From: Bacillota bacterium
Lineage (GTDB): Bacteria; Bacillota_I; Bacilli_A; RF39; UBA660
Direction: 5' to 3'
DNA: 53,066 nucleotides
Assembly: GCA_015059375.1 (NCBI GenBank)
Contig: SVAN01000001.1
Span: 84,179 to 137,244, forward strand
Position numbers and translations under genes: made by a program. Positions 1-53,066 of this stretch are shown piece after piece; position 1 is the stretch's first letter; every line of letters begins with the position of its first letter. The notes beneath the pieces were generated by a model. That model had not been told where the DNA came from. It saw nothing but the letters and a program-made list of their open reading frames with translations, and searched no databases.

Positions 1-598
1 AGAAAATGACTGGGTGAATTCTACGTTAAATGCGTATTTAAACGGAGAGTACTTAAGCTCGCTATCAACAACAGCGCAAGGAATGATAGCAACATATAAT
101 AGTGAATATTCCCTATGGCATTTAAGGGGAATTGAAAAGGAAACTTCTTATACTTTATATGCATCGGGATGGTATGAAATAGAAAGAAATACGGGTACTT
201 CGGGATACCGAGGAGGAGTGGCAGGAGCCGCAGATGCAGCAAAAGAAGCGGCAATAGGACTAATGTATCCAAGTGATTATGGATATGCAGCCTATGGAAC
301 TGCATGTAATAATGAAAGTACAGAAACCTTATTTAATTATGAAGGCTCATGTGAAGCGGTGGATTGGTTATTATACGACGGCTGGGAATGGTTAATATCT
401 CCGCTTGCTGATTATTCTGACAGTGCGTTCTCCGTGTATGGCTTCGACGGTGGATATGTCTCCGACGCCGGCTACTCCGTCGGAGACATCTATCTTTCGG
501 TGCGTCCTACTTTATATTTGTCAAGTGAAGTTGAAATAGTAGGAGGTAATGGCTCCGAAGAAACCCCATACATATTAATCAATGGTAGTGAAATTTAG
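1..598 (+). CDS. Modular surface protein, 3' part (5' end outside window); C-terminal module with putative hypervariable region
   Basis: ORF open from the window edge; nearly identical at nucleotide level to 14548-14625 over its first ~80 nt; shares MYPSDYGYAAYGTACNNESTETL, WLISP and VRPTLYL motifs with the 13601-16027 protein. Confidence 0.8.
   Translation, partial: ENDWVNSTLNAYLNGEYLSSLSTTAQGMIATYNSEYSLWHLRGIEKETSYTLYASGWYEIERNTGTSGYRGGVAGAADAAKEAAIGLMYPSDYGYAAYGTACNNESTETLFNYEGSCEAVDWLLYDGWEWLISPLADYSDSAFSVYGFDGGYVSDAGYSVGDIYLSVRPTLYLSSEVEIVGGNGSEETPYILINGSEI
404..502 (+). other. Putative DGR-like variable region VR1 (33 codons between WLISP and RPTLYL)
   Basis: 27/33 codons end in C or T and 16 end in C, unlike the flanks; aligns with VR2 and VR3, with differences mostly in codon positions 1 and 2. 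Confidence 0.6.
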
Positions 599-609
599 TT
601 AATACATAT

Positions 610-1038
610 TTGAATGGTGAAAAAATTAATCCGGAAACACCGTCTGTAACATGGAAAAATCAATTCCGTGTTTCCGAAGATTATGATAGCGTTACATATA
701 TAGATATGTATCCTGCATATGGTGCGGGATTATTTGGTGACTACATTGATAGTGATAAAGTTTCAGATTTAGAAATAGGTTCTGATTTTTGTGAAAAACA
801 TTCGGAATATTGTGTGTATAATCAACAAGTGTCAAATATAAAAGCTTATGGATATGGAATGCAAGTGATAGAGCAAGCTACTAATAATCACACTTTTTCA
901 GAGAATGGATCTGTCACCGCTGCTGTAGCAAACATGTATGCAGGCTCAGGCATTTTTGCTTTTAGATTTGAAAAAGAAGGATACAAACCAAGTGGATGGT
1001 ATTATGGCACGTATTTTGCTATAAATACTGATGTTTAA
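610..1038 (+). CDS. Hypothetical protein or displaced fragment of a surface protein
   Basis: 142 aa ORF with TTG start in a different frame from the preceding gene, no clear RBS, followed by a terminator. Confidence 0.4.
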   Translation: MNGEKINPETPSVTWKNQFRVSEDYDSVTYIDMYPAYGAGLFGDYIDSDKVSDLEIGSDFCEKHSEYCVYNQQVSNIKAYGYGMQVIEQATNNHTFSENGSVTAAVANMYAGSGIFAFRFEKEGYKPSGWYYGTYFAINTDV

Positions 1039-1055
1039 TGCTAATCTATTAAAAA

Positions 1056-1086
1056 TTAACCCCTTTTATTGAAAGGGGTTTTTTAG
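1056..1086 (+). terminator. Rho-independent terminator
   Basis: AACCCCTTTTATTGAAAGGGGTTTTTT stem-loop plus T tract. Confidence 0.85.
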
Positions 1087-1114
1087 TATAATAAAATAAT
1101 AGGAAGGTATAAAT

Positions 1115-1534
1115 ATGAAGTTTAAAAATTATATTGATAATAATTATTTTGTAATTGCAAATTGTTATTTTATTTTGGGGATTGTTTTATCACTACTTGT
1201 TATTTTATTAAATGTTAATGAAATTTATTTAGCTCTTGGTTTTATTATGCTAGTCATTATAATTATGTTAATGCTTCATTTTTATGGTCGAAGTTATCGC
1301 TTTATTCGAAGCTCATTAGTTATTCGAATCGGATTTTTTAAAAAGAAAATTGCTTTAAAAGATATTAAGAAAAGTTATATAACAGAAAATAATCGGATAA
1401 GTTATGCGACTAGTAAAAAAAGAATTGGTATCCTTTTAAAAAATAGTAAACAGGAAATATTTATTAGTCCAGAAAAAATGGATGAAGTATTAATCAAATT
1501 AATCAATAGTACGGGGGGAAAAAAGAAATGCTAG
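1115..1534 (+). CDS. Hypothetical membrane protein with two N-terminal TM helices
   Basis: ORF with hydrophobic N-terminus; AGGAAGG RBS; overlaps the rmuC start. Confidence 0.7.
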   Translation: MKFKNYIDNNYFVIANCYFILGIVLSLLVILLNVNEIYLALGFIMLVIIIMLMLHFYGRSYRFIRSSLVIRIGFFKKKIALKDIKKSYITENNRISYATSKKRIGILLKNSKQEIFISPEKMDEVLIKLINSTGGKKKC

Positions 1535-2598
1535 AATATATAATTATTGGATTATTAATAGTTTGCATTATATTAATAATTATTTTATTAACTAGAAAAA
1601 GTAATCATTATGAAATAATTGAAAAACTAGGAAAGTTTGAAACTGATATTACCAAGGAAATAGGTGAATTTAAATTTAACTTTTCAAGAGATTTAACCGG
1701 AGATTTTGAAAAATTAAATATGAATATCGAAAGAAAACTTTCTTATATTAATGACACAGTTAATGAACGGCTTGATAAAAACTTCGAAAAAAGCAATAAA
1801 ACATTTATGAATGTTTTAGAAAGACTTTCAAAGATTGATGAAGCGCAAAAGAAAATTGATGATTTATCTGGAGATATTATTTCTTTGCAAAGTGTTTTAA
1901 CTGATAAAAAGACTCGTGGTACTTTTGGTGAAGTAAATTTAGAATATATTTTAAATAACGCTTTTGGGTCTAGTAGCAATGGTATATATCAAACTCAATA
2001 TAAATTTGATAATGGGTATATTGTTGATGCGCTTTTATTTGCTCCATCTCCGCTCGGAACTATTTCAATTGATAGTAAGTTTCCTTTAGAGAATTATCAG
2101 AAAATGACGGATAGAACTAAAAGTAAAGAAGAAAGAATGATGGCAGAAAAGTTATTTGTAAATGATGTTAAAAAACATATCAATGATATTAAAGAAAAGT
2201 ATATTGTTCCTGGGGTTACCTCAGATGAGGCAATTATGTTTTTACCTGCCGAAGCAATATTTGCCGAAATTAATGCTTATCATCCAGAGCTTATTACATA
2301 TGCTTATAATAATAATGTATGGATTACGGGACCGACAACATTAATTTCTACATTGTCAACAATATCAATGATTATTAAAAATATTGAAAGAGATAAATAC
2401 GCTAAAGTAATTCATGAAGAATTAAATAAATTAAGTGTTGAATTTACAAGGTATAAAGATCGTTGGGATAAACTTTCTAAAAATATTAAAGCAGTTAATA
2501 ACTCGGTTGATGAAATTACCACTACAACAGAAAAAATTTCAAAACGATTTGATTCAATAAATCGAGTGGACCTAAAGGAGATTGAAACGAAAGAATGA
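1528..2598 (+). CDS. rmuC: DNA recombination protein RmuC
   Basis: N-terminal TM, coiled coil, then RmuC core (TRGTFGEVNLEYIL, IDSKFPLENY, MFLPAEAIFAEI, WITGPTTLISTL). Confidence 0.9.
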   Translation: MLEYIIIGLLIVCIILIIILLTRKSNHYEIIEKLGKFETDITKEIGEFKFNFSRDLTGDFEKLNMNIERKLSYINDTVNERLDKNFEKSNKTFMNVLERLSKIDEAQKKIDDLSGDIISLQSVLTDKKTRGTFGEVNLEYILNNAFGSSSNGIYQTQYKFDNGYIVDALLFAPSPLGTISIDSKFPLENYQKMTDRTKSKEERMMAEKLFVNDVKKHINDIKEKYIVPGVTSDEAIMFLPAEAIFAEINAYHPELITYAYNNNVWITGPTTLISTLSTISMIIKNIERDKYAKVIHEELNKLSVEFTRYKDRWDKLSKNIKAVNNSVDEITTTTEKISKRFDSINRVDLKEIETKE

Positions 2599-3431
2599 AA
2601 AAAGATGGATTTTTAATAACCTTTTTAAGAGGCTTTATTATTGGACTAGGAATTATTTTCCCAATTAGCGCTAGTGTTTTAGCGATTGTTATGGGAATTT
2701 ATAAGAAAATCCTCAATGTCGTCAATAATATTTTTAAATGTTTTAAAAAAGAATGGAAATTTATTTTAGCTTTGGGATTAGGTGTAGTAATTTCTTGTTT
2801 AGTAAGTTGTTTATTACTAAATTTTACGCTTAAAAAATTCCCGATAGCAACCCTTTTATTCTTTGTGGGTTTAATTATTGGCGGAATGCCAATGCTGTTT
2901 AAAAAGACTAATCGGGATTTTAGAGTAAGTAATATTTTGTTTACTTTAGTGGGAATTGGAATTTTAACTGGTTTATCATTTATAAGCAGTGGTAATGATG
3001 CCGTTATTAAAACAAGTGCAATAGGACTTTTGACATTATTTGGTGTTGGCGTTGTTGGCGCCGGCAGTATGATAGTTCCGGGGGTAAGCGGCTCTGTTAT
3101 GCTGGTTATTTTAGGATATTATGAACCACTTTTAGAGGTGATATCATCCCTTGTCAAGTTTGAAGATTTAATAACTAATATTTTGATTGTTGGTGTATTT
3201 GGAGCGGGAATGATAGTAGGCGTTTTATTGTTTTCTAAAATAATGGAATATTTTTTAGATCGTTTTGAAACTAAAACTTATTTTGCAATTATTGGTTTTG
3301 TAAGTGCTTCAATTATTAATGTTGGATTATCGCTTTTTGGGTATTCATTTAACTTAATTGAGTTTTTAGTTGGATTGTTATTATTCGTTGGTGGTTTTGT
3401 TATTTCATTTAAATATTTAAAAGAGGAGTAA
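2595..3431 (+). CDS. DUF368 domain-containing membrane protein
   Basis: Polytopic; GAGSMIVPGVSGSVMLVILGYYEPLL motif typical of DUF368. Confidence 0.85.
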   Translation: MKKDGFLITFLRGFIIGLGIIFPISASVLAIVMGIYKKILNVVNNIFKCFKKEWKFILALGLGVVISCLVSCLLLNFTLKKFPIATLLFFVGLIIGGMPMLFKKTNRDFRVSNILFTLVGIGILTGLSFISSGNDAVIKTSAIGLLTLFGVGVVGAGSMIVPGVSGSVMLVILGYYEPLLEVISSLVKFEDLITNILIVGVFGAGMIVGVLLFSKIMEYFLDRFETKTYFAIIGFVSASIINVGLSLFGYSFNLIEFLVGLLLFVGGFVISFKYLKEE

Positions 3432-3432
3432 T

Positions 3433-4050
3433 ATGGAAATTTATTTAATTTGTAACAATTTATTTGAAAATAATTTAACTTATGCTGATAAGCATGATAT
3501 TGAAAAAAAGAAAATGACTAGGCCACTTTCTGTGGAAGGCGAAGCCCTAGCAAAGGAACTTTCCTTAAATGACGAATTTTCAGATGTCAATTTGATTTAC
3601 TCATCAATGTTTTCTTCGTCATTAGCAACGGCTAAATATTTAGCGGAAAGAATTAATAAAAATATTTTGGTTGATGAAGATTTGAATGATTGTAAAGTAG
3701 GTGATTTACGTAATAAAAGTTTAAAAATGGTTAAGTTTATGCAAAATCATGACTTTAATATTAAACTTAATAATGGTGAATCACTCGAAGAAGTAGGAAG
3801 CAGAATCGAAAAAGTAATAAATAAGATCATTTATATAACGGGAACGAGAAAAGTAGCAGTTTTTACTCATAAAAGAACAATGCTTGGTTATCTAATTAAA
3901 CACGGAAATCCTGGGTATAATCTTGATGATAATTTAGTAGTCGAATTTGGTGAAAAGGTTGTATATAACGAATTAGAAAAAGATTGTGATATTGTAAAAG
4001 TAACTTTTAAGGATCGCAAAATCGTAGATATGGAAGTAATTGATTTATAG
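3433..4050 (+). CDS. Histidine phosphatase (phosphoglycerate mutase-like) family protein
   Basis: LIYSSMFSSSLATAKYLAERI and VAVFTHKRTMLGYLI match the histidine phosphatase layout; the N-terminal RHG motif is degenerate. Confidence 0.6.
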   Translation: MEIYLICNNLFENNLTYADKHDIEKKKMTRPLSVEGEALAKELSLNDEFSDVNLIYSSMFSSSLATAKYLAERINKNILVDEDLNDCKVGDLRNKSLKMVKFMQNHDFNIKLNNGESLEEVGSRIEKVINKIIYITGTRKVAVFTHKRTMLGYLIKHGNPGYNLDDNLVVEFGEKVVYNELEKDCDIVKVTFKDRKIVDMEVIDL

Positions 4051-4062
4051 AAAGGATTTAAT

Positions 4063-4167
4063 ATGAATAAAACAGATAAAAAGAATATAGTTTTAAGTAT
4101 TGTGTTTTCAGGGTCAATGGTTTTATTTGGAATTGCTTTAGCTAAAGTTTTAACACAAATAGTATAG
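4063..4167 (+). CDS. Small single-TM protein (34 aa)
   Basis: ATG after AAAGGATTT RBS; MNKTDKKNIVLSIVFSGSMVLFGIALAKVLTQIV; ends just before the next gene. Confidence 0.5.
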   Translation: MNKTDKKNIVLSIVFSGSMVLFGIALAKVLTQIV

Positions 4168-4168
4168 T

Positions 4169-5176
4169 ATGAAAAAAATAGATTTTCGTTTAGACAATTT
4201 ACGTGTACTATCAATGTTTTTAGTAATTGTTATTCATTTAGCTAATTATTATTGTCGTGCTTATAGTGATATAAGTACTTTTTCTTATGTGGGGGCACTT
4301 AGTTTTAATGCTTTAGCGCGAATAAGCGTTCCTATTTTCTTTATGATTAGTGGTGCCCTTTTATTAAGTAAAGAATATGATGAACATAAAAATAAAGAAC
4401 GAATTAAAAGGATAATTATTACACTTACTATATTTACTATTTTTTATTTACTTTGGGATAAGTTTTATATGCATAAAGATTTTGGAAATTTAATAAGTTT
4501 ATTAACTAGTCCTAAAAGAAGTATGTTGTGGTTTTTATATGCCATCATTGCTCTTTATATAGCTCTTCCTTATACTAAAATTCTGGTTGATGGGATGAGT
4601 GAAACTTTAGAGAAAAGATTTGTCGTTCTATGGATTATTTTAAATGGGGGATTTTATTTACTTGATATCTGCATAAATATTGATTTAAAATATTTGGTTC
4701 CTTTTATAAGTGGAACTTACTATTTAGGATATTTTGTAGTAGGCTATTTAATTTATAAGTATAAAGATAAAATTGATTATAAAAAATATAACTATCTTTG
4801 GATTAGTATTTTTACTATTGCTAGTTTAATAACAATTATTTTAAGCTTTTATGCTTCTGTGAATAAAAATAGATATATTGATAGTTTTTTAGCATATCGA
4901 AGTTTACTAATAATCCTATCTTCACTTTCGGCTTTTATATTCATTTACTTTAATACTTCCGAAAAAGAATGTAAGTTTATATCAAAGATTTCGCCGTATT
5001 CTTTTGGAGTATATTTAGTCCATGGTTTTTTACTTAATCTTCTGATGGAATATTTTCCTTATCAAAGGATAAATTCATTTATTGGTGTACCGATTGGTTT
5101 AATTATTTTAGGAATTACTAGTTTATTTTTAGTTTTTATCTTAAAAAAAATTCCGGCATTAAAAAAATATATATAA
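4169..5176 (+). CDS. Acyltransferase family (acyltransferase_3) integral membrane protein
   Basis: RLDNLRVLSMFLVIVIHLANY start, about ten TM segments, FGVYLVHGFLLNLL near the C-terminus. Confidence 0.85.
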   Translation: MKKIDFRLDNLRVLSMFLVIVIHLANYYCRAYSDISTFSYVGALSFNALARISVPIFFMISGALLLSKEYDEHKNKERIKRIIITLTIFTIFYLLWDKFYMHKDFGNLISLLTSPKRSMLWFLYAIIALYIALPYTKILVDGMSETLEKRFVVLWIILNGGFYLLDICINIDLKYLVPFISGTYYLGYFVVGYLIYKYKDKIDYKKYNYLWISIFTIASLITIILSFYASVNKNRYIDSFLAYRSLLIILSSLSAFIFIYFNTSEKECKFISKISPYSFGVYLVHGFLLNLLMEYFPYQRINSFIGVPIGLIILGITSLFLVFILKKIPALKKYI

Positions 5177-5450
5177 TAAAAAAGAACTTTTGATTGTGGA
5201 TTTATTATTAGGAAATTAAATGCATAACAAAACAAATATTGTAGTAGAAACTGATTTTTATTTAAGTAAAATCGATATTTAAAAGGAATCCATAGAGTAC
5301 AAAACGTTCCCGCAACTAATTTGAATTTAAGATTATTTATACAGTTAAGAACAAGCGCTAAGCTTGAATTAAATTATTTTCATTTATATAACACATCTTT
5401 TTCTATTTTAAAAATTATAGTATAATTATTGTAAATACAAGGAGAAATTT

Positions 5451-6011
5451 ATGGAAGAAAAAATAAGTATTGGTGTAAGCGCTAGACATGTGCATTTAAC
5501 CAAAGAAGTATATGATATGCTTTTTGATGAAGAACTAACAAAAGAAAAAGATTTAAAACAAACTGGTGAATTTGCCTCCTTTCAAAAACTGACTCTAGTA
5601 AATGGTGATAAAGAAATTACAGGAGTTAGAGTTTTAGGGCCTTTTAGAAAATATAATCAGGTTGAAATATCTCGTAAAGATGCAATGACATTAAAAATAA
5701 ATCCGCCGGTGAGAGCAAGTGGTGATTTAACTGGCGCTGCTCCAATAACATTAAAGACAGATAAAGGAGAGGTTACTTTGGATGCTTGTATTTTAGCTCA
5801 AAGACATGTCCATATGTCCCCAGAAAAAGCCGAGAGCTTAGGCGTAAAAGATAAACAAAAAATTGGTATTAGAATTGGTGGAGAACGTTCGGGCATAATC
5901 GATGCTTTTGTTAAAATTTCGGATAATGCTTATTTCGAAGCTCACGTTGATACCGATGATTCGAATGCATTTTTGCTTGGCAACGATAATGAAGGAACTT
6001 TAATAGTATGA
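5451..6011 (+). CDS. pduL: Phosphate propanoyltransferase / PduL-type phosphotransacylase
   Basis: IGVSARHVHLTKEVYDMLF, GPFRKYNQVEISRKDA, LAQRHVHMSPEKA. Confidence 0.92.
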   Translation: MEEKISIGVSARHVHLTKEVYDMLFDEELTKEKDLKQTGEFASFQKLTLVNGDKEITGVRVLGPFRKYNQVEISRKDAMTLKINPPVRASGDLTGAAPITLKTDKGEVTLDACILAQRHVHMSPEKAESLGVKDKQKIGIRIGGERSGIIDAFVKISDNAYFEAHVDTDDSNAFLLGNDNEGTLIV

Positions 6012-7000
6012 GTTTTTTTATCGGGAATGTAGAAATTCCAGGTAAAATTATTGTAGCTCCGATGGCGGGAATTTCTAATAAAACTTTTCGCATGATTTGT
6101 AAAGAATTCGGAGCTTCTTTAGTCGTGGGAGAAATGGTTTCAGATAAGGCAATTATGTTTGGAAATGAAAAAACATTGGAGCTTTTAGAAATGGATGAAA
6201 AAGAAAGACCAATTTCTCAGCAGATATTTGGAAGTGACTTAGATAGTTTTGTTGAAGCTGCCAAAAGAGTTTATGACATAATGCATCCTGACATTATTGA
6301 TATTAATATGGGATGTCCAGTTCCGAAGGTGGCTATTAAAAATCAGGCTGGTAGTGCGCTTTTAAAAAATCCTGATAAAATATATGAAATTGTCAGTAAT
6401 GTTGTAAAAGCTATTCCTGTGCCCGTAACAGTTAAGATTCGAGCCGGTTGGGATGAAAAAAGCATTAACTGCGAAGAGGTTGCTAAAATTTGTGAAAAAG
6501 CTGGAGCTAGTGCCATAACACTGCATGCTAGAACTAGGGCCCAAGGTTATTCAGGAAAAGCGGATTGGGCTTTAATAAAGAAAGTTGTTCAAGCTGTAAA
6601 GATTCCAGTGATTGGTAATGGGGATGTAATATCTTGTTATGATGCAAAAAAAATGCTTGATGAAACTGGTTGCGCAGCTGTAATGATTGGCCGTGGCCTT
6701 TTGGGAAATCCTTGGCTTGTGAAAGAGTGTGTCGAGTATTTAGAAAATGGTAAAGCACCTTGTAAGATTAGTTTTCAAGAAAAAATAGAGATGATGAAAA
6801 GACATTTACTTGATTTAGTTGAAGAAAAAGGTGAGCAGTCAGCGGTTTTGGAGATTAGAACTCACTTTTTATATTATTTAAAAGGAATGCCTGGTAACGC
6901 AGAAATAAAAAATGTAATTTGCAAAGCCAAAACTAAGGAAGAAATTATAAATATTTTAGATAAATATTGGGAAGTAATTAAAGATGAAAATACTATGTAA
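6008..7000 (+). CDS. dusB: tRNA-dihydrouridine synthase (DusB-like)
   Basis: APMAGISNKTFR, DINMGCPVPKV, GSALLKNPDKI, ITLHARTRAQGYSGKADW, IGRGLLGNPWL. Confidence 0.92.
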   Translation: MSFFIGNVEIPGKIIVAPMAGISNKTFRMICKEFGASLVVGEMVSDKAIMFGNEKTLELLEMDEKERPISQQIFGSDLDSFVEAAKRVYDIMHPDIIDINMGCPVPKVAIKNQAGSALLKNPDKIYEIVSNVVKAIPVPVTVKIRAGWDEKSINCEEVAKICEKAGASAITLHARTRAQGYSGKADWALIKKVVQAVKIPVIGNGDVISCYDAKKMLDETGCAAVMIGRGLLGNPWLVKECVEYLENGKAPCKISFQEKIEMMKRHLLDLVEEKGEQSAVLEIRTHFLYYLKGMPGNAEIKNVICKAKTKEEIINILDKYWEVIKDENTM

Positions 7001-9362
7001 ACTTAAAGATAATACAATTATTATTTGTGAAAACAATTATAAGAAAAAGCTTTTGAGAAAACTAACTGATCAAAAACTTTTTTTAAATGTTAAATTTTAT
7101 AGTAAAAAAGAATTTTTTCAAAAATACTTTTTTTCATACGATGAAAAAACAATTTATTATCTTGTTCAAAAGTATCAAATGAAAGTTGATATTGCTTATA
7201 TGCAACTAAATAATCTATATTATATTGATGAAAACCTAAACTATAAGTCTAATAAGTTAAATAAACTAGTCAATCTAAAAAAAGAGCTTATAGAAAATAA
7301 TTTGTTAACATATGATAATAACTTTCGGACAAGTCTTTCGAAAAAACACATAATTGTCTGGGGATATGAATGTTTAGAAAATCATGAAAAAGCTGTTTTT
7401 GATGCGTTGCAAGCGGAAATCTTTGAGGAAGAAGCTCACTTTTTGCCTAAAGCGGTTTATGAATTTGCCTCCATGGAAGATGAAGTAAATTATGTCGCGA
7501 GGGAAATTTGTAAATTAATTATAAAAGGAATTGATATTAACGCGATTAAAATAGCTGGCGTAAATGAAGATTATTATTATACGCTTGACCGTATTTTTAA
7601 ATTTTATAATATTCCAATTAAAATCCCGTTTCAAAATAGCCTTTATAGTAATCCTATTAGCCAAGAATTTCTGAAAAATTTAAATGGAGATTTAAGTAGT
7701 GCCTTAGAAAAAGTTAAGAAAAAAGATGCTACAATTGTTAATAAAATTATAAATATTTGTAATAAGTATGTTTTTGCAGACGATTTAAATGTTGCTAAAA
7801 AACTTATTATTAGTGATATGAAAAAATCTCAATTAAATAATTTTAATCAAAAAAATTTTATTGAAATTACAGAGTTAAATGAGGCTTATACAAATGAATA
7901 TGTTTTTTTAATGAACTTTAATACTGGTAGTATCCCTTGTTTAAAGAAAGATGAAAGTTATATTACGGATAATATTAAGGATGAAATAAATGCTAAAAGT
8001 GTAATACAAATTAATAAAGAAATTAAAGAATATACTATATCTAAGATTAAAAGCATTCAAAATTTAGTGATTACTTATAAATTAAAATCGGAAAAAAATG
8101 AATTTTATCCATCTTTTTTAATTGGAGATTTAAACTTAGAAGTCAAAAAAATAGCGATTGATTTGGAAAACAGTTATTCTATCACATTAGATAAAATTAA
8201 TTATGCTCGAAAAATTGATAACTTTCTTAAATATGGTGAGATTGATAGTGATTATTACTTATACCAAAACACTTTAAAAGATATTGGCTATAATTCATAT
8301 AACAATAAATTTAGTGGAATTGACGGTAAAATGTTAAAGTCTTATTTAAATAATCACTTAGTTTTATCATATTCTTCGCTTAATAATTATCATAAGTGTG
8401 CATTTCGTTTTTATTTAGCCCATATTTTACGATTAGATAAATACGAAGAAAATTTCGAAGCGTTTATTGGATCACTGTTTCATGCGGTTTTAGAAAAGTG
8501 CTTTATCTATAATTTAAATGTTGCCTCTGAAGTAAATAATTATATTAAAGAGCAAAATAAAGAATTGTCTTTGAAGGAAAGATTTTTTGTAAATAAAGTT
8601 ATAAATGACATTACCTACGTAATAGATGTTTTAAAAGAGCAAAATAGTCACATTGGGTTAGATGGGGCAATGTACGAAAAAAATATTGTGATAGATAAAA
8701 GTAAAGATGATTTAAAGATTGAATTTACAGGTTATGTTGATAAAATTTTATATAAAGAGATGGGAAATTCGACTTTAGTATCAATTATTGATTATAAAAC
8801 TGGATTTATAGATATAGAACTTAAATATGTTCCTTATGGTTTATCTTTACAGTTACCAATTTACTTATATTTGGTTAAAAACTCCGGTCTTTTTATTAAT
8901 CCGAAGTTTGTCGGTTTTTATTTGCAATATATTCTTGATAAAGATATTTTGCGCTTGGCAAACAAAAGCTATGACGAACAAAAGAAAGATAATTTGAAAT
9001 TAATGGGATATTCAATAAAAGATTCTGACTATTTAGAAAAATTTGATGATACATTTGCTAATAGCCAGTTGATTAAAGCCATGAAAATCAAAAATGATGG
9101 AAATTTTTCTAGTGCTGCTAAAGTTTTGGACGAAAGGCAAATGGATAAACTTATTGAATTAACAGAACAAAATATTGATAATGCAATTGATAACATTACA
9201 AAGGGAAATTTTACAATTAATCCAAAGAAAATAGGGTATTTTAATGATGTTGGTTGTCAATATTGTAAATTTAAAGATATATGTTTCCATAAGGAAGATG
9301 ACTATGAAATATATGAAGAAGTAAATGATTTAAGCTTTTTAGGAGGTGATGAAGATGCCTAA
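6984..9362 (+). CDS. addB: AddB-like helicase/exonuclease subunit B (short)
   Basis: Directly upstream of and overlapping addA; C-terminal PD-(D/E)XK region (SYSSLNNYHKCAFRFYL, FIGSLFHAVLEKCF, IIDYKTGF) and CX2CX5C cluster CQYCKFKDIC. Confidence 0.85.
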   Translation: MKILCKLKDNTIIICENNYKKKLLRKLTDQKLFLNVKFYSKKEFFQKYFFSYDEKTIYYLVQKYQMKVDIAYMQLNNLYYIDENLNYKSNKLNKLVNLKKELIENNLLTYDNNFRTSLSKKHIIVWGYECLENHEKAVFDALQAEIFEEEAHFLPKAVYEFASMEDEVNYVAREICKLIIKGIDINAIKIAGVNEDYYYTLDRIFKFYNIPIKIPFQNSLYSNPISQEFLKNLNGDLSSALEKVKKKDATIVNKIINICNKYVFADDLNVAKKLIISDMKKSQLNNFNQKNFIEITELNEAYTNEYVFLMNFNTGSIPCLKKDESYITDNIKDEINAKSVIQINKEIKEYTISKIKSIQNLVITYKLKSEKNEFYPSFLIGDLNLEVKKIAIDLENSYSITLDKINYARKIDNFLKYGEIDSDYYLYQNTLKDIGYNSYNNKFSGIDGKMLKSYLNNHLVLSYSSLNNYHKCAFRFYLAHILRLDKYEENFEAFIGSLFHAVLEKCFIYNLNVASEVNNYIKEQNKELSLKERFFVNKVINDITYVIDVLKEQNSHIGLDGAMYEKNIVIDKSKDDLKIEFTGYVDKILYKEMGNSTLVSIIDYKTGFIDIELKYVPYGLSLQLPIYLYLVKNSGLFINPKFVGFYLQYILDKDILRLANKSYDEQKKDNLKLMGYSIKDSDYLEKFDDTFANSQLIKAMKIKNDGNFSSAAKVLDERQMDKLIELTEQNIDNAIDNITKGNFTINPKKIGYFNDVGCQYCKFKDICFHKEDDYEIYEEVNDLSFLGGDEDA

Positions 9363-12300
9363 GTGGACACCAGAGCAAATGTTGGCTATCGAAGAAGATG
9401 GAAGTAATATTATTGTTTCTGCCGGAGCAGGGTCAGGTAAGACCGCAGTTTTAACCGAAAGGGTAATTCACAAACTTCAAAAGGGGATTAAAATAAATGA
9501 ACTTTTAATTTTAACCTTTACTAATGCTGCCGCAGGGGAAATGAAAGATCGGATACGCAAAAAAATTAGTGAATATCCACAGTTAAAGGAAAATCTTGAT
9601 TATTTAGATAGTAGCTATATTACTACTTTTGATTCTTTTACTTTGTCTTTAGTTAAAAAATATCATTATCTACTTAATGTTTCTCCATCATTGAGTATAG
9701 TTGACTCCGGTATTATTAGTTTAATGAAGGAAGATATATTAGAAAAAGTATTTGATTCCTTTTATAATAAACAAAATCCCAAATTTTTAAAATTAATTAA
9801 TGATTTTTGTATTAAGAATGATAAGGCTATTAAATCCTCGGTTCTAAAAATAATCAATGCTTTAGAATTAAAAAGTGATAAAAGTGAGTATCTAGAAAAC
9901 TATGTTAATGATAACTTTAACGACAGACTTATTAATAGTTATGTTCAGGAGTATTTGAGTCTTATTTTTGAAGTAATCCAAGATATAGAAACCGCATTAT
10001 ATTTAATTAGTGATAGTGATTATTATGAATATTATGAAGAGATGTCAAAAGCGCTTGAGGGATTAATTAAAGCGAAAACTTATGATGAAATTAAACTAAG
10101 AATTAATGTTACCTTACCGCGAAGACCAAGAGGTAGTGATGATATTAAGGAATACAAGGAAAGTATTGATACTTCCCTTAAACAAATTAAAGAGTATTTA
10201 AGATACGAAAATGAAGAGGAAATCTTTACTTCATTTAATATAGCAAAAGATTATGTCGAAGCAATTATTGAAATTATTCAGGAGTTTAATAAAGAGCTTA
10301 GTGATTACAAAAAAGAAAATGATTTGTATGAATTTACAGATATTGAACTGATGGCAATTAAACTTTTGAAAGATAATCCGGATATCTGTGATGAATTAAA
10401 AACATTTTATCAAGAAATTATGGTTGATGAGTATCAAGATACGAACGACCTGCAGGAAGAATTTATTACCTTAATTGCTAATGAAAATGTTTATATGGTA
10501 GGCGACATTAAACAGTCAATTTATGGTTTCCGGAATGCTAACCCAAGTATTTTCAAAAATAAATATGATTCATATAGCGATAATAAGGGCGGTAAAAAAA
10601 TTGATTTGCTGAAGAATTTTCGTTCAAGAGGCGAAGTATTAAATGGAATTAACTTAATCTTTAATTTAATTATGGATGATTTTTTAGGTGGAGCCAATTA
10701 TATTCAAAGTCATCAAATGATTTTTGGAAATATGAGTTATGAAGAAAATAAAAATCAAAATCAAAACTATGATTTAGAGGTTCTTAATTATCAAGATGAA
10801 GAAGGAAAATTTACAAAAGAAGAAATTGAAGCTTTTATTATTGGAAAAGATATTAAGCAAAAAATAGCTGATGGGTATGAAGTGGTTGATAAAAAAAGTG
10901 GCACCTTAAGAAAGGCTAGATTCGAAGATTTTTGCATTATTATGGATCGTGGAAGTAGTTTTATGACCTATAAAAAAATTTTTGAATATCTTCATATACC
11001 TTTAGTAATTTATGAAGATAAGAAACTTACTAATGAAACTGACATTCTTCTTATTAATAATATTTTGATTTTGCTTTTAAAAATAAATCGGCAAATATTT
11101 GATGTAGAATTTAAATATGCCTTTGTTAGCGTTGCTCGGAGCTTCTTAATGGAAATCCCTGATGCCGAAATATTCCGGATTATTAAAGAAAAAGATTATC
11201 AAAATAATGAGATTTATTTACTTTGTCAGTCGCTAAGTAAAGAAGTTGATCATTTAAATGCCTTTGAGGTTGTTCGGAAAATAATTGATCAGTTTAATTT
11301 TTATGAAAAAGCAATTAAAATGGGTAATATTAATGATATGCTAGTTAGAATAGATAATTTATTATCCATTGCAAATAATCTTTCGCAAAATGGTTATACC
11401 CCTGAAATGTTAAAAGATTATTTGTCTAAGATGGCAAGTAGTAACTATGAAATATCATATAAAGTTATAACTTCGGGAATGCCAAGTGTTAAAATCATGA
11501 ATATTCATAAATCGAAAGGATTAGAGTTCCCGGTATGTTATTTTTCAGGCTATCATAAAGCCTTTAATACTAGTGATATTAAAGAAAGGTTTGTATATGA
11601 TAATAAGTACGGAATTATAACCCCGTTTTTTAAAGAGGGAATTGGAACTTTAATTTTAAAAGATCTTCTTAAAAATAAATATATTATTGATAATATTTCT
11701 GAAAGAATTAGGCTTTTTTATGTTGCTCTTACTAGAGCTAAAGAAAAGATGATTATTGTTACTTCCTTAGACCAAAATGACAGTAGTTTAACTAAAGGCG
11801 TAGTCGACTATGCGATTCGTAAAAAATATAGTTCTTTTTTAAGTATTTTAAATTCAATAAAAGTCAGTTTAAAGGATTATACTAAAACAGTGGATTTAAA
11901 AACATTAGAATTAACCAAGGATTATTTATTTAATAATAGTATTAAAGAAAAAATATATGAAGATAGTAAGATAATTAATTATCAGGCAATAAATATTCCC
12001 AATGAACAGGTGGTGGAAAAACATGCATCGAAAGTAATTGGTGAGTTAATTAGTAGTGAAGTTCAAGATACTTTAAGCTATGGAACCATGATGCATGAAG
12101 TGTTTGAAAATAGTGATTTTTTAAATTTAGATATTAATGATAAATATTATAATATTCTTTTTGACTTTACTAAAAAATTAAATATTACTGATAAAACTAA
12201 AGTGTATAAAGAACATGAGTTTATTTATGAAAAAGATGGGGTAAATTATCATGGAATTATTGATTTAGTATTAATCGAAGAAGATGTAATTAAAATTGTT

Positions 12301-12447
12301 GATTATAAACTTAAAAATATTGAAGATGAAAAATATAAAGAGCAATTAAAGGTATATTTTAATTATTTAAAAGGGCTTTTTGATAAAGATATTAAATTGT
12401 ATTTATATTCAATAATGGAAGATAGATTAAAAGAAATAATAAATTAA
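9355..12447 (+). CDS. addA: ATP-dependent helicase/nuclease subunit A (AddA)
   Basis: WTPEQMLAIEEDGSNIIVSAGAGSGKTAVLTERV, VDEYQDTND, VGDIKQSIYGFRNA, IRLFYVALTRAKEKM, C-terminal nuclease IVDYKL. ORF track begins at 9346; 9355 (MPKWTPEQ) is likelier. Confidence 0.95.
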   Translation: MPKWTPEQMLAIEEDGSNIIVSAGAGSGKTAVLTERVIHKLQKGIKINELLILTFTNAAAGEMKDRIRKKISEYPQLKENLDYLDSSYITTFDSFTLSLVKKYHYLLNVSPSLSIVDSGIISLMKEDILEKVFDSFYNKQNPKFLKLINDFCIKNDKAIKSSVLKIINALELKSDKSEYLENYVNDNFNDRLINSYVQEYLSLIFEVIQDIETALYLISDSDYYEYYEEMSKALEGLIKAKTYDEIKLRINVTLPRRPRGSDDIKEYKESIDTSLKQIKEYLRYENEEEIFTSFNIAKDYVEAIIEIIQEFNKELSDYKKENDLYEFTDIELMAIKLLKDNPDICDELKTFYQEIMVDEYQDTNDLQEEFITLIANENVYMVGDIKQSIYGFRNANPSIFKNKYDSYSDNKGGKKIDLLKNFRSRGEVLNGINLIFNLIMDDFLGGANYIQSHQMIFGNMSYEENKNQNQNYDLEVLNYQDEEGKFTKEEIEAFIIGKDIKQKIADGYEVVDKKSGTLRKARFEDFCIIMDRGSSFMTYKKIFEYLHIPLVIYEDKKLTNETDILLINNILILLLKINRQIFDVEFKYAFVSVARSFLMEIPDAEIFRIIKEKDYQNNEIYLLCQSLSKEVDHLNAFEVVRKIIDQFNFYEKAIKMGNINDMLVRIDNLLSIANNLSQNGYTPEMLKDYLSKMASSNYEISYKVITSGMPSVKIMNIHKSKGLEFPVCYFSGYHKAFNTSDIKERFVYDNKYGIITPFFKEGIGTLILKDLLKNKYIIDNISERIRLFYVALTRAKEKMIIVTSLDQNDSSLTKGVVDYAIRKKYSSFLSILNSIKVSLKDYTKTVDLKTLELTKDYLFNNSIKEKIYEDSKIINYQAINIPNEQVVEKHASKVIGELISSEVQDTLSYGTMMHEVFENSDFLNLDINDKYYNILFDFTKKLNITDKTKVYKEHEFIYEKDGVNYHGIIDLVLIEEDVIKIVDYKLKNIEDEKYKEQLKVYFNYLKGLFDKDIKLYLYSIMEDRLKEIIN

Positions 12448-12468
12448 ATCTGTAAAAAAAGGAGAAAT

Positions 12469-12854
12469 ATGGAAAGAAAAGATATAATTAATGCAATAAA
12501 TGAAATAAGAAAATTTAATACTGAAACTTCTAAAATTGAAGCAAAAACTGCTTTAAAGTAGTTTTTCGAAATAATAAAAATATTATATATTCATTGCAAA
12601 GTGGACAACAAAATGGACAACAAAGTGGACAACAAAATACAACAATAGAAAAGCAACAATCAAAAGTATTGAAGTTTTGTGTAGAACCCAAGTCATCTAA
12701 TGAAATAAAAGTCTTTTTAGATATAAAATCGAGACAATATATTTCTTCTAAAATCATAAATCCTCTAATTAGAAGCGGTAAGTTAGAATATGTCAATAAA
12801 AATTCTGTGAATGCAAGAAATCAAAAATATATTACAGTTAAAATAGATAAATAA
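12469..12854 (+). pseudogene. Internally deleted AlbA_2/RecG-like ATP-binding protein (N- and C-terminal ends only)
   Basis: N-terminal piece MERKDIINAINEIRKFNTETSKIEAKTALK* with RBS (12469-12561), then GQQNGQQSGQQN linker and a winged-helix tail VLKFCVEPKSSNEIKVFLDIKSRQYISSKIINPLIRSGKLEYVN; the middle is absent. Confidence 0.6.
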
Positions 12855-12876
12855 GGAATAGTTAAATAACACTCTT

Positions 12877-12907
12877 TAAAACTAGAATTTTATGTTCTAG
12901 TTTTTTG
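12877..12907 (+). terminator. Rho-independent terminator
   Basis: AACTAGAATTTTATGTTCTAGTTTTTT. Confidence 0.75.
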
Positions 12908-12999
12908 GTTCACCAATTGCAATCTAAATCCTATAATTATTCTAAGAAAATCGAAAATAAAATATGATGGTAGTGATTGTTAAAAGAATGAAAAGCAGA

Positions 13000-13468
13000 A
13001 TATATGGTAAATATTATAACACTGATGTTGTAGATAATGATGGAATGTTTCGAATAATTGAATCGATTCCGTCTAAAAATGCAGAACCTATTATTGATCC
13101 TTAGCTAACTGATGTGTGGGCCTTGGGAGGAATAGAAAGTGATTTAGAATATGCGATTTTTAAAATGATATCTATAGAGAATGGTCTGGGATGACTGCCA
13201 AAGAGTATAAGGGGCTACGTAAAGAGTCTTTAATAGATAATATGAGTGATATTGAAATCGCTCTAGCGGATATCGGAGAACTTACGGCTCGAGAATAAAA
13301 CCCATCGGGCTTGATGAAAATAGAAAAATTGCTAAAGAAGGTGGACAAGTTGCCAATAATACTTGAAAAGATATTGAAACTAGACTCTGAGAGTCGATTG
13401 TAACTAAAGATAACGCATTAGAATATAAATATAGTGATGAAATAAACTTAATTGAAAATAAGCGGTAA
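13000..13468 (+). pseudogene. Degraded BRO/DinD-family (phage antirepressor-like) gene, C-terminal half
   Basis: Interrupted frames read FRIIESIPSKNAEPIIDP*LTDVWALGGIESDLEYAI... MTAKEYKGLRKESLIDNMSDIEIALADIGELTARE..KPIGLDENRKIAKEGGQVANN..., matching the conserved tail of this family; several stops and frameshifts. Confidence 0.75.
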
Positions 13469-13498
13469 AAAAAGACGATTGTAATTGTCTTTTTTTTA
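13466..13498 (+). terminator. Putative terminator
   Basis: AAAAAAAGACGATTGTAATTGTCTTTTTTTT. Confidence 0.65.
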
Positions 13499-13600
13499 TG
13501 TATTTGTTATAATTTTAACATAGGGTAGAAGATTTTTTGTATGGGTAATAATAATTGTTTTCTCCTTGTTTATATTTAAAAGAATGCGAGGGTTATATAT

Positions 13601-16027
13601 ATGAGTAGGAAAAGGAAAATTACGTTATCTGCTATAACGCTGTTGTTAATAATTTGTACAGCTATATCAGCATCATATGCTTTTTACACTTTTACAGTTG
13701 GCACACCATTAGAACTTTCTACAACTGCCGATATTCCAGATTGTATTGCTCTTTCAATGACGGGAGCCGGTATTAATTTAAGCGGAGATAGTGCCGCACC
13801 GATAAGTGATGTTAAAGCCTTAAGTTCTACTAATTATCGATATTCGTTTACTGTTTCTAATGCATGCGGAGAAGCGTCAAATTTAAAAATTGCACTGGCT
13901 CCAGTAAATGGCTCAACAATGCCTAATCGAGCATTAAAATATGTTTTAATTGAGCAATCTGCTAGTGTTCCAACCCAGGGGTTATATTTAACTAATAATC
14001 CAGAAAAAATGTTTACTAAACAAATAATTAGCGATGCTAAAAAAGGATATGAAGTTGATATAGAAACTGGTTATGAACTTCTTAATACCTCAATTGATGC
14101 GGGAAGTACAAAATCATACTACTTGTATTTGTGGGTTGATTATTATGAAGGTGATAAGAATCAAAGCGGTGATTTAAATAATTCAACAATGAATACAATC
14201 TTTGATGCGAGATTAATTGTTTCTGATTATTCTGCTGCCGAAGGAGGAACTGTTACATTAGCTAATGCTGTACTTGCCAAAGAAAGTAGTAGCGATTACA
14301 CATCAAGTCAAGATGGCTCTATCTACCGAGTAGTAGACCAAAATGGTGTGAGATATGAAGGAAAAGATCCCGATAATTATGTATGGTATAATTGCACAGA
14401 TGATAATGATACATCAACATGTGAAAGATGGAGAATAATCGGAGTATTCAATGGAGCAGATGTAGGACTAGATTCAAGTAAAAAATATACCAAGATAGCA
14501 AGAAGTACACCACTAGAAACACTTATGGTATGGGATACTGGAGGCGAAAATGACTGGGTGAATTCTACGTTAAATGCGTATTTAAACGGAGAGTACTTAA
14601 GCTCGCTATCAACAACAGCCCAAACAATGATAGCAACATATAATAATAAATATTCTTTATGGCACTTAAGGGGACCAGATTCCACCACTTATGAATATGC
14701 AGCAGGATGGTATGAAATAGAAAAAAATACAGGTACTCCGGGATACCGAAATGGTACCGCAGGAGCCGCAGATGCGGCAAAAGAATATGCAATAGGACTA
14801 ATGTATCCAAGTGATTATGGATATGCAGCCTATGGAACTGCATGTAATAATGAAAGTACGGAAACGTTATATAATTATGGAGGCTCATGTGCAGCAGTGG
14901 ATTGGTTATTATACTCGGAAGGCAATGAATGGTTAATATCTCCGTATGCTGGCCGTTCCGACTATGCGTTCTTTGTGTATGTCGACTACGGTAGATATGT
15001 CGACTACGTCAGCGTCTACAACGAGTTTGCGGCGCGTCCTGTCTTGTATCTGGAAGCAGATGTTTTAGTAAAAGATGGAAATGGTTCAGAAGAAAATCCA
15101 TATAAACTTCATTATGAAGCTCCTCCTAAAGAATATTTATCGGATTACGTGCTTGCGTTAGAAAGTAGTGATGATTATACCTCAAAAGCTGATGGTACTA
15201 TATATCGGGTAGTAAATCAAAATGGCGTAAGATATGAAGGGAAAAATCCCGATAATTATGTATGGTATAATTGTACAGATGATAATGATACAACAACATG
15301 TGAAAGATGGAGAATCATTGGAGTATTTGATGGAGCGGATATTGGACTTGAAGCAGGAAAAAATTATACCAAGATAGCAAGAAGTACACCAATTGCGAAT
15401 ATGGCATGGGATAGCACAAGCCCGCATGAGCATGACTGGGTAAATTCTACGTTATATCAATACTTAAATGGGACATATTTAACAAGTATATTATCAGCAG
15501 GAGCAAGAGAAAAAATAGCAAAATACAATAATCAGTATTCGACATGGCATTTGCTGGGGCCGACATCCTCTGAGTTTGAAAATTACTATACGCCAGATAT
15601 GTACCAAGCGGAAAGGGATATAACAATAGGACATAAAGGATATCGAAATGGAGTAGCAGGAGCTGCAGATGTAGCAAAAGAAGCGGCAATAGGACTAATG
15701 TATCCAAGTGATTATGGATATGCAGCATATGGGAGTACATGTAACAATGAAAGTACAGAACCGCTAAACAATTACAACACATGTGCAGCAGTGGATTGGC
15801 TAATGTATTATAATCCGGATGAAGGTTATTATTACGAATGGTTAATATCTCCGGTTACTGGCACTTCCAACCTTGCGTCAGGTGTGTTTGGTGGCTACGG
15901 TGGCCATGTCGGCTTCACCTTCGTCGACGCTGAGAACTTAGCGGTCCGTCCTGTCCTGTATCTGGAAGCTAGCGTAGAAAAAAAAGAGGGGCAAGGAACA
16001 TATGATTTACCATATGAACTAGGATAG
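13601..16027 (+). CDS. Large modular secreted/surface protein with two paralogous modules, each with a putative hypervariable region
   Basis: N-terminal signal/TM (KITLSAITLLLIICTAISASYAFYTF); two copies of the module YRVV.QNGVRYEGK.PDNYVWYNCTDDND..TCERWRIIGVF ... MYPSDYGYAAYG ... EWLISP ... ARPVLYLEA / VRPVLYLEA. Confidence 0.9.
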   Translation: MSRKRKITLSAITLLLIICTAISASYAFYTFTVGTPLELSTTADIPDCIALSMTGAGINLSGDSAAPISDVKALSSTNYRYSFTVSNACGEASNLKIALAPVNGSTMPNRALKYVLIEQSASVPTQGLYLTNNPEKMFTKQIISDAKKGYEVDIETGYELLNTSIDAGSTKSYYLYLWVDYYEGDKNQSGDLNNSTMNTIFDARLIVSDYSAAEGGTVTLANAVLAKESSSDYTSSQDGSIYRVVDQNGVRYEGKDPDNYVWYNCTDDNDTSTCERWRIIGVFNGADVGLDSSKKYTKIARSTPLETLMVWDTGGENDWVNSTLNAYLNGEYLSSLSTTAQTMIATYNNKYSLWHLRGPDSTTYEYAAGWYEIEKNTGTPGYRNGTAGAADAAKEYAIGLMYPSDYGYAAYGTACNNESTETLYNYGGSCAAVDWLLYSEGNEWLISPYAGRSDYAFFVYVDYGRYVDYVSVYNEFAARPVLYLEADVLVKDGNGSEENPYKLHYEAPPKEYLSDYVLALESSDDYTSKADGTIYRVVNQNGVRYEGKNPDNYVWYNCTDDNDTTTCERWRIIGVFDGADIGLEAGKNYTKIARSTPIANMAWDSTSPHEHDWVNSTLYQYLNGTYLTSILSAGAREKIAKYNNQYSTWHLLGPTSSEFENYYTPDMYQAERDITIGHKGYRNGVAGAADVAKEAAIGLMYPSDYGYAAYGSTCNNESTEPLNNYNTCAAVDWLMYYNPDEGYYYEWLISPVTGTSNLASGVFGGYGGHVGFTFVDAENLAVRPVLYLEASVEKKEGQGTYDLPYELG
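14945..15034 (+). other. Putative DGR-like variable region VR2 (internal module)
   Basis: 30 codons between WLISP and RPVLYL; 24 end in C/T, 15 in C; aligns with VR1 and VR3. Confidence 0.6.
15854..15946 (+). other. Putative DGR-like variable region VR3 (C-terminal module)
   Basis: 31 codons between WLISP and RPVLYL; 25 end in C/T, 15 in C; close to the 3' end of the gene as in canonical DGR targets. Confidence 0.6.
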
Positions 16028-16125
16028 AACGGCCCGATAGGGCAAGCGGCGCTGGCGGCTCGTTGGTCCGCCCGACGCCGGGTATTTTGAGGATTTCAAC
16101 ATCAATATTGATGATTGAAATAAAT
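16024..16125 (+). repeat. 3' element A: GC-rich double hairpin followed by a long palindrome, behind the surface-protein gene
   Basis: GCCC-GATA-GGGC (16032-16043), GGCG..GGCGG/CCGCC..CGCC (16048-16079), ATTTCAA-CATCAATATTGATG-A-TTGAAAT (16093-16121); homologous to 21223-21301. Confidence 0.6.
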
Positions 16126-16162
16126 TTAAAGGGTAGTTTTTCATAAATTGTAAATGAAAAGT

Positions 16163-16187
16163 AAAAAAAGAACACTTGTAGTGTTCC
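16163..16187 (-). terminator. Terminator of the minus-strand gene
   Basis: GAACAC..GTGTTC stem with T tract on the minus strand. Confidence 0.8.
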
Positions 16188-16694
16188 CTATATCTTAAGA
16201 AGAATATTATACTTTTGAAAGATTGATAATAATTCTTCTTTTTTTATGTAATGTTCTTTTTTATTATTGGTAATTGTTACATACTCGTTTTTGTTCGTTG
16301 CTATTAAGCTACCTATTTTAATTTTATTAATATCTTTTAAAATATTTTGAACTGTATCTTCAGAAAGAATTTCTTTTTGGACTAACTTATATCCTTTCAA
16401 AGGATCGATTGTATAGTACCAGTCTAAATAGTAAGTAAATAATGTATTATCATTTGTGATATGTAAATAAAAGTTATTATCTTGATTAACTTTTTTAAAT
16501 AAAGAATTCTTTTCCATTAAAATATCTTTTTGAGGGATAACTCCGAGACTAATACTTAATACTTTATCACTGTTATATAGTTTATCAAATTCTTGCTTTA
16601 AATAAGCTCGATATCCTAGAAAGATACCGATTAGTAATAAGACCCCAATAATCCCAATGATAATTATGTATTTCCCATTTTTACTCTTATTCAT
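16188..16694 (-). CDS. Hypothetical protein with N-terminal TM anchor
   Basis: ORF with GKYIIIIGIIGVLLLIGIFLGYRAYL; directly downstream of murC. Confidence 0.75.
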   Translation of the reverse strand: MNKSKNGKYIIIIGIIGVLLLIGIFLGYRAYLKQEFDKLYNSDKVLSISLGVIPQKDILMEKNSLFKKVNQDNNFYLHITNDNTLFTYYLDWYYTIDPLKGYKLVQKEILSEDTVQNILKDINKIKIGSLIATNKNEYVTITNNKKEHYIKKEELLSIFQKYNILLKI

Positions 16695-16700
16695 CTTTTC

Positions 16701-18059
16701 CTACTTTACTAAAGCTTTAGCAACCTCGTTAACCGGACCGGCTCCGATGGTAATAATTAAATCATTTTCTTGAACATTTTCTTTAATATATTCTTCGATT
16801 TTTTCAAACGATTCAATGTATATTGCTTTTTCGTTACCATTTTTTCTGATTAAATTAACGATATCTTGGCCACTTACATTATAAATATTTTCTTCGCGCG
16901 CAGCATAAATTTCGGCAATAATAACATGATCAAATTTTGCAAGTACTTCCCCAAATTCATTTAAGTGATCTTTGGTTCTAGAATAGGTATGGGGTTGGAA
17001 GATTGCCCAATTTTCTTTGTGTTTTGTCTTTTTAACAGATTCATAAGTTGTTTTAATTTCACTTGGATGGTGGGCATAATCATCATATACTGGGCAGTTA
17101 TTAAATGTTCCTAATAACTCAAATCGTCTTCCTACACCATGATAATTACTTAAAGCCTTAGTAATTATTTCAAGGTCTAATATATATTGATGGGATAAAG
17201 CAATTGCGGCAAGAGAATTATAAACATTATGAATTCCACTTACTCCTAAAGAAACATTAATCTTCATTTCGTTATTGATATATAAGTCATATCTTGCATG
17301 CCCATTTTCATCAAAATCAATATTTTTAGCCATATAATTTGCGCTGTTTTCAATCCCATAAGTAATTTTCTTTTTGCTATCTTTCGTCGCAATTAAAGTG
17401 TTTTCGTCATCAGCATTAATAACTAGGATACCATTATCAGGAAGTAGCTTTGTATACCGGTTAAATGATTTAATAATATTATCTAGGTTACCAAAATAAT
17501 CTAAATGATCATTATCAATATTTAAAATAATTTCCGCTGTTGGAAAAAAGTCTAAGAAACTATCAACGTATTCACAAGCTTCGGCAATAAAATATTCTTT
17601 ATCACCAACATGGTCATTACCTCCGATAAGGGGAAGGATTGCTCCGATTTGAATCGTTGGATTTAATTTAGCTTCCATAAATATTGAACTAACCATTCCG
17701 CTGGTGGTACTTTTACCATGAGTTCCACTGATGCATAAAACATTTTTGTAATTTTTCATCATTAACCCAAAGAACACACTTCTCTCATATAATTCTTTGT
17801 TCAATTTTTTAGCATAAGCCAGTTCTTCGTTATCATCTTTGATAGCGGCTGTATAAATGACTATATCAGCATTTTCTATATTTTTAAGATTAATTTCATA
17901 ACTTATTTTAATGCCTTTGGAAGCTAGTTTTTTAGTAAGTTCGCTTTCTTTTACGTCATATCCTGTAATTTCACAATTATATGAAAGAAGTATATCGGCA
18001 ATACCACTCATTGATACCCCACCAATTCCAATCATATGAATTTTTTTGTTTGTAAACAT
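16701..18059 (-). CDS. murC: UDP-N-acetylmuramate--L-alanine ligase
   Basis: IHMIGIGGVSMSGIADIL, CISGTHGKSTTSGM, NIDNDHLDYFGN, YDDYAHHPSEI, ITIGAGPVN. Confidence 0.97.
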   Translation of the reverse strand: MFTNKKIHMIGIGGVSMSGIADILLSYNCEITGYDVKESELTKKLASKGIKISYEINLKNIENADIVIYTAAIKDDNEELAYAKKLNKELYERSVFFGLMMKNYKNVLCISGTHGKSTTSGMVSSIFMEAKLNPTIQIGAILPLIGGNDHVGDKEYFIAEACEYVDSFLDFFPTAEIILNIDNDHLDYFGNLDNIIKSFNRYTKLLPDNGILVINADDENTLIATKDSKKKITYGIENSANYMAKNIDFDENGHARYDLYINNEMKINVSLGVSGIHNVYNSLAAIALSHQYILDLEIITKALSNYHGVGRRFELLGTFNNCPVYDDYAHHPSEIKTTYESVKKTKHKENWAIFQPHTYSRTKDHLNEFGEVLAKFDHVIIAEIYAAREENIYNVSGQDIVNLIRKNGNEKAIYIESFEKIEEYIKENVQENDLIITIGAGPVNEVAKALVK

Positions 18060-18396
18060 AATTTCACCTCATTAAATACATTCTTATTATAACTAACTTT
18101 ATGAGTAAGTGCAAAAATTTTTGCTGCACATAATATATAGTTGCTTTTTTTGTAAAATAAATCTTTCTCAAATTGTAAAGTAAAATTTGCTTTTTTTTGT
18201 AAAACTGTGATATCTTTAGTGCCGTTTATATATCAATTGATAATGACTTGATAGAGAGTATTGGTGTTATTAAAAAAGTCGACTCACGGGGCGAAAGTAT
18301 TAAAAAATTAGCATTATCTTTAAAAGATATAAAAGAATAAAAATCTTATAAAATAGACTTTTATTCTTTTTATTTTTTTGTTATACTTTATATGAT

Positions 18397-21225
18397 ATGG
18401 AAAATGATGTTATAAAGAATAAAGAAAGTTTAAAAGCTATCCTTTTTATTGGGATAACAACGATATTACTGATGGCAATAGGTGTATTTTTTGCATATGC
18501 CTATTTTGCTAATGACCCAAATATTCAAAATAATTTAGCGCTTAATGTAACGATTGAAGAGGGAATATCGGCAGAATTTACTGTAACAGGAGATGAAGAT
18601 TTAACAATTGATGTATCTGGCGATAAGATGTTAAATGATGGAATTGGCTCAGTAGCAGGAACAGATAATACCTCAATAACAGTTAATTTAACAAGTAGTT
18701 CACCGGTAATATGTACTTATGATTTAGTGTGGTCTTGGAATGACGATAGTCCTAATGAATACACAATTTCCACTGGTGCTACAAAAGAATTTACTATTCA
18801 AGGAACTGATGGAAGCAATACTATTGATGAAGTACAAGTAAGTAATTATGGGGCTAGTTTAGATTTAGGTTCTTATGAAATATTTACTTTGGGTGGAACA
18901 ATTATCCAAGATTGGAGCTTTATTGCTAATTTTTATAATGTTAATGTAGTTCAAGATAACCATGCCGGAGCTATTTATAGTGGTAAAATTGCAATACATA
19001 ATGCAGAGTGTGGTGGCCTAGATACAACACTTTCTGATGCTATTGTCACTTTATCTGCTTTAGGAGATCAAAGGTCTCAAAAAGATGGTAGTGTATATAA
19101 AGTAGAACATGAGATATTTACAGCTGCTGATGGTATAACACAAATCGATGCTGGTTATCGTTATGAAGGCGCTAACCCAGATAATTATGTGGAATATAAT
19201 GATGAATTATGGCGAATTATCGGAACTTTTGATGGTTCTGATGTTGGCCTTGAGGAAGGTAAACAATATACAAAGATAATCAGAAGCAATCCATTTAGCA
19301 CTGCATATCCATGGGATTGGGATGATATAAATGGTAATGGTTTGATTGACAGGGATGAATGGAGCGAGTTATGGGCTGATGCTTCATTAAATGCTTTATT
19401 AAATAATGATTATTTAAATCAAGCTGGTGAATTTTCTAGTACGTCTACGGATAAAGGTTTAAATGAAACTGCACGAAATATGATTGCTAAATTTAATAAT
19501 CAATATTCAAAGTGGTATACAAAAGGTTATCTGACAGGTAATACTCAAACTGCTAACGATTTTTATTCTGACGAAAGACAGAAAGGGTACTTATATACTG
19601 CAATAGGTTCAATGTATCCAAGCGATTATGGATATGCAATTTATGATGGTGGTAATGATGATTCATGTGTTTTTCCATCACGTGCTAATATGTCTTCATG
19701 TAAACAATATAATTGGTTATATCGTTCAGGTGTTAATCAATTGTTAATATCGTATGGTAAAATGGGAAGCCTACTAATTCCTTCGATGATTTCTTCTGAG
19801 GGTCAAGTAACAATGTATGATATTTCTACTTCTACTGCGTATTTTAGACCTGCATTATATTTAGAAGCGGATGTATTAATAATAAGTGGAAAAGGTTCAG
19901 AGGATGATCCATATAAAATTTATAAAAAAACCAAAGATAGCTCTTCTGATACCTTATCTGATACAATCTTAGCCTTAGCCAGTGGTATTGAGAGACAATC
20001 TGCTCAAACAAATGGCGGAGTATACCGAGTGGTTAGTCCTGAAGTAACCACCCCGAATTTTACAATATATAAAAATCTCACTCAGGATGAATATGGAAGT
20101 GTAGTAGAATATAAAGCTTCAGAAAGTGGTGCTTTACTTAGCGCTGGTACTTTAACATCAAACATATATACTTGGGATAGTAGCGAAGGTTTTTGGGAAA
20201 AAAGTTATGTTCGTGGAAATGATGGCGATTATTATAATCTTGTAATTCCAATTAAAGAAAGTGGTAATTATAGGTATTGCTTTTCAACTCACTATGGTAG
20301 TAGTAGTAATAAGTTAAAAGTATATATAACTGATGAAAATTCTAGTATTTATGCCAATTCCAAAAGTACCATTTCATTAACAAGTGTTGTTGGTAATGAT
20401 TGTCGTGGGTTAGGGGATATAACTGAGGGTCAGGGCGTGAGATTTGAATATATGAAGGGGGGAGCCTCAGGTACTGGCGTATCTATTACTTTACAAAAGA
20501 TGGAAGAAACCGTACCATTTGGAAATCCTGGTGTAAAATATCAAGGAAAAGATCCAAATAATTATGTGTTATTTAATAACGGAGAATTGTGGCGAATCAT
20601 TGGAACTTTTGAAGGAAGTACAATTGGTCTTGAGCAAGGTGAACATTATACTAAAATAATCAAGAGTGCTTCAATAGGAAATTACGAATGGGATAGTAGT
20701 ATTAGTACTACATGGCAAGATTCTGATTTAAATTATTACTTAACAAATAACTTGTATAATAATTTAAACGTTAATACTAAAGATATGATAGAATATGCAA
20801 CATGGCATTTAGGTAAAATTCAGAATGGAGATTATAATGCATCCGGGTACTATATCGAAGAAAGAGGAGCATCTGGTGGTATAATACCTCATCAAAACTA
20901 TATTGGTTTAATGAATCCAAGTGATTATGGATATGCAATGTATGCAGGAAATACAAATCATGATTGTACTATCGAAACATTAATTAGTAATTATAGCGCA
21001 TCTAAATATGGTTGTGTAAATTATGATTGGTTGTTTAACGGGGATGAATGGACAATATCTCCAATAAATCTTCGATCATCATTTATCGTAAGTGCGGATG
21101 GCGTAATAGGGATTGGAGGGAATGATACTGATGAATATGCTGTTCGTCCTGTTTTGTATCTTAAGTCTAATGTCAGTATTGAGGCAGGAGAAGGCACTTT
21201 ATCTTCACCATATATATTGAAATAG
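18397..21225 (+). CDS. Large modular surface protein, paralog of 13601-16027
   Basis: N-terminal TM (AILFIGITTILLMAIGVFFAYAYF); two modules with LWRIIGTF, MYPSDYGYA / MNPSDYGYAMY, RPALYLEADV / VRPVLYLKSNV. Confidence 0.88.
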   Translation: MENDVIKNKESLKAILFIGITTILLMAIGVFFAYAYFANDPNIQNNLALNVTIEEGISAEFTVTGDEDLTIDVSGDKMLNDGIGSVAGTDNTSITVNLTSSSPVICTYDLVWSWNDDSPNEYTISTGATKEFTIQGTDGSNTIDEVQVSNYGASLDLGSYEIFTLGGTIIQDWSFIANFYNVNVVQDNHAGAIYSGKIAIHNAECGGLDTTLSDAIVTLSALGDQRSQKDGSVYKVEHEIFTAADGITQIDAGYRYEGANPDNYVEYNDELWRIIGTFDGSDVGLEEGKQYTKIIRSNPFSTAYPWDWDDINGNGLIDRDEWSELWADASLNALLNNDYLNQAGEFSSTSTDKGLNETARNMIAKFNNQYSKWYTKGYLTGNTQTANDFYSDERQKGYLYTAIGSMYPSDYGYAIYDGGNDDSCVFPSRANMSSCKQYNWLYRSGVNQLLISYGKMGSLLIPSMISSEGQVTMYDISTSTAYFRPALYLEADVLIISGKGSEDDPYKIYKKTKDSSSDTLSDTILALASGIERQSAQTNGGVYRVVSPEVTTPNFTIYKNLTQDEYGSVVEYKASESGALLSAGTLTSNIYTWDSSEGFWEKSYVRGNDGDYYNLVIPIKESGNYRYCFSTHYGSSSNKLKVYITDENSSIYANSKSTISLTSVVGNDCRGLGDITEGQGVRFEYMKGGASGTGVSITLQKMEETVPFGNPGVKYQGKDPNNYVLFNNGELWRIIGTFEGSTIGLEQGEHYTKIIKSASIGNYEWDSSISTTWQDSDLNYYLTNNLYNNLNVNTKDMIEYATWHLGKIQNGDYNASGYYIEERGASGGIIPHQNYIGLMNPSDYGYAMYAGNTNHDCTIETLISNYSASKYGCVNYDWLFNGDEWTISPINLRSSFIVSADGVIGIGGNDTDEYAVRPVLYLKSNVSIEAGEGTLSSPYILK

Positions 21226-21301
21226 AACTAAAAAGCGGCGCTATGTTTCTAAATCCACTAAATGCTGGCAAAATTGTGATTTCAAAATTATTGTTGAAAT
21301 A
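21223..21301 (+). repeat. 3' element B: homolog of element A behind the second surface-protein gene
   Basis: Shares TAGAAC, AAGCGGCGCT (21233-21242 vs 16044-16053) and an ATTTCAA..TTGAAAT hairpin. Confidence 0.55.
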
Positions 21302-21662
21302 AAAGTAAAAAGTGTTCATATACATTTGAATTTTGACAACTTTAACATATTATAAAGCATCTTCTCTTTTTGAGGGAGATTTAATAAAATAACATCAGTT
21401 TTGCTGGGGAGTTAACTAAAGTGTTAACTTCTTTTTTGATGAAATAAAAATGTGATAATTTAATAATAAAGGAAGAGAGATGAAAGAGTTAGAGACATTG
21501 CCCAGCATTATTTTTAGCTGAAATTCAAGTAAATGGAAATGCAATTACATCATTAAAGTATTTCTGTAATAGAAAAAAACATAAAAAATAGTATGTGCCG
21601 GCGAAGTCATGCTTTAAATAACTCTGTAGTAATGTCTCTTTTGTGGAAAGTGAAAAAGCGAC

Positions 21663-21686
21663 TTGCAACATTGTTGCAATTTTTAT
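21663..21686 (+). terminator. Putative terminator hairpin
   Basis: TTGCAACATTGTTGCAATTTTT. Confidence 0.5.
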
Positions 21687-21744
21687 TCTAAAAAAAAGGA
21701 AATTGGCTATGTAGTAGGTAATATATAGTATAGGAGGACTACAA

Positions 21745-21918
21745 CAAATTTTAGATTATAAAGAAGGGCGATATTTTTCTGCCGTTATAGAAAAAGCACA
21801 AGTTGCGTGCTCTCAAAGTAATAACAACATTTATTCCAATTTTGGTGTAAACACCAAAATAGTATTAGCCGGTTCTACTACTAAAACAATTATTGACTAT
21901 AAATTTATGAACAAATAA
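21745..21918 (+). pseudogene. Remnant resembling the N-terminal part of DinD/BRO-type proteins
   Basis: ILDYKEGRYFSAVIEKAQVACSQSNNNIYSNFGVNTKIVLAGSTTKTIIDYKFMNK*, no proper start or continuation. Confidence 0.5.
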
Positions 21919-21933
21919 ATGATTTAGAAGAAG

Positions 21934-22122
21934 TTGTTCTTAACTACAAATTCTATAAATATTATTTTAAAAAAATATGAAGATGATATAAAAGAACATT
22001 CTAATGAAGTACGAAACCTAAAAAAGAAGAATAAACCTCGTGATGTTAGAATTGAAGAACTAGAAGATGATTTAGCAATTGCAAATGATACTATCGATGA
22101 ATTAGAAGATAAAGTGACATAA
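21934..22122 (+). CDS. Short coiled-coil protein
   Basis: 62 aa, strongly charged heptad-like sequence (KKKNKPRDVRIEELEDDLAIANDTIDELEDKVT); possibly the tail of a decayed gene. Confidence 0.45.
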   Translation: MFLTTNSINIILKKYEDDIKEHSNEVRNLKKKNKPRDVRIEELEDDLAIANDTIDELEDKVT

Positions 22123-22155
22123 TAGTAAATTAAGAAGAAAGTTGGTGAACATAAA

Positions 22156-22947
22156 ATGCTTACAATAAATTGGAAACAAATATATGAAATTGATAACAAA
22201 TGGATTTTAATACTATATGACATATCTAAAAATCATTATGTTGGACTACCAGTTTATAATGAAGAACAAGAAAATACAATTTTTATAAAATCTATAAATA
22301 AATATTTAGTATTAGATGAAATTGCTGATTATAATAGAACAAATATTAAAAGATGTATTTATATAAAAGTCAAACCATTAAAAATAAATAATAATGAATT
22401 TAATGGTATATTATTTAAATCAAAAGATTCTTTTCTAAATTATGTAAAAAGTAATACCGATAATACTGCTGATGGAATATCATATAATAAGTGGTGTAGA
22501 GACAAATTAGAATTAATGAAAAAAGAAAACACTGAAATAGATTTTAAAGCTGGAGCAATTTGTTGGGTAGATTTAGGTTATAATGTTGGAAATGAACTTC
22601 GTAAATTAAGACCAGCTATACTTTGGAGAAGCTCATCAAATAAAAAAATGTGGACAATTATTCCGTTAACTTCTAAACACAAAGAAGATAATTATTATTT
22701 CCATTATGATTTAGAATCTGAAAATCTTGGAGTTGCAAGAATAGAAAATTTAATCAATATAAGTTCTAATAGAATAAAAGAACCATATTTTATAAAAAAT
22801 AAAATAGGAACTATTACTAAAAAAGATAATGATAATATTCTGAAAATAATAAAAAAATATTATGCTTTTGAAGAAATAAATATAAAAAATACAACAGAAT
22901 TAAAACAAAGCAATCGTAAGGAAAAACGCGAAAAAGTATTGACGTGA
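22156..22947 (+). CDS. PemK/MazF-family-like protein with N-terminal extension
   Basis: C-terminal half AGAICWVDLGYNVGNELRKLRPAILW...WTIIPLTSK...ARIENLINISSNRI matches the PemK-like fold; ~120 aa N-terminal extension. Confidence 0.75.
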   Translation: MLTINWKQIYEIDNKWILILYDISKNHYVGLPVYNEEQENTIFIKSINKYLVLDEIADYNRTNIKRCIYIKVKPLKINNNEFNGILFKSKDSFLNYVKSNTDNTADGISYNKWCRDKLELMKKENTEIDFKAGAICWVDLGYNVGNELRKLRPAILWRSSSNKKMWTIIPLTSKHKEDNYYFHYDLESENLGVARIENLINISSNRIKEPYFIKNKIGTITKKDNDNILKIIKKYYAFEEINIKNTTELKQSNRKEKREKVLT

Positions 22948-22966
22948 TTTAAAAAAATGGTATAAT
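22939..22966 (+). promoter_or_regulatory. Sigma-70-type promoter at the end of the PemK-like gene
   Basis: TTGACG-16 nt-TATAAT. Confidence 0.7.
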
Positions 22967-22972
22967 TAAAGT

Positions 22973-23050
22973 ACTTTAGATTGTTGCAGGTGTATTTATA
23001 CACTTGGTAGTAGTTTTTCAAAAGGAAGAGCAATGCTCTTCCTTTTGCTT
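22973..23050 (+). ncRNA. Candidate small RNA of about 75 nt
   Basis: Starts just after TTGACG-N16-TATAAT; hairpin GTGTA-TTTA-TACAC; ends in a 12-bp terminator-like hairpin AAAAGGAAGAGC-AAT-GCTCTTCCTTTT; no ORF. Confidence 0.5.
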
Positions 23051-23289
23051 ATGCAAAATCATATAAAAGTTGATAATTACTCAAATGAAAAGTTAAATTT
23101 CAATTTAGATGTTTATGATATATTGCGTGTATATTAGGTTAAAATAGTTTGTTCAGAATGCCCTGGATCACAATAAAATAATTTGGTTGGATAAACATGA
23201 GAGTTAGGAGGGACAATGCCTGAGGCTTTGCCAACACCAAAAAATCTATTAAAGAACTAAAGCTTGAATTTTATATTTTTTTATAATAT

Positions 23290-23515
23290 AATCAAATTAA
23301 TCTTTAAAAGATTATGAACAAGACGAAGTTATTTGGAAGTTTTAAAAGAGAGCTAGGATAGGTGAAAGCTAGCAGATGAAAAAGTAACTTAGATCACTTG
23401 GGAATTGCTTATTTAAGTAAATAGAATAAGACGTAATCTCGCGTTAAGAGAATAAAGAAACAATTAAGGTGGTACCGCGGATAATAATCGCCCTTAGGTA
23501 ACCATCTTTTTTTAT
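23290..23515 (+). promoter_or_regulatory. T-box leader upstream of ileS
   Basis: AGAGAGCTAGGATAGGTGAAAGCTAGC stem region, specifier candidate ATC, and the T-box AATTAAGGTGGTACCGCGG immediately before ileS. Confidence 0.9.
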
Positions 23516-23525
23516 TGGAGGGAAT

Positions 23526-26500
23526 ATGAAAAATTTTAAGGAATTAGACAAAAGACCAGTTAGCGAAGTTGAAGCAAGTATTTCTACTTCTTGGGAAAGT
23601 ATTAATGCTATGCATGATGCTCAAAATAAGAAAAATGAAAATAACGAAACTTTTGTTTTTTATGATGGGCCAGCATTTGCCAATGGCTTTCCAGGGCTTC
23701 ATCATATGGTATCTAAAAATTTAAAAGATACAGTTACTAAATATCATGTAATGAATGGTAAAAAAGTAATTAGAAAAATTGGTTGGGATACACATGGACT
23801 TCCGATTGAAAATCATGTTGAAAAGAAACTGGGTATTTCATCAAAGAAGGAAATTGAAGCTTTAGGAATTGAAAAATTTAATGAAGAATGTCGGAAAAGT
23901 GTTAGAGCTAATGAAGATGCATTTACAAACTTAACTTCAAAAATGGGACAATTTTTTGATGTTGAAAATCCATATTTAACTTATAAAAATGATTATATTG
24001 AAACTGAATGGTGGATTTTAAAAGAAATGTTTAAAAAAGATATGTTCTATGAAGGAACAAGGGTAGTTCCTTATTGTCCTCATTGTGGAACTGGTCTTGC
24101 TACTCATGAAGTTGCGCAAAATTACCAAACTGATACGGCAATAACTGTTTATGTTCCATTTAAAAAGAAGGATGAAGATGTTTACTTTTTAGTTTGGACT
24201 ACAACACCATGGACATTAATTGCTAACGTTGCTTTATGTGTTAATCCTAATGAAGAATATGCTTTAGTAGAATCTAAAGGTACTAAGTTTATTTTAGCCA
24301 AAAGTTTAGTAGAAAAGGTTTTAGGAGAAGAAGCAAATATTCTTGAATCTTTCAAAGGTAAAGATTTAGAATATACTGAGTATGAACAATTAATTCCATC
24401 TTTCGAAGTAGATAAGAAAGCTTTCTTTGTAACTTGTGATAATTATGTAACGATGGAAGATGGTACAGGTATTGTTCATATTGCTCCAGCATTTGGTGAA
24501 GATGATGCTCAAGTAGGTAAAAAATATGATTTACCATATTTAAATCCAGTTGGAAAAGATGGTTGTTATACAGGAGGAATGTGGGAAGGTAAGTTTGTTC
24601 ATGATGCAAATGAAGAGGTTGTAACTTACTTAAAAGAAAATGATAAGTTATTTAAAAAACAAAAACTTGCTCATGAATATCCTCATTGCTGGCGTTGTGA
24701 TACTGCATTAATTTATTATTCAATGCCAAGTTATTATATAAAGGTAAGTGAAATGACTGATGACTTAGTTAAAGCTAATGCAAATGTTAATTGGTATCCA
24801 GCTTATGTTGGTGAAAAAAGATTTGCTAATTGGCTAGCTAATGCACGTGATTGGAATGTATCTCGTTCTCGTTATTGGGGAAGTCCAATTCCATATTGGA
24901 AATGTGAATGCGGTCATGCACATATGGTTGGTTCTGTTGAGGAACTTAAAAAAATGGCTACTTGTGAAATTGGTGAGGATTTTGATTTACATAAACCATA
25001 TATTGATAACGTTCATTTAACTTGTGAAAAATGTGGTAAAGAAATGACTCGGATTCCTGATGTTTTAGATTGTTGGTTCGACTCTGGGGCAATGCCTTTT
25101 GCTCAATATCATTATCCATTTGAAAATCAAGAACTTTGGGAAAATCAATTTCCAGCCGACTTCATTTGCGAAGGAATTGACCAAACACGTGGTTGGTTTT
25201 ATACATTAATGGTAATATCAACCTTTGTTAAAGGTTGTTCACCATTTAAAAATGTTTTAGTAAATGACTTATTACTTGATGCAAATGGCAAGAAGATGAG
25301 TAAAAGTCGTGGTAATATCGTGGAACCATTTAGTACAATTGAAAAGTATGGTGCTGATACGGTAAGATTCTATTTACCTTATGTGTCTGCAGTATGGACT
25401 CCACTTAAATTTGATATGGAAGGTTTAAAAGAAGTTTATTCTAAATTCTTTAATCCTCTTAAAAATACTTATAGCTTCTTTGCGATGTATGCTAATATCG
25501 ATGAAATTGATACAAATGACTGTTATGTAGAATATGAAAATCGTGAAGAAATTGATAAATGGTTACTTTCAAAATATCATCGTTTAGTTAAAGATGTTCG
25601 TGCTGCTTTTGATGAATATGATTTAAATAAAGTAGTTCATTATTTATCAAATTTTGTATCCGAAGATTTATCTAACTGGTATATTCGCAGAAATCGTAAT
25701 CGTTTCTGGGGTAGTACTTTAGATAATTCAAAGAAGAGTGTTTATATTACAACATATGAAGTATTAGTAGGCTTATCTAAATTAATTGCGCCGATTGTAC
25801 CTTTTGTATCCGAGGAATTGTATCGTAATTTAACTGGCGAAGCATCAGTTCATTTAGCGGATTATCCTGCTTTTGATGAAAGTATAATTGATGAAAGTTT
25901 AGAAAAGAAAATGGATTTAGTTCGAAGTATTATTTCTATTGGCCGCTATGTTCGGGAAGAAAATAAAATAAAGGTTCGTCAACCACTTTCTGAAGGTTTG
26001 ATTGATGGTAAAAATAAGGAAGTACTTAGCGATGTAGTTAATCTTATTATGGAAGAGTTAAATGTTAAAAAAGTAACCTTTGCTGAGGATTTAAATACAT
26101 ATATGAACTTTACAATTAAACCTAATTTCAAAGAAGTTGGTAAAGTATTTGGTAAAAATATGGGAGAATACCAAAAGAAACTTGCAGAACTTGATTCAAG
26201 TGATATTAATACATTACAAAACGGTGAAAATATTAAAATGATTATTGCTGGTGAAGAATATGATATTAGTCCATCCATGGTTGAAATCCGTTATGATGCT
26301 AAAGAAGGCTTTAATGTAGGAATGGAAAATGGTAATTTCATTATTCTTGATACGAGAATTACTGATGAACTTAAAATGGAAGGTAATGCTCGAGAATTTG
26401 TTTCGAAAGTTCAAGCGTTACGTAAAGATAATAACTTTGATATTGCTGATCGAATCATTACTACTTATAATGCTGATGATGAATTTGCTAAAGCAATCGA

Positions 26501-26621
26501 AGCAAATACTGACTATGTTAAAAATGAAACACTTTCTATTGAGCTCGTAAAAGATGAAATGATAGAAAAAGATTTAACATTAAATGATTATGCAGTTGGT
26601 ATTAAATTAGAAAGAAAATAA
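23526..26621 (+). CDS. ileS: Isoleucyl-tRNA synthetase
   Basis: DGPAFANGFPGLHH, WDTHGLPIE, TTPWTL, DQTRGWFYTLMV, KMSKSRGN; T-box leader. Confidence 0.97.
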   Translation: MKNFKELDKRPVSEVEASISTSWESINAMHDAQNKKNENNETFVFYDGPAFANGFPGLHHMVSKNLKDTVTKYHVMNGKKVIRKIGWDTHGLPIENHVEKKLGISSKKEIEALGIEKFNEECRKSVRANEDAFTNLTSKMGQFFDVENPYLTYKNDYIETEWWILKEMFKKDMFYEGTRVVPYCPHCGTGLATHEVAQNYQTDTAITVYVPFKKKDEDVYFLVWTTTPWTLIANVALCVNPNEEYALVESKGTKFILAKSLVEKVLGEEANILESFKGKDLEYTEYEQLIPSFEVDKKAFFVTCDNYVTMEDGTGIVHIAPAFGEDDAQVGKKYDLPYLNPVGKDGCYTGGMWEGKFVHDANEEVVTYLKENDKLFKKQKLAHEYPHCWRCDTALIYYSMPSYYIKVSEMTDDLVKANANVNWYPAYVGEKRFANWLANARDWNVSRSRYWGSPIPYWKCECGHAHMVGSVEELKKMATCEIGEDFDLHKPYIDNVHLTCEKCGKEMTRIPDVLDCWFDSGAMPFAQYHYPFENQELWENQFPADFICEGIDQTRGWFYTLMVISTFVKGCSPFKNVLVNDLLLDANGKKMSKSRGNIVEPFSTIEKYGADTVRFYLPYVSAVWTPLKFDMEGLKEVYSKFFNPLKNTYSFFAMYANIDEIDTNDCYVEYENREEIDKWLLSKYHRLVKDVRAAFDEYDLNKVVHYLSNFVSEDLSNWYIRRNRNRFWGSTLDNSKKSVYITTYEVLVGLSKLIAPIVPFVSEELYRNLTGEASVHLADYPAFDESIIDESLEKKMDLVRSIISIGRYVREENKIKVRQPLSEGLIDGKNKEVLSDVVNLIMEELNVKKVTFAEDLNTYMNFTIKPNFKEVGKVFGKNMGEYQKKLAELDSSDINTLQNGENIKMIIAGEEYDISPSMVEIRYDAKEGFNVGMENGNFIILDTRITDELKMEGNAREFVSKVQALRKDNNFDIADRIITTYNADDEFAKAIEANTDYVKNETLSIELVKDEMIEKDLTLNDYAVGIKLERK

Positions 26622-26725
26622 TTACAAAAACAAAAAATGCTTGATTTGCACCACAAAATACTCTAAAGCGTTATTTACAGGTGAAAATATGGTAACAAAT
26701 AAAACAATTTAATGAAATTTATTCC

Positions 26726-26757
26726 TTAAAAAAAGCGATTAAAATCGCTTTTTTTGT
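26726..26757. terminator. Bidirectional terminator between ileS and the nucleoside hydrolase gene
   Basis: AAAAAAAGCGATTAAAATCGCTTTTTTT. Confidence 0.85.
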
Positions 26758-26761
26758 TGAG

Positions 26762-27715
26762 CTATATAACTTTTTTAAATTCTTTTTTTAATTCGGGAAA
26801 GATGGTATTAAAAATAATCTGTTGGCATTTTCTTTTGTTTACATCTTTTAAAATAAAACAATTGCCTTTTTTGGGATAATTTACTTTGGATTCAGCAAGC
26901 CTTTCTAAATTTTGGGTTTCTATATCAATAGAACACTTTTGGAGTAAAACACAACTTTTATTAATCAAATAACAAATATTTATGGCATCATTTATTGTTG
27001 CGCCTTTAGCGGCTCCAGATTCAATACTAATTTTGGCACAGGAACGGGATATATCATAAAGAAAGCGCGCTTTCAGATTAGTGCTATTTTTGAGAAGCTT
27101 TTCCATTTGATGATCAATGAAAACTTTTTTTGTAATATTATATCCCATCATCACAATTTTGGTAATTGGGGCATTAAATACAATTTTGGCTGCAGCAGGG
27201 TCTTTATAAAAGTTAAATTCTGCATATGGGGTAATATTACCATAATTTTCCGCGCCACCCATAATAATTAGTTCTTTAATATTTTTAGCAAAATTTTTGT
27301 CTTTTAAAATAGCTTTAGCAATGTTTGTAAGTGGTCCCACAGCGATAATTGTAATTTTGTGTGGATTATTATTAACGTGATTTATTAAATAATCGATAGC
27401 AGATATCTCTTCGATTTTGCCAGGAACTTCATCGTAGATAAGACCGCTGAAACCGTTACTTCCATGGGCATCATCATCAGTATTGAAGCCATAGTCTTTA
27501 ATCGGAGAACTTTCTCCTTCATAGACTTTTACTTTCCCATTTTGATTAATCATATCTAAAGCTTTAAAAATGTTTTTTCGGACATTTTCCATTGTGGTGT
27601 TTCCATGAACGAGTGTAATTCCATCAACTTTTATTTTGCGATGAAGCATTGCCAGCCAAAGACATACGGTATCATCGGAGCCCATATCGACATCAAGAAT
27701 AATTCTTTTTTTCAT
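26762..27715 (-). CDS. Nucleoside hydrolase (IunH family)
   Basis: RIILDVDMGSDDTVCLWLA, GPLTNIAKAI, IIMGGAENYGNITPYAEFNFYKDPAAAKIVF. Confidence 0.92.
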   Translation of the reverse strand: MKKRIILDVDMGSDDTVCLWLAMLHRKIKVDGITLVHGNTTMENVRKNIFKALDMINQNGKVKVYEGESSPIKDYGFNTDDDAHGSNGFSGLIYDEVPGKIEEISAIDYLINHVNNNPHKITIIAVGPLTNIAKAILKDKNFAKNIKELIIMGGAENYGNITPYAEFNFYKDPAAAKIVFNAPITKIVMMGYNITKKVFIDHQMEKLLKNSTNLKARFLYDISRSCAKISIESGAAKGATINDAINICYLINKSCVLLQKCSIDIETQNLERLAESKVNYPKKGNCFILKDVNKRKCQQIIFNTIFPELKKEFKKVI

Positions 27716-28612
27716 TTATCTTATATCCTCCAGTTCAGGAATTGCTGCTTGAGCACCTTTTTGAGTTACAACGATACTTGCAACTTTTGTCGCAAATTTA
27801 ATAGCTTCAATTAGGGTTTCACCCATTGAAAGTTTAAGTGCAATACTAGCAATAAAACTGTCACCAGCGGCAGTAGTATCAATGGCTTTAACTGGCAACG
27901 CATCAATTAGATATGCTTCTTTTTGACTTACTAATAGACTGCCTTTGCTGCCTAAACTAACAATAACATTTTTAATTCCTTTAGCAATGAGACTTTGTGC
28001 TGCTATGACGGTATGTTCAATAGTGTCAGTAGGCATGCTCGTAAGAGTCTGTAATTCTGTTTCATTGGGTTTTATTAAATAAACATTAGTTAAATCTAGA
28101 TTCATTAATTCTTTATTGGCTGGAGCCGGATCGAGTAAAATCATTTTTCCTTGAGCAAGTGATAAAATAGTTTGAATAGTATCTAACGGAATTTCGAGTT
28201 GAATCAAAATAATGTCTGCTTCTTCAATAAGTTTTTGATGTTCTAAAATAAAATGAGAATCGACTAAATAGTTGGCTCCATGAATTATTGTAATACAATT
28301 TTCTCCTTCGGGATTAACATAGATGAATGCTTTACCCGTTTCATTTCGATTAGATTCTTTAATAAATTCTGTATTAACGCCGACTTTTTTAAGACTATCT
28401 ATTAAATCTTTACCATATATATCTGTTCCTACGATGCCTAACATTGTTACGTTGCCGCGCAGTTTACCAATGGTGTAGGCCTGATTGGCTCCTTTGCCAC
28501 CGTTACTTATTAAAAGGTTTTGGGCATTAACCGTTTCTCCGGGTAAAGGAATCTTATTTACATTTATTGAAAAATCGGTATTTAAACTACCAATAACTAA
28601 TATCTTTTTCAT
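27716..28612 (-). CDS. rbsK: Ribokinase
   Basis: VIGSLNTDFSINV, PGETV, GGKGANQAYTIGKL, DTTAAGDSFIASIA. Confidence 0.92.
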   Translation of the reverse strand: MKKILVIGSLNTDFSINVNKIPLPGETVNAQNLLISNGGKGANQAYTIGKLRGNVTMLGIVGTDIYGKDLIDSLKKVGVNTEFIKESNRNETGKAFIYVNPEGENCITIIHGANYLVDSHFILEHQKLIEEADIILIQLEIPLDTIQTILSLAQGKMILLDPAPANKELMNLDLTNVYLIKPNETELQTLTSMPTDTIEHTVIAAQSLIAKGIKNVIVSLGSKGSLLVSQKEAYLIDALPVKAIDTTAAGDSFIASIALKLSMGETLIEAIKFATKVASIVVTQKGAQAAIPELEDIR

Positions 28613-28725
28613 CTATCCTCCATAATAATTCTATTATACCATGATTATCCAAAAAAGATTAAGTTTCCTAATTTTCTTTTGCAAGATTATACGTTATAAT
28701 AATGGCACGTGTAGGCGGTGAAACG

Positions 28726-29271
28726 ATGAAGTTTACTTATCCAGAAGCTAATTTAAGTAAAGTTATTAAGAAATTTACTTATAAAGATAATTATTTTCAC
28801 ATTGAATATTTTGACGGGAGTGTAAATGATTATTATTGTGCCGATTTTGAAAAAGTAGAAGAAATCAAAAAAATAATGCTTGATCAAGCGAAAGAAAGAC
28901 AGAAAAAAATGGATAATCCGGCTGACCGGTTGGGAGAGACTATAAGTCTTTATCTAGACTTTATTTTTACTTTAGGACTTTATGATAGTATTAAAAATAG
29001 GCGCGATTTTATGATTTTTTTATGTGCAATGCTGGTGATTATTAATACTTATTGTCAAGTCATAAGTATAAAGGAAAGAGTAGAATTAAAAAAATTTGCT
29101 TTGTTTTTTGAAATGTATAATAGTTTAGATGAAATTAATAAAAGTGAATTTATGAAATGTATTGAATTTGAAAATATTTATCAAAAAACACTTGATATTG
29201 ATACCATTGATGACTTTTCGTATGACGAAATAAAAACTTTATATCGTAAATTTAAAGGAGAAAAAAACTAA
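28726..29271 (+). CDS. Hypothetical protein
   Basis: ORF with GGCGGTG RBS; ORF track start 28702 lies right behind a TATAAT box, so 28726 is likelier. Confidence 0.7.
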   Translation: MKFTYPEANLSKVIKKFTYKDNYFHIEYFDGSVNDYYCADFEKVEEIKKIMLDQAKERQKKMDNPADRLGETISLYLDFIFTLGLYDSIKNRRDFMIFLCAMLVIINTYCQVISIKERVELKKFALFFEMYNSLDEINKSEFMKCIEFENIYQKTLDIDTIDDFSYDEIKTLYRKFKGEKN

Positions 29272-29281
29272 CCTCGTTTGG

Positions 29282-29887
29282 TTAGCTATATTTTTCTACA
29301 TTATAAGTATGTCCTTTAGTATCTACTATTGCTTTTTCAATGGTCAAAGGTTCTTTTAACATCCCGGAAGTTTCATCAGTAATTTCTAAATTGGAATTAG
29401 CTATAGTTTCTATAACATCCATTCCGCTTATTACTTTGCCAAATCCAGCATATTTACCATCTAGCGATGCTTTGGCTTTGTCATCTAAAACAATAAAAAA
29501 TTGGGAACCAGCAGAATTTGGATCTTCGCTTCTGGCCATCGAAATAACCCCTTTAGTATGTGATAAACCATTGTTTACACCGTTTAGGGCAAATTCGCCT
29601 TTAATACTATATCCAGGACCGCCTTGACCAGTTGCAGTAGGATCTCCACCTTGAATAACAAAACCTTTGGCTAATCGATGAATTGTATTATCATCATAAA
29701 ATTTATCTTCGATTAAATTTACAAAGTTAGCTACAGTGTTATAAGCGATGTCTGGATATAGTTCGATTATTACATCTCCATAATCTTTAATTGTCATCGT
29801 AACTATTGGATTAGATATATCTTCTTTCTTAGCACACCCACTTATAATTAATATCATAGTAGCTATTAATAATAATGTTTTTCTCAT
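29282..29887 (-). CDS. Cyclophilin-type peptidyl-prolyl isomerase, lipoprotein
   Basis: Lipobox LIISGC; FVIQGGDPTATGQGGPGYSIKGEF, GVISMARSEDPNSAGSQFFI. Confidence 0.93.
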   Translation of the reverse strand: MRKTLLLIATMILIISGCAKKEDISNPIVTMTIKDYGDVIIELYPDIAYNTVANFVNLIEDKFYDDNTIHRLAKGFVIQGGDPTATGQGGPGYSIKGEFALNGVNNGLSHTKGVISMARSEDPNSAGSQFFIVLDDKAKASLDGKYAGFGKVISGMDVIETIANSNLEITDETSGMLKEPLTIEKAIVDTKGHTYNVEKYS

Positions 29888-30010
29888 TTTTCCATATCCT
29901 TTCTTTTATTTATTTTATAGCAAATTTAGACGATAATCAATTGTTTGTGAAGATAATTATTGTTTTTAATAATTGACAAATGTGGTTTATAATGATAGTA
30001 GAAAGGTGGT

Positions 30011-30223
30011 TTGTTGCTTTTAAGTTATCCGTGCTGTGAAGCTTACATGATATCTAGTTTTGAAAAGAATAAATACTATAAAAGATTATTTAAGGCTAAT
30101 AGTTATAAGTTATTTAGCCTAGATAGATATAAAATTAAAAGAGCAGTCCTAGAAATGTTAAAAGCTTTAGAAAAATTAGGTATTAACGATTTTGATATAG
30201 ATCATATCGGAATAAGGTATTAG
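30011..30223 (+). CDS. Hypothetical short protein, possibly frameshifted
   Basis: TTG-initiated ORF after GAAAGGTGG; reading continues in another frame as VLDAEEKQLINNKKYILLSLISIVFIDWGIITFKE*. Confidence 0.4.
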   Translation: MLLLSYPCCEAYMISSFEKNKYYKRLFKANSYKLFSLDRYKIKRAVLEMLKALEKLGINDFDIDHIGIRY

Positions 30224-30338
30224 ATGCCGAAGAAAAACAGCTGATCAATAATAAAAAATATATTCTATTGTCGTTAATTTCAATTGTTTTTATTGATTGG
30301 GGGATTATAACTTTTAAAGAGTGAATATTTAAATAATA

Positions 30339-30376
30339 TAACGAGAGCTATTTATAATACGCAACTCGTTTTTTAT
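30339..30376 (+). terminator. Putative terminator
   Basis: AACGAG..CTCGTTTTTT. Confidence 0.5.
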
Positions 30377-30466
30377 TGCTATGAAAGTTTTTTTGGAGCA
30401 AGTTTTATTGACTTGCTGAGCATATTTTAATATAATAAAATTACTTATTTAGGAAAAGGGAATTTA

Positions 30467-31057
30467 ATGGACCATTATTTTACTAATAATCAAAATCTTA
30501 AAAGTGAAATTAAAACGATAAACTATTCACACAATGGTTGTGACTTTGTTTTTTTGAGTGACAACGGAGTATTTAGTAAAGAACATATTGATTATGGAAG
30601 TAAACTTTTAGTAGAAACTTTTTTAAAATATTATAAGCAGAGTGGTAGTGTTTTAGATGTTGGCTGTGGTTATGGTTTTATGGGAATTGTGGTAGCTAAA
30701 AAACTGCAATCTAATGTTACAATGGTCGACGTTAATCGACGGGCGCTTCATTTAGCAGAAAGAAACTTATCACAAAACAAGGTGGAAGCAAAAGTCTATG
30801 AAAGTAATGGCTATGAAAAAGTTACCGGTAAATTTGATGTAATAATAACCAATCCTCCCGTCCGGGCTGGAAAAAAGGTTTTGTTAGATATATTAATAAA
30901 TGCTAAAGAACATTTGAATAATGGAGGAGAGCTCTGGTACGTTTTAAGAAAGGATCAGGGCGCCAAAAGTATTGAAAAGATATTAAATGAACACTATCAG
31001 GTTGAAATCGTAGAAAAGAGCAAGGGTTTTTATATCTTTTGCTGCAAAATCTATTGA
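30467..31057 (+). CDS. Class I SAM-dependent methyltransferase, RsmC-like (YbxB type)
   Basis: VLDVGCGYGFMGIVVAK, MVDVNRRALHLAERN, FDVIITNPPVRAGK; located upstream of rpoB as ybxB is in Bacillus. Confidence 0.9.
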   Translation: MDHYFTNNQNLKSEIKTINYSHNGCDFVFLSDNGVFSKEHIDYGSKLLVETFLKYYKQSGSVLDVGCGYGFMGIVVAKKLQSNVTMVDVNRRALHLAERNLSQNKVEAKVYESNGYEKVTGKFDVIITNPPVRAGKKVLLDILINAKEHLNNGGELWYVLRKDQGAKSIEKILNEHYQVEIVEKSKGFYIFCCKIY

Positions 31058-31083
31058 CACTTTTGTTAATTCTCTGGTAGAAT
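31054..31083 (+). promoter_or_regulatory. Putative rpoBC promoter
   Basis: TTGACA-18 nt-TAGAAT starting at the methyltransferase stop codon. Confidence 0.5.
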
Positions 31084-31154
31084 TATATATTGCTGACGTG
31101 TTTATTTTTATATAATTAGAAATAGTCCAAAAAATATGATGATGGGGTGAGATC

Positions 31155-34100
31155 GTGGCTTATAAGAAAGAAAAATTCGGAGACTATCGCGAAAGAAGAA
31201 GCTTTGCAAGAAGCAAAAACACACTAGAACTTGCCGACTTACTAGAAATTCAAAAGAAGAGTTACCAAAACTTTTTGGAAAATGGAATCAAAGAAACCTT
31301 TGAGGATCTTTTTCCAGTTGAAAGTTTTACTGGTAATATTTCTTTAGAATTTGGGGAATATTCATTTGATGAACCAAGATATTCTATTAAGGAAGCAAAA
31401 GAAAGAATGGTTAACTATGCTGCGCCATTAAAGGTTGAAGCAAGATTATTCATTCATGAAACAGGAGAAGTTAAGGAACAAACTATCTTTTTAGGAGATA
31501 TGCCTTTAATGACTGATGCTGGAACGTTTATCATTAATGGAGCTGAAAGAGTTATTGTTTCTCAACTTGTAAGAAGTCCATCTGTTTATTTTAAAAGAGA
31601 AATAGACAAAAATGGCCGAAGAATTATTGGGGGAGAAATTATTCCTAACAAGGGTACATGGCTTGAGTATGAAACAGATGCTAAAGATGTAATCTATGTT
31701 AGAATTGACCGTACTAGAAAGGTTACTGTAACAACATTCTTAAGAGCATTGGGATTATCAACAGATGAAGAAATTATTGAAATGTTTGGTGATAATGTTT
31801 ATATTAAGAATACTTTAGAGAAAGATAATACTAATAATACTGATGAAGCATTACTAGAAATTTATGAAAAATTAAGACCAGGAGAACCGGCAACCTTAGA
31901 TAGTTCAAAGAACCAATTAATTACGCGCTTTTTTGATCGCTTCCGTTATGATTTAGCTAAAGTTGGTCGTTACAAATTTAACAAGAAATTAAATATTTCT
32001 GAAAGAATTTTAGGTTGTACTTTAGCTGAAGATGTAAAATTAGATGGTAAAGTTTATGCTAGTAAAGGTGATGTGTTAACTAAAGCTTTATTAGAAGAAT
32101 TAAAACCAATATTTGCTGCAGGCTTTAATTTAAAAGAAGCAACAATTAATGAAGAATTAGATGATTATAATAAAATTCAAACATTAAAAGTGTTAGATAA
32201 GCTAGATGGAAAGACAGTGTTAACTTTAATTGGTACTGATAGTACTGTGGAAGAAAAAAGACTGACTATTCCAGATATCTATGCATCGTTATCTTATTAT
32301 ATTGGACTACACTTCAATATTGGTAACGAAGATGAAATTGACCATTTAGGTAACCGTCGTGTTAGACAAGTTGGAGAACTTATTGAAAACCAATTTAGAA
32401 CTGGTATGGCAAGAATGGAAAGAGTTATTAGAGAAAGAATGACAACTCAAGAAATTGAGAATGTTACTCCAAAAACTTTAATTAATATTCGTCCAGTTAC
32501 TGCAATTTTAAAAGAGTTCTTTGGTTCAAGCCAATTATCAAAATTCATGGACCAAGTAAACCCAATTGCGGAACTTACTGATAAGAGAAGATTGTCATCA
32601 CTAGGACCAGGAGGACTTTCAAGAGAAAGAGCTGGAATGGAAGTTCGTGACGTTAACTCATCTCACTATGGCCGTATCTGTCCGATTGAATCACCAGAAG
32701 GTCAAAACATTGGGCTAATTACCTCACTTGCTGGTTATGCTAAAATTAATGATTATGGATTTATTATGACTCCATATCATCGTGTTAAAGATGGTGTAGT
32801 TCAAGACGAAGTAATTTATATGACTGCAGATGAAGAAGCAGATTTCTATATTTCTCAAGCAACGGTTGCTCTTGATGATGATAAAAGAATCATTGATGAT
32901 GAAGTAATTGTAAGAATAAATGGCGATAACGTACGCGTGAAAAGAAATCAAGTTGACTTTGTTGACGTAGCTCCGAGTCAAGTTGTTTCGGTAACAACAA
33001 GTTGTATTCCTTTCCTTGAATTTGACGATGCCAGAAGAACCCTAATGGGTGCGAACATGCAACGTCAAGCGGTACCTCTACTTGTATCAGAGGCCCCAAT
33101 TGTTGGAACTGGTGTAGAACATATTGCGGCAGCTTCGTCTGGAAGTTGTGTTGTAGCTAAAGCTGATGGTGTAGTTGATTACGCTGATGCTAAAAAGATT
33201 GTAATTAAAGTAGCAAATAGTAAAGATACTTATTATTTAGCTAACTTCGAAAGATCAAATGCTTCAACATGTGTAAATCATCGTCCACTTGTTAAAGCTG
33301 GAGATGTAGTACACAAAGGTCAAGTAATTGCTGATGGTCCTTCATGTAATGGCGGAGAACTTGCTTTAGGTAAGAACATGACTGTTGCGTTCATGACTTT
33401 CGAAGGATTTAACTACGAAGATGCTGTTATTTTAAATGAAAGACTTGTTAAAGATGATGTTTATACATCACTTCATATATCACATTATGACATTGAATGT
33501 CGCGATACTAAATTAGGACCAGAAGAAATTACGAGAGATATTCCAAATATTGGTGAAGATGCTCGTAAGAACTTAGATGCTGAAGGTATTGTAAGAATCG
33601 GTACAGAAGTTCATGAAGGTGATATCTTAGTTGGTAAAGTTACACCAAAAGGTGTTCAAGAACTTACTTCTGAAGAAAAGTTATTACATGCAATTTTTGG
33701 TGAAAAAACTCGTGAAGTTAGAGATACATCATTACGCGTAGAACATGGTGCTGATGGTATCGTTCATGATATTAAAATTTATACAAAAGAAAATTCTGAT
33801 GAACTTGCTGCGGGAGTATCAAAAATCATTAGAGTTTACATTATTCAAAAGAGAAAAATTCAAGTTGGAGATAAAATGTCAGGCCGCCACGGAAACAAAG
33901 GTGTTATCTCTCTAGTATTACCAGAAGAAGATATGCCATACATGCCAGATGGTCGTCCAGTAGATATTATGCTTAATCCACTTGGAGTTCCATCTCGTAT
34001 GAACATTGGCCAAATCCTAGAAATCCATTTAGGTATGGCTGGTAAATTAATTGGAACACATTATGCTACTCCAGTATTTGATTCTGCTACATGGGCTGAT

Positions 34101-34763
34101 ATTCAAGAAGAAATGGCTGAAGCTGGTATGAATCCAAATGGTAAAATGATTTTACATGATGGACGTACTGGTGAACCGTTTGATAACCCTGTATCAGTAG
34201 GCGTAATGTATATGATCAAATTACACCACATGGTTGATGATAAGCTTCATGCTCGGGCTACTGGTCCTTATTCATTAGTTACTCAACAACCATTAGGTGG
34301 TAAAGCTCAATTTGGTGGTCAACGTTTCGGAGAAATGGAAGTTTGGGCACTTTATGCATATGGTGCTGCACACGTATTACAAGAAATTCTAACTGTTAAA
34401 GCCGATGATATTGTAGGTCGGGTTAAAGTTTACGAAGCCTTAGTTAAAGGTAAATTAGTAAATCAAGCTGGCGTACCAGAAAGCTTTAGAGTACTTGTTA
34501 AAGAATTCCAAGCTTTAGGATTAGATGTTCAAGTGTTAAATACTGATGATGAACTTCTTGAATTTAAAGATATTGAAGAAAGCGATGAAAACGAAGGCGC
34601 TTTAAGAATTGATGAAATTGATTTAACAAAAGACATGGACCCATCTGAACCAGAAATGGAAGAACCATTACCGGAAGAAGATGATGAAGAAGACGTGGAT
34701 TTCGATGATTTAGAATTCCCAGATGTCTTAGAAGATATTGATGAGGAAGAAGGTGACTTATAA
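31155..34763 (+). CDS. rpoB: DNA-directed RNA polymerase subunit beta
   Basis: Full-length RpoB motifs ([76 protein letters not shown]). Confidence 0.99.
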
Positions 34764-37700
34764 TGATCGATGTAAGTAATTTTAAAGGAATTAGAGTATC
34801 TATTGCCTCTCCAGAAAAGATTAGAAGTTGGTCTTATGGGGAAGTTAAGAAACCAGAAACTATCAATTATCGTACATTAAAACCTGAAAGAGATGGACTT
34901 TTCTGTGAAAAGATTTTCGGACCAAGTAAGGATTTTGAATGTAGTTGTGGTAAATACAAAAGATTAAGATATAAAAATATTATTTGTGATCGTTGTGGTG
35001 TAGAAGTTACACTATCTAAAGTAAGACGTGAGAGAATGGGGCACATTGAACTTGCTGCTCCTTGTTCTCACATTTGGTTCTTTAAAGGTGTTCCATCAAA
35101 AATGGGATTAGTTCTAGATATGTCACCAAGAGATCTAGAAGAAGTACTATATTTCGTAAGTTATGTAGTAATTGATCCAGGAAAAGCTCCTTTAGAAGCG
35201 AAACAAACTTTATCTGACAAAGAATATCGTAATCTATATGAAAAATATGGAAATACATTTAAAGTTGGTATGGGAGCAGAAGCAATTAGAGAATTACTTG
35301 CTGCTGTAGATATTGACAAAGAAGTTGAAAGTGTTAGAAAAGAACTTGAGGACACAACTGGTCAAAAGAGAATTCGTTTAGTTAAAAGACTTGATTGTTT
35401 AGTTTCTTTCCAAGAAAGTGGCAATCGTCCTGAATGGATGGTACTTGAAGTATTACCAGTTATTCCGCCTGAACTTCGTCCGATGATTCAACTTGATGGT
35501 GGAAGATTTGCAACATCTGATTTAAATGATTTATATCGTCGTATTATAAATCGTAATAATCGTTTGAAAAAATTATTAGAACTTGGAGCTCCATCAATTA
35601 TCGTTCAAAACGAAAAGAGAATGCTTCAAGAAGCAGTAGATTCACTACTTGATAATGGTCGTCGTGGAAGAAGTATTACTTCGGCATCAAATCGACCACT
35701 TAAGAGTTTATCTTCAATGCTTAAAGGTAAACAAGGTCGATTCCGTCAAAACTTACTTGGTAAACGTGTTGACTATTCTGGTCGGTCAGTTATCGTCGTT
35801 GGTCCATCACTTAAGATGTATCAATGTGGTTTACCAAAAGAAATGGCTCTTGAATTATTTAAACCGCATGTTATCAACGGAATCGTTGAAAGAGGACTTG
35901 CCCACAACATTAAGGGTGCTAAAAAATTAATTGAAACAAGAGATGAATGTGTATGGGATATTGTTGAAGATGTTATTACTGAACATCCAGTAATGCTTAA
36001 CCGTGCTCCTACATTACATAGACTTGGTATTCAAGCATTTGAACCAAAATTAATTGGTGGAAAAGCAATAAGACTGCATCCACTTGTATGTGCAGCATTT
36101 AACGCCGATTTCGACGGTGACCAAATGGCTGTACACGTGCCGCTTTCAGAAGAAGCTAAAGCAGAAGCAAGACTTCTTATGTTAGGTGCTAATAACATTC
36201 TAAATCCAAAAGATGGAAAACCAATTGTTACACCATCACAAGACATGGTATTAGGTAATTGTTATTTGACAATGGAAGTAGCAGGCGAAGAAGGCGAAGG
36301 AAGAGTATTTAAAGATCCTAATGAAGCTTTAATGGCTTACGAAAGAAGAGAAATTACTTTACATACAAGAATTGCTTTACCAGCTAATTCATTTAAACAT
36401 AAATTATTTACTGAAGAACAACAAGATAAGTATTTAGTAACTACTGTTGGTAAAATTAAATTTAATGAAATTTTACCAGATACATTCCCATTTATTAATG
36501 ATGGTTCTAAAGATAATATTGAAGGAATAACTCCAAGTAAATATTTCTTAGAAAGAGGAACAAATATTCCTGAAGCTATTAAAGCAATGGAAGTAGTTAC
36601 TCCACTTATTAAATCAAATTTAAAATCATTAATTGCTCAAGTGTTTAAGAGATATCGTACTACTGAAACATCTATAATGCTTGATAAATTAAAAGATCAA
36701 GGATTCAAGTATTCAACAATTGCAGGTATTACAGTATCATATGCTGATATTAAAACTAGCTCAAAGAAACAAGAAATTGTTGATGAAGCAAAAGCTAATG
36801 TTGAAAAGATTAATAAACAATACAAAAAAGGTTTAATTACTGAAAGTGAAAGATACCAAGAAGTTATTTCTAATTGGGCTGCTGCCACCGATAAAGTAAA
36901 AAATGAACTTAAACAAATAAGTTTAAATGATTACACAAATCCAATTTTCATGATGATGAACTCTGGGGCGCGTGGAGAAATTTCTAACTTTACCCAACTT
37001 GCAGGTATGCGTGGACTTATGGCAAAACCAAATGGTGAAACCGTAGAAATCCCAATTACCTCATCATTCATGGACGGATTAACCGTATCAGAATTCTTCT
37101 TATCAACTCACGGTTCTCGAAAAGGTGCTGCCGATACAGCGTTAAAGACAGCCGATTCTGGTTACTTAACAAGAAGACTTGTAGATGTTGCCCAAGATAT
37201 AATTGTTAAAGATTATGATTGTGGTTCAATTCAAGGTGTAGTTGTTCAAGATTTATTAAATGATAAAGATGGATCTGTTATAGAGCCTCTTGAAGAAAGA
37301 ATTTTAGGAAGATTTGCTGCGAAGAAAATCGTTGATCCAGAAAGTAAAGCGGTTATTTGTGAAGCTGGCGAAATGATTACTGAAAATGTTTGTTCAAGAA
37401 TCAAAAAGGCCAATATCACAAAAGTGGAAATTAGAAGTGCACTTACTTGTAAGTCTGATGGCGGGGTATGTCAAAAATGTTATGGACGTAACTTAGCAAC
37501 TGGTAACTTAGTTGAAACTGGAGAAGCCGTTGGTGTTATGGCAGCTCAATCAGTTGGTGAACCTGGGACACAGCTTACAATGCGTACATTCCATACCGGT
37601 GGTGTAGCTGCTGAAGCAGATATTACTCAAGGTCTTCCAAGAGTAGAAGAATTATTCGAAGCTAGAACGCCAAAATATAAAGCAACAATTGCTGAAATTT

Positions 37701-38428
37701 CTGGTAAAGTTACAAATATTACTGAAAATAATTTAAAATATACAATTACCGTAGAAAACGAAGCTGGCGTAAGAGATCATGTTACAAATTACAATATGAA
37801 ATTACGTGTAGCCGTTGGTGATGAAGTAAATGCTGGTGATAAATTAACTGAAGGTGTAATTGCTCCAAAAGAGTTACTAGCGGTTACTGATCCACTTACT
37901 GCTCAAGAATACATTTTAAAAGAAATTCAAAGTGTATATAAACTTCAAGGTGTTGATATTAATGATAAACATATTGAAATTATCGTTAAGAGAATGATTA
38001 ATAAGATGAAAGTTGTTGATCCTGGAGATACTGATTTTGTTGAAGGTTTAACTGTTTCACTTAGAACATTCACTGAAGGAAATAAACCAGTATTATTAAG
38101 CGGGGGAGTACCTGCTAAAGGAAATCCAATTATGCTTGGTATTACCAAATCATCTCTAGAAACTGACTCATTCTTATCTGCTGCATCATTCCAAGAAACA
38201 ACAAGAGTTCTTACTGATGCCGCAATTAAAGGAAAAGTTGATTACCTAAAAGGATTAAAAGAAAATGTTATTATTGGTAAGTTAATTCCAGCAGGTACTG
38301 GAGCAAAAGAATATGCTAATATTGATATTGAACTTGAAAAACAATTCTTAGATGGCGATGCTGCTGATACATTAGAAGATTCTTTAATGGAAGATGTAGA
38401 AGAAGCTGTTGCTCAAAATGAAGAATAA
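34763..38428 (+). CDS. rpoC: DNA-directed RNA polymerase subunit beta'
   Basis: [16 protein letters not shown], zinc-binding [21 protein letters not shown], start overlaps the rpoB stop. Confidence 0.99.
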
Positions 38429-38454
38429 GGCCTTTACATAAGGTCTTTTTTCTT
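38427..38454 (+). terminator. rpoBC terminator
   Basis: AAGGCCTTTACATAAGGTCTTTTTT. Confidence 0.8.
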
Positions 38455-38498
38455 TTCAATAAATTTGATACAATAGTTTGTATAAGGATGGAGAAATT

Positions 38499-39629
38499 AT
38501 GAACGATAAAATTTATGAAAATATGCAAAAACATGGAACTGATTTAGGTTTTTATGCTACTAAAGATCAAGATGCAATATATTTAAAACCTTATAATCCA
38601 GATATCCGCACTCCATTTTTTAGAGATATTGATAAGATAATTTATTCACTTTCGTATGTTCGTTATATGGATAAGACACAAGTTTTTACGGTAGTGGAAA
38701 ATGATCATATTCAAAAACGAATGGTACACGTTCAATATGTATCAAAGATTGCTAGAACCATTGGGCGGGCATTAAGGCTTAACGAAGACTTAATAGAAGC
38801 TGCTGCTTTAGGTCACGATTTAGGTCATACACCATACGGTCATGAAGGTGAAAAAGTATTAGATAAAATATCTCGTGAACTGGGAGAGGGTAATTTTCTT
38901 CATAATATCAATAGTGTAAGAAATATCATGTTTGTTGAAAATTATGGTAAGGGTAACAATGTATCACTTCAGGTATTGGATTCAATTATGTGTCATAATG
39001 GAGAAATGGTTTCTAATGAATATCATCCAAAGAAAAAATCACAAGAAGACTTTTTAAATGAATATTTTAACTCTTATCAAGATAAAGAAGTAGCTAAGTA
39101 TTTAAGACCTATGACTTTGGAGGGATGTGTTGTAAGAATTAGTGATATAATTGCTTATCTTGGTCGGGATATTGAAGATGGGATTAGGGTAGGACTTCTT
39201 ACTTATGATGATATTCCGAAAGAAATAAAAGAGGTTTTAGGAACTACTAATTCTGAAATTGTTAATACTATTATATGCGATATTATTGAAAATAGTATTG
39301 ATGTTCCTTATATTAAAATGAGTGATGAAGTATTTAATGCTGTTAAAGCTTTAAAAAATTTTAATTATGAGTATATTTATTATAAATGTTTAGATAAAAA
39401 ACAAAGGGATTATATTGAATTTAAGTTTCGCTGTGTAGTAAGTAGTTTTATGAAAGACTTAGTTAATCATAACACCAATAGCATTATTTACACTTCTTAT
39501 TTAGACCATATGAGTGATGAATATAAAGAAAATTCTAATGCTAGAATTGTTATTGATTATGTTTCTGGGATGACTGATGAGTATTTTAATGAACAATTTG
39601 ATAAACTAAACATAAAAATTGTAGAATAG
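38499..39629 (+). CDS. HD-domain phosphohydrolase, dGTPase-like
   Basis: TRPF-like start (IRTPFFRDIDKIIYSLSYVRYMDKTQVF), EAAALGHDLGHTPYGHEGE; start moved from 38478 to the RBS-preceded ATG. Confidence 0.88.
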   Translation: MNDKIYENMQKHGTDLGFYATKDQDAIYLKPYNPDIRTPFFRDIDKIIYSLSYVRYMDKTQVFTVVENDHIQKRMVHVQYVSKIARTIGRALRLNEDLIEAAALGHDLGHTPYGHEGEKVLDKISRELGEGNFLHNINSVRNIMFVENYGKGNNVSLQVLDSIMCHNGEMVSNEYHPKKKSQEDFLNEYFNSYQDKEVAKYLRPMTLEGCVVRISDIIAYLGRDIEDGIRVGLLTYDDIPKEIKEVLGTTNSEIVNTIICDIIENSIDVPYIKMSDEVFNAVKALKNFNYEYIYYKCLDKKQRDYIEFKFRCVVSSFMKDLVNHNTNSIIYTSYLDHMSDEYKENSNARIVIDYVSGMTDEYFNEQFDKLNIKIVE

Positions 39630-39653
39630 GAAATAATAAAAAAGAGGTGAATC

Positions 39654-40916
39654 ATGGAGTATAAAAGCATCGATTGTAAATCTTATAATATCCACACAAT
39701 CAAAACTAACCGATTTAAAACCACAAGAATTGAAGTTGTATTTCGATCAAAAGCTACTAAAGAAACTTTAGCGATTAATTCATTTTTAGCGGCGATGTTA
39801 TGTGAATCATCAAAAAAATATCCTACACGTCGTCAATTAGCAATAAAATGTGAAGATTTATATAAAACTTATTATTATTGTTATGCTAATAAAGTTGGCG
39901 ATTGTTTAAATACCATTTTCTCAGTAAATTTTATTAATCCAGAATTTATTAGTGAAGATGATTATTTAAAAAAAGTTGTTGAGTTTTTATTTGAAATGAT
40001 TTTAAAACCGAATGTTGAAAATGAAGAATTTAATTTGGGTATTTTTAATATTGTCAAAAATAATATTTTATTAGATATTGAAAGTATCGAAGAAAATGCA
40101 GAAAAGAAAGCTATCAATAATGCTTTAGTAGCCTTAGATGATGAAAGTATTAGCGCTCTTAATATTTTAGGAACGAAAGAAGAGGTTTTAAAAATAACCC
40201 CAGAAAAGCTCTATGATGCTTATTTAAAATTAATAAATAATTCTTTAGTTGATATTTTTATTATTGGGAATACAGATGTTAATAAAATAGTTAAGTGTAT
40301 TAAAGATAATTATCATAATCGCAAAATTAGAACTTCTAAAATAAATTATTATATTGATAATAAAATACGAAAAAAGCCTTTGAATAAGGAAGATGCATCC
40401 GCATTTTTACAATCGCAACTAGTTCTTTTATATAATTTAGAAGATTTAAATAAAACAGAAAAAGAAATAACTTTCCATTTACTTAATTATATCTTAGGAA
40501 GTGGGGGCTTAAGTAGTAAATTATATCGTTATATTAGAGAAGAAAATAGTTATTGTTATAAAATTGCAAGTATGTATTTTAAATATGATAATCTACTATG
40601 CATTGCCTCTTCATTAGCTAAAGAGAATATTCAACATACAATAAAACTAATTAATAAAGCAATTAAAGAAATGCAAACTGGTGATTTTACCGAAGATGAT
40701 ATTAAAGATGCTAAACAGAATATGTTACTTTCATTAAATGTAAATAAGAATAATCCTAACGCCGTTTTAGCTAATTTTCAATTTAAAGTATTTTTAGGAA
40801 ATTATAATATCGAAGAAAAGATTGAGTTAATTGAGAAAATTACAAAGCAAGAGATTATTAATTTAGCTAAAAAGATCAAATTAAACACAGTTTATGTTTT
40901 AAGCGAGGAAGAATAA
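39654..40916 (+). CDS. M16-family peptidase-like protein (YmfF type, catalytic motif absent)
   Basis: M16 fold patterns (YILGSGGLSSKLYRYIREENSYCYKI); no HXXEH; paired with the next gene. Confidence 0.85.
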   Translation: MEYKSIDCKSYNIHTIKTNRFKTTRIEVVFRSKATKETLAINSFLAAMLCESSKKYPTRRQLAIKCEDLYKTYYYCYANKVGDCLNTIFSVNFINPEFISEDDYLKKVVEFLFEMILKPNVENEEFNLGIFNIVKNNILLDIESIEENAEKKAINNALVALDDESISALNILGTKEEVLKITPEKLYDAYLKLINNSLVDIFIIGNTDVNKIVKCIKDNYHNRKIRTSKINYYIDNKIRKKPLNKEDASAFLQSQLVLLYNLEDLNKTEKEITFHLLNYILGSGGLSSKLYRYIREENSYCYKIASMYFKYDNLLCIASSLAKENIQHTIKLINKAIKEMQTGDFTEDDIKDAKQNMLLSLNVNKNNPNAVLANFQFKVFLGNYNIEEKIELIEKITKQEIINLAKKIKLNTVYVLSEEE

Positions 40917-42199
40917 TGAAAGAAATTAAAATAAAAGGAACAGGCGAAGTAATTTATGAACATCTTTGCAAAAATGGTTTAACTATCTATATTTGGCCAT
41001 ATCAATTAAGCGAAGAAATCAATCTGTCTTTAACAATTAAATATGGAAGCATTCATACAAAGTTTAAAAGTAATAACAAAGTTGTTACTGTACCTAATGG
41101 AATTGCTCATTTTTTAGAACACATTAAATTTAATGAAGCAAAAGATGTAACCGCTCATGATTATTTTTATAAAATAGGTAGTTATACTAACGCTTATACA
41201 ACATATGACCATACTTCCTATGAAGTTGTTTGTAATAATAATTTAAAAGAGAATCTAGAACATTTGCTTTACTTTGTTTTTAATCCATATTTTACTAAAG
41301 GCTTAATTCAAAAAGAAAAAGGAATTATTATTGAAGAGAGTAAAATGATTTTAAATAATCCATATAATATGGGATACAAAGCTTTATTAAATGGGTTATA
41401 TAAGCTGGATAATAAGCGCAATTTAATTACAGGGGAAAAAGATGATATTAAACAAATTACCATTGAAGATGTAAAGAGTGTTTATGATAATTTCTATCAT
41501 CCTCAAAATGCCTTTTTAACTGTAACCGGTAAAGTCAATCCCTATGAAGTAGTAAAAATAATTGATGAATTTACAGATAATTTGATCGATACAAAATATT
41601 TAAAGCCAGAAATAATAGAACCAAAAGAAGTCGATGAAGTCGTTTGTAAAAAACAAGAAATTCAAACCACGGTAACCAAAGATAAATTATTACTTAGTGT
41701 GAAAATTCCAAAGAAGCCATTTAAGAATATTAGTGATTTAAATCTGCGAATTTTATTTAATATTTTATTAGATATTAATTTTGGAACAACAAGTAATTTA
41801 AATGAACATTTAATTCAAAATGCCCTTGTTGATGAATTATATTATATGGTTTCGGTAGAGAAGAATCATATTATAGTAACATTTGAATCTTCGACTTCTT
41901 ATCCTAAAGAAATTGTTAAGACAATTAAAGAAGCATTAAATAAATTAAGTTTTTCGTCCGAAGATTTTTATCGAAAAAATAAAACGTTAATTGCTTCATC
42001 GATTTTAGGATATGAAGATGCCGCTGACGTTAATAGTGATATTCGGGCCGATATTATTAAATATGGCAAAATAATAAACAATATTCAGGATGTTTTTAAA
42101 AGTTTAAAAGTTGAAGATGGCGAAGAAATTATTGCTAAATTAAAAAAATATGAGATTAGTTATGTAATATTAAAACCTAAAGAAAAGGCGAAAATTTGA
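40916..42199 (+). CDS. M16-family zinc peptidase (YmfH type)
   Basis: GIAHFLEHIKF (HXXEH) with downstream EKGIIIEE. Confidence 0.9.
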   Translation: MKEIKIKGTGEVIYEHLCKNGLTIYIWPYQLSEEINLSLTIKYGSIHTKFKSNNKVVTVPNGIAHFLEHIKFNEAKDVTAHDYFYKIGSYTNAYTTYDHTSYEVVCNNNLKENLEHLLYFVFNPYFTKGLIQKEKGIIIEESKMILNNPYNMGYKALLNGLYKLDNKRNLITGEKDDIKQITIEDVKSVYDNFYHPQNAFLTVTGKVNPYEVVKIIDEFTDNLIDTKYLKPEIIEPKEVDEVVCKKQEIQTTVTKDKLLLSVKIPKKPFKNISDLNLRILFNILLDINFGTTSNLNEHLIQNALVDELYYMVSVEKNHIIVTFESSTSYPKEIVKTIKEALNKLSFSSEDFYRKNKTLIASSILGYEDAADVNSDIRADIIKYGKIINNIQDVFKSLKVEDGEEIIAKLKKYEISYVILKPKEKAKI

Positions 42200-42215
42200 C
42201 ATTTCGCTTTTTTTA
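42187..42215 (+). terminator. Putative terminator
   Basis: GCGAAAATTTGACATTTCGCTTTTTTT. Confidence 0.65.
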
Positions 42216-42247
42216 ATATAGAATATGAAACATTCAAAGGGGTTTTT

Positions 42248-42691
42248 ATGAGTGTTAATGTAGGTGGAGAATACTTTGCTAGTATAGATTCTAAAGGAAA
42301 AATTGCAATTCCTAAGGGTTTTGTTTTGGAAGATAATGTTGAAGTTGCGTATGTAAAGTTTAATGATTTATATTTTGATATTTATCCTTTAGAGAAGCTT
42401 TTAGAATTTATAAATATATTAAAAGCTAAGAAGCAAAAAGGGATGAAGATTGAAGATTATAATGCAATTAATCGGAAAATAAGAATTTTATATGCATCAA
42501 TTATAGATACTTATAAAATGGATACTAAAAGGAAACTTTTATTACCGCGAAAAATTATTCAAGAAATACCAGATAAAAGAGTTTTATTACAAGGAATTAA
42601 CTTGCATATTAGTATGTGCCCAACTCAAGAAAGCTATGATGAACTTTGTAAATTATATATTCCCCAAAATTTTGGGATAAAGAAATTTTAA
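42248..42691 (+). CDS. MraZ-like (SpoVT/AbrB double-domain) protein
   Basis: GGEYFASIDSKGKIAIPKGF and YKMDTKRKLLLPRKI, the two AbrB-like repeats of MraZ; not next to rsmH/ftsL. Confidence 0.75.
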   Translation: MSVNVGGEYFASIDSKGKIAIPKGFVLEDNVEVAYVKFNDLYFDIYPLEKLLEFINILKAKKQKGMKIEDYNAINRKIRILYASIIDTYKMDTKRKLLLPRKIIQEIPDKRVLLQGINLHISMCPTQESYDELCKLYIPQNFGIKKF

Positions 42692-42758
42692 TATAAAAGC
42701 AATTTGAATCGAACGCTTTTTTTGATATTATGCAGAAAAATGAGGGTAGGCGTAATAA

Positions 42759-43025
42759 ATGAAAAAAAATATAAGTCTAATATTATGTTTAATAATATCT
42801 ATTTATGGAATATGTTTTTTTAATTATAAAAATGAACCAGTTGATAATAAAATAGTCAATTCAAAAGAAAGTGAAATGTCTTTTATAGTTTGGGATGAAG
42901 AAAACTGTAATATTAGGTTGGCAGAGCAACCTAAAGATATTAATCGAGATAATGCAAAAGCAGTAGCAAGTATTGAAGCATATATTAAATATTTAGAAAG
43001 TAAAGAACTAGAGAGAAAAAACTAG
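42759..43025 (+). CDS. Small hypothetical protein with N-terminal TM/signal
   Basis: MKKNISLILCLIISIYGICFF; terminator overlaps the 3' end. Confidence 0.6.
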   Translation: MKKNISLILCLIISIYGICFFNYKNEPVDNKIVNSKESEMSFIVWDEENCNIRLAEQPKDINRDNAKAVASIEAYIKYLESKELERKN

Positions 43026-43036
43026 TTCTTTTTTCA
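43003..43036 (+). terminator. Terminator
   Basis: AAGAACTAG..CTAGTTCTTTTTT. Confidence 0.7.
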
Positions 43037-43074
43037 TAAAAAAAGCGATAGTATAAAAACTACCACTTTAATTA

Positions 43075-43677
43075 CTATCTGTTATAGTATTCAACGATTA
43101 ATTGTTCATTGATTTCTGCATTTAATTCAGTTCTATCAGGAACTCTTACGAATTTACCTTCAAGTTTCTTAGCATCAAATTCAACGAAAGCAGGTGTATT
43201 AAGTTTTAATTCAACTGCATCAATAATTGCTGGATGGTTTTTGCTATTTTCTTTAACAGAAATAACATCACCAGGTTTACAAGTGTAAGATGGAATATTA
43301 ACTTTGATTCCATTTACTAAAATGTGTCCATGATTAACAATTTGTCTAGCACTTCTTCTTGTTCTAGCCATTCCCATACGATAAACTAAGTTGTCAATTC
43401 TACTTTCAAGTAAAATGAACATGTTTTCTCCGGCAATACCTTTCATTTTTGAAGCTCTTTCAAATACTTTTCTAAATTGTTTTTCAGTTAAACCATACAT
43501 AACTCTTGCTTTTTGTTTTTCTTGTAATTGAACGCCATATTCGCTTAATTTTCTTTTGCGGTCTTTACCATGAGCTCCTGGAGCATAAGGTCTTTTAGCT
43601 AATTCTTTACCAGTTTCAAGAGTAGAGAAACCATATCTTCTTGATTTCTTATATGCAGGACCAGTATATCTTGCCAT
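43075..43677 (-). CDS. rpsD: 30S ribosomal protein S4
   Basis: [19 protein letters not shown]4 domain [31 protein letters not shown]. Confidence 0.98.
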
Positions 43678-43719
43678 AAAATATCTCCTTTCTATATATT
43701 ACAAACAAAAGTAAATGTT

Positions 43720-43825
43720 ATTAAGTAATAATAGGGAGTTTGAATTAATTTCGCTTTCGGCAGTTAGCTACTTTATCTTGAATCAAACACATTATTACCC
43801 CTAATAACACTGCCAAATGTAATTG
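43720..43825 (-). promoter_or_regulatory. Structured rpsD leader (probable S4 autoregulatory element)
   Basis: Nested complementary segments GTAATAAT (43725-43732)/ATTATTAC (43791-43798) and GTTTGA (43738-43743)/TCAAAC (43783-43788) just upstream of rpsD. Confidence 0.6.
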
Positions 43826-43891
43826 CATAATTATTATACTATATTTTTCTTAGTTGTCAAATATTATCAAGGTGGAGTATAATATTGTTGT

Positions 43892-43968
<77 letters not shown>

Positions 43969-44103
43969 ATTTTAAGTGTATAATAACGGCATGATGAATA
44001 TACTCTTCTTAACTTGTTTGTTTTTATTTATTAAATTTTTTCTTTTTTATCGCAAAATTTTCACTTTTCTTATCTAAAATGTTAAGCATAAGGAGGTGAT
44101 AAA

Positions 44104-44343
44104 TTGAAGGTAAAGATTATTGGTAATGATTCCGGTAATCGAATGCGATTATTAAAAAATGTAGCACGTGCACTTGAAAAAAGTAAAGAAAATTTCGAAA
44201 TAGAACTACTTGAAGATCAAAAATATCTAGACAAATATAACATTACGAACACTCCGGGTCTAGTTATTAAAGAAAAAGTTGTAAGTCAAGGAAAAATTTT
44301 AAATGAAAGAGAAATAAAAAATTATATAAGAATATTAACATAG
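44104..44343 (+). CDS. Thioredoxin-like small protein lacking the CXXC motif
   Basis: KVKIIGNDSGNRMRLLKNVARAL...YNITNTPGLVIKEKVVSQGKIL resembles small thioredoxin_3 proteins with the cysteines replaced; strong RBS AAGGAGGTGAT and TTG start. Confidence 0.7.
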   Translation: MKVKIIGNDSGNRMRLLKNVARALEKSKENFEIELLEDQKYLDKYNITNTPGLVIKEKVVSQGKILNEREIKNYIRILT

Positions 44344-44349
44344 AAAAAT

Positions 44350-44383
44350 AAGGTTACATATGACTATTTATGTAACCTTTTTA
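44350..44383 (+). terminator. Rho-independent terminator
   Basis: AAGGTTACATA..TATGTAACCTTTTT. Confidence 0.85.
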
Positions 44384-44429
44384 GTTGGCATTTTAAGAAA
44401 TTTAGGGTATACTTATGATAATAGAATAG

Positions 44430-44693
44430 GTGGATGAAATGGAAAGAGATTTTATTGAAGTTGAAGATCTAACTGGTGAAATTCAGAAGATAGAAATAGT
44501 TGCTAAAGTGAAAGATAATAATAAAAATTATATCTTGTATACTATGGATGAAATTCTTGGAGATGAAGTTAATGTTTCAGTAGGTTATATTTATGAGAAA
44601 AATAATAAAATCTTTTTAGAAGGTGTTGAGTCCGCTGCGCAAATTAATTATATATATTCATTATTAGAAAAGGAGAATCAAAATGGAAACTAA
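44430..44693 (+). CDS. DUF1292-like small protein
   Basis: IEVEDLTGEIQKIEIVAKVKDNNKNYILYTMDE; start may be ATG 44439. Confidence 0.7.
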   Translation: MDEMERDFIEVEDLTGEIQKIEIVAKVKDNNKNYILYTMDEILGDEVNVSVGYIYEKNNKIFLEGVESAAQINYIYSLLEKENQNGN

Positions 44694-46020
44694 CGATAAT
44701 TTTCTAAGTCGTAATCTTAATGGTAATTATTATCAGGAACAAATTCGAATTCTTGAAGAAAGAATTAATAATTTAAAACAAAATTTACCAGAATATGATT
44801 ATTTGCCATCGAGTAAACCTAAAAATGAAGAGGATCGGCAAAGACGCTTAATTTCTTTGTATAAATCATTAGAATATCTTAAGAAAATGGCTAATGAAGT
44901 AGAAAGAGCCAAAGTAGAGGTATATCAAACTGAAAAAAAATTAGAGACTTTAGCTAAAGAAAAAGCATTACTAGAATTATTATCCAGCTTGATCAATGAG
45001 CGTTTTATTAAATGGCAAATCCCTGAAAGCAGTTTTTATGAAAAAAACTATCCAAAGTATCAAAGAATATATACCAAATCCGCTAAATCGCTTAATTCTT
45101 CTTCCCGAAAGATTCAAATATCTGCTTATAATTATTTAAAACGAAAAATGAAAAATAATATTGATGTTCAAAATGGAATACAAGATGCAAATGTAGCTGT
45201 AGAAAACTACTATCCATCTTTGTTTTCGCATCACCAAGGAATTTATTTGTTTGACTATGAATTATTGCAGGTTGATAAAAAAATGATTGATACAATAGTC
45301 AAAAAAATGCAAAGTGAAATAACACCAGATTGTATTCATAAAAATGCAGTAGATTTATTTAATCAATATTTAGAAGTAAAAAAACAATTGGAGATTGGAC
45401 ATAATTTAGGTTTATCCCAAGAGATGTTAACCAATCTCATTTCTGAGTATAAGTTAGTATTAGAAAATGCACAAGAAGTATGGTATTTGCAGTCATTACT
45501 AGCAGTATTTCAATCAACTATAATTGCAAGTAGTCCAATGTTTAGTTTATTGCAAGATTTTACTCAAAAACAGCTTTCTTGCCTTAATGAAATGATAAAA
45601 GATACGTCCAAATTAGCCAAAACTTATCAAATTCAAGATAAATTAATTGCTGAATATCAGCTGCAGTCATATTTGGGAAGAATTAATATTATTGCTAATC
45701 AAATCCAAAATTGTAAATCTCAACAAAACTTAAGCGCAGTTCCTTTTTACGAGGCGCAAATTGAACAAGTGAAAATGAAAATGCACGAAATTCTACTGCG
45801 TTTTCCTGATTTAAATAAGCCTGAATATAATAACATAGTATCTTTCGGAAGGACTTCTCAAGAAGATCTAGATGATAATGCTCTTATGGATAAGTATTAT
45901 GTTGAATATTTAGAATCTAAAGCTAAAAATCCACAAGGAAGTCCTAGATTATTTAGTGAATACCTTGAAATGGTTCGATATTCTCAAAGTTTTAATGCTG
46001 AAAGTAGTATCAAAAAATAA
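44683..46020 (+). CDS. Hypothetical coiled-coil-rich protein
   Basis: 445 aa ORF with RBS, overlaps the DUF1292-like gene. Confidence 0.75.
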   Translation: METNDNFLSRNLNGNYYQEQIRILEERINNLKQNLPEYDYLPSSKPKNEEDRQRRLISLYKSLEYLKKMANEVERAKVEVYQTEKKLETLAKEKALLELLSSLINERFIKWQIPESSFYEKNYPKYQRIYTKSAKSLNSSSRKIQISAYNYLKRKMKNNIDVQNGIQDANVAVENYYPSLFSHHQGIYLFDYELLQVDKKMIDTIVKKMQSEITPDCIHKNAVDLFNQYLEVKKQLEIGHNLGLSQEMLTNLISEYKLVLENAQEVWYLQSLLAVFQSTIIASSPMFSLLQDFTQKQLSCLNEMIKDTSKLAKTYQIQDKLIAEYQLQSYLGRINIIANQIQNCKSQQNLSAVPFYEAQIEQVKMKMHEILLRFPDLNKPEYNNIVSFGRTSQEDLDDNALMDKYYVEYLESKAKNPQGSPRLFSEYLEMVRYSQSFNAESSIKK

Positions 46021-46104
46021 TGAAGCCGCGGATGTAAGCTTTTTAGGAATTTTATTTGCTTTTAAATAGTCTTATGTTAAAATGATTTAGGAAGAAGGAG
46101 TAAA

Positions 46105-46785
46105 ATGAAGAAAATATTATTAATTATTGTGGCTATTGGAATTTTTTTGATGCCGTTTAGTGCATATGCCATAGGAGCTGGTGAGGGCTATGTATATTCT
46201 AATTTTGAACAAACCCTGGCTGAAGAAGGAATTGAAAAAGCATATGACAGCTACAAGGAAAATGATAAACAAGCTATAATTTATTTATTTCGTGGTAAAG
46301 GCTGTTCGTTTTGTAAAGCGTTTTTAACATATCTAAATTCGATTACCGACGAATATGGAAAATATTTTAAGTTAGTTTCTTATGAAGTATGGCAAAATAC
46401 CGATAATAAATCATTAATGAATGATGTTGCTAAGTTTTTAGATGAACCTGCAGGTGGCGTTCCGTATATAGTTATTGGTGATCAAGTGTTTGTAGGATAT
46501 ACGCAGCAATACAATGAAAGTATCCAAAAAGCTATTAAAGATTTATATGATAGCGAAGAAAAGTATGATGTTTTTGTTGAAATGGCGAAACCCAAAGATG
46601 AAGGAAGCAGTAGCTCAAATACTGCAGTTATTATATGGAACGTGTTAACCTTAACGCTTGCTACAATAATTATCTTAGTAACCATAAATGTTAAAGATAA
46701 AAAAGTACATAATCGATTAAATGAATTAGAAAAGATAATTAGTGTTCAAGAAAAAAATAATAAAAAATTAAAAAGTGAATCTTAA
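46105..46785 (+). CDS. Secreted/membrane-anchored thioredoxin-fold protein
   Basis: Signal peptide, GKGCSFCKAFLTYL (CXXC), GGVPYIVIGDQVFVGY, C-terminal TM. Confidence 0.82.
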   Translation: MKKILLIIVAIGIFLMPFSAYAIGAGEGYVYSNFEQTLAEEGIEKAYDSYKENDKQAIIYLFRGKGCSFCKAFLTYLNSITDEYGKYFKLVSYEVWQNTDNKSLMNDVAKFLDEPAGGVPYIVIGDQVFVGYTQQYNESIQKAIKDLYDSEEKYDVFVEMAKPKDEGSSSSNTAVIIWNVLTLTLATIIILVTINVKDKKVHNRLNELEKIISVQEKNNKKLKSES

Positions 46786-46889
46786 AGGATTCTTTTTTAA
46801 TATCTCAACCACTAGTTTAGTTAATTCAACTAAGGTTCAATAGACATTAAAAAAAATTTTTGCTACACTTAAAATATATAGGAGGAAGT

Positions 46890-47504
46890 ATGAAAAATAA
46901 AATATGGTTAATAGTTGGAGGGATTATTCTTTTAATAGCTGGAGGGCTTACTTGGTATTGGTTATCAAATAGTGATAATCCGGAACCAGGAAAGCAGACA
47001 GATGCTCAAAAGTTTGCTGAAGAATATAGTATAACTGAGGATAATGTTTTTGTTTATCGAGATGCACAAGCAATTATTAAAATAATGGAACAAGGAACGG
47101 GAATTGTTTATTTAGGGTTTCCTGAATGTCCATGGTGTAAAGCTTATGTTAAATATTTAAATGATTTTGCTAAAGAAGTAGGTATTGAAAAAATTTATTA
47201 TTATAACATCTTAAATGATCGAAAAGATAATACCCCAGAATATCAAAAAATGGTAACTATTCTTGAAGATTTTTTAGAGCAAGATGATGAAGCAAACGCT
47301 AGAATATATGTTCCAAATGTTTCTTTCCACATTGATGGCACAATAATTGGTAATGACTTAGAAACAGCATATGATACCGGTGGATTTGAAAAACCTGAAG
47401 ATTATTGGACAGATGATGAAGTTGCAGAATTAAAAGTAAAAATAACCAAGTATATGAATGATGTTCTAAAGGCAAGTTCAACATGTACTGACTGTAATAA
47501 GTAA
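46890..47504 (+). CDS. Membrane-anchored thioredoxin-fold protein
   Basis: TM anchor, ECPWCKAYVKYL; GGAGG RBS supports ATG 46890 rather than 46860. Confidence 0.82.
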   Translation: MKNKIWLIVGGIILLIAGGLTWYWLSNSDNPEPGKQTDAQKFAEEYSITEDNVFVYRDAQAIIKIMEQGTGIVYLGFPECPWCKAYVKYLNDFAKEVGIEKIYYYNILNDRKDNTPEYQKMVTILEDFLEQDDEANARIYVPNVSFHIDGTIIGNDLETAYDTGGFEKPEDYWTDDEVAELKVKITKYMNDVLKASSTCTDCNK

Positions 47505-47531
47505 GCCATAAAATAATGGTTTACTTTTTTT
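47501..47531 (+). terminator. Terminator
   Basis: GTAAGCCATAAAATAATGGTTTACTTTTTTT. Confidence 0.8.
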
Positions 47532-47563
47532 ATTAATGATATAATATCTATAGTGGAGGTTTT

Positions 47564-48166
47564 ATGAAAAATAAAAAGATAACTAGAAAAATATCGCAAG
47601 GTGTATATGTGTTAACAACTAAAGGTGGAGGATGTATTGTTGATGCCGTAAGTCAAGTTAGCAGTGGAGATAATCCTTTATTAGCGGTTTCCGTAATGAA
47701 AACGAACTATACCCATGAATTAATGAAGGAAAATCAAACTTTTTGTTTATCAGTATTAGGTATCAACGTTAATCCGATGATTATTGAAAATTTTGGAATG
47801 AAATCAATGCGGGAATATGATAAGTTTCTCGATTTTCAAGGGGAAACAGTTAATGATTTAAAAATTATTTCTGATAGCCTTGGATACATGATTTGTGAAA
47901 AGGTTGATGAAATTGATTGTGAAACGCATACTTTATTTATTGGCCGATTAATCGAAGCAGACCTTTATGCTAATGAAAAAGAAATGACTTATACTTACTA
48001 TCAAGAACATAAAGATGAATTAATTAAAGTAACTACCCAAAAAGGAAAAGTGGCATGGGTTTGCAAGGTGTGTAACTATGTCGTATATGCAGATGAGTTA
48101 CCTGATGATTACATTTGTCCAAAATGTGGAGTTACAAAAGATTTTTTTATAAGAAAGGAAGATTAA
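47564..48166 (+). CDS. Flavin reductase-like domain fused to rubredoxin (high-molecular-weight rubredoxin type)
   Basis: N-terminal flavin reductase-like domain; C-terminal WVCKVCNYVVYADELPDDYICPKCGVTKDFF. Confidence 0.9.
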   Translation: MKNKKITRKISQGVYVLTTKGGGCIVDAVSQVSSGDNPLLAVSVMKTNYTHELMKENQTFCLSVLGINVNPMIIENFGMKSMREYDKFLDFQGETVNDLKIISDSLGYMICEKVDEIDCETHTLFIGRLIEADLYANEKEMTYTYYQEHKDELIKVTTQKGKVAWVCKVCNYVVYADELPDDYICPKCGVTKDFFIRKED

Positions 48167-48167
48167 A

Positions 48168-49757
48168 ATGTTAAAAAGAATTATTCAAATAACAATATGT
48201 GTAGTTATAATTTTATTATCATGGTATTTTATGTTACCCCCAATGAATTTGTCTAGTCCACTTTTTTGGTCATATCTATTTGAAATTGGTATCGTTTGTT
48301 TTGCTGTTTTCTTTTTAGGAGATACTTTTGAATTCCCTAAAAGAATTAATTTTCGAAAATTTAAATTTATTCCGATTGCGGCAATAAGTGCATTTAGTGT
48401 TTTTGCTTTAATTGTTATCGTTAATTTGTTCTGTTCACCAGTGTTTAATGCATCGAAATATGCCAATAGAATAATTGTTGATGAAACAGGGATTTTTTCT
48501 GAAGATATTTCACCAGTAGATTTTAGTAAAATTCCGCTTTTAGATAAGTATAGTAGTCAAAAACTTGGCGACAGAAAAATGGGTCAAGCAACACAGTGGG
48601 TTAGTCAATATTATGTAAGTGATTTATATACTCAGATTAATTATAATGATAGTATAATCCGGGTAACTCCGCTTGAATATGCCGATATAATTAAGTATTT
48701 TTCTAATCGTAAGGAGGGAATTAAGGGGTATATTACGGTTAATTCGGTAGATGGAGCCGCTAACTTAGTGACTCTTGAAAAAGGGATGAAATATATGCCA
48801 AGTGCTTATTTTTTTGAAAACTTATATCGTAAATTAAGAATTAATTATCCAACAACGATTTTTGATGATGCTAATTTTGAAATTGATAATGAAGGTAATC
48901 CATATTGGATTGTACCTACAATAAAATATACAGCGGTTGGTTTAAAGAAAGAAATAAATGGAGTTGTAATATTAAATGCGGTTTCTGGTGAATCTCAAAA
49001 ATATACACTGAAAGATGTACCAACTTGGGTAGATCATGTATATTCGGCAGATTTAATAATTGAGCAATTAGATAACTGGGGCGAATATAAATCTGGTTTT
49101 TTAAATTCCATTTTTGGGCAAAAGAACGTTGTAAATACGACTGAAGGATATAACTATTTAGTTATGGACGATGATGTTTATCTATATACGGGAATTACTT
49201 CGGTTTCAACAGATGAATCAAATATTGGCTTTGTTCTTGTAAATATGCGTACAAAAGAAACTAAATATTATAATGTTCCCGGCGCTGAAGAATATAGTGC
49301 AATGGCTTCAGCCGAAGGTTTAGTACAAGAAAAAGGCTATACTGCTAGTTTTCCACTTTTGATTAATTTGAATAATAAGCCAACATATTTACTGAGTTTG
49401 AAAGATAATGCTGGGTTAGTTAAAATGTATGCTTTTGTTGATGTTGAAGATTATCAAAAAGTAATTGTTAGCGATGCTTCGCTAGGTATTGATGCTGCTG
49501 CGAAAAAGTATTTAGGCGAATCTTTTAGTGAAATTGATATGGAAAATTTACAAACAAAAGATATCTTTATTAAAGATTTTAATACCGCGGTAATTGACGG
49601 TAATACTTATTATTATTTTACAGATGAAGATAACCTTTTATATAGTGCTTCGATTAAAGTTGCAGAAAACATTTTGCCTTTTATCAAAGTGGGACAAAAT
49701 TACCGAGTGTCTTTTAGTCAAGGTGATGTTAATAAGGTTGCAAGGATTGAAAAATAA
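48168..49757 (+). CDS. Conserved membrane protein with large C-terminal domain, function unknown
   Basis: Three N-terminal TM helices then ~420 aa soluble region. Confidence 0.75.
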   Translation: MLKRIIQITICVVIILLSWYFMLPPMNLSSPLFWSYLFEIGIVCFAVFFLGDTFEFPKRINFRKFKFIPIAAISAFSVFALIVIVNLFCSPVFNASKYANRIIVDETGIFSEDISPVDFSKIPLLDKYSSQKLGDRKMGQATQWVSQYYVSDLYTQINYNDSIIRVTPLEYADIIKYFSNRKEGIKGYITVNSVDGAANLVTLEKGMKYMPSAYFFENLYRKLRINYPTTIFDDANFEIDNEGNPYWIVPTIKYTAVGLKKEINGVVILNAVSGESQKYTLKDVPTWVDHVYSADLIIEQLDNWGEYKSGFLNSIFGQKNVVNTTEGYNYLVMDDDVYLYTGITSVSTDESNIGFVLVNMRTKETKYYNVPGAEEYSAMASAEGLVQEKGYTASFPLLINLNNKPTYLLSLKDNAGLVKMYAFVDVEDYQKVIVSDASLGIDAAAKKYLGESFSEIDMENLQTKDIFIKDFNTAVIDGNTYYYFTDEDNLLYSASIKVAENILPFIKVGQNYRVSFSQGDVNKVARIEK

Positions 49758-49770
49758 TTATAAAATATTA

Positions 49771-49801
49771 GAAGGTTCTAGGTAGACTGGAATCTTTTTT
49801 T
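49771..49801 (+). terminator. Putative terminator
   Basis: AGGTTCTAGGTAGACTGGAATCTTTTTTT (with wobble pairs). Confidence 0.6.
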
Positions 49802-49819
49802 ATAAAAGGAATTGATAAG

Positions 49820-50752
49820 ATGGATGATTTTAAACATATTGTAAAAGAAATTTGCGATGAATTGAACATTAATATGCAAATGGCTTCCAAAGACTGGATG
49901 ATAATTTTAGAGAAAAATGGCATAAGAAAGTTTTTACTTGGGACAAAATTTGATTTAAATAGTTATGCTTTAGGTAGTATTTTTGATGATAAATATGCTA
50001 CTTATGAAATGCTTAAGAACTTAAATCTTCCTGTAATTGAACATGAAATTTTATTTTCCCCGCGAAATAAATGTGAATTTGCCCTGGGCTCTAATTTATA
50101 TAGTGATGCTTTGACCTTTTTTGAAAAAAATAACCAAAATATTGTAATTAAAGTAAATAATGGACATCAGGGTAAAGGGGTTTATCATGTAACTAACGAG
50201 AAAGACATAAAAATAATTTTAGATTGCCTTTTTGTCAATAATTATTCTCTTAGTTTATGCCCATATTATGATATTAAAAGTGAATATCGGGTTATTATGC
50301 TTGACGATTATCCAGAACTTATTTATAAGAAAATTAAACCTATAATTATTGGCGATGGTCAAAGTACGGTCAAACAGTTATTGCAAAAATTAAATCAAAG
50401 CTTTACTTATAACAAAGATGTTTTTAGCGAAAAGGAGTATTCAAGAGTTTTAGATAAAGGGGAAGTATTTGAATATAATTGGCAATTTAACTTATCAAAC
50501 GGCGCAAGTATGACGATGGAAATAGATAAGTCAGTTAAAAATGATGTTCTAAACTTGGCAGTGTGTGTGGCTAAAAAATGTGGCCTACGATTTGCCAGCG
50601 TCGATATAATTGAACTTCATGACGGCAGTTTAATGGTGTTAGAAATTAATTGTGGAGTCGCGACAAAGCATTTTAGAGAAATTCATCCTAATGGCTATGA
50701 AATAGCTAAGAATATTTATAAAAAAGCAATTATGAAAATGTTTAATTTATAA
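49820..50752 (+). CDS. ATP-grasp domain protein (cyanophycin synthetase/GshF-like)
   Basis: VIKVNNGHQGKGVYHV, EYRVIMLDDYPELIYKKIKPIIIGDGQSTV, FASVDIIELHDGSLMVLEINCGVATKHF. Confidence 0.82.
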   Translation: MDDFKHIVKEICDELNINMQMASKDWMIILEKNGIRKFLLGTKFDLNSYALGSIFDDKYATYEMLKNLNLPVIEHEILFSPRNKCEFALGSNLYSDALTFFEKNNQNIVIKVNNGHQGKGVYHVTNEKDIKIILDCLFVNNYSLSLCPYYDIKSEYRVIMLDDYPELIYKKIKPIIIGDGQSTVKQLLQKLNQSFTYNKDVFSEKEYSRVLDKGEVFEYNWQFNLSNGASMTMEIDKSVKNDVLNLAVCVAKKCGLRFASVDIIELHDGSLMVLEINCGVATKHFREIHPNGYEIAKNIYKKAIMKMFNL

Positions 50753-52135
50753 TTGCTTTTTAAGTTCTTTAATAAAGATTGACGGGGCTTGTCTGGGAAC
50801 CAGAATAAAAGTTTTGCGTTTGCATCTAGTTAAAGCTACAAAAAAGACTCGTCTTTCTTCGGCAAAAGGAAAGGAGTCAATTTTACTTTCTGCGTATTTT
50901 AAAATTGGATGACTTTCAATTTTATTTGGCATTCCATAAATTTTATCTGATAGATTTAAAAGAATTACATACTGGCTTTCAAGACCTTTAGCGCTATGAA
51001 TAGTTAAATATTTTAAATGATAATCTTGATAAATAAGTTCATCGTTGTTATAACTAAAATCTTGATCGATGTATTCATAAATATCTGCTTTATTTCTTGA
51101 TAAAATCATAATTTCATTATTGTTAATGCATAACTGTTTTAAAAGTTTCTTCAAAGATTTTATTGGATTATAGTAGTAAATGATTTCAATGGGATTAGAT
51201 ATAGATAATGAACTTTGCATATTTTTCACAATCTGTAGTTTGTTTTTATTGATAAAATCTGAGGAAATATTAATTAGTTCTTGGCTATTACGATAAGTAT
51301 TTTTAAGAAACATAATTTTAGCTTTAGGAAAATGTTTTTGAAAATCCAAAAAAATATTTAGGTCACATCCAGAAAAATGAAAAATCGATTGTGCGTCATC
51401 TCCGACGGCTGTAATTATGGAATTAGAATGATAATATATGATTTTTAATAATTCGAGTCTAATTAAAGAAGTATCTTGAAATTCGTCTACAATAATATAT
51501 TTAAAAGTATGATAGTTGTATTTGTTTTTTAAAAAGCTTGTAGCTTTAGTTATCAAGTCATCAAAGTCATATGAATTAGTACTTTGTTTTTCTTCTTCAT
51601 ATAATTTTAGGATTGTTAGAATAAGATGAATTAAATATTTATCTTGATAATCTTTAATCATGTTATAAAGTCTATCAATTTGATGATTGTTAGTTTTAAA
51701 AAGATTAATAAAGGTTTTAATTAGTTTTTTTAGCGACAAATATTCTTGGCTATTAAAATCTAGTTTTAAAATATTTAGATATCGACAAAGCTTGTTTTTC
51801 TCTTTGAAAATTAATGATTTAAAGTATTCATCAATAATTTGGTCAAGCAAAAAAGAACTACATATTTGGTAGTTAATATTATTATATTTTAAAATATCAA
51901 TTGCTAATTTATGGAAAGTTGTAACTACAATATTTTGGTTATTAATTCTTTTTTTTATATCTTCGACGCTTTTGTTCGTAAATGATAAAAGTAAAATATC
52001 TTTTGGTAATACAGTTTTTAATAAATAATTTACTTTAGCAATAATAGTTGTGGTTTTACCACTTCCTGGTCCGGCAATAACAAGTAAATCTTGCATAGTT
52101 TTTACAACTTCCATTTGAAAATTATCTAAAGCCAT
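50747..52135 (-). CDS. UvrD/REP-type superfamily 1 DNA helicase
   Basis: LVIAGPGSGKTTTIIAKVNYLL, IIVDEFQDTSLIRLELL, AVGDDAQSIFHFSGCD, TIHSAKGLE, VFFVALTRCKRKTFIL. ORF track start 52297 would overlap the divergent promoter; MALDNFQ at 52135 preferred. Confidence 0.92.
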   Translation of the reverse strand: MALDNFQMEVVKTMQDLLVIAGPGSGKTTTIIAKVNYLLKTVLPKDILLLSFTNKSVEDIKKRINNQNIVVTTFHKLAIDILKYNNINYQICSSFLLDQIIDEYFKSLIFKEKNKLCRYLNILKLDFNSQEYLSLKKLIKTFINLFKTNNHQIDRLYNMIKDYQDKYLIHLILTILKLYEEEKQSTNSYDFDDLITKATSFLKNKYNYHTFKYIIVDEFQDTSLIRLELLKIIYYHSNSIITAVGDDAQSIFHFSGCDLNIFLDFQKHFPKAKIMFLKNTYRNSQELINISSDFINKNKLQIVKNMQSSLSISNPIEIIYYYNPIKSLKKLLKQLCINNNEIMILSRNKADIYEYIDQDFSYNNDELIYQDYHLKYLTIHSAKGLESQYVILLNLSDKIYGMPNKIESHPILKYAESKIDSFPFAEERRVFFVALTRCKRKTFILVPRQAPSIFIKELKKQL

Positions 52136-52253
52136 ATGTGTCTCTTTCTGCATACCATACGTTTCATAATAATAACATAAAAATGTCAAAGTTGTGAATA
52201 GTAAGATGTATTTAAATAGAAAATAAGTTATAATGATTAAGGGTGAACATAAG

Positions 52254-52673
52254 ATGGAAAAAAAAGTAGTAGGAATAGCGTTCATTAAGGACGGCAAACT
52301 TTTAATTGTTCAATCGGTTAGAAGCAGTAAAAATAATATTTGGACTTTAATTGGTGGCGGTGTTGAAAGTGGAGAAACTGAGGTGGAGGCTGCAATTAGA
52401 GAAGTCCGTGAAGAAATACACAATGGTTTTGAAATCAAAGAAGAAGATTTAAAACCAGTAATGTGTTTTAAGGAATGTGCCTCATCCAATCCTGATTTAG
52501 ATATTGTGATGACAATGTTTATTTGCACAAAACCAATAGATGTTTGTTTATCATCAGATTTTGAAATTTTAAAATATCATTGGTATAAAGTAGGAGATAA
52601 TAATTATAAAATATCTTCGGCAATACGTGATCACTTCTTACCATTTGCCATTTCTGAAGGGTTAATTTATTAA
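52254..52673 (+). CDS. NUDIX hydrolase
   Basis: GGGVESGETEVEAAIREVREEI (Nudix box); RBS GGGTGA before ATG 52254. Confidence 0.92.
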   Translation: MEKKVVGIAFIKDGKLLIVQSVRSSKNNIWTLIGGGVESGETEVEAAIREVREEIHNGFEIKEEDLKPVMCFKECASSNPDLDIVMTMFICTKPIDVCLSSDFEILKYHWYKVGDNNYKISSAIRDHFLPFAISEGLIY

Positions 52674-52778
52674 TTTTTTTAAAAAATGAAGATTTTTTGT
52701 TGCACTTCGGGAATTTATATAGTATAATCTAAATTGTCTTGAGAAAGACGACAATATTATTTAAATTCCACGATATGT

Positions 52779-52855
52779 GGGCGATTAGCTCAGTTGGTTA
52801 GAGCACCTGCCTTACAAGCAGGGGGTCATAGGTTCGAGTCCTATATCGCCCACCA
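52779..52855 (+). tRNA. tRNA-Val (TAC)
   Basis: GGGCGAT...ATCGCCCACCA; anticodon loop CTTACAA. Confidence 0.96.
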
Positions 52856-52862
52856 TTTTTAA

Positions 52863-52938
52863 GCCGACATAGCGTAATTGGTAGCGCAACTGACTTGTAA
52901 TCAGTAGGTTGGGGGTTCGATTCCCTCTGTCGGCACCA
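52863..52938 (+). tRNA. tRNA-Thr (TGT)
   Basis: GCCGACA...TGTCGGCACCA; anticodon loop CTTGTAA. Confidence 0.96.
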
Positions 52939-52946
52939 TTTTTTGT

Positions 52947-53030
52947 GGAAGGGTAGCGAAGTGGTCAAACGCGGCAGACTGTAAATCTGTTCCTTCGGGT
53001 TCTATGGTTCAAATCCATATCCTTCCACCA
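52947..53030 (+). tRNA. tRNA-Tyr (GTA)
   Basis: GGAAGGG...CCTTCCACCA with long variable arm; anticodon loop CTGTAAA. Confidence 0.95.
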
Positions 53031-53036
53031 TTTGAT

Positions 53037-53066
53037 TGCCTCGTAGCCAAGTGGTAAGGCATCAGA
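53037..53066 (+). tRNA. 5' part of a further tRNA, possibly Gln (truncated by window end)
   Basis: TGCCTCGTAGCCAAGTGGTAAGGCATCAGA has D-arm structure typical of tRNA-Gln; anticodon not in window. Confidence 0.55.

Follow-up and report, generated by a model that had tools for sequence, protein, structure and literature searches.

Introduction

Surveys place the variable regions (VRs) of DGR targets almost exclusively near gene 3' ends (PMC7517822), and in phages these VRs are followed by GC-rich hairpins with GRNA loops and stems of 7-10 bp, on which efficient homing depends (Guo et al. 2011, PMC3240598). The DGR of Bordetella phage BPP-1, characterized by adenine-specific mutagenic homing, has a single VR at the gene end with such a hairpin (8-bp stem) on its 3' side (PMC3240598). 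The cyanobacterial remote variable proteins are dispersed C-type-lectin paralogues diversified in trans, with VRs exclusively near gene 3' ends (PMC7517822), whereas Thiohalocapsa PB-PSB1 has 15 targets with 21 VRs served by nine DGR loci, some of them in trans and several VRs occurring in one protein; these targets are putative antigen sensors of conflict systems, and in one target gene with three VRs the first two are diversified too, less often (PMC10907252). A further target domain, DUF6273, with a fold resembling C-type lectins, is used by DGRs of Faecalibacterium prophages, in which the VR lies in the C-terminal part of the domain (PMC11792537), and by those of gut phages, viz., the tentaclins (PMC10743442); these are phage proteins, with 1-2 targets per DGR. 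Among the accessory proteins known from DGRs are MutS-like (MSL) and HRDC proteins (PMC10053308).

Here we describe a family of VR-bearing DUF6273 modules from a small, gut-type member of the Bacillota, which, like the cyanobacterial and Thiohalocapsa sets, is dispersed and very probably diversified in trans, and, like the latter, has several VRs in one protein. In contrast to the phage systems, the modules occur in tandem in chromosomal genes, and in contrast to Thiohalocapsa PB-PSB1 they are repeats of DUF6273 in secreted-type proteins, with apparently one main template. What is new is a VR set that is large, multi-module, and in part internal, with a cassette missing from the assembly, and the internal VRs with no downstream hairpin are an unusual feature.

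Results and discussion

Two hypervariable tracts in a two-module DUF6273 protein

The window, i.e., the whole stretch of DNA that was analyzed (53,066 nt), comes from contig C10 of a draft assembly (1.01 Mb in 29 contigs, 72% complete), which was examined through searches and selected stretches. The features of the window that are needed here are as follows, the modules having been delimited by a genome-wide paralogue search and alignment, and P0001 by its ORF, Pfam matches, and hydrophobicity.

13601..16027, + strand: P0001, an 808-aa two-module DUF6273 protein with an N-terminal hydrophobic segment at residues ~5-33
14270..15109, + strand: module 1 of P0001 (internal)
14945..15034, + strand: VR1, internal, 30 codons; the homology block extends through CGTCCT at 15035-15040
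15149..16021, + strand: module 2 of P0001 (C-terminal)
15854..15946, + strand: VR2, C-terminal, 31 codons, one more than VR1; the homology block extends through CGTCCT at 15947-15952
404..502, + strand: third VR of the window, in the final module of a gene with three modules and 1087 residues, whose start lies upstream of the window (ORF 14-598 in the window)
18397..21225, + strand: paralogous two-module gene (modules 19147-19920 and 20527-21216), with a VR-equivalent tract lacking the signature
16701-18059: murC, chromosomal neighbor of P0001, named from its translation
23526-26621: ileS, likewise

P0001 matches Pfam PF19789 (DUF6273) in two stretches (E 3.1e-10), and its N-terminal hydrophobic segment suggests, at the sequence level, a surface location. 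Codons ending in C make up 50% of VR1 and 48% of VR2 as against 9% of the remaining 748 codons of the protein, and those ending in Y (C or T) 80-81% as against 46%; in the second module of the paralogous gene at 18397..21225 the VR-equivalent tract has 7% C-ending codons. The first-pass annotation had proposed two hypervariable tracts of this codon pattern in P0001, one internal and one C-terminal, along with a third copy elsewhere: both tracts are present at the coordinates listed above, their unusual layout within one polypeptide is real, and so is the third copy, in the gene truncated at the left edge of the window.

An alignment query of a genome collection retrieved 210 relatives of P0001, the closest 42% identical; the named ones are mostly uncultured Bacilli, many of them from gut or rumen samples. 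A scan of genome contigs with a single module gave no match, and the target proteins had no NCBIfam match above cut-off. The stretch between P0001 and the 1033-aa gene on its 5' side (window 12448-13600) has no ORF of at least 90 aa and resembles a decayed gene.

A dispersed family of modules with a lectin-like fold

A search of the genome with the VR1 DNA found the VR at 14 places, so that it recurs at least that often, while a search with the module 1 protein recovered 19 close modules (60-100% identical) in addition to more divergent ones. These 19 are spread over at least eight genes, each containing between one and three of them, and 16 carry the Y-ending hypervariable tract; the other three (C10p_1, C1_2, and C11_1) have AT-rich ordinary codons at the equivalent position, with no signature, as does the VR-equivalent tract of the gene at 18397..21225, and further modules are intermediate between the two types. 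The earlier reading of two VRs in one protein was thus right about the layout but too small in scope, the set being one of eight genes, 19 modules, and 16 VRs. At about 840 nt each, the 19 modules occupy roughly 1.6% of the assembled chromosome, and most of them carry randomized patches; 16 VRs in a 1-Mb genome is an unusual scale. The VRs range from 29 to 35 codons and differ by whole codons, a spread that a single template would not yield directly and that calls for additional templates or for small indels at a later stage. Two remnants were seen beside the intact members. The gene on contig C12 (L114) has a stop after its second module, followed by the remnant of another module, and a VR-region remnant lies near small genes with prepilin-like N-termini on contig C6 (G000:C6:43339-43511). 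The latter was considered as a possible template and rejected, being a decayed VR with stops and not AAY-rich.

DUF6273 is detected in 22 of the 24 aligned modules. When module 1 was modeled with AlphaFold2 (pLDDT 72, pTM 0.79), the best structure match was the T. ramosa IgA peptidase (9qa6, E 1.6e-4); the viral matches are DUF6273 proteins, and the Legionella Lcl C-terminal domain and C-type lectins are weaker, non-significant matches. By the DUF6273 assignment, the VRs lie in a C-type-lectin-like domain.

Complete DGR cassettes in related genomes

Congeners of this bacterium hold complete DGR cassettes, comprised of a target, a template (TR), a MutS-like protein, Avd, and an RT with an IGNxTSQ motif. 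In G033, G020, G009, and G005 a match to the template reconstructed from the present VRs (see below) and an RT gene are about 1 kb apart, and the loci of the relatives contain a target, a TR, small ORFs, and the RT. The RTs that were read have IGNxTSQ and YMDD motifs; the matches of the upstream ORFs to bAvd and NF033474 (DGR Avd) stay below the curated cut-offs and that to MutS domain I (MutS_I) exceeds its cut-off, and the accessory ORFs are homologous between genomes. Mismatches between TR and VR fall at A rather than non-A positions of the template in G009 (16/0), G002 (20/0), G005 (10/0), G306 (18/0), G107 (17/0), and G020 (17/0), and mainly at A in G033 (12/4). The protein with MutS domain I occurs regularly in the sister operons, between the TR and Avd (L064:2676-3167, with homologues in L062, L063, L065, and L067).

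The DGRs of the congeners (G002, G005, and G009) and of other members of the family (G020 and G033) share with the present set the placement of the VR between a Ser-Pro-like motif and the Arg-Pro of the target; a homologous post-stop element is found in G002, and the templates of G002, G009, and G033 have AAY at the same codons. They differ in that the cassettes examined have one VR beside the TR, Avd, and RT, whereas in the present genome 16 VRs are dispersed over eight multi-module genes and the assembly lacks a cassette.

The adenine fingerprint of the VRs

Among the 14 modules that align without gaps, the first 12 VR codons show differences of 0.39/0.43/0.15 at codon positions 1/2/3, and the adjacent conserved stretch 0.05/0.06/0.14. 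None of the 23 conserved columns inside the VR holds an A, as opposed to 12 of the 43 flanking ones (p=0.005). A further comparison is with the real TRs of relatives (G002 and G009, two congeners, and G033, a member of the same family), which are independent of the VRs at hand. Hypervariable sites of the present VRs fall on 11 of the 13 A positions of the G002/G033 template bases and on 1 of 23 elsewhere (p=1.4e-6), and on 11 of 14 and 1 of 22, respectively, for G009 (p=6.5e-6). Codons 1, 4, 6, 7, 10, and 12 are AAY in all three templates, and these include the five codons that vary most in the present VRs (1, 4, 7, 10, and 12). The DGR-type adenine fingerprint reported in the first-pass annotation is thus confirmed by real TRs, with whose adenines the hypervariable positions coincide, and its DGR interpretation is supported by the DGR-type RT, Avd, and MutS-like genes of the sister cassettes.

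A template reconstructed from the present VRs, which has 36 A sites and 60 other sites and suggests that the genome's own template would be close to AATGCTGACAATTCCAACAATGCGTTCAATGTGAATGACAACAACGGTGGAAATGTCAACAACAACAACGTCAACAACGAGAATGCGGCGCGTCCT, was used as a description of the individual VRs; being derived from these same VRs, its fits are partly circular, unlike the comparison with the relatives' templates. Against it, VR1 of the window (C10w_1) is changed at 21 of the 36 A sites and 1 of the 60 others, C25_3 at 24 and 0, C25_1 at 23 and 1, and C11_3 at 21 and 2, and VR2 of the window, C25_2, C18_1, and C6_1 are among the VRs that deviate at non-A sites. The longest runs shared between VRs are within chance (column shuffles, P 0.24-0.68), so each VR was randomized independently.

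We propose that VR1 and VR2 are very probably targets of a DGR that acts in trans on the dispersed family of DUF6273 modules, the cassette of which is most likely unassembled. An error-prone RT, together with Avd, would copy a template RNA with many AAY codons, adenines would be misread during copying, and the mutated cDNA would replace the homologous VRs in the dispersed, C-type-lectin-like modules. Each VR would form the variable end of its domain, and about 16 binding patches may be displayed in a combination specific to each cell.

The post-stop element and the status of the internal VRs

Four C-terminal VR genes on contigs C10 (P0001), C1, C18, and C25, which lie at different loci, share an element that begins right after the stop codon, recognized by identity between the loci, folding, and alignment:

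16025..16100, + strand: post-stop element common to the four genes
16032-16043, + strand: short hairpin GCCC-GATA-GGGC with a 4-bp stem and a GATA loop; imperfect in the C1 copy
within 16047-16080, + strand: larger hairpin GGCGG...CCGCC, from folding
from 16080, + strand: leader-like GGGTATTTTGAG, GGGG-AATTTT-like

The stretch holding this element at the other loci is 92-93% identical to the window copy, and the C25 copy aligns over its full length (70 nt) with the spacer between target stop and TR in G002, with a score of 46 where the best of 2000 shuffles reached 31 (0/2000). The GATA loop agrees with the GRNA loops of the phage hairpins, but the stem of 4 bp is shorter than theirs. A search of Rfam with the element gave nothing beyond one chance-level match, and IMG/VR had no exact match to the VR 3' end or to the hairpin. 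No copy of the element follows the internal VRs, nor the C-terminal VRs of C10p, C11, C12, and C6.

The four C-terminal VRs followed by the hairpin would hence be the direct targets of the DGR, while the internal ones, which carry the adenine signature as well, could either be mutated in place or have been randomized while C-terminal and then moved inside through module duplication. Mutation in place, by one trans-acting DGR working on whole tandem arrays of lectin modules, hairpin-free internal VRs included, is a reading that we hold tentatively, at somewhat less than an even chance; it would give at least 16 independently randomized sites on multi-headed proteins. Internalization through tandem duplication, with only the hairpin-bearing C-terminal VRs active, is likewise possible, if rather doubtful: the modules have clearly multiplied through duplication, the element follows just four C-terminal VRs, and the requirement of phage DGRs for a downstream hairpin and the confinement of the cyanobacterial remote targets to 3' ends both agree with it. 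However, the internal VR1 and C25_1 have a single non-A change each against the reconstructed template, close to the best terminal VR, which has none, and a better fit than that of VR2 at the C-terminus of P0001; the VRs are all independent of one another; and the three-VR gene of Thiohalocapsa PB-PSB1 offers a precedent for diversification at non-terminal VRs. Since VRs with and without the hairpin occur side by side in one protein and are similar to each other, the genome is a natural test of the cis signals needed for mutagenic homing. If the internal VRs are mutated in place, DGR diversification would not be confined to gene 3' ends, and a lineage of gut Bacilli with small genomes would possess a combinatorial set of binding sites.

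The location of the cassette and the alternatives to an active DGR

The first-pass annotation had called for a search for an RT and an A-rich template. Both are found in the congeners, but in the 1.01-Mb, 72%-complete assembly itself there is neither an RT (Pfam PF00078 and a DGR-RT profile) nor a match to bAvd, and a search of it with the reconstructed template recovered the VRs along with matches that were weak or short, none of them an AAY-rich template. At 72% completeness, the absence of an RT and a template from the assembly is not a refutation. The cassettes of G009 and G005 lie between the same two flanking genes, and neither of these genes was found in the present assembly by searches that had no positive control inside the genome; as the flanks are absent as well, the unassembled part probably includes the syntenic site. 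We therefore consider the unassembled 28% of the genome the most likely location of the DGR cassette.

An RT is present in four of the nine congeners and lacking in the other five, which makes a true absence of the cassette possible. The VRs would then be relics of past DGR randomization, inherited and decaying after the loss of the cassette. We regard this as unlikely. It accords with the want of RT, Avd, and TR in the assembly, with the three AT-rich modules and the intermediate ones, and with the VR remnant with stops on contig C6, but several VRs have just 0-2 non-A changes at the 60 non-A sites of the reconstructed template, the post-stop element is highly conserved between loci, and the simultaneous absence of both cassette flanks is as expected for an assembly gap rather than for an empty site. 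A DGR that is still active in trans is thus the reading that we favor.

The presence of many paralogous copies in the same genome could also suggest an RT-free shuffling of VR cassettes through gene conversion, as in pilE or vlsE. We consider this highly improbable and have rejected it, as mosaic tracts are no longer than in the column shuffles; furthermore, the differences lie at the positions of the relatives' template adenines, and the conserved VR columns are devoid of A. Ordinary positive selection on a binding loop, to which the predominance of amino-acid-changing differences in the VR might point, can be practically dismissed, as it leaves unexplained the 80% of Y-ending codons in an AT-rich gene, the A-free conserved columns, and the match to the relatives' template adenines.

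Other DGR arrangements in related genomes

Some further loci were noted. G005 has, besides the cassette on its contig C9, a second, distinct DGR on C42 (L066), whose RT is more divergent and whose TR and VR, 150 nt long, mismatch at 13 A and 0 non-A positions. In L227 (G273:C21:3000-16000), a gene of 1090 residues that belongs to the module family described here is followed downstream by four tandem AAC-rich template-like repeats (reverse-strand coordinates ~6740-7700), spaced by about 270-285 nt and each with an identical non-coding tail; the VR of the gene is closest to the second repeat copy, and no DGR RT was seen within the 13 kb covered. This is possibly a multi-template DGR array. In a Bacilli MAG (L149, CALVIU010000032.1) a single template (5259) serves two targets flanking the RT (4177-5247), with VRs at 1395 and 6741 and mismatches of 11 A/1 non-A and 14 A/0 non-A.
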